Part shown: positions 1-64,000 of the stretch, one piece after another | How the letters are laid out: each line of letters opens with the position of its first letter | Position numbering within the stretch: position 1 is the stretch's first letter | NCBI RefSeq assembly: GCF_945862485.1 | Contig: NZ_CAMAYF010000002.1 | Location: 102,659-166,658 of the forward strand | From: Sphingorhabdus sp. EL138 | GTDB taxonomy: Bacteria; Pseudomonadota; Alphaproteobacteria; Sphingomonadales; Sphingomonadaceae | Direction: 5' to 3' | DNA: 64,000 nucleotides | Notes under the pieces: generated by a model | Told to the model about the DNA's origin: nothing | The model's input: the letters and a program-made list of their open reading frames with translations, nothing else | Databases searched by the model: none | Position numbers and translations under genes: made by a program

Positions 1-692
1 GCTTCAAGATTACCGGCGTCGACCGCGAGGTTAAGTCCCTCTTTCGTCATCCGAAGCCCCATCGGCGAAGCAGCGAGCAAATCATCGACATAGGATTGGG
101 CAGCAGCCTCCAACTGGTCGTCCGGTACAACTTCACTCACAAGACCCGTCGCCAGAGCGCGCGAGGCGTTTATAAAGCGCCCTGTCAACATAAGTTCCGA
201 AGCCACCGAAAGGCCAACAAGCCGTGGTAGAAAATAGCTGGTTCCCATGTCGCAGGCCGACAGGCCGATCTTTATGAAGGCGGCATTCATTCGCGCGCTT
301 TCACCCGCAATGCGGATATCCGAGGCCAGCGCGAACGCAAAGCCGCCGCCGCATGCCGCACCGTGGACAAGGGCAATGATCGGTTGCGGGCAACGGCGCA
401 TCTTCACGTAAATCTCGGCGATATGGCCTTGAAGACCAAAGCCACCGCCAAACGGCGTGGCATCAGGTTCTCCGGCGGCACGGTGCTTGATATCCAAGCC
501 AGCGCAAAATGCGCGCCCTGCCCCGCGCATCACGACTATGCGGGTCGAGCGGTCGTTATAGAGACTGCCGAAATAATCGTTAAGTTCATCGACCATTTCA
601 AGCGAGAGCGCGTTGAGCGCATCTGGCCGATTAAACGTTAGCCAGTCGGCATCGCCTCGTTTTTCAACGATGATGTTTTGATAGTCACTCAT
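1..692 (-). CDS. Enoyl-CoA hydratase/isomerase family protein (partial, 3' end outside window)
   Basis: The reading frame opens at an ATG at 692 behind a GGAGGGG ribosome site and runs off the left edge without a stop. The translation begins MSDYQNIIVEKRGDADWLTF and carries the crotonase signatures: the first oxyanion-hole segment FCAGLDIKHR, and HGAACGGGFAFALASDIRIA for the second. The family hydrates or isomerises enoyl-CoA thioesters in the cytoplasm. It lies about 60 bp downstream of an acyl-CoA dehydrogenase on the same strand, so the two probably form consecutive beta-oxidation steps. The exact substrate and C terminus are unknown. Confidence 0.9.
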   Translation of the reverse strand, partial: MSDYQNIIVEKRGDADWLTFNRPDALNALSLEMVDELNDYFGSLYNDRSTRIVVMRGAGRAFCAGLDIKHRAAGEPDATPFGGGFGLQGHIAEIYVKMRRCPQPIIALVHGAACGGGFAFALASDIRIAGESARMNAAFIKIGLSACDMGTSYFLPRLVGLSVASELMLTGRFINASRALATGLVSEVVPDDQLEAAAQSYVDDLLAASPMGLRMTKEGLNLAVDAGNLE

Positions 693-752
693 CTCAATAC
701 CCCTCCGCTTGCAACCTTCCGCTTTGCCTCAAAAGCTTAAAGCGCAACATCC

Positions 753-1913
753 TCACGCAAGCATGCTTTGATATTTCTGCGAGAAGACGTCACGCCCGAT
801 AATCAACCGCATCACTTCGCTCGTTCCGGCATAGATACGATTGATACGGGCATCGGTAAACATACGGCTGATTGGATATTCGTCCATATAGCCAGCACCG
901 CCATGCAATTGCACACCAAGGTCAAGCATCTTCCATTCGATCTCCGAGCACAGCATTTTGGCCTTTGCCCCCATTGTCGATGTTAACCGACCAGCATTAT
1001 GCTCAGTGACACAGTGATCGACATAGACTTGCGCCATATCAATTTCAGAATCCATTTCGGCCATTTTAAACTGCGTGTTTTGCTGTTCAGACAGGGCCTT
1101 GCCGAAAAGATTACGCTGCATGACGAAATCCCGCGTAATGTCGAAGGCGCGGCGCGCGTTTGCAATATAACCAACCGCGCCAATCAGGCGTTCCTCGGCC
1201 AGTCCTTCCATCAAATAATAAAAGCCCTTGCCCGGCTCGCCCAAGACATTTGCCTTTGGCACTTGGACATTATTAAAAAACAGCTCCGCTGTATCCTGCG
1301 CTGGCAGGCCCATTTTCTTAAGCTTACGGCCGCGCTCAAAGCCCGGCATTCCCCGCTCTACGATTAAAAGCACCATGGCATGTTTGCTGTCCGCTCCAAC
1401 TTGCTTTGCGGCGACAATCACAACATCGGCGTTGATGCCGTTGGAAATATAGGTCTTCGAACCATTCAGGATGAAATGGTCGCCCTTATCCTCAGCGGTA
1501 CTAAGAATTCCGGCAAGATCCGACCCTGCCCCCGGCTCGGTCATAGCTACGGCCAAGATTGTTTCACCGCTGACGCATTTAGGCAGGAAGCGCTCGCGCT
1601 GCTCGGGCGTTCCAAATCGCTCGAAATAGGGACCAACTAGACGGCTGTGCAATGTGTTGAAAAATTCCAGACATCCAACCCGCGCGGTTTCTTCGATGAT
1701 AATCTGTTCATAGCGGAAATCATTATCGCCCATGCCGCCATATTTTTCGTCGGGCCAGACCATAAGAAAGCCAAGGTCACCGGCTTTTTTGTAAGCCGCG
1801 CGGTCAACAATGCCTGCTTCGCGCCACTCTTCCATATACGGAGCGATTTCAGTCGCCAGAAATCTGCGATAGGCATCGCGGAACATGATTTGATCTTCTG
1901 TAAAAGTGCGCAT
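753..1913 (-). CDS. Acyl-CoA dehydrogenase
   Basis: A 386-residue FAD-dependent acyl-CoA dehydrogenase of usual length. The FAD/substrate segment AVAMTEPGAGSDLAG is near residue 120, and the C-terminal RIYAGTSEVMRLIIGR is present. The usual IYEG glutamate is alanine here. A glutamate in LAEERLIG, where long-chain and isovaleryl-type enzymes keep their base, probably serves instead. The ATG at 1913 has AGGAAA upstream. It is transcribed with the downstream hydratase ending at the window edge, and away from the hydratase at 2063. The likely role is alpha,beta-dehydrogenation of an acyl-CoA in the cytoplasm. The chain or ring substrate is not determined. Confidence 0.92.
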   Translation of the reverse strand: MRTFTEDQIMFRDAYRRFLATEIAPYMEEWREAGIVDRAAYKKAGDLGFLMVWPDEKYGGMGDNDFRYEQIIIEETARVGCLEFFNTLHSRLVGPYFERFGTPEQRERFLPKCVSGETILAVAMTEPGAGSDLAGILSTAEDKGDHFILNGSKTYISNGINADVVIVAAKQVGADSKHAMVLLIVERGMPGFERGRKLKKMGLPAQDTAELFFNNVQVPKANVLGEPGKGFYYLMEGLAEERLIGAVGYIANARRAFDITRDFVMQRNLFGKALSEQQNTQFKMAEMDSEIDMAQVYVDHCVTEHNAGRLTSTMGAKAKMLCSEIEWKMLDLGVQLHGGAGYMDEYPISRMFTDARINRIYAGTSEVMRLIIGRDVFSQKYQSMLA

Positions 1914-1950
1914 GGTTTCCTGCCTTTTTGGTCGTGATTTTTGATTGCTT

Positions 1951-1964
1951 GCAAAAGCTTTTGC
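1951..1964. promoter_or_regulatory. Perfect 14-bp palindrome in a divergent promoter
   Basis: GCAAAAGCTTTTGC reads identically on both strands. It sits between the divergent acyl-CoA dehydrogenase (start 1913) and hydratase (start 2063) genes, about 40 bp from the former. Its placement suits an operator for a dimeric regulator acting on both genes, but no cognate regulator is adjacent. The remainder of the 149-bp gap is AT-rich and otherwise featureless to me. Confidence 0.4.
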
Positions 1965-2062
1965 TGCAACCTGCTAAAAAGTCTGTAGCGTAAAAACATC
2001 ATAATAGGATACAGGATTATTGCACGGTTTTGTTGAACACACCGGACGACTGGAGGTTATTC

Positions 2063-2845
2063 ATGGCAGAGAATATCGTCGAAATCGAATATAACGGTGC
2101 CGTGGCCGTCGTCACACTCAATCGTCCCAATGCGATGAACGCTTTGTCTGTGGCGTTAAGGGCAAGCCTTTACCAAGCGATCAAAACGCTCGACGCCGAC
2201 GAAGCGGTTCGCGTTGTGATTTTAACAGGTTCGGGTGATCGCGCTTTTACGGCCGGGCTTGACCTCAAAGAATTGGGATCAACTGAAGGGGCGCTGGGCG
2301 CAGCCAATGCACAAGGCGCTGATGAAAATCCGGTAAAAGCGATCGAGCTTTGCCGCAAGCCCGTCATCGGCGCAATCAACGGTGTGGCCATTACTGGTGG
2401 GTTCGAACTTGCCCTTGCCTGCGACATCCTCATTGCCTCAACAAATGCCCGCTTCGCCGATACACATGCCCGTGTTGGTATCATGCCCGGTTGGGGCCTT
2501 TCACAAAAACTTTCGCGCATTGTAGGTATGAGCAGAGCGAAAGAATTATCATTCACCGGCAATTTTCTCGATGCGGCGACTGCGGAACGTTGGGGGTTGG
2601 TCAACCATGTTGTTGCACCCGAAGAACTTATGCCCTTAGCCCGTAAAATGGCCGCTGACATTGCGTCTATCGATCCCGCATTTTTGATCGATTACAAGGC
2701 GCTGATCAATGATGGATATGCATCGAATCTGCGCGAAGGGCTTCAAACAGAACATGAGGTTTCTTCTGCTCGAAACGCGAAAGTTCGCCCCGACCAAGTC
2801 GAAGCGCGTAGGGCAGAAGTACAAGCGAGAGGTCGAAGCCAATAG
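2063..2845 (+). CDS. Enoyl-CoA hydratase/isomerase family protein
   Basis: A 260-residue crotonase. The start is the ATG at 2063 because GGAGG lies seven bases upstream, so a longer frame from 2030 is rejected. Oxyanion-hole segments are FTAGLDLKEL and NGVAITGGFELALACDILIA, followed by ARVGIMPGWGLSQKLSRIVG, typical of hydratases. It is divergent from the acyl-CoA dehydrogenase at 753-1913 and shares a 149-bp promoter gap with it, suggesting co-regulated desaturation and hydration of the same acyl-CoA. Substrate unknown. Confidence 0.92.
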   Translation: MAENIVEIEYNGAVAVVTLNRPNAMNALSVALRASLYQAIKTLDADEAVRVVILTGSGDRAFTAGLDLKELGSTEGALGAANAQGADENPVKAIELCRKPVIGAINGVAITGGFELALACDILIASTNARFADTHARVGIMPGWGLSQKLSRIVGMSRAKELSFTGNFLDAATAERWGLVNHVVAPEELMPLARKMAADIASIDPAFLIDYKALINDGYASNLREGLQTEHEVSSARNAKVRPDQVEARRAEVQARGRSQ

Positions 2846-2915
2846 TCGTCGTTGACACAATCGTTCTGCGATGCAAGTTTCAAGTATATAAAATTTCAAT
2901 GAGAAATGGATAAAT

Positions 2916-3341
2916 ATGACTATCACAGGAGGCTGCTATTGTGGTGCACTTCGTTATGAAGCAACTGGCGATTTTTTAGCCAAAGGCATGTGCTTTTGCC
3001 GTGAATGCCGCCATATATCGGGCGGCGGCGCGAACGTTATTTTGGGTATGCCTGCTGCGGGCTTTGCGTATACTGCAGGGCAGCCAAGCGCATTCACGCG
3101 TGATGATTTTGAAGGCTCCGTCACACGTGAATTCTGCGGGACATGTGGTACGCACGTCCTCACGAAAAGCCCTAGGATGGCGGGTGCCGTGCTCATCAAA
3201 GTCGGCAGTCTCGATGATCAGGATGTTTACGACATGCCAAACATGGCTGTCTATTGCTGCGAGAAAAAGCCCTATCATATCGTACCAGATGGCGTTGCCA
3301 GCTTCGACAAATTTCCAACGCGCTCAAGTAGTGTGAAATGA
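2916..3341 (+). CDS. GFA/CENP-V domain zinc protein
   Basis: A 141-residue protein of the family named after glutathione-dependent formaldehyde-activating enzyme. Zinc ligands are visible as CYCGALRY near residue 7, CFCRECRH near residue 30, and FCGTCGTHVL near residue 80. The family binds zinc. Many members have no proven enzymatic role, so a glutathione-adduct function is only a possibility. It follows the hydratase after 70 bp with a weak ribosome site. The following 172 bp to the convergent SDR contain no gene and no convincing terminator. Confidence 0.85.
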   Translation: MTITGGCYCGALRYEATGDFLAKGMCFCRECRHISGGGANVILGMPAAGFAYTAGQPSAFTRDDFEGSVTREFCGTCGTHVLTKSPRMAGAVLIKVGSLDDQDVYDMPNMAVYCCEKKPYHIVPDGVASFDKFPTRSSSVK

Positions 3342-3513
3342 GGCGCTTGCTGCTAGCGTCCCTCAAGGTCGCCTCTGAGATGAAGGTGTTTTAGGTCGTA
3401 TACCGCTGTCGGTTTTGGTTAGAATAGCATGGCCCGTCGTGATCGAAGATGCGTGTAATCATTCGCGGCACACCTGCGCGATCGACGTTAAAAATTGGAC
3501 CGTTGTTCATCGT

Positions 3514-4203
3514 TCAAGAAATTAAGAACCCGCCATCCAGCGTCAGAATTTGTCCAGTCATGAAACGGGCGGCGGGTGACGCCAGATATAATATTCCGGC
3601 TGCGACATCTTCGCAGCTGCCCATGCCCATCATCAGCCGTCCAGGCTGCATGGCCGGGCCACCTAGTCGGACAGCGCCTGCTTCGGGATCGCCTACTGGA
3701 ACGGCACCGGGCAAAATAGTGTTGGCCCGGATGCCGTGGTCATTCTCATCAAGTGCCACGGCGCGGATCATGGCATTTAGGCCCGCTTTGCTGGCACCAT
3801 AAGCCGCATTGCCCATTAAGACCGGATGGACTGAACCCATGGTTGAAACTGCAACAATCGCGCCACCGCCGCTGTCGCGCATATGGCGCACGGCCTGGCG
3901 AACGGCAACGAAGGCACCACGGACATTATAATCCTGCATCCCGTCCCATTGATCGAGTGTCGTGTCCGCCAACGGATAGGTTCCCGTCCGTGTCGCCGCA
4001 TAGACCAAGATGTCGATTTTGCCATGTTCGGCAACGAACTGATCCACGGCATTGGCAATCGCTTCGGGATCTGCTCCCGGATCGGAAAGCGCAGAAGTTG
4101 CGCCCGCTTCGATAAAAAGGGACTGCGTGGCAATTCCAATGGGTGTCGCGCCGATAATCAACGCGCACTTGTCCTGAAGCCCAAAAAGACGATCTAGGGT
4201 CAT
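3514..4203 (-). CDS. Short-chain dehydrogenase/reductase, atypical nucleotide motif
   Basis: A 229-residue SDR and last gene of the P450-to-SDR operon, overlapping the GMC oxidoreductase by four bases (ATGA). The YxxxK pair is clear in AYGASKAG and a serine lies before it in VSTMGS. The glycine-rich dinucleotide motif is degenerate, GATPIGIA instead of TGxxxGxG. The protein is shorter than the usual 245-260 residues, the region between the glycine motif and the DILVYAAT segment being compressed. It may have altered cofactor use or weak activity. Expected role: oxidoreduction of an alcohol or ketone intermediate. Confidence 0.85.
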   Translation of the reverse strand: MTLDRLFGLQDKCALIIGATPIGIATQSLFIEAGATSALSDPGADPEAIANAVDQFVAEHGKIDILVYAATRTGTYPLADTTLDQWDGMQDYNVRGAFVAVRQAVRHMRDSGGGAIVAVSTMGSVHPVLMGNAAYGASKAGLNAMIRAVALDENDHGIRANTILPGAVPVGDPEAGAVRLGGPAMQPGRLMMGMGSCEDVAAGILYLASPAARFMTGQILTLDGGFLIS

Positions 4204-5804
4204 TGCATCCTCATGATTAATTCGGCTGCGCGCTCCGCAATCATAATTGTGGGCGCATTGGTGTTAGCAGATACTGGTTCCGGCATGACGGAGGCGTCAA
4301 CTACGCGCAGCCCAGCAACACCACGAACCCGCAGCTCGGGATCGAGCACCGCCAGCGGGTCGCCGTCGGGCCCCATGCGACAGGTGCCAACTGAATGATA
4401 GCCAATTCCAACAGATCTGCGGACATAATCCTCAAGCTCAGTGTCTTTTTCGGGAAAAGGCGCCGGCCTTAATGTACCAGTTATGATGCGCGCCAATGCA
4501 GGTGCGCGGCACAGCCGTTCAATAAGCCTCAATCCTTTTACCAGCTTTGCAACATCGCCACCGTCACCCAATAGTCGGTGGTCGATGATTGGCTTGTCCA
4601 ACGGATTGGCGCTGCGCAAACGGATTTCCCCGCGGCTTTGCGGCCGGGCAACATGAAAACCAAAGCTGAACGACGCGCGTTGCTCAATAACGGCATTACC
4701 TTCGTCGTTGAAGGTTGCTGCCACGGGCAGCATTGACAGGATCAAATCAGGTTCGGGCAGATCTGGATCGCTTTTTAGTGCCGCCATAACCTGAACCGCA
4801 GGCGTTGTGAGCAGCCCCTTGCTGCGGAACAGATAATCAAACAAATGCCCGACCATGCGGAACGGTCCGAGCTGCGCGCTCAATGTCGGAATAGACACGA
4901 ACTGCGCGACGCTAATCGTATTGTGCTCGCGTAAATTCTGTCCCACACCCGGTAGGTCAACCACGACGTCAATGCCATGCGCGCTTAGATGCGCGGCAGG
5001 CCCAATTCCCGATCGCATTAAAATTGTCGGGGAATGAACTGTTCCAGCCGAAAGGATAACTTCGCGGGCTGCGTTGATGCGGACATCTGCCCCGTTGTGG
5101 CGATAGACAACACCCGTCGCCCGATTATTCTCAATTACAATATTATCTACTTGCGCGCCGGTAATGATGGTGAGGTTGGCGCGCGTGCGGACAGGGTCCA
5201 GATAGGCATTTGCCGCAGAGCAACGCCGGCCGTCCTTTTGCGTCGCGTACACGCGATACACGCCGAATTGGCTGCCATCGCAGTAATCTGCATTCAATGG
5301 GACGCCGATCTGCTCAAAAGCATCGATAACATATTGGCCAATGGCTTGAGGCTGACGGACGGGAGAAACGCTCAGCGGGCCATAAGTGCCATGCGATTGT
5401 GATGGCGCATCATGTAATGTTTCAGACTTTAGAAAATAGGGAAAGACAGAGCCCCAGTTCCAGCCCGCGCAGCCCAGCTTTTCCCAATTGTCATAATCAG
5501 AACGCTCGCCACGCATATAAACTTGGCCATTGATCGATGAGCTGCCACCCAAAACCTTTCCGGCCGACCATTGCATCTCTCTTCCACCGATGGATGAATC
5601 GGTTTCGGTGGGCAGGCACCAATCATAATTTTTATGGCCCATCAGCTTTGCCGTGCCTGCAGGCATGTTGATCAGAAAGGCATCATTTTCGCCGCCAGCT
5701 TCCAATAGAACGACGCTTATGTCGGGGTCTTCACTCAGGCGCGCTGCCAGCACGCATCCTGCGCTGCCACCGCCGACGATCACATAATCTACTGAATTGA
5801 CCAT
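4200..5804 (-). CDS. GMC-family FAD oxidoreductase (alcohol/choline dehydrogenase-like)
   Basis: A 534-residue glucose-methanol-choline flavoprotein of normal length. Visible features are the FAD-binding YVIVGGGSAGCVLAARL at the N terminus, GMC signature 1 around SAGKVLGGSSSINGQVYMRG near residue 80, signature 2 SAGTVHSPTILMRSGIGP near residue 250, and the C-terminal catalytic His in YHSVGTCRMGP followed by VSANTNAPTIMI. Such enzymes oxidise primary or secondary alcohols with FAD. Between an aldehyde dehydrogenase and an SDR, it probably oxidises an alcohol made by the P450 of the same operon. The electron acceptor is unknown. Confidence 0.93.
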   Translation of the reverse strand: MVNSVDYVIVGGGSAGCVLAARLSEDPDISVVLLEAGGENDAFLINMPAGTAKLMGHKNYDWCLPTETDSSIGGREMQWSAGKVLGGSSSINGQVYMRGERSDYDNWEKLGCAGWNWGSVFPYFLKSETLHDAPSQSHGTYGPLSVSPVRQPQAIGQYVIDAFEQIGVPLNADYCDGSQFGVYRVYATQKDGRRCSAANAYLDPVRTRANLTIITGAQVDNIVIENNRATGVVYRHNGADVRINAAREVILSAGTVHSPTILMRSGIGPAAHLSAHGIDVVVDLPGVGQNLREHNTISVAQFVSIPTLSAQLGPFRMVGHLFDYLFRSKGLLTTPAVQVMAALKSDPDLPEPDLILSMLPVAATFNDEGNAVIEQRASFSFGFHVARPQSRGEIRLRSANPLDKPIIDHRLLGDGGDVAKLVKGLRLIERLCRAPALARIITGTLRPAPFPEKDTELEDYVRRSVGIGYHSVGTCRMGPDGDPLAVLDPELRVRGVAGLRVVDASVMPEPVSANTNAPTIMIAERAAELIMRMQ

Positions 5805-5816
5805 TTATCGCAACCT

Positions 5817-7265
5817 TTAAGGAAGATGCAGCATGACCTGTTTGATCTGCATGAATTCTTCTAATCCGGGGCGGCCGCCTTCGCGACCGAAACCTGATTG
5901 CTTATACCCCCCGAAAGGAAGGTTGGGTGCCATTGGCAACATGCCGTTGATCGCCACACACCCCGCTTGCAATTGGCCTGCGACGATGTGCGCCCGTGCC
6001 AAGTCCCGGGTGTGCAGATAGGCGCCAAGGCCAAAGCGCGAGTCATTGGCCATCGCCACCGCTTCCGCATCGTTGGCAAAGCGGATGATCGAGAGGACAG
6101 GGCCAAAAACCTCTTCGCGAGCAACATGGCTATCATGCGCTACTCCAGCAAAAACAGTAGGCTCTACATAGGCACCGGCGGCGAGATCGCCTTGCCCGCG
6201 CTTGCCACCGGCAACCAATTGCCCACCGGATTCTGACTTTGCACGCTCGATCACACCCATGATCCTTTGCGCGGCACCTTCGTGGATGACTGGTCCAATA
6301 ATCGTGGAGGGGGATAGAGGATCACCCATGGGAAAGGCTTTGGCCTGTGCGGCAATCCGTTCAACGAGATCGTCGAAGATGGTCGTGTGGGCATATACCC
6401 TTGTGGGCAAAACACAGCCTTGGCCCGACAGTGGGATCAGCGAGCAGGTCGCGGCCATCTGGGCGGCCGTGTCCAGATCCGCATCGGCGAAGACCAGATT
6501 TGCGGATTTACCACCAAGCTCCAAGGCGACTGGCTTAAGATGTTCTGAGGCTGTGTGCATCACCGACCGTGCGACACTGTCGCCTCCTGTGAAGCTCACT
6601 TTTCCGATGGCAGGATGGGCAACAAGTGCTTCACCCGCTGCCGCGTCGCCGGGTACGACGTTAAGGGCGCCTTCAGGAATGCCGGCTTCCAATGCCAGTT
6701 CACCAAAACGGATTGCAACAAACGGTGTCTGGGTCGGTGGCTTGAGCACAACGGCATTGCCGGCGGCGAGCGCGAGGACCACTGTCATGCTGATGGCGAC
6801 CAATGGGCCATTCCAAGGGATGATTACGCCGATGACGCCGATTGGTTCATGCTTTGCATAAGCCAGCCCACGTGCACCAATAGGTTCGCTGACCGTTCCT
6901 TCGATCTTATCAGCCCAACCCGCATAATAGCGGATCCATGACAGGGCCAGGGCTGCGCTGCTCGTCGACACGGGGGTTCCGACTTCAAGCGCGGCCATAC
7001 GGACCAGTTCGTCACCATGACGTTCGACAAGGACAGCAAGACGGAGCAACGCATCCCGACGCCCCGCGCCGCCCATATCATACCATGCTCTTTGGCCCGA
7101 AATCGCGGCACTGGCGGCGGTATCGATTTCTGCTGGTCCACAAATATGCACCACGGCCTGCACCTTGCCAGTCGCCGGGTTCACATGATCTTTTGTACCT
7201 AAACTGGTGGTTGCCGGACGATTACTTCCAATGACGGGACGGTTGTTCGAAAGTCGTTCATCCAT
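5817..7265 (-). CDS. Aldehyde dehydrogenase
   Basis: A 482-residue NAD(P)+-dependent aldehyde dehydrogenase of standard length. The catalytic glutamate lies in LELGGKSAN and the nucleophilic cysteine in SGQGCVLPTR. The cofactor region includes VIIPWNGPL and FTGGDSVARSV (FTGS usually; the serine is glycine here). It is the third gene of the operon P450-SDR-ALDH-GMC-SDR with gaps of 6-12 bases. The predicted role is oxidation of an aldehyde produced by the GMC enzyme or SDR to the carboxylate that would enter CoA chemistry. Confidence 0.94.
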   Translation of the reverse strand: MDERLSNNRPVIGSNRPATTSLGTKDHVNPATGKVQAVVHICGPAEIDTAASAAISGQRAWYDMGGAGRRDALLRLAVLVERHGDELVRMAALEVGTPVSTSSAALALSWIRYYAGWADKIEGTVSEPIGARGLAYAKHEPIGVIGVIIPWNGPLVAISMTVVLALAAGNAVVLKPPTQTPFVAIRFGELALEAGIPEGALNVVPGDAAAGEALVAHPAIGKVSFTGGDSVARSVMHTASEHLKPVALELGGKSANLVFADADLDTAAQMAATCSLIPLSGQGCVLPTRVYAHTTIFDDLVERIAAQAKAFPMGDPLSPSTIIGPVIHEGAAQRIMGVIERAKSESGGQLVAGGKRGQGDLAAGAYVEPTVFAGVAHDSHVAREEVFGPVLSIIRFANDAEAVAMANDSRFGLGAYLHTRDLARAHIVAGQLQAGCVAINGMLPMAPNLPFGGYKQSGFGREGGRPGLEEFMQIKQVMLHLP

Positions 7266-7271
7266 ATTACA

Positions 7272-8072
7272 TCAACCCTTGGTGAAGCCGCCATCAACGA
7301 GCAGCTCTACGCCCGTTATGTAGCTGGCGGCGTCGCTAGCCAGAAACAGGACCGCTCGCGCCATTTCAATCGGCTGGGCAATTCGGCCTAGCACTTGGCG
7401 TCCCGGAATAATCGCAGGGCCCTCGATTTTTGGGCCGCCTTGCGCTGCCATGGCACGCATCTTGTCCGGGCCTGGTGTCGCCATTCCGCCCGGGAGCACA
7501 GAATTGACGCGAATACCATCACGCGCGAACTCGACCGCCGACAGCCGGGTGATAGCGTCGATACCAGCCTTTGCAGAATCATAGTGCATATTTGGATAGA
7601 TGGTCGGGTGCTGTGCACTCATGGACGAAATATTGACAATGGAACCGCCGCCACGGTTGCGCATCTGCGTCACCGCTGCGCGCAAGCACAGGAATGTCCC
7701 CCGCGTACACACGGCATGCATCAAATCCCATTCCTCAACGGGCATGTCCATGGTGTTGGCTTTGTTTCTGTAGGCGGCATTGTTCACGAGGACATCTACG
7801 CCGCCAAATTGGCGCGCAGCCGCATCAAAGCCGGCCAGAACAGCAGCCTCGTCCGATACATCCATGGCCAGCCCTAGAACGGGTCCTTGATCGGACAGTT
7901 CTTCTGCCGTCGCACGCGCAGTGTCTCCATTGACGTCCGTCACAACAACCGATGCGCCGACATCTAGGAACAGGGATGCAATCTCTCTGCCCAACCCCTG
8001 AGCGGCGCCTGTGATAAGCGCGACTTTGCCTTCCAGTGAAAAGGGCGCAAGCGCGCCAGCAACTATCGTCAT
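7272..8072 (-). CDS. Short-chain dehydrogenase/reductase
   Basis: A 266-residue classical SDR. The dinucleotide motif TGAAQGLG is at residue 20, NNAAY replaces NNAG, serine lies in NISSMS, and the catalytic pair is in HYDSAKAG. The C-terminal GVELLVDGGFTKG is typical. The acidic residue after strand 2 (VVTDVN) favours NAD(H). It is second in the P450 operon and likely oxidises the hydroxyl introduced by that P450 or a downstream alcohol. Confidence 0.92.
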   Translation of the reverse strand: MTIVAGALAPFSLEGKVALITGAAQGLGREIASLFLDVGASVVVTDVNGDTARATAEELSDQGPVLGLAMDVSDEAAVLAGFDAAARQFGGVDVLVNNAAYRNKANTMDMPVEEWDLMHAVCTRGTFLCLRAAVTQMRNRGGGSIVNISSMSAQHPTIYPNMHYDSAKAGIDAITRLSAVEFARDGIRVNSVLPGGMATPGPDKMRAMAAQGGPKIEGPAIIPGRQVLGRIAQPIEMARAVLFLASDAASYITGVELLVDGGFTKG

Positions 8073-8084
8073 TATCTTCTTCCC

Positions 8085-9299
8085 TTAGTTCCAGCGCAGA
8101 TGCAATTCGTCAAATCCGGGAACGGATCCGCAATGCTCTTTATTCACTTTGTCCGGATCGAGCCTTATTTCAGGAAGACGGCCCACAAATTCTTCCAAAA
8201 AGACCTGGATTTCGGCACGCGCGAGACCAGCGCCGATACATTTGTGCGGCCCGTTGCCAAATGTGTTGTGGTCCATGGGGCCAATACCGCGATCGAGCTT
8301 TACCTCGAAAGGATCGGCGTAGAGCCGCTCATCCAGGCCCGACAGGCTGTTGGGAACCATGATCATCTCATCCTTTTTGAATAGGACACCCTCATACTCA
8401 AAATCACGGGTCAAAATTCGGCCGGTATTCGACAAGCCAAATCGACGGATAAACTCCTCGCAGGCGGCCGGAATTATGCTCTTATCATCACGCAGCCGTT
8501 GCTGAAATTCTGGGTTCTGCGTGAGATAATGCACAATATACCCCAAGATGGAGGCCACAGTATCCAATCCGCCAACAAAAAGCAGCATGGCCATAGACAG
8601 TGTTTCTTCATCGCTTTCAAAACGCGGGTTCTGCCGCCATCCCGCGACCCGCGTCAGCAGATCCTGACCATCGCCGCCCTCTCGCTCATCGATCACGGAT
8701 TTCAGATATTCGCGCACGCGGAACATTGCCGCCTTTCGCTCATCGACCGAATAACTGGACATGATTGCGATGCCCCATTCGACAAATTCGTCGCGCCGAT
8801 CAATGGGCAGGTCGACCATCCGTAAAAACATGGTGACAGGCATGATCCGGGCAAAGGCCGACATGAATTCACAATGTCCGGCGGGCCGCAGATTTTCGGT
8901 CAGCTCAATCGTCATTGCGCGGGCATCTTCACGCATCCGCGCCACGGCCGAAGGAACAAAGGCGGGATTAAGCACCGCACGGTAACGCGCGTGATTTGGC
9001 GGATCTACCGCCAGTGGCACGGGCTTAAACGCCATGAGCTGGCGGGGAATCATGAACTCTTCGTGGCTGAATATCTCATAATTGTTCTGAACGAAGCGCA
9101 CGTCTTCGGCACGTGTGACGAGCCAGTGGCCACCATACCGCGGCGACCAGATGATATCAGGGCCATCATGGAGGCGCTTCATCGCACGATAAACGCCCAG
9201 TTCCGCCAAACCTGTGGGGTTCACATAATCAAAGTCTGCAACCAGCTCGTCTGGAACATGTGCCGGCTTAGGCGTCAGCGCAGGAATAGCTTCAGTCAA
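8085..9299 (-). CDS. Cytochrome P450, CYP101-like
   Basis: A 404-residue soluble P450. It has the I-helix LLFVGGLDTVAS, ExxR in EFIRRFG, and the heme-cysteine loop FGNGPHKCIG with the axial Cys. Its N-terminal region (DELVADFDYVNP, GGHWLVTRAEDV) and the GGLDTV segment resemble camphor hydroxylase P450cam, so a terpenoid-like substrate is plausible. The start is a TTG at 9299 supported by GGGAG six bases upstream; no in-frame ATG occurs before residue 40. No [2Fe-2S] ferredoxin or reductase is adjacent, so redox partners must come from elsewhere. It heads the operon divergent from a LysR gene. Confidence 0.94.
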   Translation of the reverse strand: MTEAIPALTPKPAHVPDELVADFDYVNPTGLAELGVYRAMKRLHDGPDIIWSPRYGGHWLVTRAEDVRFVQNNYEIFSHEEFMIPRQLMAFKPVPLAVDPPNHARYRAVLNPAFVPSAVARMREDARAMTIELTENLRPAGHCEFMSAFARIMPVTMFLRMVDLPIDRRDEFVEWGIAIMSSYSVDERKAAMFRVREYLKSVIDEREGGDGQDLLTRVAGWRQNPRFESDEETLSMAMLLFVGGLDTVASILGYIVHYLTQNPEFQQRLRDDKSIIPAACEEFIRRFGLSNTGRILTRDFEYEGVLFKKDEMIMVPNSLSGLDERLYADPFEVKLDRGIGPMDHNTFGNGPHKCIGAGLARAEIQVFLEEFVGRLPEIRLDPDKVNKEHCGSVPGFDELHLRWN

Positions 9300-9358
9300 T
9301 TCTCTCTCCCATTCCGGTTATCTCTGGCGATAGGGTGGAGTTATTTTAGATATATGTC

Positions 9359-9368
9359 TAATGCATTA
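9359..9368. promoter_or_regulatory. Palindrome TAATGCATTA, possible LysR box
   Basis: This perfect 10-bp palindrome lies in the 88-bp gap between the P450 operon start (9299) and the LysR-type regulator start (9388). LysR-family proteins usually bind T-N11-A-type imperfect palindromes upstream of both genes in such arrangements. The assignment rests only on position and symmetry. Confidence 0.35.
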
Positions 9369-9387
9369 CGTATCATTATAGCATGAG

Positions 9388-10299
9388 GTGAAGGCATTGC
9401 TTACTATAAGACGAATGCAGCAGCTGTTGGCGCTCGCAGAGGAGCGAAACTTCACACGAGCGGCCAATGCGATCGGCATGACCCAACCAGCGCTTAGCCG
9501 AGCAATCGCGTTTCTTGAAGCAGAGGCAGGACTGATACTATTCGAGCGATTCCCGACTGGGGTATCTCCGACTGCCGCTGGCAAAGAATTGATCCACGAG
9601 GCCAGACGCATTCTGGGATCTGTCGCCCTAGTCGAACACAATGTTCGTCAGCGAGGCTGTGGAGACCTTGGTAATGTGAATTTCGCCTTGGGGCCACTCG
9701 CCGCTAGTTTTATGTTAAAGCGGATATTGACGGATACGCTAAAGGTCGCGCCTAGACTTGCGATCTCGGCCGTAGTCCGCGAAACATCCGCCATCGTGGA
9801 AGGTGTACTGCAAGGCGTTTTCGACTTTGCGATATGCAGCGCCAACACGTTGAAGAGCGAAGCTGGCATGGACGTCATCTCCCTTGCCAGCTTTCCAATG
9901 GGGATGTTTGTCAGGCCCGGGCATCCGCTAATGTCTCTCAATCGTGACATCGAATGGAATGAACTTATCCCTTACCCCAGGATAACGGGACGTTATCCTC
10001 AACATAGACGCCTCGACGCCAGCCTTCCTTTCGGGCCGCTGGATACGACCGTGGAGTGTAATGACTTTGAAGTTTTGCGCGCCATCACGGTGGAAACGGA
10101 TGCCATATGGCTGACGGCGATGGCAATGTTGGACGGGGACGAAAGGGGTGACTCACTGGTCTCTATAAATCCTCGACCATTTCACGATCTTGCGATCGCA
10201 GAAATCGTTCTCGTCCGTCAATCCGAGCGCCTCCTCAGCCCGGCTGCGGAGCGGGTTATTCAACTTATCATGACAACAACCGCGAACTTCGAAAAATAA
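9388..10299 (+). CDS. LysR-family transcriptional regulator
   Basis: A 303-residue regulator with the winged helix-turn-helix near residues 10-65 (AEERNFTRAANAIGMTQPAL, then SRAIAFLEAEAG) and a periplasmic-binding-protein-like effector domain beyond residue 90. The start is set at GTG 9388; ATG at 9415 would truncate helix 1. It is divergent from the P450 operon, the usual arrangement for a LysR activator of the neighbouring catabolic genes. The effector is probably a pathway compound. Confidence 0.9.
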   Translation: MKALLTIRRMQQLLALAEERNFTRAANAIGMTQPALSRAIAFLEAEAGLILFERFPTGVSPTAAGKELIHEARRILGSVALVEHNVRQRGCGDLGNVNFALGPLAASFMLKRILTDTLKVAPRLAISAVVRETSAIVEGVLQGVFDFAICSANTLKSEAGMDVISLASFPMGMFVRPGHPLMSLNRDIEWNELIPYPRITGRYPQHRRLDASLPFGPLDTTVECNDFEVLRAITVETDAIWLTAMAMLDGDERGDSLVSINPRPFHDLAIAEIVLVRQSERLLSPAAERVIQLIMTTTANFEK

Positions 10300-10587
10300 A
10301 AGTGACGGCGCGCCATGGATTTTACGCCGCCTCTAATATCCGGTCGGCGCAGTATAGAACCATAAATCTGAATAGTTGTGCAACCAGAGCTCGGCTGAGC
10401 TATCGGCCATTATGACAGCGCAATGGTTACCCTCTTAATCGGAGTTGGTTTGGCGGTTGTGTTGATATTGTCATTAGGCCGTGCGCCAGCAGAGCAAAGA
10501 ATAGCAACATAGGCGGCCCTCATGCCGCGCACTTGCTCGTTCTAAAGTAATGACATCAGCAAGCTGCTAACGCCCATAGAAGTCGAA
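10300..10587. other. Intergenic stretch without recognisable gene
   Basis: These 288 bp lie between the convergent LysR and di-iron hydroxylase genes. A 29-codon frame at 10423-10512 encodes a short hydrophobic peptide but has no ribosome site. I see no strong hairpin, RNA gene or repeat here. Confidence 0.5.
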
Positions 10588-11409
10588 TTATGAATTGTCC
10601 GGTGATCTAGAGTTTCCTGACGCGGTCGGCTTGCGAATGATCGGGAAAAATACATCTTCTGCCCAATAAGGCTCAGGCCCTGGTACACCATAGCGCCACG
10701 GACGGCCTTTCGGAATGTGCAGTGTTCCGAACATCCAGTCAAACACCGACAATGTCACTGCATAGTTGCGAAAGTTCCCACCGTCGCGGCCATAGCCGTG
10801 ATGGCTATGGTGAATGCCGGGAGAAACGAGAATATGTTCCAGCGCCCTGAAAACTGGACCGATACCGGCATGGTGCCGTACAACGTCGTCCCAACGAAAA
10901 TCAGCGTGTGTTATAAGGTTCCAGCTATAGATGGTTAAAATCGCCAGCGATGCGCCTTCCGCCATGCCCAGATAGGTTGCTATACCCAACACCCACGGTA
11001 TGGGCACGACGAAGGCCCAGAAGACATTCTGCCGCACGGTTACAAAGACATTGATATACTTGCCTGAATGATGGGTGCGGTGAAGGTTCCAGAACCAGTC
11101 ATGTCGACCACCCTTGGCTTCATGTGACCAGCGGTGAACCCAATAGAAGCTGAATTCGCACAGCACGAAAACCAGCGGAAAGGCGATATACAAAGGGGTG
11201 GACGCCAAACTCCCCTGATAGGATGGCAGCAGCCACCCGGTGACAGTTGCAATCAGAATGCCCGCCAAAGGACGCGACGCACTATTGCCGACTACACTTC
11301 CAACGGTGCTGAGAATGTTGGTCCGCGTAAACAATCCACGATAGCGACCCGCCACAAATTCAATGAAGATAATCAAGAGCGTAGCAAGATACACGTATTG
11401 CAAACCCAT
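10588..11409 (-). CDS. Sterol desaturase/fatty acid hydroxylase family membrane protein
   Basis: A 273-residue integral membrane di-iron protein. The histidine boxes are HRWSHE near residue 97, HRTHH near 115, and HHSHHGYGRDGGN near 205, the set that binds two irons in this superfamily. Hydrophobic segments at the N terminus (VYLATLLIIFIEFVAG) and around residues 50-90 and 125-160 would span the inner membrane. Members oxygenate sterols, fatty acids or carotenoids using O2. It stands alone between a LysR gene and the TonB receptor. Its substrate is unknown, but the setting suits a lipid or terpenoid. Confidence 0.88.
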   Translation of the reverse strand: MGLQYVYLATLLIIFIEFVAGRYRGLFTRTNILSTVGSVVGNSASRPLAGILIATVTGWLLPSYQGSLASTPLYIAFPLVFVLCEFSFYWVHRWSHEAKGGRHDWFWNLHRTHHSGKYINVFVTVRQNVFWAFVVPIPWVLGIATYLGMAEGASLAILTIYSWNLITHADFRWDDVVRHHAGIGPVFRALEHILVSPGIHHSHHGYGRDGGNFRNYAVTLSVFDWMFGTLHIPKGRPWRYGVPGPEPYWAEDVFFPIIRKPTASGNSRSPDNS

Positions 11410-11487
11410 ATCGAACTCCGCTGAACGGCTTCAGAAGCTTCACATAGAAACAAAAGTCGTAAGATATTGTGAGATGGCTGTACGCCC

Positions 11488-11530
11488 CCAAACAAAACCA
11501 AAACGGGGCAGCGATAACCGCCGCCCCGTT
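11488..11530 (-). terminator. Intrinsic terminator of the TonB receptor gene
   Basis: Just downstream of the receptor stop, AACGGGGC (11502-11509) pairs with GCCCCGTT (11523-11530), an 8-bp GC-rich stem with a small inner GCG/CGC pairing. On the minus strand the stem is followed by a T-rich run (TTTTGGTTTTGTTT). Position and structure fit rho-independent termination. Confidence 0.75.
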
Positions 11531-11551
11531 GAGTTTCCTATGGTCAAATAA

Positions 11552-13999
11552 TCAGAAACGGAATGTTGCACTCACGCCATAAGTCTGCGGATCACCGGGT
11601 GTGTAGCTGGTGAATGCAAGTGGCGTATTCTCCGTCGAAAGCAGACGGGTGAAGTATTTTTCCTTCATGATATTGCGTGCATAGAAAGCCAATTCCAAGT
11701 TCGGATTATCGAGCTGGAGAGCAATACGCGCGTTGAGAAGCCCATAAGAGGGGATCATCGACGTGTTTTGCAAGCCGTTGCTGATTGCTGCAATTTCGGT
11801 CGCTGTTTTTCCGACCCGCGATGCTGCGGATGCTGCGATTGGCGAAGCGAAGACCTTTGAACGCCATGAGTAATCAGCATGCAGCTTCACTGTGCCGGCG
11901 CCGATATCCATTGCATAATCACCAAAGACACCAAGGGTGTTTTTCGGCGTGTAAGGGAATTCCGCTCCAGACCAATCGGCTCCATCTAGGTTGGTGAAGC
12001 TTTGATATTTCGCGTCCGTTACCCCGAGATTTGCACCCAAGGTCAAACCGTCAGTCGGCAAGACCGTCAACTCTGCTTCAAAACCGCGAATGCGCGCTTT
12101 CGCCGCATTTGCAACACCAGACACAAGCCGCGTGCCCACAGCACCGATCACGTTACGTTGCACGTCATCAATATTTGAATTGAATGCCGCCAAGTTCATT
12201 CGGACACGACGGTCGAGTAGGTCAATCTTCGCGCCAGCTTCATAGTCGGTTACGACTTCAGGAACAAAGCTAACTGGAGGCACACCACCTGTAACCGCGC
12301 GGGTGTTAAGGCCGCCCGAACGCTGCGATCTGCTTGTCTTTACATAGACGAACAAATCATCAGAAGCCTGCCAATCTGCACTAACTAGATACGACATATA
12401 ATTGAACTTACGTTGCAATGTGGCACGGAGCGGATCGCTCGCATCGCCGTCCAAGAGACCATCAGCAACCGTGCCCAGCGAGGATGTCACAACATTGGTT
12501 AGAACGTTTCGGTCTTTGTTGCGAAGCACCATGTCGCGCTTGTCATCCGTATAACGCAAGCCGCCAGTAAGACGAACCGAATCCGTCACATTATAGATCA
12601 ATTGGCCATATGCTGCTGCGCTGCGGTTCTTAACGGTGCCATCAACAGATGCCACCGAAGGGCTAAGTGGGAACAGGCTGCCGCTGTCGGAGCGGTCGGT
12701 TCCATTTTCAACAAAGTAAAATCCGCCTACAATGTACTGCAACTGCCCCGATTTACCAGAGAGTTGGAGCTCCTGAGAAAACTGATCTTGGTTGATACGG
12801 TTACCGGCCACTGGCGGCAAGCCGCCGCTGAACCAATATGGAGTACCGTCATTGTCAGTCGAAGACTCCAATTCAACACCGCGCCAAGCCGTCGTCGACT
12901 TCAAGACAGCAGCGTCAGAGAACGCATACTCCAGCACCGCGGAAGCACCATAGCTGTCCGACTTACCATAAGCTGGCGTGCCGCCAAAAGTCCGGTAAAT
13001 GTCAGTGTTGCCATTTTGCCCGTAAACGTAGCTAGCAACCGGACCTGGACGGGTTAACAATGTTGGGCAAAGTGGGATGGCGCCGGCCTTCAGGCCGCCA
13101 AGAAATCCAGCGGTTGAAGCAGGAAGTCCGGCCGGAAGTGCTTGAGTACCGCAAGCAGCAGCGAGCAGCTCTGTCGGTGCAAATGCATTGGGAGCGGAAT
13201 AGGACTTTAGTCCAACAAGCTCACCCGAATTGCGGAACTTCGAAAAATCGCCTGAGATAAGTGCTGAGAACTTGCTACCGTCTGGGTTGATACCCATTGT
13301 AAAGCGGGCATAGTCAGATTTCAGGTCGGCCAAAGGTGCGTTACGCGTAACCGTCCGACCGTAGCCATCATGCTCACGGCGCTGATACGCAGCGCGCACG
13401 GCGACGCCAGAACCCAGCGGAACGTTAACCACGCCTTGAGCCAATATGCTATTGAAGTTACCATAGTCGAACCGCATGGAACCTTCAAATTCGTCGCTCG
13501 GCTTGTTGGCAATGATGTTGATTGCACCACCCGTCGTGTTGCGTCCGAACAGCGTACCTTGCGGGCCACGGAGGACCTCGACCCGCTGAACATCGAGAAG
13601 ATCGGTTGCACCACCTGTTGATCGCGCAGCATATACACCGTCAACATAGACACCCACCGCCTGATCGATTGCAATCAGACCGTCCGCCGAACCTTGTCCG
13701 CGGATAAAGACAGTAGAAGAGCCAGGTTGGGCAACAGCGCTTGAAAATGTCAAGTTAGGCGACGACGCCTGAATTTGCTGAATATTAACAATCGCCTGCT
13801 CCGCCAGTGCTTCTCCGGAAAGCGCACTCACGGCGACAGGCGTCGTCTGCAGGCTTTCGCTCGTCTTACGTGCGGTAACAATAATCTCAGCAATTCCGCC
13901 ATCATTTTCGGCTGGTTCAGAAGACTGAGCATATACTGGGATAGATAGTGTTGCGGCCGCAATAAACGCAGCTCCGCCCAAAAACTGGTACTTTTTCAT
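11552..13999 (-). CDS. TonB-dependent outer-membrane receptor
   Basis: An 815-residue receptor. It starts with a cleavable signal peptide (MKKYQFLGGAAFIAAATLSI, cut near VYAQS). The plug domain follows with IIVTARKTSESLQTTPVAVS as the TonB-box-side segment and VEVLRGPQGTLFGRNTTGGA near residue 135. The C-terminal barrel ends in aromatic VSATFRF. The strong AAAGGAGAGGAC ribosome site sets the start. This sphingomonad-type receptor probably imports the large hydrophobic or charged substrate of the island across the outer membrane with TonB energy. The ligand cannot be deduced. Confidence 0.94.
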   Translation of the reverse strand: MKKYQFLGGAAFIAAATLSIPVYAQSSEPAENDGGIAEIIVTARKTSESLQTTPVAVSALSGEALAEQAIVNIQQIQASSPNLTFSSAVAQPGSSTVFIRGQGSADGLIAIDQAVGVYVDGVYAARSTGGATDLLDVQRVEVLRGPQGTLFGRNTTGGAINIIANKPSDEFEGSMRFDYGNFNSILAQGVVNVPLGSGVAVRAAYQRREHDGYGRTVTRNAPLADLKSDYARFTMGINPDGSKFSALISGDFSKFRNSGELVGLKSYSAPNAFAPTELLAAACGTQALPAGLPASTAGFLGGLKAGAIPLCPTLLTRPGPVASYVYGQNGNTDIYRTFGGTPAYGKSDSYGASAVLEYAFSDAAVLKSTTAWRGVELESSTDNDGTPYWFSGGLPPVAGNRINQDQFSQELQLSGKSGQLQYIVGGFYFVENGTDRSDSGSLFPLSPSVASVDGTVKNRSAAAYGQLIYNVTDSVRLTGGLRYTDDKRDMVLRNKDRNVLTNVVTSSLGTVADGLLDGDASDPLRATLQRKFNYMSYLVSADWQASDDLFVYVKTSRSQRSGGLNTRAVTGGVPPVSFVPEVVTDYEAGAKIDLLDRRVRMNLAAFNSNIDDVQRNVIGAVGTRLVSGVANAAKARIRGFEAELTVLPTDGLTLGANLGVTDAKYQSFTNLDGADWSGAEFPYTPKNTLGVFGDYAMDIGAGTVKLHADYSWRSKVFASPIAASAASRVGKTATEIAAISNGLQNTSMIPSYGLLNARIALQLDNPNLELAFYARNIMKEKYFTRLLSTENTPLAFTSYTPGDPQTYGVSATFRF

Positions 14000-14049
14000 A
14001 GTCCTCTCCTTTATGTCGATGGTCCGGTGACATTTACATGTCTATTATC

Positions 14050-14076
14050 GAACATAGTTAGATGATTACGATGTTC
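14050..14076. promoter_or_regulatory. Inverted repeat and shared motif upstream of TonB receptor
   Basis: GAACAT (14050-14055) and ATGTTC (14071-14076) form an inverted repeat with a 15-base spacer, 50-77 bp upstream of the receptor start. Inside the spacer is AGTTAGATGAT (14056-14066). This exact 11-mer recurs upstream of the KstD-like gene (59357-59367), and a one-mismatch inverse copy lies upstream of the metallo-hydrolase (40368-40380). The rest of the 321-bp gap (14000-14320) shows no gene. Confidence 0.4.
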
Positions 14077-14320
14077 AGAACACAAGTCCACCCAAGATTT
14101 TAACATTCAATGAGAAGTGCCGCAGAAAGTTGAAATTTTTATTTTTCTGTGGCTAAAACGCAACACCTCTAGTGCATAGGGCTTCGAATATTGCGCCGTA
14201 GAAAGCGCTGTCATACAAAAAGAATCAATCGAACCGGCAGAAATAGAGAGTAATGCTCCGCGCGCGACTCCAGCCGCCACTTAAAGTTTGCGACGCCCCC
14301 AATGAACGTTTAGGTGGCGC

Positions 14321-15121
14321 TTATTCGGCCTTAGGATGAACCCGCATAATCATCGATTGGCTGGCGGTGGCCATTAAGACCCCATCGGGCGAGTAAAGGC
14401 GCATCCGGCCATGCACGATGCCCTGCACGAGTGCTTCGATCTGAACGTCGCATAACATCCATTCGCACGGGACGATACGACCGTAACGGATGGTATTATC
14501 CAGACTGTTTCCGCCTGCATGAAGCCCCGTCGCACCCGCGATTCCCGACGCTACATAATCAGCAGCAATAGCAAGAATGCGCGCGTCAGCAATATGCCCT
14601 TCGCGCGAACGGAGCCAAAACACCAATCGTCCGTCGCTTCGTGCATTGATCGATTTATCGCCGTGGAAATGGCCTTTCGCGACACGGATTTCCAAACGTG
14701 CGTTCAACCCTGAGCCGTCTCCACGCCAATAATTGGCCTCTGGGCAATCATCCGGCTGATTAACATCGGGCATAGTCACCCATTGGTCTGATTCCGGGGC
14801 ATCTCTCGCGCCCAATGCAGCATTAACGGTAATGATTTTCTGATCGTCAATATGCAGCAGGACATTGGCCTGTGTTGTCATTCGTCCAGCGACCGGGACG
14901 ACCACGTCCAGATCAACAATCTTCCCCGGACGAGCGAAGGACAAATATTGCGCGGTTGCCCAAATAACAGGCCGCCCACATGTTTGCTCCATCGCTTGAA
15001 TCGACGCGGCCATGCCGACCCCCCCAAACAAAAATTGCCTATCCGCAGGGCCAGTGCACAAATTGCGCTCAACCTGAAGATACCAACGATGCGGGTTATG
15101 TGTCGCGTTCAACTCAAACAT
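14321..15121 (-). CDS. Thioesterase-fold (TesB-like double hotdog) family protein
   Basis: A 266-residue protein resembling acyl-CoA thioesterase II: FLFGGVGMAASIQAME near the N terminus, ATAQYLSFARPGKIVDLDV, and C-terminal GGNSLDNTIRYGR and ASQSMIMRVHP. ATG 15121 is preferred over an upstream TTG because GGAA lies at suitable distance. It is cotranscribed behind the E2 core (27-bp gap). Its paralog is at 18497-19312, with both copies sharing SGNSLDN/GGNSLDN and ASQSMI. It may hydrolyse a CoA ester or be a non-catalytic acyl-CoA-binding relative. Confidence 0.8.
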   Translation of the reverse strand: MFELNATHNPHRWYLQVERNLCTGPADRQFLFGGVGMAASIQAMEQTCGRPVIWATAQYLSFARPGKIVDLDVVVPVAGRMTTQANVLLHIDDQKIITVNAALGARDAPESDQWVTMPDVNQPDDCPEANYWRGDGSGLNARLEIRVAKGHFHGDKSINARSDGRLVFWLRSREGHIADARILAIAADYVASGIAGATGLHAGGNSLDNTIRYGRIVPCEWMLCDVQIEALVQGIVHGRMRLYSPDGVLMATASQSMIMRVHPKAE

Positions 15122-15147
15122 GTTCAATTCCGGGTTGCATAGTGCAT

Positions 15148-15861
15148 TTATAACGCAGCAGGATCATTCAGGAGCGCACCAAGTCGACGAACGAAGCGCG
15201 CTGCGTCGGCACCATTAATCACACGATGATCATAGCTAAGCGACAGTGGCATCATTAACCGCGGTTGGAACGTAGCGCCATCCCAAACGGGCATCATACG
15301 CGATTGCGTTACCCCAAGAATTGCAACTTCAGGCTGATTGACGATCGGCGTAAATCCGGTTCCACCAATCCCCCCCAAAGACGAGATCGTCATACAGCCA
15401 CCTGTCATCGCGCTCATGGGCAGTCCCTTGTCGCGCGCCAGTGCACTCAATTCAGCCAGTTCCGTACTTAATGTTGGCAAATCTTTGGTATCAACATCGC
15501 GCAACACGGGCACCAAAAGACCCAGCGGGCCGTCGACGGCTATGCCGATGTTAAAATATTTTTTGAGCACCAGCGTCTTGCCGTCATCCGCCAAGGAGGA
15601 GTTAAACGTTGGGAATTCGCCCAGCGCTATCGCCAAAGCCTTGGCGAGGAATATCAATGGCGAGAGTTTGACATCTTTCGCAAGTGACTTTCGAAATGCC
15701 TCTAACGCCGTGACATCTACATCATCATTATGGGTAACGTGGGGTATCTCGGTCCAGCTCTTCGTCAAACGGCGCGCCACAACTTTTTGGAAGTTGGTCA
15801 AAGCGACACTTTCAATCGAACCAAATGGAGCAAATTGGTCCTCAAACTTTGGTTCAGTCAT
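15148..15861 (-). CDS. 2-oxo acid dehydrogenase E2 acyltransferase, catalytic domain only
   Basis: A 237-residue protein comprising just the E2 catalytic core. It has no lipoyl domain and no peripheral-subunit-binding domain. The active-site segment SLSYDHRVINGADAARF keeps the His and an Asn at the usual Asp position, as in Azotobacter-type pyruvate dehydrogenase E2. MSAMTGGCMTISSLGGIGGT supplies the core serine region. The start is ATG 15861 with AGGAAG upstream; ATG 15885 is a less supported alternative. It should transfer acyl groups from a lipoyl carrier to CoA. A free-standing lipoyl protein with E1 alpha and beta lies at 56.1-58.4 kb, the probable partners. It is divergent from an acyl-CoA ligase. 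Confidence 0.88.
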   Translation of the reverse strand: MTEPKFEDQFAPFGSIESVALTNFQKVVARRLTKSWTEIPHVTHNDDVDVTALEAFRKSLAKDVKLSPLIFLAKALAIALGEFPTFNSSLADDGKTLVLKKYFNIGIAVDGPLGLLVPVLRDVDTKDLPTLSTELAELSALARDKGLPMSAMTGGCMTISSLGGIGGTGFTPIVNQPEVAILGVTQSRMMPVWDGATFQPRLMMPLSLSYDHRVINGADAARFVRRLGALLNDPAAL

Positions 15862-15987
15862 TGTCTTCCTTTCAACTTTCGTCATAGCTTTACCTTTTGC
15901 GCAGGCGCACTTGCAACGCTTGCGCACATACATCATAATCATATATACTTTAAATTCAAACGAAGATGGCGAGGATCTGGGAGAGTG

Positions 15988-17598
15988 ATGACAGATAATG
16001 AATATGCCGCGCTTGGCCTGCAGGCGCCGGCATCACGAATCGACCCTCCCGGGGCGCCCCGCGACGTCGCATCGTTGATCGATCGAGCTGCAGCGAATTG
16101 TTCGGATAATGAAGCGCTCGATGACGGACACCAAAGCCTCACCTTCAAACAATTGGCCGACGCCGTATCTGCAGCAGCGTTGCTTCTGCACTCGGCAGGT
16201 ATCCGGGGCGGCGATCGCATTGCTGCATCATTGGGTAATGAGGCTAATCTCATCATCGCTTTTTTTGCAGCGATGCGCCTTGGTGCCGTTTGGGTTGGAA
16301 TAAACAAAATCCTTCCAGCGGACGACAAGCGTTTTATACTCGACCATAGCGGAACAAAACTGCTGCTGACGGACACCTCGTTGCGGGATCAGATCGAAAG
16401 CTTACGAAAAGATATCTCGGCACTGGATGTTGTTTGGTATCTTGATGCCAGCAACGATGACGGCGGCTGGGCACATGCGTTGGCGACCTTGCCTGCGGTC
16501 GATGCACCCAAACCCGAGATTGACCCGTTTGCGCCTGCGGCAATTATGTATACCAGCGGCACTACTGGTGTACCCAAAGGCGTCGTTCACAGCCAGCATA
16601 ATATGGTGGTCGTTCCCGCCGGCGAATTCGCGCACGGGATTTTGCAACCAGATGCGCGCAGGGGCTCTTGCTTACCGCTGACGATCACAAACGTAATGAT
16701 AATCGGTCCAATTTCGGCGTATTTGTCGTGCAAACCATTTTTGTTTGCGCCTTCGCCGAAAATCGATCTTTTGGTGGATTGGTTTCATGAAAAGCGCGTA
16801 GAATCCATCGCGCTTGTTCCGACCATAGTTTATGATCTGCTTCAGTCAGACCGCGATTTGCCTGAAAACCTGTGGTTGGGTTGCGGCGGTGCGCCGCTGC
16901 CACACGTTATGCGTGAAGCATTTTTTAATCGGCACGGGTTTCATATAATGACGAGCTATGGCCTTACCGAAGCGCCAACGGTTGTTGCACATCCCATGGA
17001 TGAGGTCGCCCCCGAGGGTGCAAGTGGACGGGCGCTTCCGCATCTTGAAATTACCATCCGCGATGACGAAGGTCGTATTTTGCCGAATGGTGAGGTTGGC
17101 GAAGTCTGTTTTGGACCAGTATCGACTGGCCCTTGGGCACATGTTTACACCCCCCCGCTCGGTTATTGGCGCGACGGTGAAAAGACGGCCGCGCTGTTAC
17201 GCGGAGGCGTAGTGCATTCGGGCGACCATGGCAGCCTAGACGACAATGGCTGGCTGAGTATCGCAGACCGCAGTTCCGAACTAATCCTACGCGGTGGATC
17301 AAACGTATACCCTGCTGAAATAGAACGTATCTTACATTCGCACGATGGTGTTGCTGATTGTGCGATCGTCGGCAAACCCGATATGCGCATGGGCATGCTA
17401 ACCGTGGCGTGCATTCAGCGGGCCGACTTGAACCATGATGTCACCATGCTTCAAGACGAATTGCGTGCGCTGTGCGCCGAAAAACTGGTCCGCTATAAAA
17501 TGCCGGACGAGTGGCGTTTTATGGATGAGCTGCCGCGAAACGCCATGGGTAAGGTCATCAAGCCACGATTACGTGAAATCGTGGTTGGAACAGATTGA
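15988..17598 (+). CDS. AMP-binding acyl-CoA synthetase
   Basis: A 536-residue adenylate-forming ligase. Motifs: P-loop YTSGTTGVPKGVVHS near residue 190, YGLTEAP near 325, HSGDHG near 410, RGGSNVYPAEIE, and the C-terminal lysine in PRNAMGKVIK. The start is ATG 15988 with GGGAGAG upstream; a GTG three bases earlier is possible. It activates a carboxylic acid to its CoA thioester using ATP. It begins an operon with an SDR and a TesB-like protein, and the E2 core is divergent across 126 bp. Likely it charges the acid formed by upstream oxidation. Confidence 0.93.
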   Translation: MTDNEYAALGLQAPASRIDPPGAPRDVASLIDRAAANCSDNEALDDGHQSLTFKQLADAVSAAALLLHSAGIRGGDRIAASLGNEANLIIAFFAAMRLGAVWVGINKILPADDKRFILDHSGTKLLLTDTSLRDQIESLRKDISALDVVWYLDASNDDGGWAHALATLPAVDAPKPEIDPFAPAAIMYTSGTTGVPKGVVHSQHNMVVVPAGEFAHGILQPDARRGSCLPLTITNVMIIGPISAYLSCKPFLFAPSPKIDLLVDWFHEKRVESIALVPTIVYDLLQSDRDLPENLWLGCGGAPLPHVMREAFFNRHGFHIMTSYGLTEAPTVVAHPMDEVAPEGASGRALPHLEITIRDDEGRILPNGEVGEVCFGPVSTGPWAHVYTPPLGYWRDGEKTAALLRGGVVHSGDHGSLDDNGWLSIADRSSELILRGGSNVYPAEIERILHSHDGVADCAIVGKPDMRMGMLTVACIQRADLNHDVTMLQDELRALCAEKLVRYKMPDEWRFMDELPRNAMGKVIKPRLREIVVGTD

Positions 17599-17645
17599 TC
17601 CAAAAAATTCATTCGTAAATCAAATTACTGCTACAGGAGTTTTAA

Positions 17646-18482
17646 ATGCCTCAGCCACATATCTTTCACGGACGCATGACAGGTTGGCGCGCTATCGTAA
17701 CCGGTGCAGGCACGCTTGGCGACGGCGTTGGTACAGGTAAAGCCATTGCGACTTTGTTCGCCGCTGAAGGCGCTAAGGTTGCACTATTCGATCTGGATGA
17801 AGCGCGGGCGCGAACCACGTTGGAATTGATTAACAGCATGAAGGGTGATGCCTGCATCTTTACCGGCAACGTTGCAGATGCACAGGATGCCAAGCGAATG
17901 ACTGGAGAGGCGCTGGAATGGCTTGGTGGGCTTGATACGCTTGTCAACAATATAGGAATTGGTGCTGGGGCTGGTCAGTTGCATGTTGTTGCGCCTGACG
18001 ACATTGATAGGGTTTTGTCCGTAAACCTCGGTACAGTCATCAACATGTGCCGCGAAGCGATGCCAGCTTTGCTTGCTGGTAATGGTAAGTCGATCGTTAA
18101 TATCTCATCGGTTGCGGGCATATTGGCGCATGGCAATTCAGCATATGGTCCAAGCAAAGCTGCAGTGATTCAACTGACCGCCGAACTGGCTGTGATGTAT
18201 GGTCGTGACGGAATTCGCGCCAATTGTGTCGCTCCGGGCCATATCATGACCCCTATGGTTGAAGCATATGTTAAAGGAGAAGGACGCAGAGTTCGTAGCG
18301 CCATAGCGCCAATCGGGATTGAAGGTGATGCGTGGGACATTGCCCAAGCAGCCTTATTCTTGGCTGGTTCGGAGAGCCGTTTTATAACAGGCATTACATT
18401 GCCGGTTGATGGCGGCGTCACGGTTGTGGGACCGATGGCTGCTTATGAGCGTGTTGTTCAGGAAGCCCCAGCGCAAGCTTGA
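17646..18482 (+). CDS. Short-chain dehydrogenase/reductase
   Basis: A 278-residue SDR with RBS CAGGAG before ATG 17646. The cofactor loop TGAGTLGDGVGTGKA is longer than the classical TGxxxGxG. It is followed by NNIGIG, serine in NISSVAG, catalytic AYGPSKAA and the terminal LPVDGG. An acidic end of strand 2 (LFDLDEAR) suggests NAD(H). It sits between the ligase and a thioesterase-fold gene, so it probably acts on a hydroxyacyl- or ketoacyl-CoA intermediate. Confidence 0.92.
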   Translation: MPQPHIFHGRMTGWRAIVTGAGTLGDGVGTGKAIATLFAAEGAKVALFDLDEARARTTLELINSMKGDACIFTGNVADAQDAKRMTGEALEWLGGLDTLVNNIGIGAGAGQLHVVAPDDIDRVLSVNLGTVINMCREAMPALLAGNGKSIVNISSVAGILAHGNSAYGPSKAAVIQLTAELAVMYGRDGIRANCVAPGHIMTPMVEAYVKGEGRRVRSAIAPIGIEGDAWDIAQAALFLAGSESRFITGITLPVDGGVTVVGPMAAYERVVQEAPAQA

Positions 18483-18496
18483 ACTCGATAATTCTT

Positions 18497-19312
18497 ATGA
18501 TTTTTGAAACTACTTACCCAAAGCCCGAACCAACAGACATTGCTGATTGCCTAAAATTCGTTGTTCCGGAACATCTCTGTGTGGGCGGCGCTGCCGAACC
18601 GTTTTTATACGGTGGAAGCGGGTTTGCTGCGTGCGTGGCGGCTATGGAATATTTCACCGGCCTGCCCGCGATATTCGCGTCGGCGCAATTCACGGGCAAA
18701 GGCCGCAATGGGGATATCATCAGCATTTTGCCAGAATATATTTCGGGCGGAAATAGCATCAAACAATGCTGGCTACGCGCGCAGATTGGAGATGCACCTT
18801 TTGCGACCCTGTTGGGTGCCACCGGTGCACGCGACGACGATACAGTGCATCAAGGTGTTAAAGCGCCAAATGTTCTTCAACCGCACGAATGCGAAGAGCG
18901 ATCCGTTGCCCGGCAAATTTCAAGTAATCTGAATGCGCTTTTCGAATTTCGGCTTGCTAGCGGTCAACTTCCTGATCAGCGGGACTGGACGGGCGCCATT
19001 GGGCAAGACACTGCTTTTTGGATACGCAAGCGGTCTGGCATCCCTGTATCGCGTATGGAGTTGCCAGTCATTGCAGACCTCGCGGCGATGGCCTTGCCGA
19101 GCGCGATGGGAAAGCCGGCAAGCGGCAACAGCCTCGACAACAATATTAGGTTCGTGAGAGAAGCAGACAGCGAGTGGATATTGTCCTGCACCCAAGTGGC
19201 GTCGGTGCAAAATGGGTTGACCCACATCGGGACCAACATATTTTCACAAGACGGATCCATTTTGGCCGTTGCCAGTCAATCTATGATTCTACGAGTACGC
19301 CCGCCAACTTGA
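18497..19312 (+). CDS. Thioesterase-fold (TesB-like) family protein
   Basis: A 271-residue paralog of the protein at 14321-15121. Shared blocks include FLYGGSGFAACVAAMEYF, ASAQF, SGNSLDNNIRF and VASQSMILRVRP. ATG 18497 gives an N terminus matching the paralog (MIFE versus MFEL). A TTG at 18479, overlapping the SDR stop, is an alternative; neither has a clear ribosome site, so translational coupling is likely. Function: acyl-CoA thioesterase or acyl-CoA-binding relative. The two copies flank the ligase/E2 divergent promoter, suggesting different intermediates of one route. Confidence 0.78.
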   Translation: MIFETTYPKPEPTDIADCLKFVVPEHLCVGGAAEPFLYGGSGFAACVAAMEYFTGLPAIFASAQFTGKGRNGDIISILPEYISGGNSIKQCWLRAQIGDAPFATLLGATGARDDDTVHQGVKAPNVLQPHECEERSVARQISSNLNALFEFRLASGQLPDQRDWTGAIGQDTAFWIRKRSGIPVSRMELPVIADLAAMALPSAMGKPASGNSLDNNIRFVREADSEWILSCTQVASVQNGLTHIGTNIFSQDGSILAVASQSMILRVRPPT

Positions 19313-19333
19313 ATTGCTGAGTGGTCCATTTCC

Positions 19334-19349
19334 TCCAAAGTGCTTTGGA
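19334..19349. terminator. Possible short bidirectional terminator
   Basis: TCCAAAG and CTTTGGA are perfect inverted arms separated by two bases, in the 44-bp gap between the convergent TesB-like and TetR genes. The stem is short and lacks a strong T-run, so this could equally be a small palindromic protein site. Confidence 0.3.
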
Positions 19350-19356
19350 ACCGTTG

Positions 19357-19902
19357 TCATGCTTTCGGTAAACCGGCGCAAAGCAATACGGTATGTAGCT
19401 TTATCATGTCACGAAACTCATCGGCACTCGTGGCGACATTGCGCAGTCCACGTGCACCATAAAGCAGTACGTTGGCAATTTCGCGCGCTGGGGTCGTGCT
19501 TGTCACGTCGCTGTCCAAAACAATATCAGCAAAAAAGTCCACAAACATTGTGTATATTTCGCGCACGACTGGAAATTTGAGATCGTCCATATCCCTTGCA
19601 TCCGGCGCGGTTTGTTGAAGATCGTACACGCGTAACAGCAGCATCTCACAGGCCGTAACCAGCTTTTGTTCAATACCATCGCACTGCGCGATGGCTTGCC
19701 GGATTTCTTCCAACCGCTGATTTGCCATATGCATCGTTGCAGCAGAAAAAACCTGCTCTTTACCAGGAAACAACAGATATAAGGCAGGCCGCGACATGCC
19801 CGCCGCCTTGGCGATGTCCCCCATAGTCGTCCGCGCATATCCGTAGCGGAGGAAAACTTCACCAGCAGCTTCAACAGTCCGTGTTAACTTTTCATCTGCC
19901 AT
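19357..19902 (-). CDS. TetR-family transcriptional regulator
   Basis: A 181-residue regulator. The N-terminal helix-turn-helix is typical (GEVFLRYGYARTTMGDIAKA, AGMSRPALYLLFPGKEQVF), followed by an all-helical ligand domain (residues 65-180) of no recognised specificity. It is convergent with the ligase-SDR-TesB operon. A palindrome 62-74 bp upstream of its start is a candidate autoregulatory operator. It probably senses an acyl-CoA or pathway compound. Confidence 0.9.
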   Translation of the reverse strand: MADEKLTRTVEAAGEVFLRYGYARTTMGDIAKAAGMSRPALYLLFPGKEQVFSAATMHMANQRLEEIRQAIAQCDGIEQKLVTACEMLLLRVYDLQQTAPDARDMDDLKFPVVREIYTMFVDFFADIVLDSDVTSTTPAREIANVLLYGARGLRNVATSADEFRDMIKLHTVLLCAGLPKA

Positions 19903-19963
19903 AGAAAACTCGTAAATCTCATTATGGTCCCTCTGCCTTTCGCCAAGCAGGATTGAACGTTAC

Positions 19964-19976
19964 GACGAATTTCGTC
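19964..19976. promoter_or_regulatory. Palindromic candidate operator upstream of TetR gene
   Basis: GACGAA and TTCGTC flank a single T, and the whole is bracketed by direct copies of GAACGT (19955-19960 and 19978-19983). It lies 62 bp upstream of the TetR start in a 288-bp gap (19903-20190) that otherwise holds no gene I can support. Confidence 0.42.
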
Positions 19977-20190
19977 AGAACGTCAAACAATCAAAGAGAT
20001 TAGAAATTTTTAACGGCATGTCGATCTAGGCGCTATGTACATGGGAGGGCAGTCAAAGCCGATACACGCAGTTTTATACAAGCTGTAAATAGCACAGCGG
20101 TCGCCGCTTTCAAACCAGCAGGGCCGCGCACTCTGGTTGAGAACACGGCCCCGCAGCGATATAATTAATAATCCAAATTGAAAACGACGA

Positions 20191-21015
20191 TCATTCCCCT
20201 GAGAATATTGGTTTTTCCTTAGAGCCAAACACGCGGATAGCCGCGACATTATCCTTGGTACGTGACGTCCTATTCACAGCTTGTGCTTCCGTTTCAAAAG
20301 CCGAATGCAGATCGATACGTTGGGCAAGCCCGACAATCTGTTTGATCTCCGACAGGGCAATCGTCGCGTCATTGGCGATTTCCATGGCCACTTCGCGCGC
20401 GCGCGCCACAAAATCATCAGCAGGCGCGACTTCACACACCATGCCCCAATCAAGTGCAGTTGCCGCATCAATGCGTTCGGCGCGCATCAAAATCCGCTTG
20501 GTCCGCAATATCCCGACATTGCGGGACAAAAGCCAGCCAAGGCCTGAATCGGTCGCGGAAGCCAGATTTTTGAACGGCGCTTGAAACCATGCTTTGTCAG
20601 ACGCGATCACATAATCGGCGGCAAGGCACATGCCCATACCAATACCAACGGCAAGACCGTTTGGCGCAGCAATTACTGGAATAGATACTGCGTGCAGACG
20701 ACGCAGCAACGGATGAAAAAATGTTTCAACGCCGCCCATAACGGGAAGTTTGTTATTGCCTTCCGCTAACGCCTTGCGATTACCCATCAGGTTCACACCG
20801 GCACAAAAAGCACGCCCCTCCCCTGTGATCATCAAAGCGCGGCATTTGCGGCGGGGCTTTGCAATTTCGTTCAGCACAGTTGCAATGGATTCGCCCATGT
20901 CCTGGCCCATCGCGTTTAAACGCTCTGGATCATTCAATGTCATAATCGCAAGCGGGCCATCAAATTCAAGCCGAACGAAAGGATAGTCGATTGTTTCAAC
21001 TGCTGCGTTTTCCAA
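20191..21015 (-). CDS. Enoyl-CoA hydratase/isomerase family protein
   Basis: A 274-residue crotonase with the oxyanion segments GRAFCAGVNLMG near residue 70 and NGLAVGIGMGMCLAADYVIA near residue 120, then ATDSGLGWLLSRNVG. The C terminus GSKEKPIFSGE is typical of the hydratase group. It is last of a three-gene leftward operon after the nitronate monooxygenase-like and carboxymuconolactone decarboxylase-like genes. The acyl substrate is unknown. Confidence 0.92.
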   Translation of the reverse strand: MENAAVETIDYPFVRLEFDGPLAIMTLNDPERLNAMGQDMGESIATVLNEIAKPRRKCRALMITGEGRAFCAGVNLMGNRKALAEGNNKLPVMGGVETFFHPLLRRLHAVSIPVIAAPNGLAVGIGMGMCLAADYVIASDKAWFQAPFKNLASATDSGLGWLLSRNVGILRTKRILMRAERIDAATALDWGMVCEVAPADDFVARAREVAMEIANDATIALSEIKQIVGLAQRIDLHSAFETEAQAVNRTSRTKDNVAAIRVFGSKEKPIFSGE

Positions 21016-21051
21016 AACTAATTTCCCTTTTTATTTAATAGTCGGCTAGTG

Positions 21052-21627
21052 TTAGTCCTTGGACAATCTAGCTGCCTCATTTGCTTTTTTCCAGAAATCC
21101 CCGCCCAGAACTGCATCAATTTCAAGCTCAGCGACCTCGGAAACGCGCACGAAAAGCATATATATGCCGATAACGTGGATCAATTCCACAATCTGGCGTG
21201 GGCTATAGAATGCGGCGACAGCGTTGAAGACAAAGTCATCCACGCGTACTGTCTTTACGACCTGACGGGTGAAGGCGAGCAATGCGCGTTCACGCTCGTT
21301 AAACATGGGATCGCCAAAGCGATCATTGGCGATTGCCGCAACTTTTTCGTCGGGAATGCCCATGGATTTGGAAACTTGAAGATGCTGCGCCCATTCATAT
21401 TCGCCACGGTCAAGGTGAAGCACGGCAAGCACGCAAATCTGGCGCTCCAGTGGCGGAATTTCGATGCCTGACATCATCCCCTGCACGGCCATGCCGACGC
21501 CAGGCTGCATTGACACCGCATGGGCAAGCAGGCGGCTCATACTTAGCTTCCCGCCGGGGGCATTGTCATAACGATCGCGTTGCTCAGGGGTGAGATCTTC
21601 AACGGCAACAAGCGGAATGCGGTTCAT
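21052..21627 (-). CDS. Carboxymuconolactone decarboxylase-family protein
   Basis: A 191-residue AhpD-like all-helical protein. The diagnostic segment is LDRGEYEWAQHLQVSKSMGI near residue 80, with no CxxC, so it is not a redox-active AhpD. ATG 21627 has GAGAGGA at ideal distance, so a longer TTG start at 21642 is rejected. Homologs lacking CxxC act as decarboxylases or are uncharacterised. It lies 11 bp after the nitronate monooxygenase-like gene and may process a ring-derived acid. Confidence 0.88.
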   Translation of the reverse strand: MNRIPLVAVEDLTPEQRDRYDNAPGGKLSMSRLLAHAVSMQPGVGMAVQGMMSGIEIPPLERQICVLAVLHLDRGEYEWAQHLQVSKSMGIPDEKVAAIANDRFGDPMFNERERALLAFTRQVVKTVRVDDFVFNAVAAFYSPRQIVELIHVIGIYMLFVRVSEVAELEIDAVLGGDFWKKANEAARLSKD

Positions 21628-21638
21628 GGATTTTCCTC

Positions 21639-22643
21639 TCAATCAACGGATTTTGCGTCAAGTGCCTGGTCAACAAGGCGCGCAACGTCGGCATAGCTTG
21701 GCGTATCACAGGCTGCGACATATTCACGCCGTAAGCGATTGATTAACTCTGCCGTAGTCGGAATGTCGTCAATCAGTTCAACCCCTTGGCCCGCACTCCA
21801 GATTGTCACCCATGGGACCGCACCCTCGGGCAATTCAGGCCGGATAGCTCCTGGTGGTATTTCGGGCAGATTGTCGGGATCAATTCCCACCCGCACCAAT
21901 GATTTCTTAAGCCAGTTTGCTGCACCTCCTGCCACGCGCGGCGTGAAGATAAGGTCGTTTGATGCGCTCGAAACCAGCATCGCTTTATAATCATCCGGCG
22001 CGTTGGATTCCTGCGTGGCGATGAAACGGGTGCCGAGATAGGCAAGATCCGCACCAAGAATTTCAGCCGCACGGATGGCGGCACCGTTGCCAATGCAGCC
22101 GGCCATGATGATAGTGCCATCAAACATCTCTCGCACCCTGGGGATGAATGCCAGGTGATTGATTTGCCCTGAATGGCCGCCGCCGCCCGAACCGATGCAT
22201 GTCAACCCGTCTGCCTTCGCCTCGATCGCCTTTTCTGCAAAACGGATGTTGGTCACATCATGAAAGACCTTCCCACCCCAATCATGCACTTGGCGAATGA
22301 GATCAGTGGGATCGCCCATCGCGCTTATTATGATTTCGACTCCGTGCTTTGCGCAGACCTCAAGATGCCTGCGCATCTCATCATCTGGTAAGCGCGAGAG
22401 GTTGACCGCGATCGGTCCGATCCGCGCTTCAGGGTTCTCCCCCTTATGAATTTTCAGCGCTTCGCCGATTTGCTCCAGCCATGCCTCGAAAGTTCCGAAA
22501 TCCTTTGCGTTTTGACGCGGCAGCGCTCCGATAAGGCCGCCTTTACATGCCTCACGCACCAGCGCGGGACTTGAAACGCGAAACATCGGCGCACATACAG
22601 CAGGTAAGTTCATGCGGTCTCGAAATGAATGGTCAAGCGCCAT
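21639..22643 (-). CDS. Nitronate monooxygenase-like (2-nitropropane dioxygenase family) flavoprotein
   Basis: A 334-residue TIM-barrel FMN protein. N-terminal APMFRVSSPALVREACKGG, central GLTCIGSGGGGHSGQ carrying the conserved His, and GCIGNGAAIRAAEILGADLA with LGTRF downstream are family marks. In catabolic clusters this family often acts on enoyl or keto compounds rather than nitronates, so the named activity is uncertain. It heads a leftward three-gene operon, divergent from a nitroreductase. Confidence 0.88.
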   Translation of the reverse strand: MALDHSFRDRMNLPAVCAPMFRVSSPALVREACKGGLIGALPRQNAKDFGTFEAWLEQIGEALKIHKGENPEARIGPIAVNLSRLPDDEMRRHLEVCAKHGVEIIISAMGDPTDLIRQVHDWGGKVFHDVTNIRFAEKAIEAKADGLTCIGSGGGGHSGQINHLAFIPRVREMFDGTIIMAGCIGNGAAIRAAEILGADLAYLGTRFIATQESNAPDDYKAMLVSSASNDLIFTPRVAGGAANWLKKSLVRVGIDPDNLPEIPPGAIRPELPEGAVPWVTIWSAGQGVELIDDIPTTAELINRLRREYVAACDTPSYADVARLVDQALDAKSVD

Positions 22644-22733
22644 AAAAAGGGCATTCCTCTAAGTTTGATAGCTTTTTGTATTCAGTTTAATCGTATAGAT
22701 ATTTAAGCATCCGTATGGCAAGAGGATATCGAC

Positions 22734-23474
22734 GTGTGTTGGCGCATGCGCCGGATTATGGAGGGCATGGAATTGAGCACTGATTCAAAAATCGCTGAAG
22801 CCTATGAAGCCGTTGTCATGGGACGCCGAAGCATCAGGGGCTACAAGCCGGACGCCGTTCCGATGGCGCTCGTCCGCGAAGTGATCGCTTTGGCCATGCG
22901 CGCGCCGTCGTCACTCAACACGCAGCCCTGGAACTTTACGGTGGTGAGCGGTGCAGCACTGGACGCCATCCGCCAAGGTAACACCGAACGCAATCTTGCC
23001 GGCGTGCCATCGTCGCGGGAATTTACCGCCAGCGAGGGCTATGAAGGCGCCCACCGCGAACGCCAAATTGGTGTAGCCAAGCAATTGTTCGCGGCAATGG
23101 ACATTGCCCGTGATGACAAAGTTAAGCGTAAAGAGTGGGTCTTGCGTGGGTTCCGCCAGTTCGACGCGCCGGTTTCAATCATCGTGACCTATGATAAGAT
23201 ACTGAAAGGTAATGACATCGCACCGTTTGACTGCGGCGCGGTGATTAATGCTCTGGTCAACGCAGCATGGTCACGCGGGCTCGGCTGCGTCATCAACAGC
23301 CAAGGCATCATGCAATCACCTGTAGTGCGTGAACATGCACAGATTCCCGACGACCAGTTGATCATGATGTGCGTCGCCATGGGCTGGCCAGACGATAGTT
23401 TTCCGGCGAATGCGGTCGTGTCAGAACGGAAACCGATTGAGAAAGCCGTTACATTTATCGGCTTCGACGAATAA
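22734..23474 (+). CDS. Nitroreductase-family flavoprotein
   Basis: A 246-residue FMN oxidoreductase with RRSIRGYKPDAVP near residue 30 and RAPSSLNTQPWNFTVVSG near residue 60, which bind FMN. GTG 22734 is chosen because AGAGGA lies seven bases upstream; ATG 22767 is a shorter alternative starting MELSTDSKI. Family members reduce nitroaromatics, quinones or enones. In this setting an enone or dehydrogenation step is as likely as nitroreduction. It is divergent from the nitronate monooxygenase-like operon across 90 bp. Confidence 0.9.
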   Translation: MCWRMRRIMEGMELSTDSKIAEAYEAVVMGRRSIRGYKPDAVPMALVREVIALAMRAPSSLNTQPWNFTVVSGAALDAIRQGNTERNLAGVPSSREFTASEGYEGAHRERQIGVAKQLFAAMDIARDDKVKRKEWVLRGFRQFDAPVSIIVTYDKILKGNDIAPFDCGAVINALVNAAWSRGLGCVINSQGIMQSPVVREHAQIPDDQLIMMCVAMGWPDDSFPANAVVSERKPIEKAVTFIGFDE

Positions 23475-23483
23475 AGACCTGCT

Positions 23484-24314
23484 TCAACCTTTTGGCATGA
23501 ATTCGGAAAAGGCCTGCTTGTAATCAGTGTACCAGCGGGAGAGTGCAGGACGGTTCTCGGTAATATCGCCAGCGCTCCACAGAATGCGTGCGTTATCAAC
23601 CTCGCGGCTTGTTTCGTTGTCGAGGCACCACAAATAAAAATCGCCACGCGAAATACCGGCCATCATGACATCGACGACTTCTTCCGGCATCCAAGCTCCA
23701 TCAGGCTTCGTGCCAAAATGGGCCTTCATCATGCCCGTATAGGTAAATCCGGGAACCAGCAGATGTGCACTCACTCGTCCCTGCGTTTCTTCACGCAAGC
23801 TGTGTGCCAGCCCTTCAGTCAGCGCTTTAACACCTGATTTGCTAACATTATAGGCCGTGTCACCAGGTGGTTGTGTGATACCCTGCTTCGATCCGGTATT
23901 GATGACTAAGCCGGGGGCATCCCCTGCAACCATAGCAGGGACAAACGCTTGCACACCATATGCAACACCCATCAGATTGGTGCCAATCACTCGGTCCCAA
24001 CCGTCAGGATTGGAGTATGCGTTTCCGCCCCGCCCTGTTCCAGCATTGTTCATCAGTACAGATACAGGCCCCACATTCTGCGACACGTGCGCCGCCAATG
24101 CATTGACCGCATCACGGTCCGACACATCGGTGGCTATGGCAACCGCGTTTCCGCCTATCGCATCCCGCGCTGCCGAGAGCTTGTCAGCATCACGGTCTGC
24201 AAGCACGACAATCATGCCCAGACCGGCGAGCCTCTGTGCAACAGCAAGGCCAATGCCATCGGCGGCTCCGATAATGACGGCTATGTTACCAGCGGCAATG
24301 GCGGGGTGGTTCAT
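23484..24314 (-). CDS. Short-chain dehydrogenase/reductase at end of the NPN operon
   Basis: A 276-residue SDR. The cofactor motif is IGAADGIG, then NNAGTGRGG, serine in NTGSKQGI, and catalytic AYNVSKSG. The C-terminal part MAGISRGDFYLWCLDN is extended and resembles the SDR at 35267-36139 in the opposite operon (GALRGDFYIVTHS), so the two operons carry paired SDRs. AAGGA precedes ATG 24314. It is last in the leftward nickel-pincer operon, 14 bp after the QPRTase-fold gene. It may oxidise or reduce the hydroxyl or ketone handled by the LarA-like protein. Confidence 0.92.
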   Translation of the reverse strand: MNHPAIAAGNIAVIIGAADGIGLAVAQRLAGLGMIVVLADRDADKLSAARDAIGGNAVAIATDVSDRDAVNALAAHVSQNVGPVSVLMNNAGTGRGGNAYSNPDGWDRVIGTNLMGVAYGVQAFVPAMVAGDAPGLVINTGSKQGITQPPGDTAYNVSKSGVKALTEGLAHSLREETQGRVSAHLLVPGFTYTGMMKAHFGTKPDGAWMPEEVVDVMMAGISRGDFYLWCLDNETSREVDNARILWSAGDITENRPALSRWYTDYKQAFSEFMPKG

Positions 24315-24328
24315 GGCTAGATCCTTTG

Positions 24329-25141
24329 TCAGGCAGGGTGTTTGGAAACAACCCGAAGGCGCAGGTCGAGTAAGGGCGCATCCAATATGGCGCGGCCGAC
24401 GTCGACTGCATCGGCCCCTGCCTCTGCCGCTGGCACCAGATCCTGCAAACGGACACCGCCACCAAATGCCAGCCGCACGTCCCGCCGCAATCCAAGCCGC
24501 GTGAGTTCGGCGTGCACGTCGGCTAAATCGGCTAGGTCGGCGGTATCAACCATGATGATCCCTGCGCCCGTACGCACCGACGAAACGGCTTCGGCGACTG
24601 ATTTAACCTGCACGGCCACCGGACCATGACCGACGGCAACGCCCGCCTTAATCGCGGCATCCACACCACCCAGCATGATAACAGCGTTTTTACCGACATA
24701 GACAAAATCGCCAGCAACAAGCCGCGGCAAGATACCAGAAACAGCAAGCCCGGCGCGCAGCAATTGCTTCAAAGCCAAAGGCAATTTCTTCCATCCGCCG
24801 CAAGCAATGGAAAGGCCGGCAGGCGCAGATTCGCGAAACGTCTTCGCGCGCGTCGCAATTCCCGAAGCAAAACCGAGAGGCCCAAGCACATAGTCTTCCG
24901 CAACGCCCAAATGCGCTGCCTCACCAATCAGTTCGATAAGTGGCTGTCCTGCGGATACGGCATCTCCTTCCGCCACCAGCAATCTCCACGATCCGTTCGG
25001 TCCTAACGAGTCCGACGGGTCGACAAAACCAGTGCCTGCAATGATGCCATCCTCGCAGGCTTCGACAATGGCACGATAAAGGCCCGTTGCGCCGCCAAGC
25101 AGGCTTCCGGCGATGTCTGCTGCCGCAGGTGCTGGGTTCAC
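24329..25141 (-). CDS. Quinolinate phosphoribosyltransferase-fold protein (NadC/ModD-like)
   Basis: A 270-residue protein of the NadC fold. The second half is recognisable: VGKNAVIMLGG, IIMVDTADLAD, and LAFGGGVRLQDLVPAAEAGA, then DAVDVGRAILDAP, matching the barrel strands of QPRTase. The canonical TRKT and HR active-site residues are replaced (GGWKKLP, VSGILPRL), so the substrate may differ. It starts at GTG 25141 overlapping the LarC stop (GTGA). In an operon that makes a nicotinate-derived cofactor, it could supply nicotinate mononucleotide or a relative. A ModD-type role in molybdenum metabolism is a less likely alternative. Confidence 0.75.
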   Translation of the reverse strand: MNPAPAAADIAGSLLGGATGLYRAIVEACEDGIIAGTGFVDPSDSLGPNGSWRLLVAEGDAVSAGQPLIELIGEAAHLGVAEDYVLGPLGFASGIATRAKTFRESAPAGLSIACGGWKKLPLALKQLLRAGLAVSGILPRLVAGDFVYVGKNAVIMLGGVDAAIKAGVAVGHGPVAVQVKSVAEAVSSVRTGAGIIMVDTADLADLADVHAELTRLGLRRDVRLAFGGGVRLQDLVPAAEAGADAVDVGRAILDAPLLDLRLRVVSKHPA

Positions 25142-25869
25142 ATTGTCACCAAAAAGAAATTCGCGCCGTTGGGGAGGTTTTCGAACACCTTGCCGCCATA
25201 AGCACGCGCAGAGGTGACCACTTTACATTGCGGCCACTTGCCAAAACGCGCACCAGCCGCTTTCAAAAAAGCCAATGCGGTCGGTGTGACCGTTTCACCG
25301 CTAGCGTCCGCTCCGTATACTGGAACGCCGTTGAGCATCTCCTGAACCGCGGGTGGCAGGCTGGCCAATAGTCCATGTTCGCAACGGATTATGCCATCAC
25401 ACATCGGCAGAGGGCTGCAATGGAACTCGGCCGGGTCAATCTTTGTGAACAGCGCTGCAGCAACGCAGGTGTCTAAAATAGAATCGAGAGCGCCAACCTC
25501 ATGAAAATGCACTTCGTCCACCGAACATCCATGCACGGTGGCTTCTGCTTCGGCCAATATCGCAAACGCTTTTGTTGCCAGCGATTTTGCCGCATCGGTC
25601 AACCCGCTGCGTTCTATGATGTCATAAATCGTTTTTGGCGTGCGGTGGTGGTGTTCATGCGGAAGGGTAATGCGCGCCTGAAATCCGGTAATCCAATTCA
25701 CATGATGCGGTTCAACGGTCACGCAATCATGCAGCGCTTCCACCCCGATACTATCGACCAGAGCCGACAGTTCGGCATTGCTTACCCCTGCCAGTCGGGC
25801 AAGGCCCGTCAGCAGCATATCGCCGCTAATCCCCGAAGGTGTGCGCAAAACGATCGATTGGCGCTTCAT
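25138..25869 (-). CDS. larC: LarC-like nickel insertion protein, N-terminal half only
   Basis: A 243-residue protein. It has the LarC opening TPSGISGDMLLTGLARLAG, a short histidine patch HEHHHR near residue 67, and VHFHEVGALDSILDTCVAAA near residue 120, ending after GGKVFENLPNGANFFLV. Characterised LarC proteins have about 420 residues, with a C-terminal CTP-dependent insertase domain (LarC2 part). That half is absent here and no frameshift remnant follows, because the next gene starts at once. ATG 25869 overlaps larB by four bases with AAGGA upstream. It should bind nickel and the pincer precursor; the nucleotide-activation step must come from another protein. Confidence 0.88.
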   Translation of the reverse strand: MKRQSIVLRTPSGISGDMLLTGLARLAGVSNAELSALVDSIGVEALHDCVTVEPHHVNWITGFQARITLPHEHHHRTPKTIYDIIERSGLTDAAKSLATKAFAILAEAEATVHGCSVDEVHFHEVGALDSILDTCVAAALFTKIDPAEFHCSPLPMCDGIIRCEHGLLASLPPAVQEMLNGVPVYGADASGETVTPTALAFLKAAGARFGKWPQCKVVTSARAYGGKVFENLPNGANFFLVTM

Positions 25870-26534
25870 GTCGTGTTCCTTGAAATCATATTGAGTATCC
25901 GGATCGCGCCGCACGCCGCACCAAAGCCATTGTCGATGTTGGTCACCAAAACGCCCTGCCCGCAGCTTGATAACATGGAATGCAATGCGCTCGTTCCGCC
26001 TGCTGCCACACCATATCCAGTCGAAGACGGAACCGCGATGACGGGCTGTCCAGTTAATCCGCCCATCACAGAGGCAAGAGCAGCATCCCATCCCGCCACA
26101 ACAATCACAAGATCAAATGTTTTGATATGGTCTATCCGCGCCAACAAGCGGTGGATGCCCGCGACACCAACATCGGCAATACGTTCCGCATGGATACCCG
26201 AAAATTGCAATGTGCGCATCGCCTCACCCGCTACGCGTAGGTCCGATGTTCCTGCTGTTACCACTGCGACTGAAAATGGCCGCGGTGGAAGAGTGCCATG
26301 CAAGTAGGCTGTGTGCGATTGTATATCATAATCCAACGACGCCCCGCTATTGATCGTGAGATCTGAATATTGATCAGGCAACAGCCTTGTAAACAGAGCG
26401 GGCGCACTAATGTTCTTCGAAAGCTCCTGATAGATTGCGTCTAACGCAATCGGGTCTTTACCCTCGCAGAAAATAGCTTCCGGCATTCCCAATCTTGTTA
26501 GGCGGTCTTCATCATGCACAAATCCGCTGTTCAT
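25866..26534 (-). CDS. larB: LarB, pyridinium-3,5-biscarboxylate mononucleotide synthase
   Basis: A 222-residue member of the AIR-carboxylase-like LarB family. The C-terminal PurE-like domain shows VTAGTSDLRVAGEAMRT, IADVGVAGIHRLLARI, VVAGWDAALASVMGGL, AVPSSTGYGVAAGGTSALHS, and TNIDNGFGAACGAIRI. LarB carboxylates nicotinate adenine dinucleotide and releases AMP, the first step of nickel-pincer nucleotide synthesis. Trp replaces the common Met in VVAGM. GGAGG precedes ATG 26534. It overlaps larE and larC by four bases each. Confidence 0.93.
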   Translation of the reverse strand: MNSGFVHDEDRLTRLGMPEAIFCEGKDPIALDAIYQELSKNISAPALFTRLLPDQYSDLTINSGASLDYDIQSHTAYLHGTLPPRPFSVAVVTAGTSDLRVAGEAMRTLQFSGIHAERIADVGVAGIHRLLARIDHIKTFDLVIVVAGWDAALASVMGGLTGQPVIAVPSSTGYGVAAGGTSALHSMLSSCGQGVLVTNIDNGFGAACGAIRILNMISRNTT

Positions 26535-27361
26535 TTTGCCTCCACAAAGGCCCGGCCGGGCTTATAAGACTGCGCATCCAGATGCGCCATTTGAATGCTT
26601 GGTTCGAAAGTTGCCGCAAGTTCGCCCAATTCGCGAAGCAGCCGCGCCGTAATGAAATTACGGTCATCATCCGTCACTTCAACGATAAGCTGATCATCTT
26701 TCACGCGGCACCTTACGACAATGATACCGGTGACTTCTTTCACCCGCTTTTCGCAAGCATGCACGGCACGCAGGCGTTCTGCGGTCACCCTTGTTCCTGT
26801 ATACAAGCGACTGGCAAGGCACGGCGACGAAGGAAGCTCGGCAAAGGGCACTCCAAGTAAACGCGCTAGCGTCCGAATGTCCGCCTTGGCATATTCAGCT
26901 TCGATCCAAGGATGACGCACGCCGCGTTCCGCCGCGGCATCAAGACCAGGCCTGTATTCGCCAAGATCATCCAGATTGGCGCCGCTGAGGACTGTTCCAT
27001 TGTTATGCGCCGACGCAATTTGCATGAGGCTATCATACAGATTGGATTTACAAAAATAACAGCGGTTTACCGGGTTCGAGAGATAGTTTTCATCCTGAAA
27101 TTCGCCAGACAGAACAATCGATAGCTGCCACCCCTCCTGCTCCGCAAGCGTCCGCACCCGTTCAGTCGCCTCTGGCGGAACGGCTGGGCTGATTGCGTGC
27201 GCAACTGTTACCTTTTTAGGGGCATGACGATGTGCGACCAGAGCGAGCAGCGTGGAATCTATCCCGCCGCTACACGCGATAACGGCATGATCGATGCCGT
27301 CCAAAACGATTTGAATTTCCTGAATATGGTCAGAGACAGGCATGTACAACTGGTCCAGCAT
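26531..27361 (-). CDS. larE: LarE, PP-loop sulfur-insertion enzyme for the nickel-pincer cofactor
   Basis: A 276-residue ATP-pyrophosphatase-type protein. The PP-loop is ACSGGIDSTLLA at residues 29-40. Cysteines C101 and C104 in NRCYFCK and C181 in SSPCLASR are conserved-looking. Three cysteines in these positions resemble the LarE subgroup reported to use an iron-sulfur cluster rather than sacrificing a single cysteine. LarE adenylates the biscarboxylated pyridinium nucleotide and converts carboxylates to thiocarboxylates. It overlaps the NadD-like gene by 32 bases and larB by four. ATG 27343 is an alternative start. Confidence 0.93.
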   Translation of the reverse strand: MLDQLYMPVSDHIQEIQIVLDGIDHAVIACSGGIDSTLLALVAHRHAPKKVTVAHAISPAVPPEATERVRTLAEQEGWQLSIVLSGEFQDENYLSNPVNRCYFCKSNLYDSLMQIASAHNNGTVLSGANLDDLGEYRPGLDAAAERGVRHPWIEAEYAKADIRTLARLLGVPFAELPSSPCLASRLYTGTRVTAERLRAVHACEKRVKEVTGIIVVRCRVKDDQLIVEVTDDDRNFITARLLRELGELAATFEPSIQMAHLDAQSYKPGRAFVEAK

Positions 27362-27926
27362 AAAGTTTATGGCGCGTGATATAATCTAGGACACTGGCAT
27401 GCATCATGCCCTCCGATGGTCGTCCACCGGAAGACAAAATTGCCCTGACCGAACTCGAGGATGTTGCTACAGAGGCGAACTCCAACCAAATCAACCGCTC
27501 GTCAGGTGTCGCGGCATATATTTTATTTCTCGGCAGGATCGCGAAACGTAACATGCTATGCAGATCGGCTATCCCTTTCCAATGCTGCAGGCGGTCGACA
27601 CAGTCATCCCCCAATAAAAAGAAAAGCTCCGTTCCTTTAGGAAAGGTCGCTTGTAAACTCCTTACGGTGTCGACTGTAAAACTTGGCCCGATCCGGTCAA
27701 TTTCAATCGTGCTGACGCGCATAGCTTTTTCGCTTTGAATAGCAAAGTTCAGCATAGCAACGCGGTGTTTGCCATCGGCAAGGCCGGTATTCCCCTTAAG
27801 CGGCGGGTGACCGGACGGGATGAAAACTACTTCGTCAAGCAACACGGCTTCTTGGGCATTACGCGCTGCCGCAACATGACCTTCATGGACGGGGTTGAAA
27901 CAACCTCCATATAGGCCAACACGCAT
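27330..27926 (-). CDS. nadD: NadD-like nicotinate mononucleotide adenylyltransferase
   Basis: A 198-residue nucleotidyltransferase. The start is ATG 27926, giving MRVGLYGGCFNPVHEGH, the canonical N-terminal nucleotide site. The C-terminal SSSSVRAILSSGGRP corresponds to ISSTxIR, and the protein ends with YITRHKLY. NadD makes nicotinate adenine dinucleotide from nicotinate mononucleotide and ATP, and that product is the LarB substrate. Lying between the nickel transporter and larE with overlaps, this is probably a pathway-dedicated copy and not the housekeeping gene. A strict NAD role is not excluded. Confidence 0.88.
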   Translation of the reverse strand: MRVGLYGGCFNPVHEGHVAAARNAQEAVLLDEVVFIPSGHPPLKGNTGLADGKHRVAMLNFAIQSEKAMRVSTIEIDRIGPSFTVDTVRSLQATFPKGTELFFLLGDDCVDRLQHWKGIADLHSMLRFAILPRNKIYAATPDERLIWLEFASVATSSSSVRAILSSGGRPSEGMMHASVLDYITRHKLYAGPVVHACL

Positions 27927-27928
27927 AT

Positions 27929-28540
27929 TTATGCGCCCACCAGCCAATAACCACCCATGCCGATAGCAAGGGTTGCAACGCAAGCGCGGATCGGTTTGAC
28001 AAAAGTCTGTCCGCGCTGAGCAATCAGCGCCTGTAACCGGTCAAAAGCGTGACCAAACCCAATCATCCCGACAAGCACACCGAACGAAAAAACAAGAACA
28101 TAGAAAACCCCATGAACTGGCGACAGCAATCCGATGGGAAGTAAGGCAAAAACCGCCGCACTTCCCGCGGTGCCATGGACCATCCCAATCAAAAATGGTG
28201 CGCGTGTTCCGGGCAATAATGTTTTGGGGCTATTGTTCCGCCATAACGCGAGAGCAAGGCTACCACCGGCGGCAATCAGGATAACTCCGACAATACGCTC
28301 CGCGCCTGTTGGCAAGGTTTCGGGCAGAGGTGTTTTAAACAACAGCAAGGCAAGCGCGGCAATTACCAAGATGCCCCCATGGCCAATTCCCCAAGAAAAC
28401 GCATATCGCTTCGTTGCACCCCGCGCGTCAGGGCGCGCGCCAAGCGACGACATGGTCATCACATGATCAGGATCAAAAGCATGCAAAATGCCCATGCCAA
28501 GGCCAGCCACAAGGACCGTGAGAAATTCGAATGATATCAT
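27929..28540 (-). CDS. Nickel transporter (NiCoT/UreH-like membrane protein)
   Basis: A 203-residue membrane protein with about six hydrophobic segments. The metal signature HX4DH is present as HAFDPDH at residues 20-26 in the first helix (LGMGILHAFDPDHVMTM), as in nickel/cobalt permeases. A second conserved histidine motif is HGTAGSAAVFALLP near residue 120. It overlaps the MoCF-like gene by four bases and precedes the NadD-like gene. The expected role is nickel uptake across the inner membrane for cofactor metallation. Cobalt is an alternative on sequence alone, but the lar context argues for nickel. Confidence 0.88.
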   Translation of the reverse strand: MISFEFLTVLVAGLGMGILHAFDPDHVMTMSSLGARPDARGATKRYAFSWGIGHGGILVIAALALLLFKTPLPETLPTGAERIVGVILIAAGGSLALALWRNNSPKTLLPGTRAPFLIGMVHGTAGSAAVFALLPIGLLSPVHGVFYVLVFSFGVLVGMIGFGHAFDRLQALIAQRGQTFVKPIRACVATLAIGMGGYWLVGA

Positions 28541-29439
28541 ATATGTGCGAGCTCCATTTTATGGGCCTTCCAAAGTGCCCGAATGGGTGTTGCAATTGTT
28601 TCTGCCAATGTGGCAGGTGCCTGCCCTTCGGCCACTGCCTTTACAAGTACTGGTAGGGCGGCCAAGACTTCCCGCGTTGGTCCCGGCAGGGCGACAAGCA
28701 ATATATTGCCAATGCGCCCACATGCTACACGGACATGGGGTTTAACATGGCGGCCATGGCCCACCTTATATTCTGCTAAAACGGCTGTCGAAAGCTCCGG
28801 AGCAAGGCGCTGCATCGCCTCGATCGTTTTGTCTTTATCTTCTGCCCCGACGCCACCAGTCGTGATGATCATGCCATAACCTTCTTCAAGCAAATGGCCA
28901 ATACGCGCCGCGATCAGCGCTTCATCATCTTCGATCACGCCGGCATGATCGACCCGATAGCCTTGATCACCCATTATAGATTTCACAGCGGCGTAGTTTG
29001 TATCCTCAATTTCCCCGCGCGCCACTTCGCCACCGGTGGACAGCACCACAACGGACCGAGCCACATAAGCTTGCAATCCCGCCTCAAGATTTGCCGCATT
29101 AGCCAATATATCTGCGGCCTGCTCGGCGGGCGCACCTATCACTCCTAGCACGCCGAAGCTATGCACTGATGCTTGGTTACCCAGTGTGACACCTGAAAAA
29201 GCTGCGAGTGCAGCAAGCAGCGCGGCTTCTTTGCCCGCAATTGCGTCGAGGATGACGGTCTGAGACACCACGTCAAACACGACCCTTTGGTCACGGACGT
29301 CGGTCACAAATATGTCTTCCGGTCCTAAACCTAATATATCGCCGGCACATAGAGCGAGGCGGGTGAGATCCACATCATCAAGAATGATGTCTTCTACCCA
29401 AAGCTCGGTCTTGGAGAGAAGGTCAAGGTCAGTTGCCAC
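28537..29439 (-). CDS. MoCF/CinA-like nucleotide-binding protein, copy 1
   Basis: A 300-residue protein with two parts. Residues 1-115 form an unrecognised domain (TELWVEDIILDDVDLTRLA, VFDVVSQTVILDAI). Residues 125-290 form a molybdopterin-binding-like (COG1058/CinA) domain with LSTGGEVARGEIEDTNYAAV, MIITTGGVGAEDKDKT and LPGPTREV. There is no C-terminal NMN-deamidase domain. GTG 29439 follows the LarA-like stop by three bases. The paralog at 34352-35242 holds the same place behind the second LarA-like gene. Related domains adenylylate molybdopterin or cleave ADP-ribose. I infer a role in activating or metallating the pincer nucleotide. Confidence 0.82.
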   Translation of the reverse strand: MATDLDLLSKTELWVEDIILDDVDLTRLALCAGDILGLGPEDIFVTDVRDQRVVFDVVSQTVILDAIAGKEAALLAALAAFSGVTLGNQASVHSFGVLGVIGAPAEQAADILANAANLEAGLQAYVARSVVVLSTGGEVARGEIEDTNYAAVKSIMGDQGYRVDHAGVIEDDEALIAARIGHLLEEGYGMIITTGGVGAEDKDKTIEAMQRLAPELSTAVLAEYKVGHGRHVKPHVRVACGRIGNILLVALPGPTREVLAALPVLVKAVAEGQAPATLAETIATPIRALWKAHKMELAHI

Positions 29440-29442
29440 GGG

Positions 29443-30855
29443 TCAGGAAAGTCCGCGCTGTGCCAGCCATTTGGGCAATAACTCTTCACCAACCATTTTA
29501 TCGACCGCTGGCGCACGTGCCTTCAACAAGTCGGCTAAGGCTTGATTGCAGGTCAAATGGCCATAGCTTCCGTCAAAAACGATCAATTTGTCTGTCTGTC
29601 CCTTTTCACACGCCATCGCGACGCCCTGATGCAAACTGTCAACCACAGTGGCGCGGTCCATCAACAACGGGTTAGTAGGGTCTTCACGCCACATCTGAGC
29701 TTGTTCTTCGCCGACAATATACATTGGCGTTGTAAAGGGCATGGTCACATAAGGAATGCCTGCACCAACCCAAGCCTGATTGACAACAACCCCGCGCAAA
29801 TTTTTATTCCGCGAGAAGTTTACTGGCGCAGTGGGCGATTGCATGAATCCTGCAACTACAGGTTGGTCAAGGTCGAACGCATCCGAATGGTTGGTAAGAA
29901 GCGTGCCAAAAATCAAACCGCCGCCATGAAGATAATAGCCCCAGCGACCGCCGTCCCAAATGGCAACACAATCCTTTATCTCCGCGAATAATCGCTGCAT
30001 TCGGCCATAGGTTTCAAGATGGCTTTTGGTAATGCGTCGATCAATGGCATATAAATCGGTTGTCGCATCGACCCCAATGACCCCCATGGGCGTCGTGCAC
30101 AATACTGAACTAAATGTATAACGTTGCTGGATGAAGTCGCTATCGAACAGTGCGCGGGGGATGACGCTGCCGCTGCGATTGCCGAACATGCTATGATAAA
30201 CAGACCGCGTTTCATACCGCGCATAAGACATGCAAAACGACTTGAACGATTTGTACAACAACCGATTGAAGTACATTTCGCGCGGATCGTCATAATAAGC
30301 GTGGATGAACTTTGTCGCATCAAAGGCCCGTTTGATGAGGTACATCGGACCTACAACAGTTTCGACTTCAACGCCTTGGTCAAATGGCCCGAGGCCTTTT
30401 ACCCGTCCCTCGAATGCCTCGTTAAATCCGAAATGCTCGGCAACTTCTTCTGCCTCTTTGAAGCCCCGATAAATGGCCAGCCGCAAATGGATTTTTGTAC
30501 ACCCCGTGCGCTCTATCACAACTTCGCGGATCGTTTTGATCATTTCGGCATAAGGCCAGCCGCCCATCAAGCCAAAGCCATGCTCCGAAGCGAGAATGTT
30601 AACGCTATCCGTCGCCGCAATGCTCGACATATCAACGAGGGCAAGCGATTTGCGCGTTTCAGCGCGTACCCGCTCTAGATCAGCTTCGAGTGTTTCGGGA
30701 TATCCCGACGTTATAGCAGGCGCAAAGTTTGGGAAGAATTCTGTCAGCGGTACCGAAACCATGGACTCAATCGTCTCGGAAACATGCGGCTGAAGCGCTG
30801 GCCCGTAATCTGAGTGCATGAATGCAGGAGGCTTGATCGCGGTATGAGCATTCAT
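29443..30855 (-). CDS. Divergent LarA-like nickel-pincer enzyme, copy 1
   Basis: A 470-residue protein, distant from lactate racemase LarA and similar to the protein at 32925-34355 over its length. Shared blocks include FDSDFIQQRY and the spacing lysine K205 to histidine H221. That 16-residue step equals K184 to H200 of Lactobacillus LarA, where K184 holds the pincer cofactor and H200 binds nickel. H185 (KFIHAYY) may stand for a catalytic His. The His of the LarA GFH segment appears replaced (RGFKEA). ATG 30855 is chosen, with AAGGAG upstream and a TGATG overlap with the ferredoxin gene. Substrate unknown; probably a hydride-transfer epimerase or dehydrogenase. Confidence 0.68.
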   Translation of the reverse strand: MNAHTAIKPPAFMHSDYGPALQPHVSETIESMVSVPLTEFFPNFAPAITSGYPETLEADLERVRAETRKSLALVDMSSIAATDSVNILASEHGFGLMGGWPYAEMIKTIREVVIERTGCTKIHLRLAIYRGFKEAEEVAEHFGFNEAFEGRVKGLGPFDQGVEVETVVGPMYLIKRAFDATKFIHAYYDDPREMYFNRLLYKSFKSFCMSYARYETRSVYHSMFGNRSGSVIPRALFDSDFIQQRYTFSSVLCTTPMGVIGVDATTDLYAIDRRITKSHLETYGRMQRLFAEIKDCVAIWDGGRWGYYLHGGGLIFGTLLTNHSDAFDLDQPVVAGFMQSPTAPVNFSRNKNLRGVVVNQAWVGAGIPYVTMPFTTPMYIVGEEQAQMWREDPTNPLLMDRATVVDSLHQGVAMACEKGQTDKLIVFDGSYGHLTCNQALADLLKARAPAVDKMVGEELLPKWLAQRGLS

Positions 30856-31466
30856 CACAATATCTCCTTCGAAAGTGGCCCATATTTGTGTTCGGGATCA
30901 AAAACCGCCCTGTCTTCTTCAATATAGGCGTCAGGATATTTGGCACACACTTCATCGCTTAGATCATAAAGCGAGAGCGTTGAGGGATACCAACGGTGTT
31001 GACCCGGCGGCGTCATATCGCATCCTGCAGCTTCAAGCAGACGCAGCGCTGGAGCCACGCAGTAAATGCCACACCCCGACCGCATACCGGTTGCTGCACA
31101 GACTTCTTCTAGATTTTTCGCACCTTTGATAATCGAAGCTGCGATTTCCGATCCCGGCGTCAATGTGCACACACATACTGACATGGCGGCTTCAATACCT
31201 GCTTTCTCGAGCAGAGCGGTCACTGCCTCCTGATCCACTTCGTCAGGATGAACGGTTGTCACCAACGGTTCTGAACGCTGTATCATCCACATGATATCTT
31301 CGGGGCAGCGATCAACGCAGCGTCCACAGCCAATGCACAAGGCTTCGTCAATAACAGGCTTACGCGCTTCCATTTTAATGGCACCACTTGGGCAGACGAT
31401 GTCACATAATTTGCAACCAGTGCATGGATCCGCGTTATAATCTGCGACAAGTTTTATCGTGGCCAC
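30855..31466 (-). CDS. Ferredoxin/BFD-like iron-sulfur fusion protein, copy 1
   Basis: A 203-residue protein. Residues 10-60 carry two complete [4Fe-4S] motifs (C15, C18, C21, C25 in CTGCKLCDIVCP; C44, C47, C50, C54 in CIGCGRCVDRCP). Residues 95-140 carry C98-x-C100, then 31 residues, C132-x3-C136, resembling the [2Fe-2S] domain of bacterioferritin-associated ferredoxin but with x3 in place of x2. This order is unusual. It is the first enzyme gene after TetR in the leftward operon (GTG start with GGGAG). It likely passes electrons to or from the LarA-like protein, or serves iron-sulfur-dependent LarE chemistry. Confidence 0.85.
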   Translation of the reverse strand: MATIKLVADYNADPCTGCKLCDIVCPSGAIKMEARKPVIDEALCIGCGRCVDRCPEDIMWMIQRSEPLVTTVHPDEVDQEAVTALLEKAGIEAAMSVCVCTLTPGSEIAASIIKGAKNLEEVCAATGMRSGCGIYCVAPALRLLEAAGCDMTPPGQHRWYPSTLSLYDLSDEVCAKYPDAYIEEDRAVFDPEHKYGPLSKEIL

Positions 31467-31478
31467 TTTCGCTCTCCC

Positions 31479-32144
31479 TCACAATTTCTCGGGCGTTCGA
31501 AGCGCCTCGAGCAAAACATGAATTTGTTCGAAGGCGGCAGCTATAGGCTTGCTACCTTTCGGATTTGCAAACAAAGCCTGTGCCAATCCCCATATCGAGT
31601 GAACATGCAGGATCGCCAACGCATGAGGATCGGAATTAACTGGAATAAAATTTGCTTTGCGGCAAATTTCGAACAAGCGTTCTATCCGCGCAATTAAATC
31701 AACGGTAAGATTGTGCACGCGGGCAGACAAAGCGGCATCAGCATGCATAAGCGCCGCTGCATGTAAGGCCATTTCTCCGCGCACGACAATACTGTGATCG
31801 CATGCCCCGTGAAGCTTGCCATAATAATCACTTACAGATTCGAGATGCCGCATGAGGCAATCCCAAGCACCTTGCGCGCTTAATTCATCGGCACAATTCA
31901 AGAGTTCCAAATGATTGTCACGCCGAATGCGTTCATCGAGAAGTTCTAGTGCTAGGTCCGATTTCTCAGGATAATGATATTGTGCAAGCGTCCGGCTAAA
32001 TCCCGCTTTTAGGCTGATGGCCGCTAATGTTGTCGCATCATATCCGTTTTCGCCAAATAACAACAATGCAGTGTCGCGAATCCGCTCCTTTGCTGCTTCT
32101 GTACGTTCTTCTTGCGTACGAGAGATAACGGCAACACTTACCAT
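31479..32144 (-). CDS. TetR-family regulator of the divergent NPN operons
   Basis: A 221-residue TetR protein. The helix-turn-helix lies near residues 20-65 (ALLLFGENGYDATTLAAISL, KAGFSRTLAQYHYPEKSD). The C-terminal domain is helical, with the histidines HVHSIW near residue 180. ATG 32144 has AGGTG upstream; a GTG six bases earlier is less suitable. It is leftward, 12 bp before the ferredoxin gene, so it is probably cotranscribed with the operon it controls. The perfect palindrome at 32188-32204, 44 bp upstream, is the likely operator for both directions. Effector unknown. Confidence 0.92.
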   Translation of the reverse strand: MVSVAVISRTQEERTEAAKERIRDTALLLFGENGYDATTLAAISLKAGFSRTLAQYHYPEKSDLALELLDERIRRDNHLELLNCADELSAQGAWDCLMRHLESVSDYYGKLHGACDHSIVVRGEMALHAAALMHADAALSARVHNLTVDLIARIERLFEICRKANFIPVNSDPHALAILHVHSIWGLAQALFANPKGSKPIAAAFEQIHVLLEALRTPEKL

Positions 32145-32187
32145 ATTCACCTGCCCCGAATCCTCTTGCTCTCAACAATCTACAAAC

Positions 32188-32204
32188 TTACTGTCAGACA
32201 GTAA
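32188..32204. promoter_or_regulatory. Perfect 7-3-7 palindrome, candidate TetR operator
   Basis: TTACTGT-CAG-ACAGTAA, a perfect inverted repeat, stands at the centre of the 124-bp gap between the leftward TetR-ferredoxin operon and the rightward ferredoxin operon. Size and symmetry match typical TetR operators, and the adjacent regulator is of that family. One bound dimer could repress both promoters. Confidence 0.75.
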
Positions 32205-32268
32205 ATAAAATTGATTGATTCCTTTTTGGCTGCATCAGCCAAGTTTATGACTTTGACAGGAGGAGCGC

Positions 32269-32919
32269 TTGCCCAAACGCGTTCGCATGGTGGCACAAAT
32301 CATCGTCGATAAATGCACAGGCTGCCGCCTGTGTGAGCAAGTGTGCCCAACGGTTGCGATTGGTATGCGGCCACGCCGCGCGGATGAGCCTGGTACAGGA
32401 CGCAACATAGCCGTCTTAGAACCAGAAGCCTGCTACAATGCACAGGCATGTGTCGAAATCTGTCCTGATGATGCCATCGAGATGGTCGAGTTAGACGAAC
32501 CTTTTGATGTCGGTTTTGAACTACCCCAAGTCGACGAAGACGCCGTAAAAACATTATGCCGAAAAGCAGGCTATGGCCGCAATATGCAAATTTGTGTTTG
32601 TACCGATACCAAAGCCGGGGACATCGCGACGGCCATTATCGCGGGTGCACATTCTCCTGAAGCGGTTTCGCTTGCGACCGGTGCCCGAACAGGATGTGTC
32701 GAATTATGTATGCAACCCATCTTGCATTTGCTCGCTTGTGCAGGGCACGGAGATGCTCCACGTAACCCCAAAAATGGGTTCCAATGGTATGGCGAGTCAG
32801 CAACTTTATGGCAACATGTGCAGCCCGACGGCTCGCTCCCCGAAGCGATCCGTAACGCCTTCCCTGAATATCCGCTCGACAAGGAATTTGGTGACATGGC
32901 GAAATTGAAAAGGCGTTAA
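32269..32919 (+). CDS. Ferredoxin/BFD-like iron-sulfur fusion protein, copy 2
   Basis: A 216-residue paralog of 30855-31466. The first cluster motif is complete (C16, C19, C22, C26). The second reads C55-x5-C61-x3-C65, with alanine where the middle cysteine (position 58) should be, so a [3Fe-4S] or altered cluster is likely. The BFD-like motif is C109-x-C111, 31 residues, C143-x3-C147. The TTG at 32269 is the start, supported by AGGAGG five bases upstream; ATG 32287 has none. It leads the rightward operon directly before the second LarA-like gene. Role inferred: one-electron carrier for that protein. Confidence 0.85.
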   Translation: MPKRVRMVAQIIVDKCTGCRLCEQVCPTVAIGMRPRRADEPGTGRNIAVLEPEACYNAQACVEICPDDAIEMVELDEPFDVGFELPQVDEDAVKTLCRKAGYGRNMQICVCTDTKAGDIATAIIAGAHSPEAVSLATGARTGCVELCMQPILHLLACAGHGDAPRNPKNGFQWYGESATLWQHVQPDGSLPEAIRNAFPEYPLDKEFGDMAKLKRR

Positions 32920-32924
32920 TCAGA

Positions 32925-34355
32925 ATGGCGTTGCTTTCACCATTTATGGACGCGTTGCGTCCGCCAGCCTTTCACCGCACATGGAACAAGCGCGAGCCCG
33001 CCAAGGTGGTCGCTAAGCGTGCAGCTGATCTTCCCGGTATGACCGCCCTGCCCATCCGTTCTTTGATGCCGGACCTGCCGCAGACGATCTGGTCCGAAGA
33101 TGCTTTGCTTGGGCCAACAAATCTCGATGAGGTGCGGCGGCAGGCACAGGTCAGAGCAGAAGCGCTGGACTGGTCTAAAATTGAAGCTGGTCGCATGGTC
33201 AATCTCATTGCCAATCCGCATGGCTTGCAATTATGCGGCGAGGCCTATGTGACAATGCTTGAGGTGATTGCCGAGCATGTCAAAAAGACCCGTGGCGCGA
33301 AAGTTCGTCTGCGTATCGCGGAATCGATGGGGCATATCGAAAATCCCGATTGGGTAAAAATCTACCGGCTCGAAGAGCGGTTCGGAGATGTCGAAGAATG
33401 CCCGCAAATGGGTGCCGGAACCAAAGTCGATACAAAACTTGGCGACATGTACGTCACCAAAAAATTGTTCGATGCACCCTATTTTATTCACACCCATGTG
33501 ACCGAAATGCGCGAGGGCTATTTGCACCGCATGCTCGATCGGCTGATGAAACCGTTTGGCATGGCATATGCCCGGCTGGAATCGCGCTCAGCTTATCATT
33601 TCGGCTTTGGCCCGCGCACAGGCCAGATTGTGTCGCGCTGCATATTTGAAAGCGACTTCATCCAGCAACGTTATGTCGGCACCATGGTGCTTGATACCAC
33701 ATCGGAAGGGGTGGTCAGCGTCGAGGCCGATAATGATTTAAAGGCACTTGATCGTCGTTTGGCCGCAGGGATCATGCGCAACTACGCCATGGCTATGAAA
33801 ATTTTGGGCGAAATAGAGGATTGCGTGGTGGTATTCGATGACCATGGCTGCGGCGTTTATTGTTATGCTGGCGGAATTGCATTCGACAATATGCTCTGCG
33901 CCGACGTCGATTTCATGGATCTAGACAACTTATCTTTGCTGGCGGCAGAACGTCACGATAGCGCCGAACCGGGCCTAACCATGGGCAAAAACAATGCCAT
34001 TAAAGCGATTGTAGTCAACTATATGGCGGGTGGTGTGCCTCAGCCATTTCTTTGGGATAATTATCCGATCCATGTCGTTGGTGACACGGTAAACAGATGG
34101 ATGTTGAACGATCCATCCAACTATCATTTTGATCGTGCAAAGGCTCCTGTCTGGCCGACGTTGGATGAGGCCGTTGAAGCGGCCTGCCGCGATGGAGGGA
34201 CTGACAATATCATCGTGTTTGACCGCACCCCCGGTGCCTTCAGGGTTAGCCGAAAGCTAGGCGAGCACCTCATGTCACGCGCACCGCATGTTCGCGATCG
34301 GGTCGAGAATGAATTCCTACCCAAATGGTTACGTCAACGCGGGTTAGCACTATGA
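32925..34355 (+). CDS. Divergent LarA-like nickel-pincer enzyme, copy 2
   Basis: A 476-residue protein. AKVRLRIAESMGH followed by ERFGD parallels the LarA block holding catalytic H108, here H137. H189/H191 in YFIHTHV may replace H174. K209 (RLMKPF) and H225 (SAYHFGF) are 16 apart, as are the pincer-lysine and nickel-histidine of LarA. The glutamine/lysine QxxK of classical LarA is not evident. Length exceeds LarA (about 425) because of an N-terminal extension. It overlaps the MoCF-like gene by four bases. It is placed in the DUF2088/LarA superfamily by inference; substrate probably not lactate, given the surrounding terpenoid/steroid-type genes. Confidence 0.7.
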   Translation: MALLSPFMDALRPPAFHRTWNKREPAKVVAKRAADLPGMTALPIRSLMPDLPQTIWSEDALLGPTNLDEVRRQAQVRAEALDWSKIEAGRMVNLIANPHGLQLCGEAYVTMLEVIAEHVKKTRGAKVRLRIAESMGHIENPDWVKIYRLEERFGDVEECPQMGAGTKVDTKLGDMYVTKKLFDAPYFIHTHVTEMREGYLHRMLDRLMKPFGMAYARLESRSAYHFGFGPRTGQIVSRCIFESDFIQQRYVGTMVLDTTSEGVVSVEADNDLKALDRRLAAGIMRNYAMAMKILGEIEDCVVVFDDHGCGVYCYAGGIAFDNMLCADVDFMDLDNLSLLAAERHDSAEPGLTMGKNNAIKAIVVNYMAGGVPQPFLWDNYPIHVVGDTVNRWMLNDPSNYHFDRAKAPVWPTLDEAVEAACRDGGTDNIIVFDRTPGAFRVSRKLGEHLMSRAPHVRDRVENEFLPKWLRQRGLAL

Positions 34356-35242
34356 CGTCGGTTCAATTGTTGGAAAAAACAGAGGTCTGGCTTCATGGGA
34401 TCAGCCTTGCCAACGCGAACCTTCCGAATTTGGCTAATGTCGTTGCCGACATACTCATGTTGCCGCGTGATAAAGTGTTCGTGACCGACGTCCGGGCAGA
34501 TTTGGTCGTCTTGGACATTTTGGTGCCACGTGTTGAGCTGGAAAATATTACCGGTAAGCAGGGCGAACTGCTTGAGGCGATCGCCGACATATCTGGTGTT
34601 CACGTCGCAGATAATGCATCCATTCATTCCGAAGGCATTTTGGGCGTCATCGGAACGCCACGTGCCGAGGTTGACCGTTATCTGGCCGATGCGCGCAAGT
34701 TGGAAAACCAGATCGCTCATTATGCATCGCGCCGCGTCGCTGTGGTCAGCACAGGCAGCGAGTTACTCGCTGGCGAGATAGAGGATACAAATTTTGCGGC
34801 CATTCGCAGTGCGATGGACGATGCTGGTTTTGAGGTTGAATTTGGTGGCATCGCTGGTGACAGCGAAGCGGAGATCGCCGGCATTGTGGCCCGATTGTCA
34901 GGTGAAGGCTTCGGCATCATTATCACCACCGGCGGTGTTGGCGCAGAGAACAAGGACCACACGATTGAGGCGATTGAACGGCTCGACCCAGACCTTTCTA
35001 CAGCTATATTGGCGCAGTATAAGCGTGGCCATGGCAGGCATGTAAAAGATGCGGTGCGGATTGCTATCGGACAGCTTGGTTGGTCGACGATCTTTGCTCT
35101 GCCCGGACCTACGCATGAAGTTAAACTGGCCCTGCCCGTCATAATGGATGGTTTGAAAGCGAAGTTAGACAGGCGCGATCTGGTGGAAGCCATTGCGGTG
35201 CCGCTGCGCTCGACCCTGCCCCATCATCACCATCACCATTGA
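34352..35242 (+). CDS. MoCF/CinA-like protein, copy 2, with natural C-terminal hexahistidine
   Basis: A 296-residue paralog of 28537-29439. The unrecognised N-terminal domain starts EKTEVWLHGISLANANL. The MoCF domain has VSTGSELLAGEIEDTNFAAI, IIITTGGVGAENKDHT and LPGPTHEV. It ends LPHHHHHH followed by the stop, six consecutive histidines encoded in the genome. Such a tail binds Ni2+ strongly and is absent from copy 1 (which ends HKMELAHI). The ATG at 34352 overlaps the LarA-like stop. I infer a nickel-delivering or cofactor-activating role that could substitute for the missing LarC domain. Confidence 0.82.
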   Translation: MTSVQLLEKTEVWLHGISLANANLPNLANVVADILMLPRDKVFVTDVRADLVVLDILVPRVELENITGKQGELLEAIADISGVHVADNASIHSEGILGVIGTPRAEVDRYLADARKLENQIAHYASRRVAVVSTGSELLAGEIEDTNFAAIRSAMDDAGFEVEFGGIAGDSEAEIAGIVARLSGEGFGIIITTGGVGAENKDHTIEAIERLDPDLSTAILAQYKRGHGRHVKDAVRIAIGQLGWSTIFALPGPTHEVKLALPVIMDGLKAKLDRRDLVEAIAVPLRSTLPHHHHHH

Positions 35243-35266
35243 TAATTAAAACACGGAGAGCACAAA

Positions 35267-36139
35267 ATGTCTTCATCTCTTGCGAACAAACGGGCCGTCG
35301 TAACCGGCGGCGCGTCGGGCATAGGCTGCGCTATCGCGCAGGAACTATCGGCCCGTGGTGCAAAGGTTATTGTCGCAGATGTAAATGAGGCTGGGCTTAC
35401 AGAAACGCGGGCCAGCCTGAACTCGGGCTGCAGCAGCTTCGTCTGCGACGTTTCCAAGCACGAACAGGTTGAAGCCCTGGCAACACATACAAAAGACACG
35501 CTGGGCGGTTGCGACATGTTGTTCGCCAATGCAGGTGTGATTGCCGCTGGCCGCTACACCAAAATGACTGTTCCCGAGGCGGACTGGATATTAAGCGTCA
35601 ACATTCGCGGCGTATGGGATACCACCGCAACATTTGCCCGCATGATGGAGCAGCAGCAAGAGGGCGGCCGGATTTGCTTTACGGGCTCCGAACATTCACT
35701 TGGTTTCCAACACGCCAATGCAGCGGTCTATACTGCATCAAAGCACGCCGTTTTGGGATTGGCCGAAGTGTTACGCGCCGAGACACCGGAGAATATCTCA
35801 GTTAGTGTTTTCTGCCCCGGCCTTGTGGGAACGGCGTTGGGTGGCGGACCACGACCCGACGGACTTCCTGTTCAGGAACGTAATCTTGATATGAGCGCGC
35901 GCATTCAAGCACGCGGTATGCCCGTTGAAGAAGCGGCGCGCGATGCCGTAGATGGTGCCCTGCGAGGTGACTTTTACATCGTCACTCATTCACACACTAT
36001 CAAAGCAGCGGAAAAGCGATTGGATGAGATGAAGGCTGCATTTGCGAAACAAGCGCCTTGGGAACGGAACGAAGACCGTTATGAGGTGAACAGCGTCATT
36101 GCAGCGGTCGCTGCTGAATTGAAGAACGAAGCAAAGTGA
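35267..36139 (+). CDS. Short-chain dehydrogenase/reductase of the rightward operon
   Basis: A 290-residue SDR with TGGASGIG at residue 14, FANAGVIA, serine in CFTGSEHS and catalytic VYTASKHA. The C-terminal extension GALRGDFYIVTHS parallels the SDR at 23484-24314. GGAGAG precedes ATG 35267, 24 bp after the MoCF-like gene. Its position suggests oxidation or reduction of the carbon handled by the LarA-like protein, for example to trap one stereoisomer as a ketone. Confidence 0.93.
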   Translation: MSSSLANKRAVVTGGASGIGCAIAQELSARGAKVIVADVNEAGLTETRASLNSGCSSFVCDVSKHEQVEALATHTKDTLGGCDMLFANAGVIAAGRYTKMTVPEADWILSVNIRGVWDTTATFARMMEQQQEGGRICFTGSEHSLGFQHANAAVYTASKHAVLGLAEVLRAETPENISVSVFCPGLVGTALGGGPRPDGLPVQERNLDMSARIQARGMPVEEAARDAVDGALRGDFYIVTHSHTIKAAEKRLDEMKAAFAKQAPWERNEDRYEVNSVIAAVAAELKNEAK

Positions 36140-36609
36140 ACGCGTCGCAAGTGGTGGATGTAACCGTACCTCAATCAATTTGGTGGCAGGCAATCAACCC
36201 AAACCCCGATGCGCTCAATCTGCTCGGGATTAATTCGATGCAAGCTTTGCTGGGTATTGAAGTTACAGCGGTTGGTGACGACTGGTTGGCCGGACGCATG
36301 CCGGTTGATGTTCGCACCCACCAACCATGGGGCCGCCTGCACGGGGGCGCCTCGCTCGCGCTAGCAGAAACCTTAGGTTCTCTGGGAGCTGCCCATGTTA
36401 TCGACTTAGACAAGTTCATCGCCGTGGGCATGGAGATAAACGCAAATCATATCCGCCCTGTCCATACAGGTTGGGTAACAGGCACAGCGCGGCCTGAATC
36501 CATTGGCCGAACGACCCAAATTTGGTCGATCCGTATCACTGATGAAAATGAAAAACTGGTCTGTATTTCGCGATTTACGATCGCCGTCATCCCGCTCGAA
36601 CGGAAGTAA
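36136..36609 (+). CDS. Hotdog-fold acyl-CoA thioesterase (PaaI/MenI-like)
   Basis: A 157-residue single-hotdog protein. The diagnostic segment GRLHGGASLALAETLGSLGA near residue 70 holds the catalytic acidic residue and the HGG turn of DHNA-CoA/PaaI thioesterases. GTG 36136 overlaps the SDR stop by four bases (GTGA), so the genes are coupled. It would release a CoA ester in the rightward operon, implying that the operon acts on CoA-linked intermediates at least in part. Confidence 0.9.
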   Translation: MNASQVVDVTVPQSIWWQAINPNPDALNLLGINSMQALLGIEVTAVGDDWLAGRMPVDVRTHQPWGRLHGGASLALAETLGSLGAAHVIDLDKFIAVGMEINANHIRPVHTGWVTGTARPESIGRTTQIWSIRITDENEKLVCISRFTIAVIPLERK

Positions 36610-36617
36610 GGAAAATT

Positions 36618-37646
36618 ATGGAATATCGTAATCTGGGCAAGTCCGGCCTCATCGTATCGAGGCTTTCATTAGGCTGCATGAGTTTTGGTCGTCCGGACGC
36701 TGGACGCCACGAATGGACCGTTGATGAAGAGGAAAGCCGCATTATCATCCGGCAGGCTTTGGAAGCAGGGATAAACTTTCTCGATACCGCGAACGAATAT
36801 TCGGCGGGAGATTCCGAGAGGATCGTAGGCCGTGCCATGGCGGACTTCGCGCACCGTGATGAGATTGTGCTGGCGACAAAGGCCTATGCCCCTTGGCGCG
36901 GCGCCCCAAATACGGGTGGCCTGTCCCGCAAAGCCTTGTTTCAAGCAATTGACGACAGTCTGCAACGCTTGGGTACCGATTATGTCGATGTGTTCCAGAT
37001 CCACCGCTGGGATTACAACGTACCAATCGAAGAAACGATGGAAGCGCTGCACGATATCGTGAAAGCCGGAAAGGCCCGCTATATCGGAGCATCATCCATG
37101 TACGCATGGCAATTTGCCAAAGCGCAATACACGGCAGAGCGCAATGGATGGACACAGTTCATCTCGATGCAACCTCAGGTAAACCTTGTCTATCGCGAGG
37201 AAGAGCGTGAGATGATCCCGCTTTGTATCGATCAGGGGGTCGGCGTTCTTCCATGGAGCCCATTGGCGCGTGGCATGCTGACGCGTGATTGGAACGAAAA
37301 AACGGCCCGGTCCGAAACCGATATGTTTAGCACCTATCTCTATCGTGCGACCACGGACAATGACCGTCAGATTGTTGAGGCGGTTGCCGAAGTGGCCAAT
37401 GAACGTGGCCTACCGCGTGCACAAATCGCTATGGCATGGCTACTCGGCAAGCCAGGCATTACAGCGCCTATAATTGGTGCGACAAAGCCATCGCATTTGA
37501 CCGATGCCATTGCCGCTGTTCAATTGACGCTTTCGACTGAAGAAGTTGCACGTTTGGAAAGTCCATATATGCCGCATCAGGTTGTTGGCCTTGCTGGTCC
37601 CATGCTCATCGGCGGCAAACTAACACTTAAGGCGGCGGCTGAATGA
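36618..37646 (+). CDS. Aldo/keto reductase
   Basis: A 342-residue TIM-barrel oxidoreductase. The catalytic tetrad is visible: Asp and Tyr in FLDTANEYSAG near residue 55, Lys in LATKAYAP near 88, and His in FQIHRWDY near 130. The C-terminal GATKPSHLTDA region binds NADPH. The N-terminal MEYRNLGKSGLIVSRLSLGC resembles the YajO/Tas-like group. It is separated by eight bases from the thioesterase gene and overlaps the next gene. It probably reduces a ketone or aldehyde intermediate. Confidence 0.93.
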   Translation: MEYRNLGKSGLIVSRLSLGCMSFGRPDAGRHEWTVDEEESRIIIRQALEAGINFLDTANEYSAGDSERIVGRAMADFAHRDEIVLATKAYAPWRGAPNTGGLSRKALFQAIDDSLQRLGTDYVDVFQIHRWDYNVPIEETMEALHDIVKAGKARYIGASSMYAWQFAKAQYTAERNGWTQFISMQPQVNLVYREEEREMIPLCIDQGVGVLPWSPLARGMLTRDWNEKTARSETDMFSTYLYRATTDNDRQIVEAVAEVANERGLPRAQIAMAWLLGKPGITAPIIGATKPSHLTDAIAAVQLTLSTEEVARLESPYMPHQVVGLAGPMLIGGKLTLKAAAE

Positions 37647-38806
37647 CTATTAACGCATCTGGTAACGACACATGTGTTGATCTGGACATATTGTTCCAAC
37701 CTTATACTCTACGTGGGCTGGAGCTGCGCAACCGTATTGTCGTGTCGCCGATGGCGACCTATTCCGCCATTGATGGCCATGTAACCGATTGGCATGTGCA
37801 ACATGTCGGCAAATTGGCAGCTGGCGGCGCTGGTCTTGTCTTTGTCGAGCAAAGCTCGGTCAACCTTCAGGGACGGATTACCCATGGCTGCCTGGGTATC
37901 TGGAAAGACGAACATGTGCCCGGCTTGAAAAAGCTGACAACATTGATCCGCGATTTAGGGGCAGCGTCGGCAATTCAAATCGCGCATTCCGGTCGGAAGG
38001 GGTCTTCCCAACGACCGTGGGAGGGCGGCGGCCCATTGGGTAATGACGATATTGCAGCGCGCGACGAAGGGCCTTGGGAGGCATGCGCGCCAAGCGCAAT
38101 TCCCTTCGATAAAGATTGGCCAACACCCACGAACATGAGCCTTGACGCCATTGAGCAAGTTGTCGCCGATTATCGCGCTGCTTTTATCCGTGCCCGCGAT
38201 GCCGGCTTTGATGTCTGCGAATTGCACTGTGCCCATGGCTATTTGATGCATAGCTTCCTCTCTCCCTTGGGCAACCAACGCACGGACGAATATGGCGGCG
38301 ATCGCGCCGGGCGTATGAAACTCCCTTTGCGTATTGCCGGCATAATGCGCGAAGTTTGGCCCGATCACCTGCCCTGCATGGTTCGGGTATCGTCGGTTGA
38401 TGGCGTTGGGATTGGCTGGCAGATTGAGGATTCCGTTGCTTATGCTTCTGAACTGAAAAAGCTGGGTATCGACATGATCGATTGTTCCTCAGGTGGCTTT
38501 AAGTTGCCTGCCGAAAATAGCCTTGTCGCAAGGACAACCGGTTTTCAGCTCCCATTTTCAGAGCAAATTCGCAAGGAATCGGGGCTTCCGACGATGGGTG
38601 TTGGGCTTATCCGGACCGGCGAACAAGCTGCCATCGCGTTGCAAGATGGTCGCGCCGACCTTGTTGCGCTTGGCCGCGAATTGCTTTGGAATCCGAACTG
38701 GCCGATGCAAATTGCCGCTGAACATGATGAAGCAAACGGTTGGAAATTTATGCCCCCGCAATATGGCTGGTGGTTGCGCCGCCGCAAGGCGCAACAAGGC
38801 AAATAA
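37643..38806 (+). CDS. Old Yellow Enzyme-family NADH:flavin oxidoreductase
   Basis: A 387-residue FMN-dependent ene-reductase-type protein. N-terminal LFQPYTLRGLELRNRIVVSP, IQIAHSGRKGSS, ELHCAHGYLMHSFLSPLGNQ and the C-terminal MGVGLIRTGEQA are typical of the YqjM/NADPH dehydrogenase subgroup. The family reduces activated C=C bonds such as enones; steroid and terpenoid enones are common targets. It overlaps the aldo/keto reductase by four bases (ATGA). Confidence 0.93.
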   Translation: MTINASGNDTCVDLDILFQPYTLRGLELRNRIVVSPMATYSAIDGHVTDWHVQHVGKLAAGGAGLVFVEQSSVNLQGRITHGCLGIWKDEHVPGLKKLTTLIRDLGAASAIQIAHSGRKGSSQRPWEGGGPLGNDDIAARDEGPWEACAPSAIPFDKDWPTPTNMSLDAIEQVVADYRAAFIRARDAGFDVCELHCAHGYLMHSFLSPLGNQRTDEYGGDRAGRMKLPLRIAGIMREVWPDHLPCMVRVSSVDGVGIGWQIEDSVAYASELKKLGIDMIDCSSGGFKLPAENSLVARTTGFQLPFSEQIRKESGLPTMGVGLIRTGEQAAIALQDGRADLVALGRELLWNPNWPMQIAAEHDEANGWKFMPPQYGWWLRRRKAQQGK

Positions 38807-38820
38807 TAGGAGAGCCGGAT

Positions 38821-39558
38821 ATGACTTCTTTGGTGACGTATACATGCTCTGACGGCATTGCCATATTGACGATCAATCGTCCGGCACAGCGTAATGCCCT
38901 TAGCTTGGCACTTTGGCAGGAGCTTGAGGGCCATCTTGACACCATCGAAGCCGCAGGCCGCGACATTGCTGTCGTCATATTACGTTCGACTGGACCAGTG
39001 TTTTGCGCAGGCAACGATCTTAAAGAGCGCGGCATCACATTTCCCCGCCCTTTCTATCAACCGCATATCGTCACGCGGATCGCCAATCTGCCTCAGCCGC
39101 TGATCGTCGCCGTGCAAGGGGGATGCTTTACGGGTGGGCTGGAATTGGCCTTAACTGGGGACATCATTCTCGCCTCCGAAAGTGCAAGCTTTGCCGACAC
39201 CCACGGCAAATTTTCCATGGTACCCATGTGGGGTATGACCCAACGCCTGCCGCGCCGCGTGGGCAGCTTCAAAGCACGTGAGATCAGCTATACCGGCCTA
39301 CCGGTTTCAGGACGCGAAGCGGAACGGATCGGCCTTGCCAACAAATGCGTGCCCGACGATCAGCTTGAAACTGTGACGATGGATATGGCACGCGCGATTG
39401 CCGGTCAAAGCCGGCATAGCATATTTGCTTATAAGGAACTCTATATCGCGCAGGCCGATCTGCCGCTTGATGCGGGCCTTGCCCATGAGGTTTTCAACAC
39501 CAAAGGCCGTGGCACCGATTTGGAAGAGCGTGTTGCCCAAGGTTTTAGCAAAAAATAA
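38821..39558 (+). CDS. Enoyl-CoA hydratase/isomerase family protein
   Basis: A 245-residue crotonase. ATG 38821 has AGGAGA nine bases upstream. Oxyanion-hole segments are VFCAGNDLKERG and QGGCFTGGLELALTGDIILA, with SMVPMWGMTQRLPRRVG downstream. It is last gene of the rightward NPN operon, 14 bp after the Old Yellow Enzyme gene, and convergent with the metallo-hydrolase. It would add water to, or isomerise, an enoyl-CoA from the same route. Confidence 0.92.
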   Translation: MTSLVTYTCSDGIAILTINRPAQRNALSLALWQELEGHLDTIEAAGRDIAVVILRSTGPVFCAGNDLKERGITFPRPFYQPHIVTRIANLPQPLIVAVQGGCFTGGLELALTGDIILASESASFADTHGKFSMVPMWGMTQRLPRRVGSFKAREISYTGLPVSGREAERIGLANKCVPDDQLETVTMDMARAIAGQSRHSIFAYKELYIAQADLPLDAGLAHEVFNTKGRGTDLEERVAQGFSKK

Positions 39559-39564
39559 TCGCTG

Positions 39565-40329
39565 CTATCTGATCGAAAACGGAGCGCCTTCGGTCACGTT
39601 TTTCCATTGCAACCCGTCATGCCCGAACAGGATGTGCGTACCATTTTTCCGTAACGCATCCAGACGGCGATAGGTCTCCATACCAAGCTCCATATCATTG
39701 GTTGCCTTGGGCAGCACCATGACATCCAGATTACGTTCGGTATAGCAGCAATCGCCTGCGAGAAGCACTTCGCCGCCCGCCAGTTTGACGATTACGCTCT
39801 GATGCCCCGGCGTATGGCCAAAGGTCGGGATAATGCGGACCGTCCCATCGCCAAACAGGTCGTGTTCACCTGAAACAGTTTTCACTGGCTGGCCGGTCTC
39901 ATAATCTTCGGATGAATAGAGCAATGGTTGGTCACAGTTTTTAGCCGTTTCATATTCGCTCAACTGAACAATCATGGTTGCATTCGGCAGGTGTGCATTG
40001 CCCCCACAATGATCGATGTGGAGATGCGAATTGATGATCCAGTTAATGCTTGCGGGGTAAACATCGATCGATTTCAGCCGGGTGGCGATATCCATCCCTT
40101 CGAACCATTCCAAACCAAATTTATCAGCCGGCAACGCATTGCCCTGTTCCCGGCGAAAACGAACGCCCATCCCGGTGTCAAACAACGCCCGCCCTTTTGG
40201 ATGATCGATAAGATAGGATGGAACAGGGGCCCGCATGTGCGGACCTTCATCACCTTCAATATAATATCCTGGCTTGCACTGAAACCAGCCTGTGTTGAAG
40301 GCATAAAGTGTCACCTGGTCTGTCATCAT
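39565..40329 (-). CDS. Metallo-beta-lactamase-fold hydrolase (lactonase-like)
   Basis: A 254-residue protein with the zinc motif INSHLHIDHCGG near residue 105, HTPGHQS near 170 and a GD ligand pair near 190 (LLAGDCCY), plus a final GHDG. The layout matches N-acyl-homoserine lactonase-type enzymes (AiiA-like), so a lactone ring is a plausible substrate. In a catabolic island it more likely opens a ring-derived lactone than quenches signals. Two adjacent ATGs (40329 and 40326) follow GAGAGAG. It is a single-gene unit convergent with the rightward NPN operon. Confidence 0.9.
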   Translation of the reverse strand: MMTDQVTLYAFNTGWFQCKPGYYIEGDEGPHMRAPVPSYLIDHPKGRALFDTGMGVRFRREQGNALPADKFGLEWFEGMDIATRLKSIDVYPASINWIINSHLHIDHCGGNAHLPNATMIVQLSEYETAKNCDQPLLYSSEDYETGQPVKTVSGEHDLFGDGTVRIIPTFGHTPGHQSVIVKLAGGEVLLAGDCCYTERNLDVMVLPKATNDMELGMETYRRLDALRKNGTHILFGHDGLQWKNVTEGAPFSIR

Positions 40330-40367
40330 TTTTCTCTCTCACCTAAAACCCAAACGCAAAGATCTTT

Positions 40368-40380
40368 ATCGTCTAACTAT
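40368..40380. promoter_or_regulatory. Promoter motif related to AGTTAGATGAT
   Basis: ATCGTCTAACTAT is the reverse complement of ATAGTTAGACGAT. That differs by one base from the motif upstream of the TonB receptor (14055-14067) and nearly matches that before the KstD-like gene (59356-59368). It is 39 bp upstream of the metallo-hydrolase start. The rest of the 276-bp gap (40330-40605) to the MFS gene has no supportable gene. Confidence 0.35.
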
Positions 40381-40605
40381 TTTGAGTGCCTCAGGCAAGC
40401 GCAGCCGGCCTGGTTATGTGCCTCTAAGATCGTGTGACCTTTGCCTAACCGGCCTATTGGTTGTCGACGGCACTCCAACTAACTCAAACATGGTATCCAC
40501 GCCGGGACGCCTCGGCGCGTCTTGGAAAATTAGATCAAAAAAGGTTTTGAAACTAAGGGAACATGCGGCATTCGGGCCGAACTTCGTTTTCAAGGTACAT
40601 TAGAA

Positions 40606-41931
40606 ATGACAATTAGTCTGCCACACGGTTCCGTACGTCTTCGCTCGGCCGAGTGGCAGACTATAATCATCCTTCTGCTCATTTACACACTTGCCTATCT
40701 TGACCGGCAGATACTCACACTGCTGGTTGATCCCATACGAAACGATCTTGGTGTCAGCGACGTCCAAATGGGTTTCCTTCAGGGCTTAGGCTTTACTTTA
40801 TTTTACGCACTTTGTGGGCCATTTGTCGGATGGATGGTTGACCGCCACAACCGACGACTGATCATTTTTATTGGTATTCTCATTTGGTCTGTCAGCACTG
40901 CAGCAAGCGGGTTTGCGAATAGCTATAGTCATTTGCTTCTCGCGCGATTTGGCGTGGGTGCTGGGGAAGCAGCATTGCTACCTGCCGCTTACTCAATCAT
41001 CAGTGACATGGTGGAAAAATCACGTCTTGGACGGGCGATGGGTGTGTTTTCACTAGGCGGCATAGCGGGTGGTTCACTCTCTTATGTCGTCGGTGGTTTG
41101 CTCATCAGTTATCTTGCGCGATACGCCGACATAGACTTGCCCTTGATTGGAATGATGCATGATTGGCAATTGGTGTTCCTTGCAATAGGCACGCTTGGCA
41201 TTCCCATGGCAATCCTTGTTTTTGCTTTTCCCGACCCGGGCCGCCGCGACAGCAAGCTGATGGCCGAAGACAAGGCTGCGGCTGTTCGGGGGCATTTCAA
41301 AAAGCACTGGCGTTTTTACGCCTGCCACTTTTCCGCATTCTCACTCTTTTGTTTCTTAGGTGCGGCGACAACGGCGTGGTCGGCAACATATATGATGCGG
41401 GAATTCGGCTGGACTGTCGCCATGGTCAGCACTTTGCTTGGCGTCAAATCTATGGTGGCTGGAGCGTTGGGTATGGTTGGGGGTGGAATGCTGGCAGATT
41501 GGCTCACGAAGCGTGGCCTTCAGGACGCCCATCTGCGCATGTACGTTTTTATCATGCCGATTTTTGCAGTGGCGGGCATAACAGCTTTTACGTCATCAAA
41601 TATGTGGGTGGCATTTGGCGGCATCGTGGTCTTGGGCGTTATCGCACCATTTATTGCGGTGGCCGCGGCGGCCTTGCAGTTGGCGACAGTCCCAGAACGT
41701 CGGGGCATAGCGTCGGCAAGCTTTTTGCTGGTCTATAATCTTGTTGGCTTTGGTCTTGGTCCAGCAATGGTGGCGCTGGCCGCAAGTTTGATATTTGGTG
41801 AGGATGGAAATCTTGGCCCCGCACTTGCGCTTGCCTTTATAGTCGTTCCTCCATTCATCATGTTGCTTATGGCCCTAGGTCTACGCCCGATGCGACAAGC
41901 GGTGGCTGACGCTAACCAAAACGCAATCTAG
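40606..41931 (+). CDS. Major facilitator superfamily transporter (spinster-like)
   Basis: A 441-residue, 12-helix carrier. The N-terminal half has the MFS motif GWMVDRHNRRLII between helices 2 and 3 and LDRQILTLLVDPIRNDLGVS after helix 1, as in the sphingomonad spinster-like group. GAGEAALLPAAYSIISDM is the helix-4/5 region. It probably moves an organic acid or pathway substrate across the inner membrane. It is alone between a metallo-hydrolase (divergent) and a terminator. Confidence 0.92.
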   Translation: MTISLPHGSVRLRSAEWQTIIILLLIYTLAYLDRQILTLLVDPIRNDLGVSDVQMGFLQGLGFTLFYALCGPFVGWMVDRHNRRLIIFIGILIWSVSTAASGFANSYSHLLLARFGVGAGEAALLPAAYSIISDMVEKSRLGRAMGVFSLGGIAGGSLSYVVGGLLISYLARYADIDLPLIGMMHDWQLVFLAIGTLGIPMAILVFAFPDPGRRDSKLMAEDKAAAVRGHFKKHWRFYACHFSAFSLFCFLGAATTAWSATYMMREFGWTVAMVSTLLGVKSMVAGALGMVGGGMLADWLTKRGLQDAHLRMYVFIMPIFAVAGITAFTSSNMWVAFGGIVVLGVIAPFIAVAAAALQLATVPERRGIASASFLLVYNLVGFGLGPAMVALAASLIFGEDGNLGPALALAFIVVPPFIMLLMALGLRPMRQAVADANQNAI

Positions 41932-41983
41932 GTTTTGATTATGGATGAACCACGCGATCAAACAAATCTAAAGCAACTTTCTG

Positions 41984-42013
41984 AGGCGCAAGGAAAGTCG
42001 GGTTCTTGCGCCT
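41984..42013 (+). terminator. Stem-loop terminator after MFS gene
   Basis: AGGCGCAAG (41984-41992) and CTTGCGCCT (42005-42013) form a perfect 9-bp GC-rich stem around a 12-base loop, 53 bp after the MFS stop. The following sequence is only moderately T-rich. Position before a new promoter fits termination. The rest of the 251-bp gap 41932-42182 holds an operator-like site at 42154. Confidence 0.6.
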
Positions 42014-42153
42014 TCATATCTTAAGTTTCCATAGCGCTGACCGTCAATCTATTATGCTTTTCTAAAATCTTTTATTCGTTCGCAAACCGATTGCGCTTTT
42101 CTCTCCAAAAATTACAAAACAAGGCTTGCTCACTGCTTGGCTTCAATGCAAGG

Positions 42154-42171
42154 TAATCAGGTAACCTATTA
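42154..42171. promoter_or_regulatory. Imperfect palindrome beside the hydratase ribosome site
   Basis: TAATCAGGTAACCTATTA is a near-palindrome (AGGT/ACCT core with TAAT/ATTA flanks). It ends where the AGGAGG ribosome site of the 42183 gene begins. A bound repressor there would block initiation of the hydratase-dehydrogenase operon. Confidence 0.45.
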
Positions 42172-42182
42172 GGAGGATTAAA

Positions 42183-42983
42183 GTGTTGTCACGCTATGCG
42201 TCATATACCGGCCTGGCCGTGACACTGGACGGAAACGTTCTCACGGTGATGCTTAACAACCCTCCGCTGAATGCTATGACGAGTGATGCCCATCGCGAAT
42301 TAGGGCAAATTTGGGCAGATGCGGCAACAGATACAGATGTGCGCGTGATTGTGATGACGGGCGCTGGGGACCGCGCCTTTTGTGCTGGCGGCGATTTAAA
42401 CAGAATGGTTGATGGTTGGCCAGATCATGGCCGCTGGCAAATTGGCATTGCCGAGGCGCACGCCATTGTTGTTGGTATGCTGGAATGCCCGAAACCAGTA
42501 ATCTCACGCATTAACGGGCATGCGATGGGACTTGGCGCCACCATTGCGTTGGCGGGAGACATTACCATCATAGTCGATGATGCTAAAATTGGTGATTCAC
42601 ATGTTAATGTTGGTCTCGCAACTGGTGATGGCGGCGCTCTATTGTGGCCCAATTTGGTCGGACTTGTTGAAGCAAGACGCCATTTGCTCTCTGGCAAACC
42701 ATTGTCTGGCGCTGATGCTAAAGCAAAGGGACTGGTCACCGACGCCGTCAGTCGCGACGCGTTAGATGCTGCGGTGCAAGAGTGGGTCGACATGTTTTTG
42801 GCGCAATCGCCAAAAGCTGTTCAAACCACGAAACAAGCCTTGAACCTAGATATTTTGGATAAGGCTAAGCGTTATATGGACGAGATGCTGCGGCTTGAAA
42901 CAATTTCATGGGCATCACCGAACCATCCAGAGGCCGTACATGCGATCCTTGAAAAGCGCCCTCCCCAATTCACCAACGAATAA
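42183..42983 (+). CDS. Enoyl-CoA hydratase/isomerase family protein
   Basis: A 266-residue crotonase. GTG 42183 has AGGAGG six bases before it. Oxyanion segments: DRAFCAGGDLNRM near residue 65 and NGHAMGLGATIALAGDITII near 110, followed by VNVGLATGDGGALLWP. It starts the operon hydratase-dehydrogenase-dehydrogenase-MFS. Probable role: hydration of the enoyl-CoA formed by the two dehydrogenase subunits downstream. Confidence 0.93.
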   Translation: MLSRYASYTGLAVTLDGNVLTVMLNNPPLNAMTSDAHRELGQIWADAATDTDVRVIVMTGAGDRAFCAGGDLNRMVDGWPDHGRWQIGIAEAHAIVVGMLECPKPVISRINGHAMGLGATIALAGDITIIVDDAKIGDSHVNVGLATGDGGALLWPNLVGLVEARRHLLSGKPLSGADAKAKGLVTDAVSRDALDAAVQEWVDMFLAQSPKAVQTTKQALNLDILDKAKRYMDEMLRLETISWASPNHPEAVHAILEKRPPQFTNE

Positions 42984-43000
42984 CCAGCGGAAATTCAATA

Positions 43001-44074
43001 ATGTCTGAACAAATCGATATCGGCGTTCTGTCCGAGAGTTTTAACGAATTTCTAAGTGCCGAATGGCCTCGCGAAAAAGCTGTGGCTTATCCGCGGAGTA
43101 ATGCACCTTATGCGGCAGATTTATGGTCCGAAATAAGCGCCCTTGGTTGGCCTGCACTTTCGGTATCTGAAGCAATGGGTGGTCTCGGCATGGGTACGCA
43201 GGCAACTGCCGCTTTGCACGAAGCTTTGGGTTATGCGGCGGCACCATTGCCTTTGCTTGGCACTATGCTCGCCGTTGCTTTGGTGGAAGCAGCGGGGAGC
43301 GACGTCCAAAAGGAAGTGTTGCTCTCCGGTCTTGCTGACGGCTCAACCCGCGCATGCGTATCGCAGCCCCCAGACACTCCACTCAATGTTGATGGCCAAA
43401 CGTTGAACGGAACGGTTGCGAATGTTTTAGATGCGCCTTCTGCGTCTATCTTGTTACTACGCGCTGATCGCGCCGGTCACGTAGTCTGGCTTGCCATTCC
43501 TGCCGATGCGCAAGGGGTGTCAATTGAGCGCGCATTATTGGCGGACACAACGCGATCCATTGGATCGGTTACCTTGAAAAATGTGTCGCTAGATTCGGTT
43601 CATATCCTTGTCCCGAAAAATCCGATCGCCTTGGAAAATGAATTGCTCCGCCTCGCTGCTATCGCTCTTGCTGCTGACGCACTTGGAGGCGGTAATGCCG
43701 TGTTGGTTGCCACAATCGAATATCTTAAAGTACGCGAACAATTTGGTCGCGTCATCGGATCCTTTCAGGCGCTTAAACATCGTGTAGCCGACCACAAAGC
43801 GGCGCTCGAAGCCGCGCGTGGCCTTGTTGAGTTTGCAGCAGGAATGGAGGGCGGCACCCCGCACGCGCTTCTCGCGGCGTTAACGGCGAAGCAGCATGTA
43901 ACCCGCATAGCTGCCGAAGTTGCGCGCGATTGCATTCAGTTACACGGCGGTGTTGGTTTCACGTCCGAATATGTCCCGCACATATATTTGAAGCGCGCAA
44001 AGTTAAACGAAGCACTGTTTGGAACCCGATCAGTGCTGCTTGATCGCATTGCAGACATGCTGGAGGCCGCATAA
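43001..44074 (+). CDS. Acyl-CoA dehydrogenase, small 357-residue subunit type
   Basis: A 357-residue acyl-CoA dehydrogenase-fold protein with KVREQFGRVIGSFQALKHRVAD near residue 245 and the C-terminal HGGVGFTSEYVPHIYLKRAK. The EPGAGSDL-type substrate loop is weak and a clear catalytic glutamate is not seen. This pattern is that of the partner subunits in heteromeric steroid-type dehydrogenases (alpha2beta2). The stop overlaps the next gene's ATG by one base. It most likely forms a complex with the 400-residue protein that follows. Confidence 0.9.
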   Translation: MSEQIDIGVLSESFNEFLSAEWPREKAVAYPRSNAPYAADLWSEISALGWPALSVSEAMGGLGMGTQATAALHEALGYAAAPLPLLGTMLAVALVEAAGSDVQKEVLLSGLADGSTRACVSQPPDTPLNVDGQTLNGTVANVLDAPSASILLLRADRAGHVVWLAIPADAQGVSIERALLADTTRSIGSVTLKNVSLDSVHILVPKNPIALENELLRLAAIALAADALGGGNAVLVATIEYLKVREQFGRVIGSFQALKHRVADHKAALEAARGLVEFAAGMEGGTPHALLAALTAKQHVTRIAAEVARDCIQLHGGVGFTSEYVPHIYLKRAKLNEALFGTRSVLLDRIADMLEAA

Positions 44075-45276
44075 TGAGCCGGACATATGATATCCTTGGC
44101 AAAGTAGGAAACGAACAGGCATTTCGTCAGGAAATGCGCGACTGGCTAGCAGAAAAAGCACCCAAAAACTGGCGCCAAATATGGCAAAATGTCCGCGACA
44201 GCGCGTTAAAGGCGGAAGTCGTAAAATGGCTGACTGAACGCAGAGCTGTTGGACTTGGAACCCCCCATTGGCCAAAGGAATGGGGCGGCCCCGGCTTGCC
44301 ATTTGCCTATCAAATCATGGTTTATGAGGAATTTTCTCGTGCTGACGCCCCTGAGTTGGAAATGTTCGGAATTTCGCTTTTCCACACGCCAGCCACGCTG
44401 TTCGAACATGGCACGCAGGCACAAAAGGATAAGTATCTTACAGGCATTACCGAAGGCACAGATATCTGGTGTCAGGGCTTTTCGGAACCCGGAGCGGGCT
44501 CTGACCTCGCCAGCCTGCGCACCAGCGCGGTCCTGCAAGGTGATCACTATGTTATCAATGGCCAAAAAATCTGGTCATCTGGTGCGTATCACGCTGATTA
44601 TTGCCTTTTGTTGGCGCGTACCGATGCAAATGTTGCCCGTAAGCATGATGGTATTTCCTATTTCATCATGGACATGAAAACGCCCGGTATTGAGGTCCGT
44701 CCTATCAACCAAATCACTGGCGAAGCGCATTTTGCCGAGATTTTCATGGACGATGTCAAAATACCTGTAGCGAACCTGATCGGCGCGGAGGGCAATGGCT
44801 GGAACATCGCGCAATCCACGCTGTCTACAGAACGTGGATTGCTTATTTTTGGCGAAGTTGAAAGGCTTGCACGTTCATTCCAACTTGATGGGCAAGACGC
44901 TCGGGATAACTGGATGCGTGACGTCCAATTCCGCCGCGAATATGCCGCTCTTTATGGCGAACTTCAATCTGTGCGGTTGATGATTAAAAAACTGCTCATC
45001 GAGTTGGAGGCGAACCCAGACAAAGCTTCGCCGACATTACCGACCTATATCAAGGTAACGTGGGGGCCATTCCTGCAACGCTACACGGAATTTCTTCTCC
45101 GCGCTGAAGGGCTGCAGACACAAAAATGGCAACCAGCGATACCTGGGACCAGCCACAGCAGCCGCCTCCGGATCAATGATTTCTTGAATAGTTATGGCTG
45201 GACAATCGCCGGCGGATCAAACGAGATTATGCGTAATATCATTTCGGAGAGAATATTGGGCCTTCCGAAAGGCTGA
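44074..45276 (+). CDS. Acyl-CoA dehydrogenase, catalytic subunit type
   Basis: A 400-residue FAD enzyme. WCQGFSEPGAGSDLASLRTS near residue 130 binds FAD and substrate. STLSTERGLLIFGEVE supplies a candidate catalytic glutamate, and TIAGGSNEIMRNIISERILG ends the protein. It pairs with the preceding 357-residue protein (TAATG overlap). Pairs of this kind desaturate CoA esters of bulky ring or side-chain substrates in sterol-degrading bacteria. The exact substrate is unknown. Confidence 0.93.
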   Translation: MSRTYDILGKVGNEQAFRQEMRDWLAEKAPKNWRQIWQNVRDSALKAEVVKWLTERRAVGLGTPHWPKEWGGPGLPFAYQIMVYEEFSRADAPELEMFGISLFHTPATLFEHGTQAQKDKYLTGITEGTDIWCQGFSEPGAGSDLASLRTSAVLQGDHYVINGQKIWSSGAYHADYCLLLARTDANVARKHDGISYFIMDMKTPGIEVRPINQITGEAHFAEIFMDDVKIPVANLIGAEGNGWNIAQSTLSTERGLLIFGEVERLARSFQLDGQDARDNWMRDVQFRREYAALYGELQSVRLMIKKLLIELEANPDKASPTLPTYIKVTWGPFLQRYTEFLLRAEGLQTQKWQPAIPGTSHSSRLRINDFLNSYGWTIAGGSNEIMRNIISERILGLPKG

Positions 45277-45335
45277 CAACGGGCACCTGTATTCGGCGCT
45301 GAACGACCGAAAATGGTGCAAAAGGAGAGCGATTA

Positions 45336-46775
45336 ATGCAACCACTAGAAATGGCGACCGAAGAAAAGAAGATTTTTTACCGGCTCGTCATTCCGCTGAT
45401 GATAGCGGAACTGGTGGCTGCTCTTGAACTCACGATGATCTATGCGGCATTACCGACGCTTGTCCGCGAATATGGCGGTACGTCGGAAGCTGGCTGGCTG
45501 GTTACGTCGTTCATGCTGTCCGCAGCCGCTGGAGCAGCACTTTTTGGGCGGTTGGGCGATCTGCTTGGACGGCGCAATGTGTTGCTGTGGGTTTTGGCAT
45601 TGTCCACGCTTGGATCCGCGATCAGCAGCGTCACGAAAGATCTTGAGTTACTCATTCTCGGACGCACCCTGCAAGGTTTCGCTGGTGCCATCGTTCCCTT
45701 ATGCTTCGGCATGATCCGAGAGCGGGTAAGCCTGAAAAAGGTCCCACTTGGGATAGGTCTAATTTCTTCAACGGTTACGATTGCGTCGGCATCCGGGCTG
45801 GTAATAGGCGGCCTGATTATTGACCATGCCGACTGGACAATGATTTTCAAGATTACGACTGGCCTTGGCATATTCGCATTTCTTGTTGTCCTGTTGTTTA
45901 TTGCAAAGGACAAGATTTCAACGGTAAAGGGTGTTCTTGAGGACTTGCTCGGTGGCCTCCTCTTCATTCCTGCCGTGGTTAGCTTGCTTTTGGGCATCAC
46001 AACCATTTCAAAACAGGGCTTGTTCGCTACGACGTCATTGTCATGGGTCTTAGCCGCTGTCGTATTTTTTAGTGCCTGGATTTGGCGCGAACTGAGCGTC
46101 AAAAACCCGCTTCTGGACGTCCGCCTGCTGGCCAAGCCCGCTATTGCATGGCCCAACATCGTAATGATTTTTGTCGCATTGGGCGTATATCAAGGCGGCC
46201 ACCTGATGTCGTTATTCGGTCAACAACCGCTTGCGACGGGTATTGGCCTTGGCTTGACAGCAACCATGGCAGGTTTTCTGCTTTTGCCGGCTAACATCTG
46301 TGCAGGCCTGACCACTCCGTTTGTCGGCGCGGCGGTTCACCGCTTTGGGCCGCGTAACCTTGCCAGGCTTGGCTGCAGCATGATGTTCTCGGCATTTGTG
46401 CTGCTCGCATTCTTTAACAACAATGTCACCATCGTCATTTTGCTCATGATCTTACAAGGCATTGGACTTGGGATCCTGTATGTCATTGTGCCGGTAATCG
46501 TAGTGCACTCTGTGCCATCCGACCGGACCAGCGAAGCTACGGGCATGATGGGTGTTATCCGTTCCACCGCAATGGCAATCGGCGCTCAAACGGTCGCAAC
46601 GTTGCTTGCAGTGAGCCACAGTGCGCCGAGCAAAGTAGGCGGACACCACGCATTCCCCGATGAGGCAGCGTATCAAACCGCATTTTTATATGTGGCCGCG
46701 ACGGCATTTATTGCACTTATACTGTGCCAGATGTTGCCTAAAATGCTCTCCAATTCGGCAGATGCCACAGGATAG
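45336..46775 (+). CDS. MFS drug-resistance-type transporter (DHA2, 14-helix)
   Basis: A 479-residue carrier with 12-14 hydrophobic segments. LFGRLGDLLGRRNVLLWVLA is motif A, LILGRTLQGFAGAIVPLCFG is the motif-B region, and the start MIAELVAALELTMIYAALPT resembles the EmrB/QacA family. AAGGAGAG precedes ATG 45336. It is last in the hydratase/dehydrogenase operon and may export toxic intermediates or import the substrate. It is convergent with the 46808 gene; a small ACACAA/TTGTGT hairpin lies between them. Confidence 0.9.
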   Translation: MQPLEMATEEKKIFYRLVIPLMIAELVAALELTMIYAALPTLVREYGGTSEAGWLVTSFMLSAAAGAALFGRLGDLLGRRNVLLWVLALSTLGSAISSVTKDLELLILGRTLQGFAGAIVPLCFGMIRERVSLKKVPLGIGLISSTVTIASASGLVIGGLIIDHADWTMIFKITTGLGIFAFLVVLLFIAKDKISTVKGVLEDLLGGLLFIPAVVSLLLGITTISKQGLFATTSLSWVLAAVVFFSAWIWRELSVKNPLLDVRLLAKPAIAWPNIVMIFVALGVYQGGHLMSLFGQQPLATGIGLGLTATMAGFLLLPANICAGLTTPFVGAAVHRFGPRNLARLGCSMMFSAFVLLAFFNNNVTIVILLMILQGIGLGILYVIVPVIVVHSVPSDRTSEATGMMGVIRSTAMAIGAQTVATLLAVSHSAPSKVGGHHAFPDEAAYQTAFLYVAATAFIALILCQMLPKMLSNSADATG

Positions 46776-46807
46776 CGTCTTCAATCACAACACAAATGGG
46801 TTGTGTG

Positions 46808-47629
46808 TCAGCCAGTGCTGACTGGCGGGTCAAATATTGCTGTTATTGACGTGAACTGCGGCGTGCGTTTTTCCCGCTTGGCGGCCATGGCTTCTTTGAA
46901 GTCGTCGCTCTGAAGCGTCAGTTGTGCCAACATATAGGCGCTCTGGCGTGCCGCTTCAAAACCCTGAAGATCGGCATCCTGTAGCTGCGTCTTCATCATC
47001 GCAAAACTCGCCGGCGCATTTTTTGCAACTGAGCGGGCATAATGAAAAGCGGCATCCGAAAAGCCTTCTACCGGCATTGTCATCGACACCAGCCCTTTGG
47101 CAAAGGCCTCCTGCGCGTCCAACCGACGGGCCGACATCAGCATCTCGGCGGCGTTGCCCGGACCAATTAGCCGCGACAGCGACCATGCGAGCCCCCCTTC
47201 TGCACATAAACCAAGCCCGGCAAATGGTGCCACGAAGAATGCATCTTCAGCGGCAATGCGAATGTCCGCGGCGCATGCCATCGCAAGTCCGATACCCGCA
47301 CATGGACCATGTATTGCTGCAATCACTGGCTTTGGCAGAGCCATCAATCCATCATAGCGTAAGCCGCCTGATCGTGTTGTCGTCACTTCCGGTCCTGCAG
47401 ACAACTCATTTAGGACTTGCATGTCGGCGCCCGCGCAAAAGCCACGCCCAGCACCCGAGAGCAAAGCAACACGCACGTCAGGATCGGCAGCAGCTTTGGA
47501 GAAAGCCTCTGTCAACCCACGAGACATGTCCCCGTTTGAAGCATTCAGCCGGTCTGGCCGGTTCAGTGTCACCCGCGCCACGCCGTCTTCCACGGCGTAT
47601 AAAACAGAGCCTGCCCCGCTTACAGTCAC
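46808..47629 (-). CDS. Enoyl-CoA hydratase/isomerase family protein
   Basis: A 273-residue crotonase. FCAGADMQVLNE near residue 65 and HGPCAGIGLAMACAADIRIA near residue 108 form the oxyanion hole, then APFAGLGLCAEGGLAWSLSR. The start is GTG 47629, overlapping the stop of the upstream dehydrogenase (GTGA). It is the third gene of a leftward dehydrogenase-dehydrogenase-hydratase operon, which repeats the gene content of the 42183 operon. Confidence 0.92.
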   Translation of the reverse strand: MTVSGAGSVLYAVEDGVARVTLNRPDRLNASNGDMSRGLTEAFSKAAADPDVRVALLSGAGRGFCAGADMQVLNELSAGPEVTTTRSGGLRYDGLMALPKPVIAAIHGPCAGIGLAMACAADIRIAAEDAFFVAPFAGLGLCAEGGLAWSLSRLIGPGNAAEMLMSARRLDAQEAFAKGLVSMTMPVEGFSDAAFHYARSVAKNAPASFAMMKTQLQDADLQGFEAARQSAYMLAQLTLQSDDFKEAMAAKREKRTPQFTSITAIFDPPVSTG

Positions 47630-48699
47630 CAGCCCGCCAGATCAGCAGCGCGCAAGCGATGACGCGATGGCGTTCCCGCCCAAGCCCAATTGAGCATCGC
47701 CCGCTTCATATAGAGATGCGTGTCATGCTCCCAAGTGAACCCAATACCTCCATGCGCTTCAACCGTATCGCGCGTAACTTGCAGATATATGTCAGTAAGG
47801 TGCGCTTTGGCTTGCGAGGCCGCGTGGGATGATTTGTCCGGTATCGCATCCCAAGCATGCGCAGCATACCAATAAAGACCACGCGAAGGCTCAGTGGCCA
47901 TTGCCATTGCAACCAACTGATAACGCAGGCCTTGGAAACCAGCAATTGCCTGTCCGTATTGCTCACGCATTTTAGCGTAATCGACAGACATGTTCACGCA
48001 ATGCTCTGCACCGCCAAACGAGTCTGCTGCCAATAACACAGAAGCCGCGTCCATTAGATGCGCTGCAGTTTCTTTACCGCGCGGCAGCAATTCAGCAGAA
48101 GTCGCGTCAAAAGTGACGGTATCAACTGGGCGTGTCCGGTCTGCACTGTTAACCCGCGCTGTGGTATAATTGCTTCCCTTTTCAACCAATGCCAATCCAT
48201 CTGCTGTGCCAACGATGATCACGTCCGCTTCAGCAGCATTGGGAACCAATGTCTTTGTCCCGGTCAGGTTCAGCCCCGCCATAGTCCATTCGTCGGGCAT
48301 CCAACCGCTTTTACCTTCACAAAAGGCAACGGTGCCAAGCGCCTCACCAGTGGCAAGCAACGGAAGCCATTTAGACTTTTGTGCGTCGGAGCCGGCAAGT
48401 GAAATGGCAATAGTGGCAAGGCTATGCCCAAGCAAAGGAACCGGTGCTGCGGCTTTGCCAAGTGCTTCAGCTACAATAGCTACATCGACCAGTTCGAGGC
48501 CAAGGCCGCTATTTTCCTCAGGAACGATGATTGCAGGCACGCCCATTTCACAAAGTGCACTCCAGAGCTCCGCATCAAACTGCGCATCGCCGAGGGCGTC
48601 AAATATCTTGTGGACACGCAATGGATCGCATTTGTCCCGCAATAAATTGGTCACGCTATCAACTAAGGCGAGCTGCTCTTCGGATAGAAGAAAATTCAT
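47626..48699 (-). CDS. Acyl-CoA dehydrogenase, small 357-residue subunit type
   Basis: A 357-residue protein of exactly the same length as the 43001-44074 protein. Signature parts are YAKMREQYGQAIAGFQGLRY and HGGIGFTWEHDTHLYMKRAM. No canonical catalytic base is obvious. It overlaps its neighbours by four bases on each side. It probably forms a heteromer with the 391-residue protein upstream in the operon. Confidence 0.9.
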   Translation of the reverse strand: MNFLLSEEQLALVDSVTNLLRDKCDPLRVHKIFDALGDAQFDAELWSALCEMGVPAIIVPEENSGLGLELVDVAIVAEALGKAAAPVPLLGHSLATIAISLAGSDAQKSKWLPLLATGEALGTVAFCEGKSGWMPDEWTMAGLNLTGTKTLVPNAAEADVIIVGTADGLALVEKGSNYTTARVNSADRTRPVDTVTFDATSAELLPRGKETAAHLMDAASVLLAADSFGGAEHCVNMSVDYAKMREQYGQAIAGFQGLRYQLVAMAMATEPSRGLYWYAAHAWDAIPDKSSHAASQAKAHLTDIYLQVTRDTVEAHGGIGFTWEHDTHLYMKRAMLNWAWAGTPSRHRLRAADLAGW

Positions 48700-49871
48700 G
48701 GCGTTGCCCCCTGGCTTTTATCACGGGGCAAGCCAAGGCTGCGCTCCGCAATGATGTTCCGTTGAATGTTCGAGGTGCCGCCCGCAATCGACATAGAGAG
48801 CGAGATCATAAATCGTTCGATCCATTTAAGCCGCTCGCCGCCCATGTCTACGAAGTCGTTTTCAACGATGTCGCGCGCCAGCTTGGATATGCGTCCGGCC
48901 AAATCTGTCATGTACACTTTAGGCATCGTCTGGAACGGGCCGACATCACGGCCGTGTACATCATGCGACGTCGCTCGATAGGTGGAATAGGTTAGGCTCA
49001 TCAACTGCCCTTCAATCGCAGCGAGCTCCTCACGAATTCGTGGGTTCTTGATCGCAGGTTGGCCGTCGCGCTCAACCTCTTTTGCAAGCTTGACCAAGTC
49101 TCGGAACATCGAGAGGCTCCAAGTCATAGTGGCAATGCCGGACCGCTCATGCTTCAATGTTGAGCGCGTGACGTTCCAACCCTTGCCACGCTCACCAACG
49201 AGCATGTCTGCCGGCGTCTCGGCGTTGTCAAAAAAGACTTCACTGAATTCTTTCTGGCCAGTCATTTGTACGAGCGGGCGCACCGTCACGCCAGGCTGGC
49301 GAATATCGACGAGCAGATAGGAAATTCCAGCATGCTTCTGCGCATCGGGTTCCGTGCGCACCAGACAGAACATGTGCGTTGCCTTGTGGCCGTGCGTTGT
49401 CCAGATCTTCTGACCGTTGATAATCCATTTGGACCCGTCGGCCGTTAGCTCGGCCTTGGTCCGCAGCGCAGCCAGATCAGACCCTGCATTTGGTTCTGAA
49501 AAACCCTGCGCCCAGATAATGTCGCCGCGTAAGGTTGGAGCAATCCATTTTTGCTTCTGCTCTTCCGTTCCCCATTCGAGTAATACGGGAACAACAAGTC
49601 CATTCCCAGGAATCCGGCCTGCAGGCGCACGTGCCTTGGTTAGTTCCTCGCGGATGATTTCCGCCTTTATGATATCCGATGGCTGTTCAGACCCACCATA
49701 AGCCTTTGGAATGCTGCGATGCATATACCCGCGGTCGACGCCCGCCATGACGAATGCCCGCTCATTTTCGTGCGATTTTAGATTGCCATCCGCAGGTGGC
49801 CAGTTCCCCTTGATAAAGGCGCGAACTTCCTCACGGAACGTGTCAAACTCAGTACCGAAGTCCAATTCCAT
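48696..49871 (-). CDS. Acyl-CoA dehydrogenase, catalytic subunit type
   Basis: A 391-residue FAD enzyme with WAQGFSEPNAGSDLAALRTK near residue 130, STLKHERSGIATM providing a candidate glutamate, and SIAGGTSNIQRNIIAERSLG at the C terminus. It is first of a three-gene leftward operon. Its start codon is preceded by AAGGA inside a repeated promoter element (49875-49897). Related to the 44074 enzyme and probably catalyses a parallel desaturation of a different intermediate. Confidence 0.93.
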   Translation of the reverse strand: MELDFGTEFDTFREEVRAFIKGNWPPADGNLKSHENERAFVMAGVDRGYMHRSIPKAYGGSEQPSDIIKAEIIREELTKARAPAGRIPGNGLVVPVLLEWGTEEQKQKWIAPTLRGDIIWAQGFSEPNAGSDLAALRTKAELTADGSKWIINGQKIWTTHGHKATHMFCLVRTEPDAQKHAGISYLLVDIRQPGVTVRPLVQMTGQKEFSEVFFDNAETPADMLVGERGKGWNVTRSTLKHERSGIATMTWSLSMFRDLVKLAKEVERDGQPAIKNPRIREELAAIEGQLMSLTYSTYRATSHDVHGRDVGPFQTMPKVYMTDLAGRISKLARDIVENDFVDMGGERLKWIERFMISLSMSIAGGTSNIQRNIIAERSLGLPRDKSQGATP

Positions 49872-49874
49872 CGA

Positions 49875-49955
49875 TTAATCCTTTAGACTATTAAGGCAAC
49901 ATCTGAAAACTTGTTGAGCGATTGAGTCAAGCATTAATCCTTTAACTGATTAAGC
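49875..49955. promoter_or_regulatory. Two direct copies of an operator-like element
   Basis: Copy A at 49875-49897 and copy B at 49934-49955 both begin TTAATCCTTTA and end in ATTAAG after a few variable bases. They lie in the 193-bp gap between the leftward dehydrogenase operon (start 49871) and the rightward P450 operon (start 50065). Copy A covers the ribosome site of the dehydrogenase gene. Copy B contains TTTAACTGATTA (49941-49952), also present at 54830-54841. A shared regulator for the two operons is likely. Confidence 0.6.
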
Positions 49956-50064
49956 TTCATGCCGCTTAGATTGGCTACATGGAAAAAGCGACAAATCGCA
50001 TTGAAAGTCATATTGACATTTTTTGCCTTTTTGTCAGATTGCGTTTCAATAAGGAGAGAAAATC

Positions 50065-51270
50065 ATGTCCACCAACGCGCTGATACCTGACCATGTCCCG
50101 CCCGAACTTGTCGTAGATTTCGATTTTTTCGCGCTGGATCAACTTGGAAAAGAGGACATCCAACTTGCTTGGGCAACTCTCCACGACGGACCCGACATTG
50201 TCTGGACTCCCCACAATGGTGGTCATTGGATTGCGACCCGCGCCGATGATATCGGTGAGATGCAGGTTGATTATGAACATTTCAGTCATAAAAACTTCAA
50301 TCTGCCTCGTAGCGACTATGACCAATATTCCCTTCCGCTTGGTCTTGATCCCCCCGTGCACACACCATTTCGCAAGGCCATCATGCCTGCGTTTCAGCCC
50401 AGAACGATCAAAACCCTCGAGGACATTGCAAGGGAAACCGCGCGCAGCTTGGTAGCTGAGATTGCACCACGCGGCGAATGCGAATTCGTTGAGGATTTTG
50501 CGAAAGTTCTCCCGATAAACGTCTTTCTTGGCATGGTGGCTTTGCCGCTGGAGCATCGTAGTTTCTTGCTCGAATGGGCCGAAATTGCGGTCCGTTCGCC
50601 AGACGTCGCGTTGCGCGCAGAAGTGCACGCGAAAATGCGGGAGTATTTGACGCCATATATCGATGCGCGGATGCAAAACCCGGGTGATGACGTGCTTAGT
50701 ATGGTTATCACGAGCGACATCAATGGACGTCCCCCGTCACGCGATGAAGTGTTTGGAATGTCTAGCCTCCTACTGTTCGGCGGCCTTGATACAGTGGCAT
50801 CCCAATTAGGCTTTATCGCGATGCATTTGGCGCGTAATCCAGAACAGCGACGTGCCTTGCATGAACAACCACAAATGCGCGCACGCGCCACTGAAGAACT
50901 TTTGCGTCGCTATGGCCTGCCTAATACTGCCCGCGTGCTGACCAAAGACTATCTCTACAAGGGCATTCAGTTCCGAGAAGGCGATCTGATACAGTTACCG
51001 AAATGCCTATTCGGTCTCGATGACAGAAAGAACGCAGACCCGCTGACTGTCAACTTCGATCGAAAACCGTCCGAGGTTAAACACGCCGCATTTGGAGCCG
51101 GGCCACATGTTTGCCCAGGTGCAGTGTTGGCCCGTCGCGAGATCATGGTTTTCATGGACGAATGGTTGCCAATGATCCCCGATTTCGAAATTGAGACAGA
51201 CAAGCCACTAATCATGAAATCAGGACCCGTTAACGGGGTTCTGGCCCTGCCTTTGAAGTGGAAAGTATGA
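50065..51270 (+). CDS. Cytochrome P450, CYP101-like
   Basis: A 401-residue soluble P450. It follows P450cam closely in layout: PPELVVDFDFFALD at the N terminus, WTPHNGGHWIATRADDI, LLLFGGLDTVASQLGF for the I helix, ExxR in EELLRRYGL, and the heme loop FGAGPHVCPGAVLARRE. AAGGAGAG precedes ATG 50065. It leads the operon P450-serine hydrolase-P450-rubredoxin. It likely hydroxylates a terpenoid- or steroid-like substrate. Confidence 0.94.
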   Translation: MSTNALIPDHVPPELVVDFDFFALDQLGKEDIQLAWATLHDGPDIVWTPHNGGHWIATRADDIGEMQVDYEHFSHKNFNLPRSDYDQYSLPLGLDPPVHTPFRKAIMPAFQPRTIKTLEDIARETARSLVAEIAPRGECEFVEDFAKVLPINVFLGMVALPLEHRSFLLEWAEIAVRSPDVALRAEVHAKMREYLTPYIDARMQNPGDDVLSMVITSDINGRPPSRDEVFGMSSLLLFGGLDTVASQLGFIAMHLARNPEQRRALHEQPQMRARATEELLRRYGLPNTARVLTKDYLYKGIQFREGDLIQLPKCLFGLDDRKNADPLTVNFDRKPSEVKHAAFGAGPHVCPGAVLARREIMVFMDEWLPMIPDFEIETDKPLIMKSGPVNGVLALPLKWKV

Positions 51271-51274
51271 AGCC

Positions 51275-52417
51275 ATGGGCATCATTGATGACACCGCGGT
51301 AAGAGCGGCCATACGAACAGCGATTTACAATGGGCTGGAAGAGGCTGTGCATGCCGTTGCGTACCATCAGGGGAAATTGGTGCTCAACGTTTGGGATGGA
51401 CTAGCTGACCCAGCCAATGGCACGCTTGCATCAGCCGATACACTTTACAATGTCTATTCGGTTACCAAGGCTGTGGCGGCGACGGCTCTACATATTCAGG
51501 CGGAAAAAGGATATGTCGATTATGACGCGCCGATTGCTGACTATTGGCCCGAATTTGCGCAAAATGGAAAAGCAAGCGCGACCGTCCGCCACGCATTGAC
51601 CCACCGAGCCGGGGTTCCATTGATGCCGGAGGGCGTAACGCCTGAACATATGTGCGACAGCGACTGGATGGCAAGCGCCATTGCCGCAATGGAGCCGTTG
51701 GCACCTCCCGGTGAAAAAACCCTTTATCAATCCATGACCTTTGGTTGGATCATTGGTGAAATTGTGAAGCGTGCGGACCCTAAGCGCCGTGACCTGAACG
51801 TCTTTGTGCAAGAAGAGATTGCTGCTCCGCTGGGGCTGGCCGACCTGTGGATTGGAATTCCCGATGCAGTTGCGGACCGGGTTGCGGTGATGTCCAACCG
51901 CAATGAAAATGATCCCCCTCCCCCTGAGGCAACGCTTTACGCGCGCTCAATGCCCCATGCCGTCGATCTGGTACCACGCGTATTTGGTCGCCCCGATGTG
52001 CAGCGCGCCTGCATTGCAGGCGTTGGCGGTATTTTTAACGCTCGTGATGAGGCACGCTTTTGGGCGATGCTCGCAGGTGGCGGTGAATTAGACGGCGTTC
52101 GCTTGCTTTCGGCAGACCGTGTTGCGAATTTCTCTAACGTTCGTGACAATGGCGATGAGCCTGATCCTGTCATGTTCGGCATGCCTATTCCCATTAGCGT
52201 TGGCGGCTATTGGTTGGGTGGGCACAGGGTCAGCACCCCGCGCGCTATTTGGCATCCCGGTGCGGGCGGATCATTGGGCTGGGCAGACCCAGAGCAAAAT
52301 TTGGCCGTCGCCATTTGCCACAACCGCATGTTTAACGCACGCGATCCCAAGGACGACCCGATCCTGCCAATATCTAAAGCCATCATCTCCGCATTAGGAC
52401 TGGAGTGGAAATCATGA
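51275..52417 (+). CDS. Serine hydrolase of the class C beta-lactamase/esterase family
   Basis: A 380-residue protein with the nucleophile motif SVTK near residue 63, the Tyr motif YQSMTFGWIIGEI near residue 150, and HPGAGGSLGW near residue 330 in place of KTG. This is the family VIII esterase pattern rather than a true beta-lactamase. No signal peptide is visible, so it acts in the cytoplasm. It lies four bases after one P450 and overlaps the next, suggesting hydrolysis of an ester or lactone formed by P450 oxidation. Confidence 0.92.
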   Translation: MGIIDDTAVRAAIRTAIYNGLEEAVHAVAYHQGKLVLNVWDGLADPANGTLASADTLYNVYSVTKAVAATALHIQAEKGYVDYDAPIADYWPEFAQNGKASATVRHALTHRAGVPLMPEGVTPEHMCDSDWMASAIAAMEPLAPPGEKTLYQSMTFGWIIGEIVKRADPKRRDLNVFVQEEIAAPLGLADLWIGIPDAVADRVAVMSNRNENDPPPPEATLYARSMPHAVDLVPRVFGRPDVQRACIAGVGGIFNARDEARFWAMLAGGGELDGVRLLSADRVANFSNVRDNGDEPDPVMFGMPIPISVGGYWLGGHRVSTPRAIWHPGAGGSLGWADPEQNLAVAICHNRMFNARDPKDDPILPISKAIISALGLEWKS

Positions 52418-53664
52418 TCACGTTGCCCAAACTTGAGGATCTCTCTGATCCTACTTTCAACGCATTCGAAATGGAACGGATGTCGACTGGCCGTTGCCCC
52501 GACCCATATCCGCGCATTCACGAACTTATGCAGCAAGGTAGCGTTGTTGAGGGCGTTTATCGGAACCAGTTTACCGATGTGCCTGATGTGCAACATGGTG
52601 GCCTGCCGCAAATGATGGTGCTGGGTTACGACGCCGTTCTGCACGTTTTGACCCATCCAGAAATTTTCACCAACCGCGAGGCTTTTCTACCGAGCCTTGG
52701 CGTATCTTTTGGTGAATCGGTATCCGTCATGGATGCACCAGACCACACACGTTATCGCCGCATTTTTCAAAAGGCATTTTTGCCGCAAGTGGTTTCGAAA
52801 TGGGGTGAAACCGTTGTTGATCCGGTGGTACACCGCCTGATGGATGCCTTCATTGGCACGGGCAAAGCGGACCTGATTGAACAGTTCACGCATCATTATC
52901 CGTTTCAGGTAATCTATGCCCAACTGGAACTCGAGCCAGAACAGGGGCCAATATTTCACAAGTTAGCAATTGCTCAGTTGTTATCTTCTATAGGAGCACC
53001 GCAAGGGCGCGAAGCCTCTATCAAGCTTGGCAATTTCTTCGCTGAGCTTCTTGCCCAACGGCGTGCGCGCCCTGGGACTGATCTTGTGAGCCACCTCGCG
53101 ACAGTAGAATCGGATGGAGAGCGCCTGCCCGACATCGTTCTTATTTCGTTTTTGCGGCAGCTGATGAATGCTGGCGGTGACACCACTTTTCGCGGGACCA
53201 GCGCTTTATTGACCGGATTGCTGACCAAGACTGATCAGTTGAAAGCCGTGCAGGAGGACAGAACGCTTATTGCGCAAGCCATAGATGAAGCTTTGCGGTG
53301 GGAAGGACCGGTCACATCTACCTTGCGATATGCAAGCCAAGATACAGAAATTGATGGCGTCACGATTCCTAAAGGTACGTTTATCAACTTGGTTCTCGCT
53401 TCGGCAAACCGGGACCCACGCAAATTCGAAAACCCCGATAAGTTCGATATTTTCCGCGATCGCAAACACCGCTCGCTCGCTTTTGCAAGCGGACCGCATC
53501 TGTGCATCGGGCAGCATCTGGCAAGGGTCGAAATGACCCGCGCGATGAATGCGCTGCTTGATAATCTGCCTAATTTGCGCCTTGACCCCGATATGCCGCC
53601 GCCGCAGATGATCGGGCACATTTTGCGTTCACCGGAACATATGCATGTTCGGTTCGACGGCTGA
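52414..53664 (+). CDS. Cytochrome P450
   Basis: A 416-residue P450 with the I-helix LMNAGGDTTFRGTSALL, ExxR in DEALRWEG, and the heme loop FASGPHLCIGQHLARVE. It is not CYP101-like in its N terminus (PDPYPRIHELMQQGSVVEGV) and belongs to another bacterial family. ATG 52414 overlaps the hydrolase stop (ATGA) with GGAG upstream. It is followed nine bases later by a rubredoxin gene, which may be its electron donor. Confidence 0.93.
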   Translation: MITLPKLEDLSDPTFNAFEMERMSTGRCPDPYPRIHELMQQGSVVEGVYRNQFTDVPDVQHGGLPQMMVLGYDAVLHVLTHPEIFTNREAFLPSLGVSFGESVSVMDAPDHTRYRRIFQKAFLPQVVSKWGETVVDPVVHRLMDAFIGTGKADLIEQFTHHYPFQVIYAQLELEPEQGPIFHKLAIAQLLSSIGAPQGREASIKLGNFFAELLAQRRARPGTDLVSHLATVESDGERLPDIVLISFLRQLMNAGGDTTFRGTSALLTGLLTKTDQLKAVQEDRTLIAQAIDEALRWEGPVTSTLRYASQDTEIDGVTIPKGTFINLVLASANRDPRKFENPDKFDIFRDRKHRSLAFASGPHLCIGQHLARVEMTRAMNALLDNLPNLRLDPDMPPPQMIGHILRSPEHMHVRFDG

Positions 53665-53673
53665 GGTGCATTT

Positions 53674-53838
53674 ATGAAACAATGGATGTGTATGAATTGC
53701 GGGTGGGTCTATGACCAAGCTGTGGGGGATCCAATCGGTGACATACCGCCGGGCACATCTTGGGACGATGTTCCCGACGACTGGAAATGTCCTGATTGCG
53801 GTGCCCTGAAGGCAGAATTTGAAATGGAAGAAATCTAA
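53674..53838 (+). CDS. Rubredoxin
   Basis: A 54-residue protein with the two knuckles CMNCGWVYD and CPDCGALK that bind one iron, separated by the usual rubredoxin spacing, and DDVPDDWKCP before the second. GAGG precedes ATG 53674. Rubredoxins carry single electrons, classically to alkane hydroxylases. Lying last in an operon with two P450s and no AlkB or [2Fe-2S] ferredoxin, it may feed the adjacent P450, which would be unusual. Confidence 0.93.
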   Translation: MKQWMCMNCGWVYDQAVGDPIGDIPPGTSWDDVPDDWKCPDCGALKAEFEMEEI

Positions 53839-53863
53839 TATAAGCTTGCCTTGTTCGAAGCCT

Positions 53864-54733
53864 TCATTTTGGTTTGCGCAAGGAATCTTCCACCGATACC
53901 AAGCCATAGCTGACCCAAAGGCTCGAGTTCATATCTGCCGGATCAGCGTCCGGATGATAATAATGCGTAAAATCGGTTACGCCGGCATCACGCAGAACAT
54001 CGTCATCCAGCATGAACCGACCAGAGAAACTGCCGGCATCTTGGGTTAGTATATGCCATGCGGCATCGGCCATGATTTCAGGGCTTCGCGCACGCGCCGC
54101 ACCATCATCACCGCGCAACGCTTGAACAGCAGCGGTCCAAATGGCTGTCCGCGGCCAGAGAGTGTTGAACGCAACCTGCCCTTCAAACTCCTCGGCCCAC
54201 GCCATGCTCAACAAGGTCATGTTCATTTTCGATAGCATATAGGCAGGATAAGGTTTGAATTTTTCCGGATGATCAAAAATCGGCAGCGGCGCGATCGTCA
54301 GCACGTGCGGGTTTTGCGCCTTCAGCAAATGGGGAAGGCACTTACGTGTCAACTGATAGGTACCACGGGTATTGATGCCAAACAGTAAATCGAACCGCTT
54401 CATATCGGTTTCAAGCGTAGGCTTTCGATGCATCGCGCTTGCATTGTTAATGACAATATCAATACCGCCGAAATGGTCTACCGCCCGAGCGATAGCGGCG
54501 TCGACAGCATCATCGTCACGCAGGTCCACAGGAATTGGAAGCGCCCTTCCCCCAACACCTTCTATAGCCGCTGCCGCCGTGTAAATTGTCCCGGGTAGGG
54601 TTGGATGTGGCTCCGTTGTTTTGGCGGCAATCACGATATTGGCACCGTCGCGCGCCGCACGTAGCGCAATCGAAAGGCCAATGCCGCGGCTAGCACCAGT
54701 TATAAATAGCGTTTTGCCTGCCAAGCTTGTCAC
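53864..54733 (-). CDS. HSDL2-like short-chain dehydrogenase
   Basis: A 289-residue SDR. It has TGASRGIG near residue 12, NNASAMHRKP instead of NNAG, catalytic AYMLSKMNM, and an insert PHPTLPGTIYTAAAAIE after strand 2, which is typical of hydroxysteroid dehydrogenase-like protein 2. GTG 54733 is chosen since AGGAGA lies seven bases upstream; a longer TTG start is unsupported. It is convergent with the rubredoxin and divergent from the phosphotransferase gene. The steroid name reflects family similarity, not proof. Confidence 0.9.
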   Translation of the reverse strand: MTSLAGKTLFITGASRGIGLSIALRAARDGANIVIAAKTTEPHPTLPGTIYTAAAAIEGVGGRALPIPVDLRDDDAVDAAIARAVDHFGGIDIVINNASAMHRKPTLETDMKRFDLLFGINTRGTYQLTRKCLPHLLKAQNPHVLTIAPLPIFDHPEKFKPYPAYMLSKMNMTLLSMAWAEEFEGQVAFNTLWPRTAIWTAAVQALRGDDGAARARSPEIMADAAWHILTQDAGSFSGRFMLDDDVLRDAGVTDFTHYYHPDADPADMNSSLWVSYGLVSVEDSLRKPK

Positions 54734-54829
54734 CAATTCTCTCCTATCATGGCGCAAAATCTGATGAAATTGTGGCTATAATCATCGCATCACAGATAGC
54801 ACTTGCCTCAACAAGAATAATATCATTTA

Positions 54830-54841
54830 TTTAACTGATTA
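54830..54841. promoter_or_regulatory. Copy of TTTAACTGATTA motif
   Basis: This 12-mer is identical to bases 49941-49952 in the dehydrogenase/P450 promoter gap. It lies 33 bp upstream of the phosphotransferase start, in the 140-bp divergent gap with the HSDL2-like gene. Reuse of one sequence in two divergent promoters suggests a common regulator. Confidence 0.5.
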
Positions 54842-54873
54842 GAACCAAAACTATAATATTTTTAGGAGCGAAT

Positions 54874-55923
54874 ATGCACCTCCCATCGACCCTAACAGAT
54901 ATATCAGCGGTATGGTTGACCGAGTTGTTGGCAACGAACGAACCTGGGCTAGTTGTTGACTCAGTTGCGATAGTGGATGTGCAACACGGAGCCTGCACAA
55001 AGGTGCGATTGGCTGCACGCACCAATCGTAACGATTTTCCTTCAAGTCTAATGATGAAGGTCGGGTTTGAACCACACAGCACAAACATGCGCGCGATGCA
55101 TGTGAACGAATATCACGCTTATGCTGATCTATTACCTACGGTGCAGCTCAATGCTCCCAAATGCTTTGGTTCTGCCTTGAACGAAGATGGCCGGGCGCTG
55201 GTGGTGCTGGAGGATTTGTGCCTGCGCGACGTAAAATTTCTGACCTTGCAAGAGCCGATAGGCTTTGATCTTGCCAAACAATATCTTGAAGGACTGGCAA
55301 AGTTTCACGCGCAATGGTGGAATGCACCAGAATTAAACACGCGCTTTGCCTGGGCACCGGACACCAGCGAAAATGGCGTGGCACATTACTTCCATTTGCT
55401 CAAGACCGCCGACCAGTTCCAGCGCTACGCAACCGCACCGCGCGGCGCTGCCATGCCGAAGATGTTGCTTGATCCCGAAAGGATCCGCGCCGCACATCTG
55501 GCGATGACAGAGGCGCATAAGACTGAAAAAATGGCTATGGTTGTCAACCATGGTGACATGCATTTAGGCAATCTCTATCTGGACGCAGACGGCACCCCTG
55601 GCTTTCTCGATATGCAACCGCGGCGCGGTGCATGGTCGATTGACGTCAGCTATTTCTTGATTGCAGGCCTAGACGTTGTGGACCGCCGACGTTGGGAGGC
55701 TGCATTGCTACAGCATTATCTGCACTGCCTTGCACAGGAGGGCGTAGACACCCCGTCCTTTGATGGTGCTTGGGCCGCTTACCGCCGCGATGTCATTTGG
55801 GGCTTGCTGATATGGCTGCTGAATAGCTCGCAATTTCAGACAGAAGCCAACAACACTGCAGCCGCGGTTCGGTTCGCAATGGCCATGATCGACCATGATA
55901 CATTTGGACGACTAGGCGTATAA
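54874..55923 (+). CDS. Aminoglycoside phosphotransferase/ecdysteroid kinase-like protein
   Basis: A 349-residue small-molecule kinase-fold protein. The catalytic loop VNHGDMHLGNLYLD near residue 225 and the metal-binding GFLDMQ near residue 245 are clear. TAGGAG precedes ATG 54874. Family members phosphorylate hydroxyls of antibiotics, sugars or ecdysteroids. In terpenoid and steroid islands they are frequent with unknown substrate, possibly a hydroxylated acyl compound. Transcribed alone, perhaps with the tiny gene that follows. Confidence 0.9.
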   Translation: MHLPSTLTDISAVWLTELLATNEPGLVVDSVAIVDVQHGACTKVRLAARTNRNDFPSSLMMKVGFEPHSTNMRAMHVNEYHAYADLLPTVQLNAPKCFGSALNEDGRALVVLEDLCLRDVKFLTLQEPIGFDLAKQYLEGLAKFHAQWWNAPELNTRFAWAPDTSENGVAHYFHLLKTADQFQRYATAPRGAAMPKMLLDPERIRAAHLAMTEAHKTEKMAMVVNHGDMHLGNLYLDADGTPGFLDMQPRRGAWSIDVSYFLIAGLDVVDRRRWEAALLQHYLHCLAQEGVDTPSFDGAWAAYRRDVIWGLLIWLLNSSQFQTEANNTAAAVRFAMAMIDHDTFGRLGV

Positions 55924-55985
55924 TCGGTCACGTCGTGAAGTGATTGAAACCCTACGGAAGTTTCATATTTGATTGAGGAGGCAAG

Positions 55986-56135
55986 ATGGAGGACCAAAGG
56001 ACATATCAGGACTTCTTGCCTTTTTGGCTATTCTGGAATGCCGATATATTGTTGGCCAAACAATCTTCATCAACCGCAGTAACCAACGACGGCCAAGTGC
56101 GCGGCGGAGGGTTCAGCCTCCAGCCGCGCGATTAG
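55986..56135 (+). CDS. Possible small protein of 49 residues
   Basis: ATG 55986 lies five bases after a strong GAGGAGG site. The frame encodes MEDQRTYQDFLPFWLFWNAD and a tail rich in Ser, Thr and Gly, with no recognised domain. The hydrophobic aromatic stretch could touch a membrane. The frame ends inside a terminator stem, which is a mark against it. It is the only unit in the 213-bp gap between the phosphotransferase and the lipoyl protein. Confidence 0.35.
   Translation: MEDQRTYQDFLPFWLFWNADILLAKQSSSTAVTNDGQVRGGGFSLQPRD
56099..56129. terminator. Strong bidirectional stem-loop terminator
   Basis: GCGCGGC plus GGAGG pairs with CCTCC and GCCGCGC with a single-base bulge, giving a 12-bp GC-rich stem around GTTCAG. 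It lies between the convergent phosphotransferase and lipoyl-protein genes and would serve both directions. Confidence 0.75.
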
Positions 56136-56136
56136 C

Positions 56137-56367
56137 TTATCCTATTTCGGCAATCACGGTCCCTACTTCATAGGTTTCACCGATTTCCCCAATGATCTTG
56201 AGCGTACCAGAAGCGGGGCTTTCGACTTCATTGGTCGATTTGTCGCTTTCAATTGAATAAAGTGGCTGCCCCTCAGCCACCTGCGCTCCGTCCTCGAAGA
56301 GCCATTCGCTTAGAATGCCTTCGTTCATGGAAAAGCCGATTTTTGGAAGTGTTACCTGAAATGCCAT
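56137..56367 (-). CDS. Free-standing lipoyl-domain protein
   Basis: A 76-residue protein equal to one lipoyl domain: MAFQVTLPKIGFSMNEG, the lipoylation lysine in IESDKSTNEVESPASG, and a terminal GTVIAEIG. AAGGAG precedes ATG 56367. No subunit-binding or catalytic domain is attached. It lies 11 bp after E1 beta. It should carry acyl groups from E1 to an E2 core. The only core in the window is the catalytic-only protein at 15148-15861, about 40 kb away. Confidence 0.93.
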   Translation of the reverse strand: MAFQVTLPKIGFSMNEGILSEWLFEDGAQVAEGQPLYSIESDKSTNEVESPASGTLKIIGEIGETYEVGTVIAEIG

Positions 56368-56378
56368 GTTAAGGCTCC

Positions 56379-57389
56379 TTAGCTTGCAAGTTGGACGATG
56401 GCCGCCAGGATCGATGCCGCATCCGGAGCAAAAGCAGATTCGAGCGGTTTTGAATAGGGAACCGCACAAAATGCGCCGCCCAGCCGCTTCACTGGCTTTT
56501 TCAGCTGACCAAAAAGCTCTTCATTTATGACAGCAGCAATTTCCGCACCGACGCCGTGTTGTTTTACCGCTTCGTGTGCAATCAGGACCCGACCGGTTTT
56601 TTGGGCCGAAGCAAGCACCGTTTCGCGATCCCACGGCGCAATCGTGCGGAGGTCAATAACTTCGACAGATATGCCCTGTTCTGCAGCCTTAGCCGCCGCC
56701 ATCCGTGCTTCAACTGCCATGCGCGCATAAGAAACCAACGTGACATCGCTGCCCTCACGCTGAACCGCAGCCTTGCCCAAGGGCACACGATGACTGTTGT
56801 CTGGCAATTCAAAAGACATGGGTGTAAAATAAGTTGGAAGATTTTCGATGAAAATCACCGGATCGGGATCTTCAATGGCAGCCCGCAGAAGTCCATAAGC
56901 GTCTTCCGGAGTTGATGGTGCGCATACCTTAATACCGGCGGTATGTGCGAACCAAGCCTCCAGATAATCACAATGCTGGCCGCCGGAACCAAAACCGAGC
57001 CCGGTCATGGTGCGAATGACGATTGGGACACTGGTTTGTCCACCCGACATGAAACGCAACTTGGCAGCATGATTGACAATCATGTCCATCGCCACAGTTG
57101 TAAAGTTCATAAGCATGATTTCAGCGATCGGCTTATATCCGGCCAAGCTTGCCCCGATTGCTGCGCCCATAATGGCTTGTTCGGCAATTGGGGTCGACCG
57201 AACACGTTCCTCGCCAAAGCTAGCGGATAGGCCCTTGGTGATCTTTACAATGCCGCCACCTTCCGCGTCACCAATGTCTTCGCCAAGGGTAATGACTTTC
57301 GAATCTTCTGCCAACGCGTCGCGATAGGCCTTCGAAATAGCCGCCAATATGGTAACGGTAGGCTTTGCCACTTTTTGCGCCGCGCTCAT
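56379..57389 (-). CDS. 2-oxo acid dehydrogenase E1 component, beta subunit
   Basis: A 336-residue transketolase-like beta subunit: LGEDIGDAEGGGIVKITKGL near residue 35, RVRSTPIAEQAIMGAAIGAS, MTGLGFGSGGQHCDYLEAWF, and the C-terminal HEAVKQHGVGAEIAAVI. It overlaps E1 alpha by four bases. With E1 alpha it uses thiamine diphosphate to decarboxylate a 2-oxo acid and load the lipoyl protein. Pyruvate, branched-chain or acetoin-type substrates cannot be distinguished. Confidence 0.94.
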   Translation of the reverse strand: MSAAQKVAKPTVTILAAISKAYRDALAEDSKVITLGEDIGDAEGGGIVKITKGLSASFGEERVRSTPIAEQAIMGAAIGASLAGYKPIAEIMLMNFTTVAMDMIVNHAAKLRFMSGGQTSVPIVIRTMTGLGFGSGGQHCDYLEAWFAHTAGIKVCAPSTPEDAYGLLRAAIEDPDPVIFIENLPTYFTPMSFELPDNSHRVPLGKAAVQREGSDVTLVSYARMAVEARMAAAKAAEQGISVEVIDLRTIAPWDRETVLASAQKTGRVLIAHEAVKQHGVGAEIAAVINEELFGQLKKPVKRLGGAFCAVPYSKPLESAFAPDAASILAAIVQLAS

Positions 57390-58375
57390 GCCGCGATCTC
57401 CTTTTCAAATACATCAAACCGCAGTTCATCGGCTGTGGGCCAGGGTGAAGACAATGCAAACTCGAGCGCTTCGCTAATCTGTCCTTCAACATCAGATTCG
57501 AATGCGGCAAGCTCATCTTCCGACGCGATACGATCGGCAATCAAACGTGCCCGGAAACGGGGTACTGGGTCTGCTTCCATTGCCGCAGCCTTTTGCTCCG
57601 GCGGAATATAGCTGTCATCATCGCCGAAGTTATGTCCGAAAAAGCGGAATGTCATGCACTCGAGCAGCGTTGGGCCTTCGCCCGCACGGGCGCGGGCAAC
57701 TGCTTCTGCAAATGCGGAATACATGGCTTCGGGATCATTACCATCAACACGAACACCGGGCATTCCGTAACCGTCTGCGCGATTGGCAATATTCTGTCCG
57801 CCAGTCATCTTTTCAAATTTCGTGTGCTCGGCGAACAGATTGTTCTGACATACAAAGATAGTGGGCAGTTTCCATACCGAAGCAAGGTTCATGGCCTCGT
57901 GAACTGCCCCAATATTGGATGCACCATCGCCAAATGTACAAACCGATACCCGATCGCTTTTGTCGAGCTGCGCCGCCCAAGCAAGGCCATTAGCAATTGG
58001 CGCCGATGAACCGACAATACCGGTTGTAACCATTATGCCTTTCGGTGGGTAGGTCAAATGCATCGGGCCGCCTTTACCCTTGCATGAGCCCGTCGAGCGG
58101 CCAGCAAGTTCCGCCCATAATTCCTTTAAAGGAAAGCCCTTACCCAACATGTCGTGGATACCGCGATAGATTGTACAAATCGTGTCGTCGTCGCGCAAAA
58201 CATTACCCATCACTGACGGAATAATTTCTTGGCCGCGATAGGAGTAATAGGCCATTGCGACCTGCCCTGAAAGAATCACCTTCCGGGCGCGCTCATCGTT
58301 CGCTTTCAACAGCGCGGCCCGCTTGTAAATATCCAACAATGCGGGGGAATCTGCGACAAACTGCTTGTCAGCCAT
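57386..58375 (-). CDS. 2-oxo acid dehydrogenase E1 component, alpha subunit
   Basis: A 329-residue alpha subunit with the thiamine-diphosphate motif FGDGASNIGAVHEAMNLA ending in CQNN near residue 150 and GKGGPMHLTYPPKG near residue 100. Length fits the PdhA/AcoA type. AAGGAGAG precedes ATG 58375. It is first of the E1 alpha-E1 beta-lipoyl operon, controlled by the upstream GntR gene and the operator-like repeat at 58399-58420. Confidence 0.94.
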   Translation of the reverse strand: MADKQFVADSPALLDIYKRAALLKANDERARKVILSGQVAMAYYSYRGQEIIPSVMGNVLRDDDTICTIYRGIHDMLGKGFPLKELWAELAGRSTGSCKGKGGPMHLTYPPKGIMVTTGIVGSSAPIANGLAWAAQLDKSDRVSVCTFGDGASNIGAVHEAMNLASVWKLPTIFVCQNNLFAEHTKFEKMTGGQNIANRADGYGMPGVRVDGNDPEAMYSAFAEAVARARAGEGPTLLECMTFRFFGHNFGDDDSYIPPEQKAAAMEADPVPRFRARLIADRIASEDELAAFESDVEGQISEALEFALSSPWPTADELRFDVFEKEIAA

Positions 58376-58398
58376 GCGAAGCTCTCCTTTTTTCTAAC

Positions 58399-58420
58399 AC
58401 GGATAATCGATAATATCCGT
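58399..58420. promoter_or_regulatory. Inverted repeat, candidate GntR operator of the E1 operon
   Basis: ACGGATA and TATCCGT are perfect arms separated by eight bases, 24 bp before the E1 alpha start. The interior contains ATAATCGATAA (58403-58413). The same 11-mer occurs at 59271-59281 in front of the adjacent GntR gene, so the repressor probably binds both. Confidence 0.65.
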
Positions 58421-58462
58421 TATATGATTGGGGAGGGCCTGTCGAGGGCGAAGATGCTATTT

Positions 58463-59257
58463 TCAGTCCAACAAATCCACCAATGACGCAGGGCCAACTT
58501 GAGACAGCCAAACCCGACCGGCTGCCTCCATATGCTCTTTCCAATGCGCTTCAGCAGCATCACCGTCTTTAGCTTCGATTAAATCCACCAAACGGGAATG
58601 CGACTTCAAACCGAAACGCAGCTGTTTCTGAGAGAACTCGGAGTCAGCATCCGGCCTGCGCCGTTGAGCCAATGCGAGATGCCCCTCCACCAGACCGCGC
58701 AACGCCTGAGAGAATACATTTAGCGTTTTGTTTCCGGAAAGTTCCATCAAAAGCCGGTGGAATTCGGCAATCTTAATAGTGACTGCAAACCTATCGGTCA
58801 TCAGGCTCATTTCGTCTTCGATAAAGCGCCGCAAAATAGGAACTGCCACTTCGCTGTTGCGTTCGGCCACAAGGCGCGCCGCAGGAGGTTCAATAAGGGT
58901 CCGCATCTCATAAAGATCGCCGATAGCCACCTTTTGCGATTGCAGAATGATGCCCGCTGCCCGCTCCATCATTTCATAATCGGGCGAACTTATACGCGCC
59001 CCACCCCGGGCACCCCGGGCAACAGTAACTAAGCCCTCCGACTCCAAAATACGAACCGCCTCGCGGATTGTTGGGCGCGAAACCTCAAATTCAGCAATGA
59101 GGTGTGACTCAGCCGGCAATGTATCACCGTCGCTTAACTCGCCTCTGATGATCGCATTTCGTATTTGCTTGGCTACAAGTTCCGCTGTTTTAGGGACCCT
59201 GACGGCGACCGCGTTGCTCCGGCTACCGACGGGAATGGCTACAAATCCGTTAGACAA
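58463..59257 (-). CDS. GntR-family (FadR/FCD) transcriptional regulator
   Basis: A 264-residue regulator. The winged helix reads GDTLPAESHLIAEFEVSRPT then IREAVRILESEGLV, and the FCD ligand domain follows from residue 110 with MRTLIEPPAARLVAERN and AEFHRLLMELSGNK. TTG 59257 is chosen because AAGGA lies seven bases upstream and because the candidate operator at 59271 would otherwise fall inside the gene (a longer GTG start at 59302 exists). It sits just upstream of, and parallel to, the E1 operon and divergent from the KstD-like gene. FCD proteins usually respond to organic acids. Confidence 0.9.
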   Translation of the reverse strand: MSNGFVAIPVGSRSNAVAVRVPKTAELVAKQIRNAIIRGELSDGDTLPAESHLIAEFEVSRPTIREAVRILESEGLVTVARGARGGARISSPDYEMMERAAGIILQSQKVAIGDLYEMRTLIEPPAARLVAERNSEVAVPILRRFIEDEMSLMTDRFAVTIKIAEFHRLLMELSGNKTLNVFSQALRGLVEGHLALAQRRRPDADSEFSQKQLRFGLKSHSRLVDLIEAKDGDAAEAHWKEHMEAAGRVWLSQVGPASLVDLLD

Positions 59258-59270
59258 TTTAAATTCCTTT

Positions 59271-59281
59271 ATAATCGATAA
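59271..59281. promoter_or_regulatory. Second copy of ATAATCGATAA
   Basis: It is identical to 58403-58413 inside the E1 operator. Located 14 bases upstream of the chosen GntR start, it fits autoregulation by the same protein. Confidence 0.6.
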
Positions 59282-59356
59282 CGCTGTTAGCCGAAAAGCC
59301 ACCTATTTCGCAAGCATCACCGTCAAGAACAGTGCTTGCAAACGTCCATATAAATT

Positions 59357-59367
59357 AGTTAGATGAT
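59357..59367. promoter_or_regulatory. AGTTAGATGAT motif upstream of KstD-like gene
   Basis: The 11-mer is identical to 14056-14066 upstream of the TonB receptor, and a variant lies at 40368-40380. It is 78 bp before the KstD-like start. It may mark promoters of one substrate-specific regulon. Confidence 0.4.
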
Positions 59368-59444
59368 AAACATAAGAGTAAGCAAAACCAAATAGGGTGG
59401 TCGGCAAGGATCGACGACCTAGAGACGGATGAGGAGAGTGCGAC

Positions 59445-61091
59445 GTGAGCCAATGGGACGAAAGTGTAGACTTCATTGTTGCCGGCAGCGGCGGCGGTTC
59501 GATTGTGGCGGCACTTACGATTGCAGATTCAGGCAAGAAGCCGCTTATTCTCGAGAAAACCGATAAGATAGGCGGATCGACTGCGATGTCTGGCGGCGTG
59601 TTTTGGATACCCAACCACCCCCTTCAGGCGCGCGATGGTATAAACGATAGCGCTGAGAAAGGGCGCACATATCTGGACGCTGCTGTGGGGGATATTGGCC
59701 CCGCCACATCCCGCAATCGCAAAGACATGTTCCTAAACCAAGGTCCAAAGCTGGTGGATTATTTGGAAACCAAAGGCATGCCATTCATACGTTGCGACGG
59801 ATGGTCCGATTATCATGACGACCTTCCCGGCGGCCTTCCTGAGAGCAGATCACTTGCAGTCGAACCGTTCAACGTAAAAGAACTGCCGGTTGAATGGGCT
59901 GCAAAGCTTCGGCGTGGCCTTTCAAGCCTTCCTATCAGGGGCATTGAAGGCCGCCGCCTCATGGTGATGAAGACGACCTTTGATGGCAAGCTGGCCGCGC
60001 TTTCCCTTGGCATGCGTATAATCAAGGCAAAGCTTCTAGGCCGGGAGTATGTCGCAGCGGGTACGGCAATCCAGGGACGCATGCTTCAAATGGCTCTTCG
60101 CCAGAATATAGACATTCGTGTCAATTCAGGCGTGTCCGAACTCATTGAAGAAAACGGCAAAGTAACAGGCGTGGTTACGCAAAAAGACGGGAAACCTTGG
60201 CGTATTGAAGCGCGCGATGGCGTGCTGATTAACGCAGGTGGTTTCTCGCACAATGAAGCCATGCGCAAACAATATGGGCCTCAACCTTCGTCGGTCGCTT
60301 GGACGAACGCCAACCCTGGCGATACCGGCGAAATGATTGAAATTGCCAAGTCGCACGGCGCTGCGTTGGATTTCATGGATGGTGCAGTTTGGATTTTGAC
60401 ATCCACCCCGCCCACTGGGGAACGCTATATCCATGTACTCGATTTGCCCAAGCCGCATTGCATTTTGGTCAATCAGAAAGGTCAGCGTTATACCAACGAG
60501 GCGCAAAGCTATATGGCTAACGGCCAGGCCGTTTATGCGGGCGGCGATGTGCCGGTTTGGGCGATCGTCGAGTCGCGCCACCGCGATCGTTATCCTTGGG
60601 CGTTTCTGGCAGGCAAGACGCCGCAATCCTTTTTCGATAGCGGCTATATGAAAAAAGCCGATACCATTGAAGAACTTGCGGCGCAGATTAATGTGCCTGC
60701 TGATAACCTGAAGGCCACTATAGAGCGTTTCAACGGCTTCGCCCGCAAAGGCAAAGACGAGGATTTCGGGCGCGGGTCAAAGGCCTATGACCTAGTCTTT
60801 GCCGATCCGTCCCATGGCCCCAATCCGGGACTCGGTGCAATTGAAAAGCCACCATATTATGCTGTTGCTATTTACCCCGGTGACGTTGGAACCTTTGGCG
60901 GGATCCTTACTGATGAGTTTGCCCGCGTCATCAAAGAAGACGGCAGCATACTTCAGGGGCTTTACGCCACCGGCAACTCAACCGCATCAGTCATGGGTAA
61001 AACCTACCCGGGTGCCGGGGCCAGTATTTCGCCTGCATTCATCTTTGGATGGGTCGCCGCACGGCACGCTTTGGGACAGGCTCCCAATTAA
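59445..61091 (+). CDS. 3-ketosteroid dehydrogenase-like FAD oxidoreductase
   Basis: A 548-residue flavoprotein of the fumarate reductase/KstD family. The N-terminal FAD site is DFIVAGSGGGSIVAALTIAD. The C terminus GLYATGNSTASVMGKTYPGA, ending in GASISPAF, matches 3-ketosteroid-delta1-dehydrogenase, including a Tyr (521) four residues before Gly (525), as Y487/G491 in the Rhodococcus enzyme. GTG 59445 has GAGGAGA upstream. It probably desaturates a 3-ketosteroid or similar cyclic ketone; delta1, delta4 or another position cannot be told. It is co-directional with the SnoaL-like gene. Confidence 0.9.
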   Translation: MSQWDESVDFIVAGSGGGSIVAALTIADSGKKPLILEKTDKIGGSTAMSGGVFWIPNHPLQARDGINDSAEKGRTYLDAAVGDIGPATSRNRKDMFLNQGPKLVDYLETKGMPFIRCDGWSDYHDDLPGGLPESRSLAVEPFNVKELPVEWAAKLRRGLSSLPIRGIEGRRLMVMKTTFDGKLAALSLGMRIIKAKLLGREYVAAGTAIQGRMLQMALRQNIDIRVNSGVSELIEENGKVTGVVTQKDGKPWRIEARDGVLINAGGFSHNEAMRKQYGPQPSSVAWTNANPGDTGEMIEIAKSHGAALDFMDGAVWILTSTPPTGERYIHVLDLPKPHCILVNQKGQRYTNEAQSYMANGQAVYAGGDVPVWAIVESRHRDRYPWAFLAGKTPQSFFDSGYMKKADTIEELAAQINVPADNLKATIERFNGFARKGKDEDFGRGSKAYDLVFADPSHGPNPGLGAIEKPPYYAVAIYPGDVGTFGGILTDEFARVIKEDGSILQGLYATGNSTASVMGKTYPGAGASISPAFIFGWVAARHALGQAPN

Positions 61092-61112
61092 AAAGCATAT
61101 CAGGAGCTTTAT

Positions 61113-61700
61113 ATGGAACCGAGCGTCGAAGATATGGTCCGCGAATTGCATGACCGGCAAAAAATTCGTGACGTGGTGACAAATTATTGCCGGGGCGTGG
61201 ACCGGATGGATCGCGCGCTCTTGCTATCCTGTTATCACCCCGATGCCATTGACGATCACGGCTTTTTCGTAGGCGGGCCGGAGGCATTTTGGGAATGGGT
61301 GAACCATTATCACAATAACGCGCAGGCCGGGCATCAGCATATCATCACCAACCATAGCTGCGATCTGGATGGCGATGTCGCGCATACGGAAACTTATTGG
61401 ATGTTTGCTGGAATGGATGCGAAGGATTATTCCTTTTCCATCGGCGGAGGTCGGTACATTGACCGGATGGAAAAGCGCGACGGCGTCTGGCGCATTGCAG
61501 CGCGCAAATGCGTCTCCGAATGGGGCGGGGTTCCGGCACAATCGAAAGTTCCAGCCGAATTCATGTCTATGCTGCGGGAAAGTGGTGTCGTTGCCCGCGA
61601 CAACTCTGACTCCTCTTACGAGCGTCCATTGACTGTTCCGACCGAGAGAATTGGTATCAATATCGATATTCTGCCAAAAGGTTATGCCCCGCAAGCATAA
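61113..61700 (+). CDS. SnoaL-like (NTF2-fold) protein
   Basis: A 195-residue NTF2-like protein with RQKIRDVVTNYCRGVDRMDR near residue 15 and IGGGRYIDRMEKRDGVWRIA near residue 110, the hallmark of SnoaL/limonene-epoxide-hydrolase-like folds. AGGAG precedes ATG 61113, 21 bp after the KstD-like gene. Related proteins include dehydratases of hydroxysteroids (BaiE-type) and isomerases. A dehydratase acting on the KstD product is a reasonable guess. Confidence 0.9.
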   Translation: MEPSVEDMVRELHDRQKIRDVVTNYCRGVDRMDRALLLSCYHPDAIDDHGFFVGGPEAFWEWVNHYHNNAQAGHQHIITNHSCDLDGDVAHTETYWMFAGMDAKDYSFSIGGGRYIDRMEKRDGVWRIAARKCVSEWGGVPAQSKVPAEFMSMLRESGVVARDNSDSSYERPLTVPTERIGINIDILPKGYAPQA

Positions 61701-61711
61701 AGAGCGCGGTT

Positions 61712-62845
61712 CTAATGCTTATCGAAATCAACGATCAACCGCACAACTGACCCATCATGCAGCCGGTCAAAGCCTTCATTAATCTCGTCAAGGCTGATTG
61801 TTCCACTCAACAACTTATTCACAGGCAAACGTCCGGCGCGGTATAATGCAACATAGCGCGGAATGTCGCGCACGGGAACGCAGGTGCCAATATAGCTTCC
61901 TTTGACGGTGCGCTCCTCGGCCACCAAACTGACAATGTTTAATGCCAAATTCACGTCAGGCGGCGGGAGACCAGCGGTAACGGTTGTACCGCCTCTTTTT
62001 GTCATTTTGTAAGCGTTCTCCAACGCCGCGCCAACACCGGCAAATTCAAATACGAAATCCGCCCCACCGCCTGTTAATTGGCGGACTTTCTCGATTGCGT
62101 CAGGATCACGTGCGTCAACGGTATCAGTCGCGCCCATAGATGCTGCGAGCGCCAGCTTCTTATCCGACACATCAACCGCAATGATTTGTGACGCGCCGCA
62201 CGCGATTGCGCCCAAGACAGCGGCAAGGCCAACGCCGCCCAAGCCGATTACCGCAACGCTTTCGCCCGCCTGAACGCGCCCAGTGTTCACCACTGCACCA
62301 ACCCCTGTCAAAACAGCGCACCCGAATAGGGCAGCTTCCTGAAACGGCAGGTCCTTGTCGATTTTAACGAGCGACCGGCGCGAAACTACCGCATGATCAG
62401 CAAAGGCAGAGCAGCCGAGATGATGATGCAATGCCGCGCCTTCTTGATGCAAGCGGATGCCTCCGGACAACAACGTGCCCTTACCATTGGCGCCTGCTCC
62501 GGGTTCGCACAACGCAGGGCGCCCCTCGGCACATGGAAGGCAATGCCCACAGCTTGGCATAAAAACCATCACAACATGGTCGCCCGGCAACAGATCATCT
62601 ACCCCATCGCCAATAGCGACCACCTCACCTGCGGCCTCATGGCCAATGGCCATCGGCATCGGACGCGGTCTGCTGCCGTTGATAACCGAAAGATCGGAAT
62701 GGCACAGACCAGCGGCGGCAATTCTAACCAGAACCTCGCCAAACCCGGGTGCATCAAGCTCTACTTCCTCGATGGATAAAGGCCGAGACGACGCATAGGG
62801 CGCTGTTGCCCCCATTTCCCGCAAGATTGCAGCTTTTACCTTCAC
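61712..62845 (-). CDS. Zinc-dependent alcohol dehydrogenase (class III-like MDR)
   Basis: A 377-residue medium-chain dehydrogenase. The catalytic zinc ligands are in GLCHSDLSV and GHEAAGEV; the structural zinc has four cysteines in CGHCLPCAEGRPALC; the NAD site is VIGLGGVGLAAVLGA. GTG 62845 is chosen because GAGGG lies seven bases upstream and gives MKVKAAILREMG, the usual N terminus; an ATG at 62863 lacks a ribosome site. It probably oxidises a primary or secondary alcohol intermediate with NAD+. Confidence 0.93.
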   Translation of the reverse strand: MKVKAAILREMGATAPYASSRPLSIEEVELDAPGFGEVLVRIAAAGLCHSDLSVINGSRPRPMPMAIGHEAAGEVVAIGDGVDDLLPGDHVVMVFMPSCGHCLPCAEGRPALCEPGAGANGKGTLLSGGIRLHQEGAALHHHLGCSAFADHAVVSRRSLVKIDKDLPFQEAALFGCAVLTGVGAVVNTGRVQAGESVAVIGLGGVGLAAVLGAIACGASQIIAVDVSDKKLALAASMGATDTVDARDPDAIEKVRQLTGGGADFVFEFAGVGAALENAYKMTKRGGTTVTAGLPPPDVNLALNIVSLVAEERTVKGSYIGTCVPVRDIPRYVALYRAGRLPVNKLLSGTISLDEINEGFDRLHDGSVVRLIVDFDKH

Positions 62846-62927
62846 TTTAGAACCCTCTCTCATTACACCCGTTGAACCGACAACCCCAAATCAGGTGCCC
62901 CTGACCATTGGCGGGTTCCAGTCAATC

Positions 62928-63410
62928 ATGGAAGCTTTTGTGAACAATAGTACGAAAATCGCTCCGGCCGACCCTCAAAAATCTTCCAAAGAGTCCGGGA
63001 TGCGGTCCAACTACGCCCGCTTTCGGACGATCACCACGCGCTGGATGGACAATGACGTATATGGCCATGTTAACAACGTAGTATATTACAGTTTCTTTGA
63101 CACGGCGGTCAATGCAACCTTGATTGACGAAGGTTTGCTTGATCCACAAAATGGCAATGTCATTGGCTTGGTCGTTGAAACCGGATGTAGATACGCATCT
63201 GCACTAAGCTTTCCGGAAACCGTCGACGCAGGCATTCGCGTTGCACATATTGGAAACTCCAGTGTCCGTTATGAAGTTGGTCTGTTCAAACATGGTGAGG
63301 ATATCGCGGCAGCCGAAGGCTTTTTCGTGCATGTCTATGTAGATGCCCGGACAAGGCGGCCAGCATCAATTCCCACTGCGCTTCGATCCTTTCTGGAAAG
63401 CCTCACTTAA
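62928..63410 (+). CDS. Hotdog-fold acyl-CoA thioesterase (4HBT/YbgC-like)
   Basis: The domain TTRWMDNDVYGHVNNVVYYS with FFDTAVN near residue 40 is the 4-hydroxybenzoyl-CoA thioesterase signature with the catalytic Asp. Starts are uncertain. ATG 62928 gives 160 residues with a low-complexity leader. ATG 63000 has weak AAAGAG and gives 136 residues, the more usual length. It is divergent from the alcohol dehydrogenase. Role: hydrolysis of an acyl-CoA. Confidence 0.85.
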   Translation: MEAFVNNSTKIAPADPQKSSKESGMRSNYARFRTITTRWMDNDVYGHVNNVVYYSFFDTAVNATLIDEGLLDPQNGNVIGLVVETGCRYASALSFPETVDAGIRVAHIGNSSVRYEVGLFKHGEDIAAAEGFFVHVYVDARTRRPASIPTALRSFLESLT

Positions 63411-63413
63411 TAC

Positions 63414-64000
63414 CTATTTGCGGCTAAACTGTCCTCGACGGCGCTGAGCAACAGCCTGAACGCCTTCAGCAAAGTCCGCGGTTTTCTTCAGCCGGCTTTG
63501 AACCCCTGCTTCGAAACGCGTGGCCGACTGCACGCGGCCAGAGATATCCCCACGTAATGTTGCCCTTGTCGCCTCAACCGCTAGCGGAGCATTCTCCGCA
63601 ATCTGAAGTGCAAAATGCATTGCAGACTTTTCCAAATCTTCGGTCGTCGCCAGCATGTCTATTAGCCCCCAATCAAGGGCATTCGCGCCGTTAACGCGTT
63701 CACCCGTCAGTAACATACGGGCAGCATTTTGTTGGCCAATGATCTCAGGTAACCGGGTTGAGATACCAAAGCCCGCGTGAAAACCGAGCTTGACGAAGTT
63801 GGCAGCAAAGCGACTTTGTTCAGATGCAATCCGGAAGTCCGCGACCAAAGCCAATCCAAGTCCTGCGCCAATGGCCGCACCTTGGACGATTGCTATGACC
63901 GGTTTACGGTTGGAATAAAGGCGCGCCGCCTGCGCATAAAGCGCGAGCACTGAGGCATCATCATCGTCAGCAGCAAAATCGCCGCCTTCGTTGAAGTCCG
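63414..64000 (-). CDS. Enoyl-CoA hydratase/isomerase family protein (partial, 5' end outside window)
   Basis: The open frame runs through the right edge and ends at 63414. The visible part holds NEGGDFAADD (first oxyanion region, incomplete at the edge), VQGAAIGAGLGLALVADFRI, and LDWGLIDML. The C-terminal QRRRGQFSRK is of crotonase type. It is convergent with the thioesterase after three bases. The N-terminal part lies beyond the window. Confidence 0.88.
   Translation of the reverse strand, partial: DFNEGGDFAADDDDASVLALYAQAARLYSNRKPVIAIVQGAAIGAGLGLALVADFRIASEQSRFAANFVKLGFHAGFGISTRLPEIIGQQNAARMLLTGERVNGANALDWGLIDMLATTEDLEKSAMHFALQIAENAPLAVEATRATLRGDISGRVQSATRFEAGVQSRLKKTADFAEGVQAVAQRRRGQFSRK

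Follow-up and report, generated by a model that had tools for sequence, protein, structure and literature searches.

The window, as the whole 64,000-nucleotide stretch of Sphingorhabdus sp. EL138 DNA analysed here is termed, contains a minus-strand operon with the gene order Fd1, LarAL1, MoCF1, NicO-like, NadD, LarE, LarB, LarC and NadC-like. Fd1 (30855..31466) is a 4Fe-4S ferredoxin and BFD-like [2Fe-2S] protein with matches to the Pfam families Fer4 and Fer2_BFD. LarAL1 (LarA-like protein 1; 29443..30858) is 471 aa in length, and its AlphaFold model matches LarA (8ezh) and malate racemase (6d6z). MoCF1 (28537..29439) has an extra N-terminal domain and a MoCF/COG1058-type domain (PF00994, 76.9 bits, cut-off 26.6). 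Next is a NicO/NiCoT-like membrane protein (27929..28540), which displays the HX4DH motif as HAFDPDH and a PF03824 match that is below the cut-off (E=0.013); judged by its sequence, it is a probable nickel permease. A second nadD, encoding nicotinate-nucleotide adenylyltransferase (27330..27932; TIGR00482, 137 bits), precedes larE (26531..27361; 276 aa; TIGR00268, 245 bits, cut-off 150) and larB, the gene for the NaAD carboxylase/hydrolase (25866..26534; 222 aa; NF033503, 238 bits, cut-off 175). The short larC (25138..25869, with its ATG at 25869) encodes 243 aa that comprise LarC1 only, and the last gene is a NadC/ModD-like QPRTase paralogue (24329..25141; PF01729, 46 bits). All of these genes are on the minus strand. 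LarE has a CxxC and a third Cys (NRCYFCK...SSPCLASR), a pattern described for the [4Fe-4S]-dependent type, and is otherwise ordinary.

A second Fd-LarAL-MoCF module is found at 32269-35242 on the plus strand, oriented divergently from the operon. It consists of the ferredoxin Fd2 (32269..32919), LarAL2 (32925..34355), which is 36% identical to LarAL1, and MoCF2 (34325..35242), whose start overlaps LarAL2 by 31 bp and which ends in a natural C-terminal HHHHHH. Outside the operon, the genome has another NadD homologue on contig C27, a housekeeping-type NadC at C3:24261 and, beyond the operon copies, three further MoCF proteins. The operon copies are thus dedicated paralogues.

The AlphaFold model of MoCF1 (pLDDT 90) has as its best PDB match the COG1058 domain of CinA (3kbq), and it is also close to MoeA/gephyrin E and MogA/MoaB proteins. 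Both the PF00994 score and the fold place it in the MoCF/COG1058 group. MoCF shares the domain fold of MogA/MoeA/Cnx1 and CinA but differs from them in its extra N-terminal domain, in its His-rich tail and in having NPN genes, not molybdopterin genes, nearby. The motif TTGGVGAEDKDxT is conserved, and many MoCF homologues have the His-rich C-terminal tail. MogA and MoeA work as a pair, in which a cofactor is first activated and afterwards metallated via an adenylylated intermediate. For COG1058, ADP-ribose pyrophosphatase activity has been reported (PMC4246079).

The short larC gene

At the amino acid level, PF01969 covers the short LarC over profile positions 3-231 of 375 (E=2.7e-54), and NCBIfam TIGR00299 nickel_LarC1 scores 151.4 bits against a cut-off of 90, which places the protein among LarC1 proteins, as does its co-occurrence with LarB and LarE in the operon. 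In an alignment with 22 full-length LarCs, its C-terminus coincides with the LarC1/LarC2 boundary. Of the conserved LarC1 columns, 32 of 47 are present in all three short LarCs found (see below), and past the end of the short LarC none of the 23 conserved columns is present. The metal-rich motifs HEHHHR and HFHEVGALD..D are retained, and the GYGAG motif of the linker, which full-length LarCs conserve, is altered. A Clostridium LarC (L035:1492-3264) has an exceptionally long His-rich insertion within LarC1, with many HDH and HGH repeats.

Read from the sequence, the larC start and the larB stop region share 4 bp (25866-25869), and the larC stop region shares 4 bp with the nadC-like start (25138-25141). 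The original prediction, that larC ends after the LarC1 region at 243 residues, overlaps both neighbours and is not the product of a simple frameshift, is therefore borne out by the open reading frame, both profiles, the alignment and the two junctions. A frameshifted or overlooked LarC2 downstream is ruled out, as the nadC-like gene begins within the larC stop region in three of three genomes.

Short larC genes are also found in an uncultured Sphingomonadales genome (L006) and in a Sphingomonadaceae genome (L007), each with a 4 bp nadC-like overlap, and the junction is ATGA or GTGA across the short-LarC assemblies. Between the window and L006, the short LarC is 91% identical, compared with 79% for LarB and 76% for LarE, and its dN/dS is 0.041, an approximate value since dS is close to saturating among the relatives at hand. 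The short larC is thus real, is under selection and encodes a single domain. Decay or an assembly error, which would make the short LarC a remnant and the operon non-functional, is highly improbable: only the truncation itself speaks for it, and it is opposed by purifying selection (dN/dS ∼0.04) and by an end point and 4-bp junction that are identical in three assemblies.

In the tree, the three short LarCs group together as a supported clade on a long branch. A single loss of LarC2 is expected to give just such a clade, and these sequences point to one such loss, in an ancestor shared by a small group of sphingomonads. In a phylum sample of 398 genomes, LarC is present in 40 (∼10%); 38 of these LarCs are full-length, one is a contig fragment and one, that of the window, is short. 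Among 72,556 plasmid records, matches to the short LarC were distant only (<60% identity) and there were none to LarAL, and plasmid-borne spread was rejected. The viral contigs searched had no relative of the short LarC.

The missing LarC2 half was sought genome-wide, the check proposed with the original prediction. A second real copy of PF01969 is not present in the own genome (96.6% complete), where the other match (E=0.22) is a glutamate 5-kinase-like open reading frame. A LarC2-only profile, built from 13 sequences, recovers LarC2 in four of four LarC-bearing control genomes and also retrieves the PDB entries 6bwo and 12bi, both crystal structures of LarC2, as well as 3c19, a stand-alone protein. 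The same profile finds nothing at E<=10 in the three short-LarC genomes (G000, G301 and G302). Thus, the LarC2 CTP-binding domain was found neither in the short LarC nor elsewhere in its genome. The idea that LarC2 is hidden in the N-terminal domain of MoCF is unsupported, as the hhalign probability for the pair is 0.9% and LarC2 is not among the best 50 fold matches.

In comparison with the LarC cyclometallase of L. plantarum and M. thermoacetica (12bi, 6bwo), the short LarC shares LarC1, the HFHEVG motif and the LarB/LarE neighbours but is without the CTP-binding LarC2, and its GYGAG linker is altered. In L. plantarum, LarC1 and LarC2 are split over two reading frames. The two halves are likewise separable where LarC2 stands alone, as in 3c19, in Clostridium sp. 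chh4-2 (L017) and in a Thermoproteota genome (L036), but the L. plantarum, L017 and L036 genomes still encode LarC2, whereas it was not found in the short-LarC genomes. The L036 stand-alone LarC2 (G309, C6:24123-24506) and another at G687:C40:7452-7868 are both near a full-length LarC. A different rearrangement is seen in a Syntrophobacteraceae genome (G307), where a LarC open reading frame with an internal deletion (L037:1492-1932) joins profile positions 1-36 to 220-263 and adjoins a cinA-like gene; a full LarC is also present.

LarAL and its associated genes

LarAL has no sequence matches in Pfam, NCBIfam or the PDB, and hhalign gave weak results; the fold search alone gave matches. The AlphaFold model (mean pLDDT 83) matches only lactate racemase 8ezh (3.4e-7) and malate racemase 6d6z (4.8e-6) in the PDB at E<=0.001. 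TM-scores are moderate (0.38-0.53), and the fold is that of LarA. Lar_N (PF09861) has no match in G000, G301 or G302, and its hhalign probability with LarAL is 1.2%. K206 and H222 are invariant in 20 of 20 sequences, and their spacing of 16 equals that of the LarA Lys/His pair which holds NPN, with the residue equivalence taken from a weak profile alignment. In L. plantarum LarA, His108 and His174 are catalytic. By the same weak alignment, a His is not conserved in LarAL at the His108 position, and the equivalence of the invariant H186 to a LarA catalytic His is uncertain. Relative to the lactate and malate racemases of the LarA family, LarAL thus has the fold and the Lys and His 16 residues apart but is without a Pfam Lar_N match and, by that alignment, a conserved His at the His108 position, and it is always found with a ferredoxin/BFD protein.

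Every one of the 15 LarAL genomes has both LarB and LarC, compared with LarC in ∼10% of those in the phylum sample, and in five of the 15 no canonical LarA was detected. Together with the LarA-like fold and K206/H222, this makes LarAL a strong candidate for an NPN user. LarAL may thus bind NPN, and it is likely to be the client of the operon. Of the genomes that have larB, larE and larC, about 15% are reported to be without any larA, so NPN users still to be found must exist (PMC11796402). LarAL supplies a specific candidate for some such users in larA-less genomes, its LarA-like fold being missed by sequence models. Judged by the model, it looks like a ferredoxin-linked relative of lactate racemase that had so far gone unrecognised.

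In other lineages, LarAL has as neighbours HpcH/HpaI aldolase, acetaldehyde dehydrogenase, DmpG-type aldolase, FAA-hydrolase family proteins, aldehyde:ferredoxin oxidoreductase and TRAP-type or other transporters, which include genes of 2-oxo-acid and aldehyde metabolism. These neighbours and the ferredoxin suggest that hydroxy or oxo acids undergo a redox reaction. The substrate is probably a hydroxy or oxo acid, or a CoA-pathway intermediate, and the constancy of the ferredoxin partner suggests that LarAL performs net redox chemistry and not racemisation.

The LarAL/Fd/MoCF module is also found in Acidimicrobiia, deltaproteobacterial lineages, a Thermoproteota archaeon and Clostridium. Full-length LarC accompanies the module in each of the 12 other genomes that carry it, including two in which canonical LarA was not detected (G308 and G314). 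A link between the MoCF-like genes and the short LarC had been implied, with the check whether LarC is always short in their presence; in these 12 genomes that check comes out negative, and the notion that MoCF implies a short LarC is rejected. Loss of LarC2 appears to be specific to one sphingomonad clade. In Clostridium sp. chh4-2 (L017), a stand-alone LarC2 (13037-13516; PF01969 positions 240-375) lies inside the LarAL/MoCF cluster and adjoins a BenE-family permease, and the same genome has a full LarC elsewhere. The presence of MoCF in the module must thus have another cause. NadC and MoCF paralogues of divergent sequence accompany LarAL across several phyla, and the Acidimicrobiia with full-length LarC also carry a NadD-like gene. 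In Clostridium sp. MCC353 (L016:7631-9367), a NadC/ModD-like protein is naturally fused to MoCF.

Nickel insertion and the nucleotide handle

For LarC it has been reported that CTP cytidylylates the P2TMN phosphate, that nickel is inserted and that the anhydride is then hydrolysed (PMC11796402). The statement that the part missing here binds CTP in known LarC agrees with this chemistry and with 6bwo, a LarC2 structure that the LarC2 profile recovers. Since the LarC2 half is missing without a frameshift and was not detected at any other locus of the genome, the known CTP activation must be supplied otherwise or dispensed with; the expectation that the operon replaces or bypasses this activation thus gains support. 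Nickel insertion in this small sphingomonad-type group must do without the domain known to provide activation, and a selected LarC in a genome without the CTP domain makes it testable whether the nucleotide handle is essential or exchangeable.

The preferred reading, a tentative one given somewhat less than an even chance, is that the short LarC performs the nickel-inserting step of an NPN operon that serves LarAL, with the CMP handle of LarC2 most likely swapped for AMP. The operon still encodes NadD, which adenylylates pyridine mononucleotide, and MoCF, whose fold is of a kind that makes or breaks adenylyl anhydrides. With these two in an operon without LarC2, AMP for CMP is the simplest swap. 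NadD adenylyl transfer to nicotinate mononucleotide is of the same chemical type as the LarC cytidylylation of P2TMN (PMC11796402). The operon NadD would make NaAD, and the AMP could be retained through the LarB and LarE steps or re-added by NadD/MoCF. LarC1, presumably inserting nickel alone, would metallate the adenylylated precursor, and the His-tailed, COG1058-like MoCF might hand over nickel, cleave the phosphoanhydride, or both.

Several observations bear on this AMP handle from the other side. MoCF, NadC-like and NadD-like genes also occur with full-length LarC, and replacing LarC2 is therefore not the sole purpose for which any of them evolved. Conservation within the operon is lowest for NadD (56% identity), not what a newly critical role would lead one to expect, and the L017 stand-alone LarC2 that adjoins MoCF counts against the swap. 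Perhaps MoCF and NadC-like genes, which predate the loss of LarC2, permitted that loss without having evolved for the role. A complete second nickel-pincer route, in which AMP (as NaAD or re-added) replaces CMP, LarC1 alone metallates, and a nickel-tailed CinA/MogA-fold protein releases the product to a ferredoxin-coupled LarA-fold oxidoreductase, is rather unlikely. The chief surprise is the pair itself: a cyclometallase reduced to LarC1 and, as its probable client, a ferredoxin-linked protein with the LarA fold.

It is possible, if on the unlikely side, that LarC1 is sufficient and that unactivated P2TMN is metallated, perhaps slowly, without any handle and with the aid of the permease and of nickel delivery by the His-tailed MoCF. 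This fits the retained HEHHHR and HFHEVGALD..D motifs and conserved LarC1 columns, as well as the NicO-like gene, which adjoins MoCF1 in the window, L006 and L007, but published LarC chemistry requires a cytidylylated intermediate (PMC11796402) and the GYGAG linker of full LarC is altered. Activation by CTP might also occur in trans, through a non-homologous or undetected nucleotidyltransferase, or through a LarC2 in an unassembled part of the genome. Natural stand-alone LarC2 proteins (L017, L036, G687, PDB 3c19) make action in trans plausible in principle, and the incomplete own genome leaves some room for a missed gene; yet three separate assemblies are without LarC2, and the same profile was positive in the four control genomes, so that this explanation is rather improbable.

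Still more doubtful is a different final cofactor, such as an adenine dinucleotide or one made without the canonical nickel step, tailored for LarAL by the NadC-like protein and MoCF. The occurrence of NadC and MoCF paralogues with LarAL in several phyla, and the L016 fusion, favour such tailoring, as these proteins are unnecessary for plain NPN. However, LarB, LarE, LarC1 and the nickel permease-like gene are all retained in the operon, and LarAL retains the LarA Lys/His pair, as far as the weak alignment establishes equivalence. The cofactor built with the short LarC looks like a nickel-pincer cofactor.
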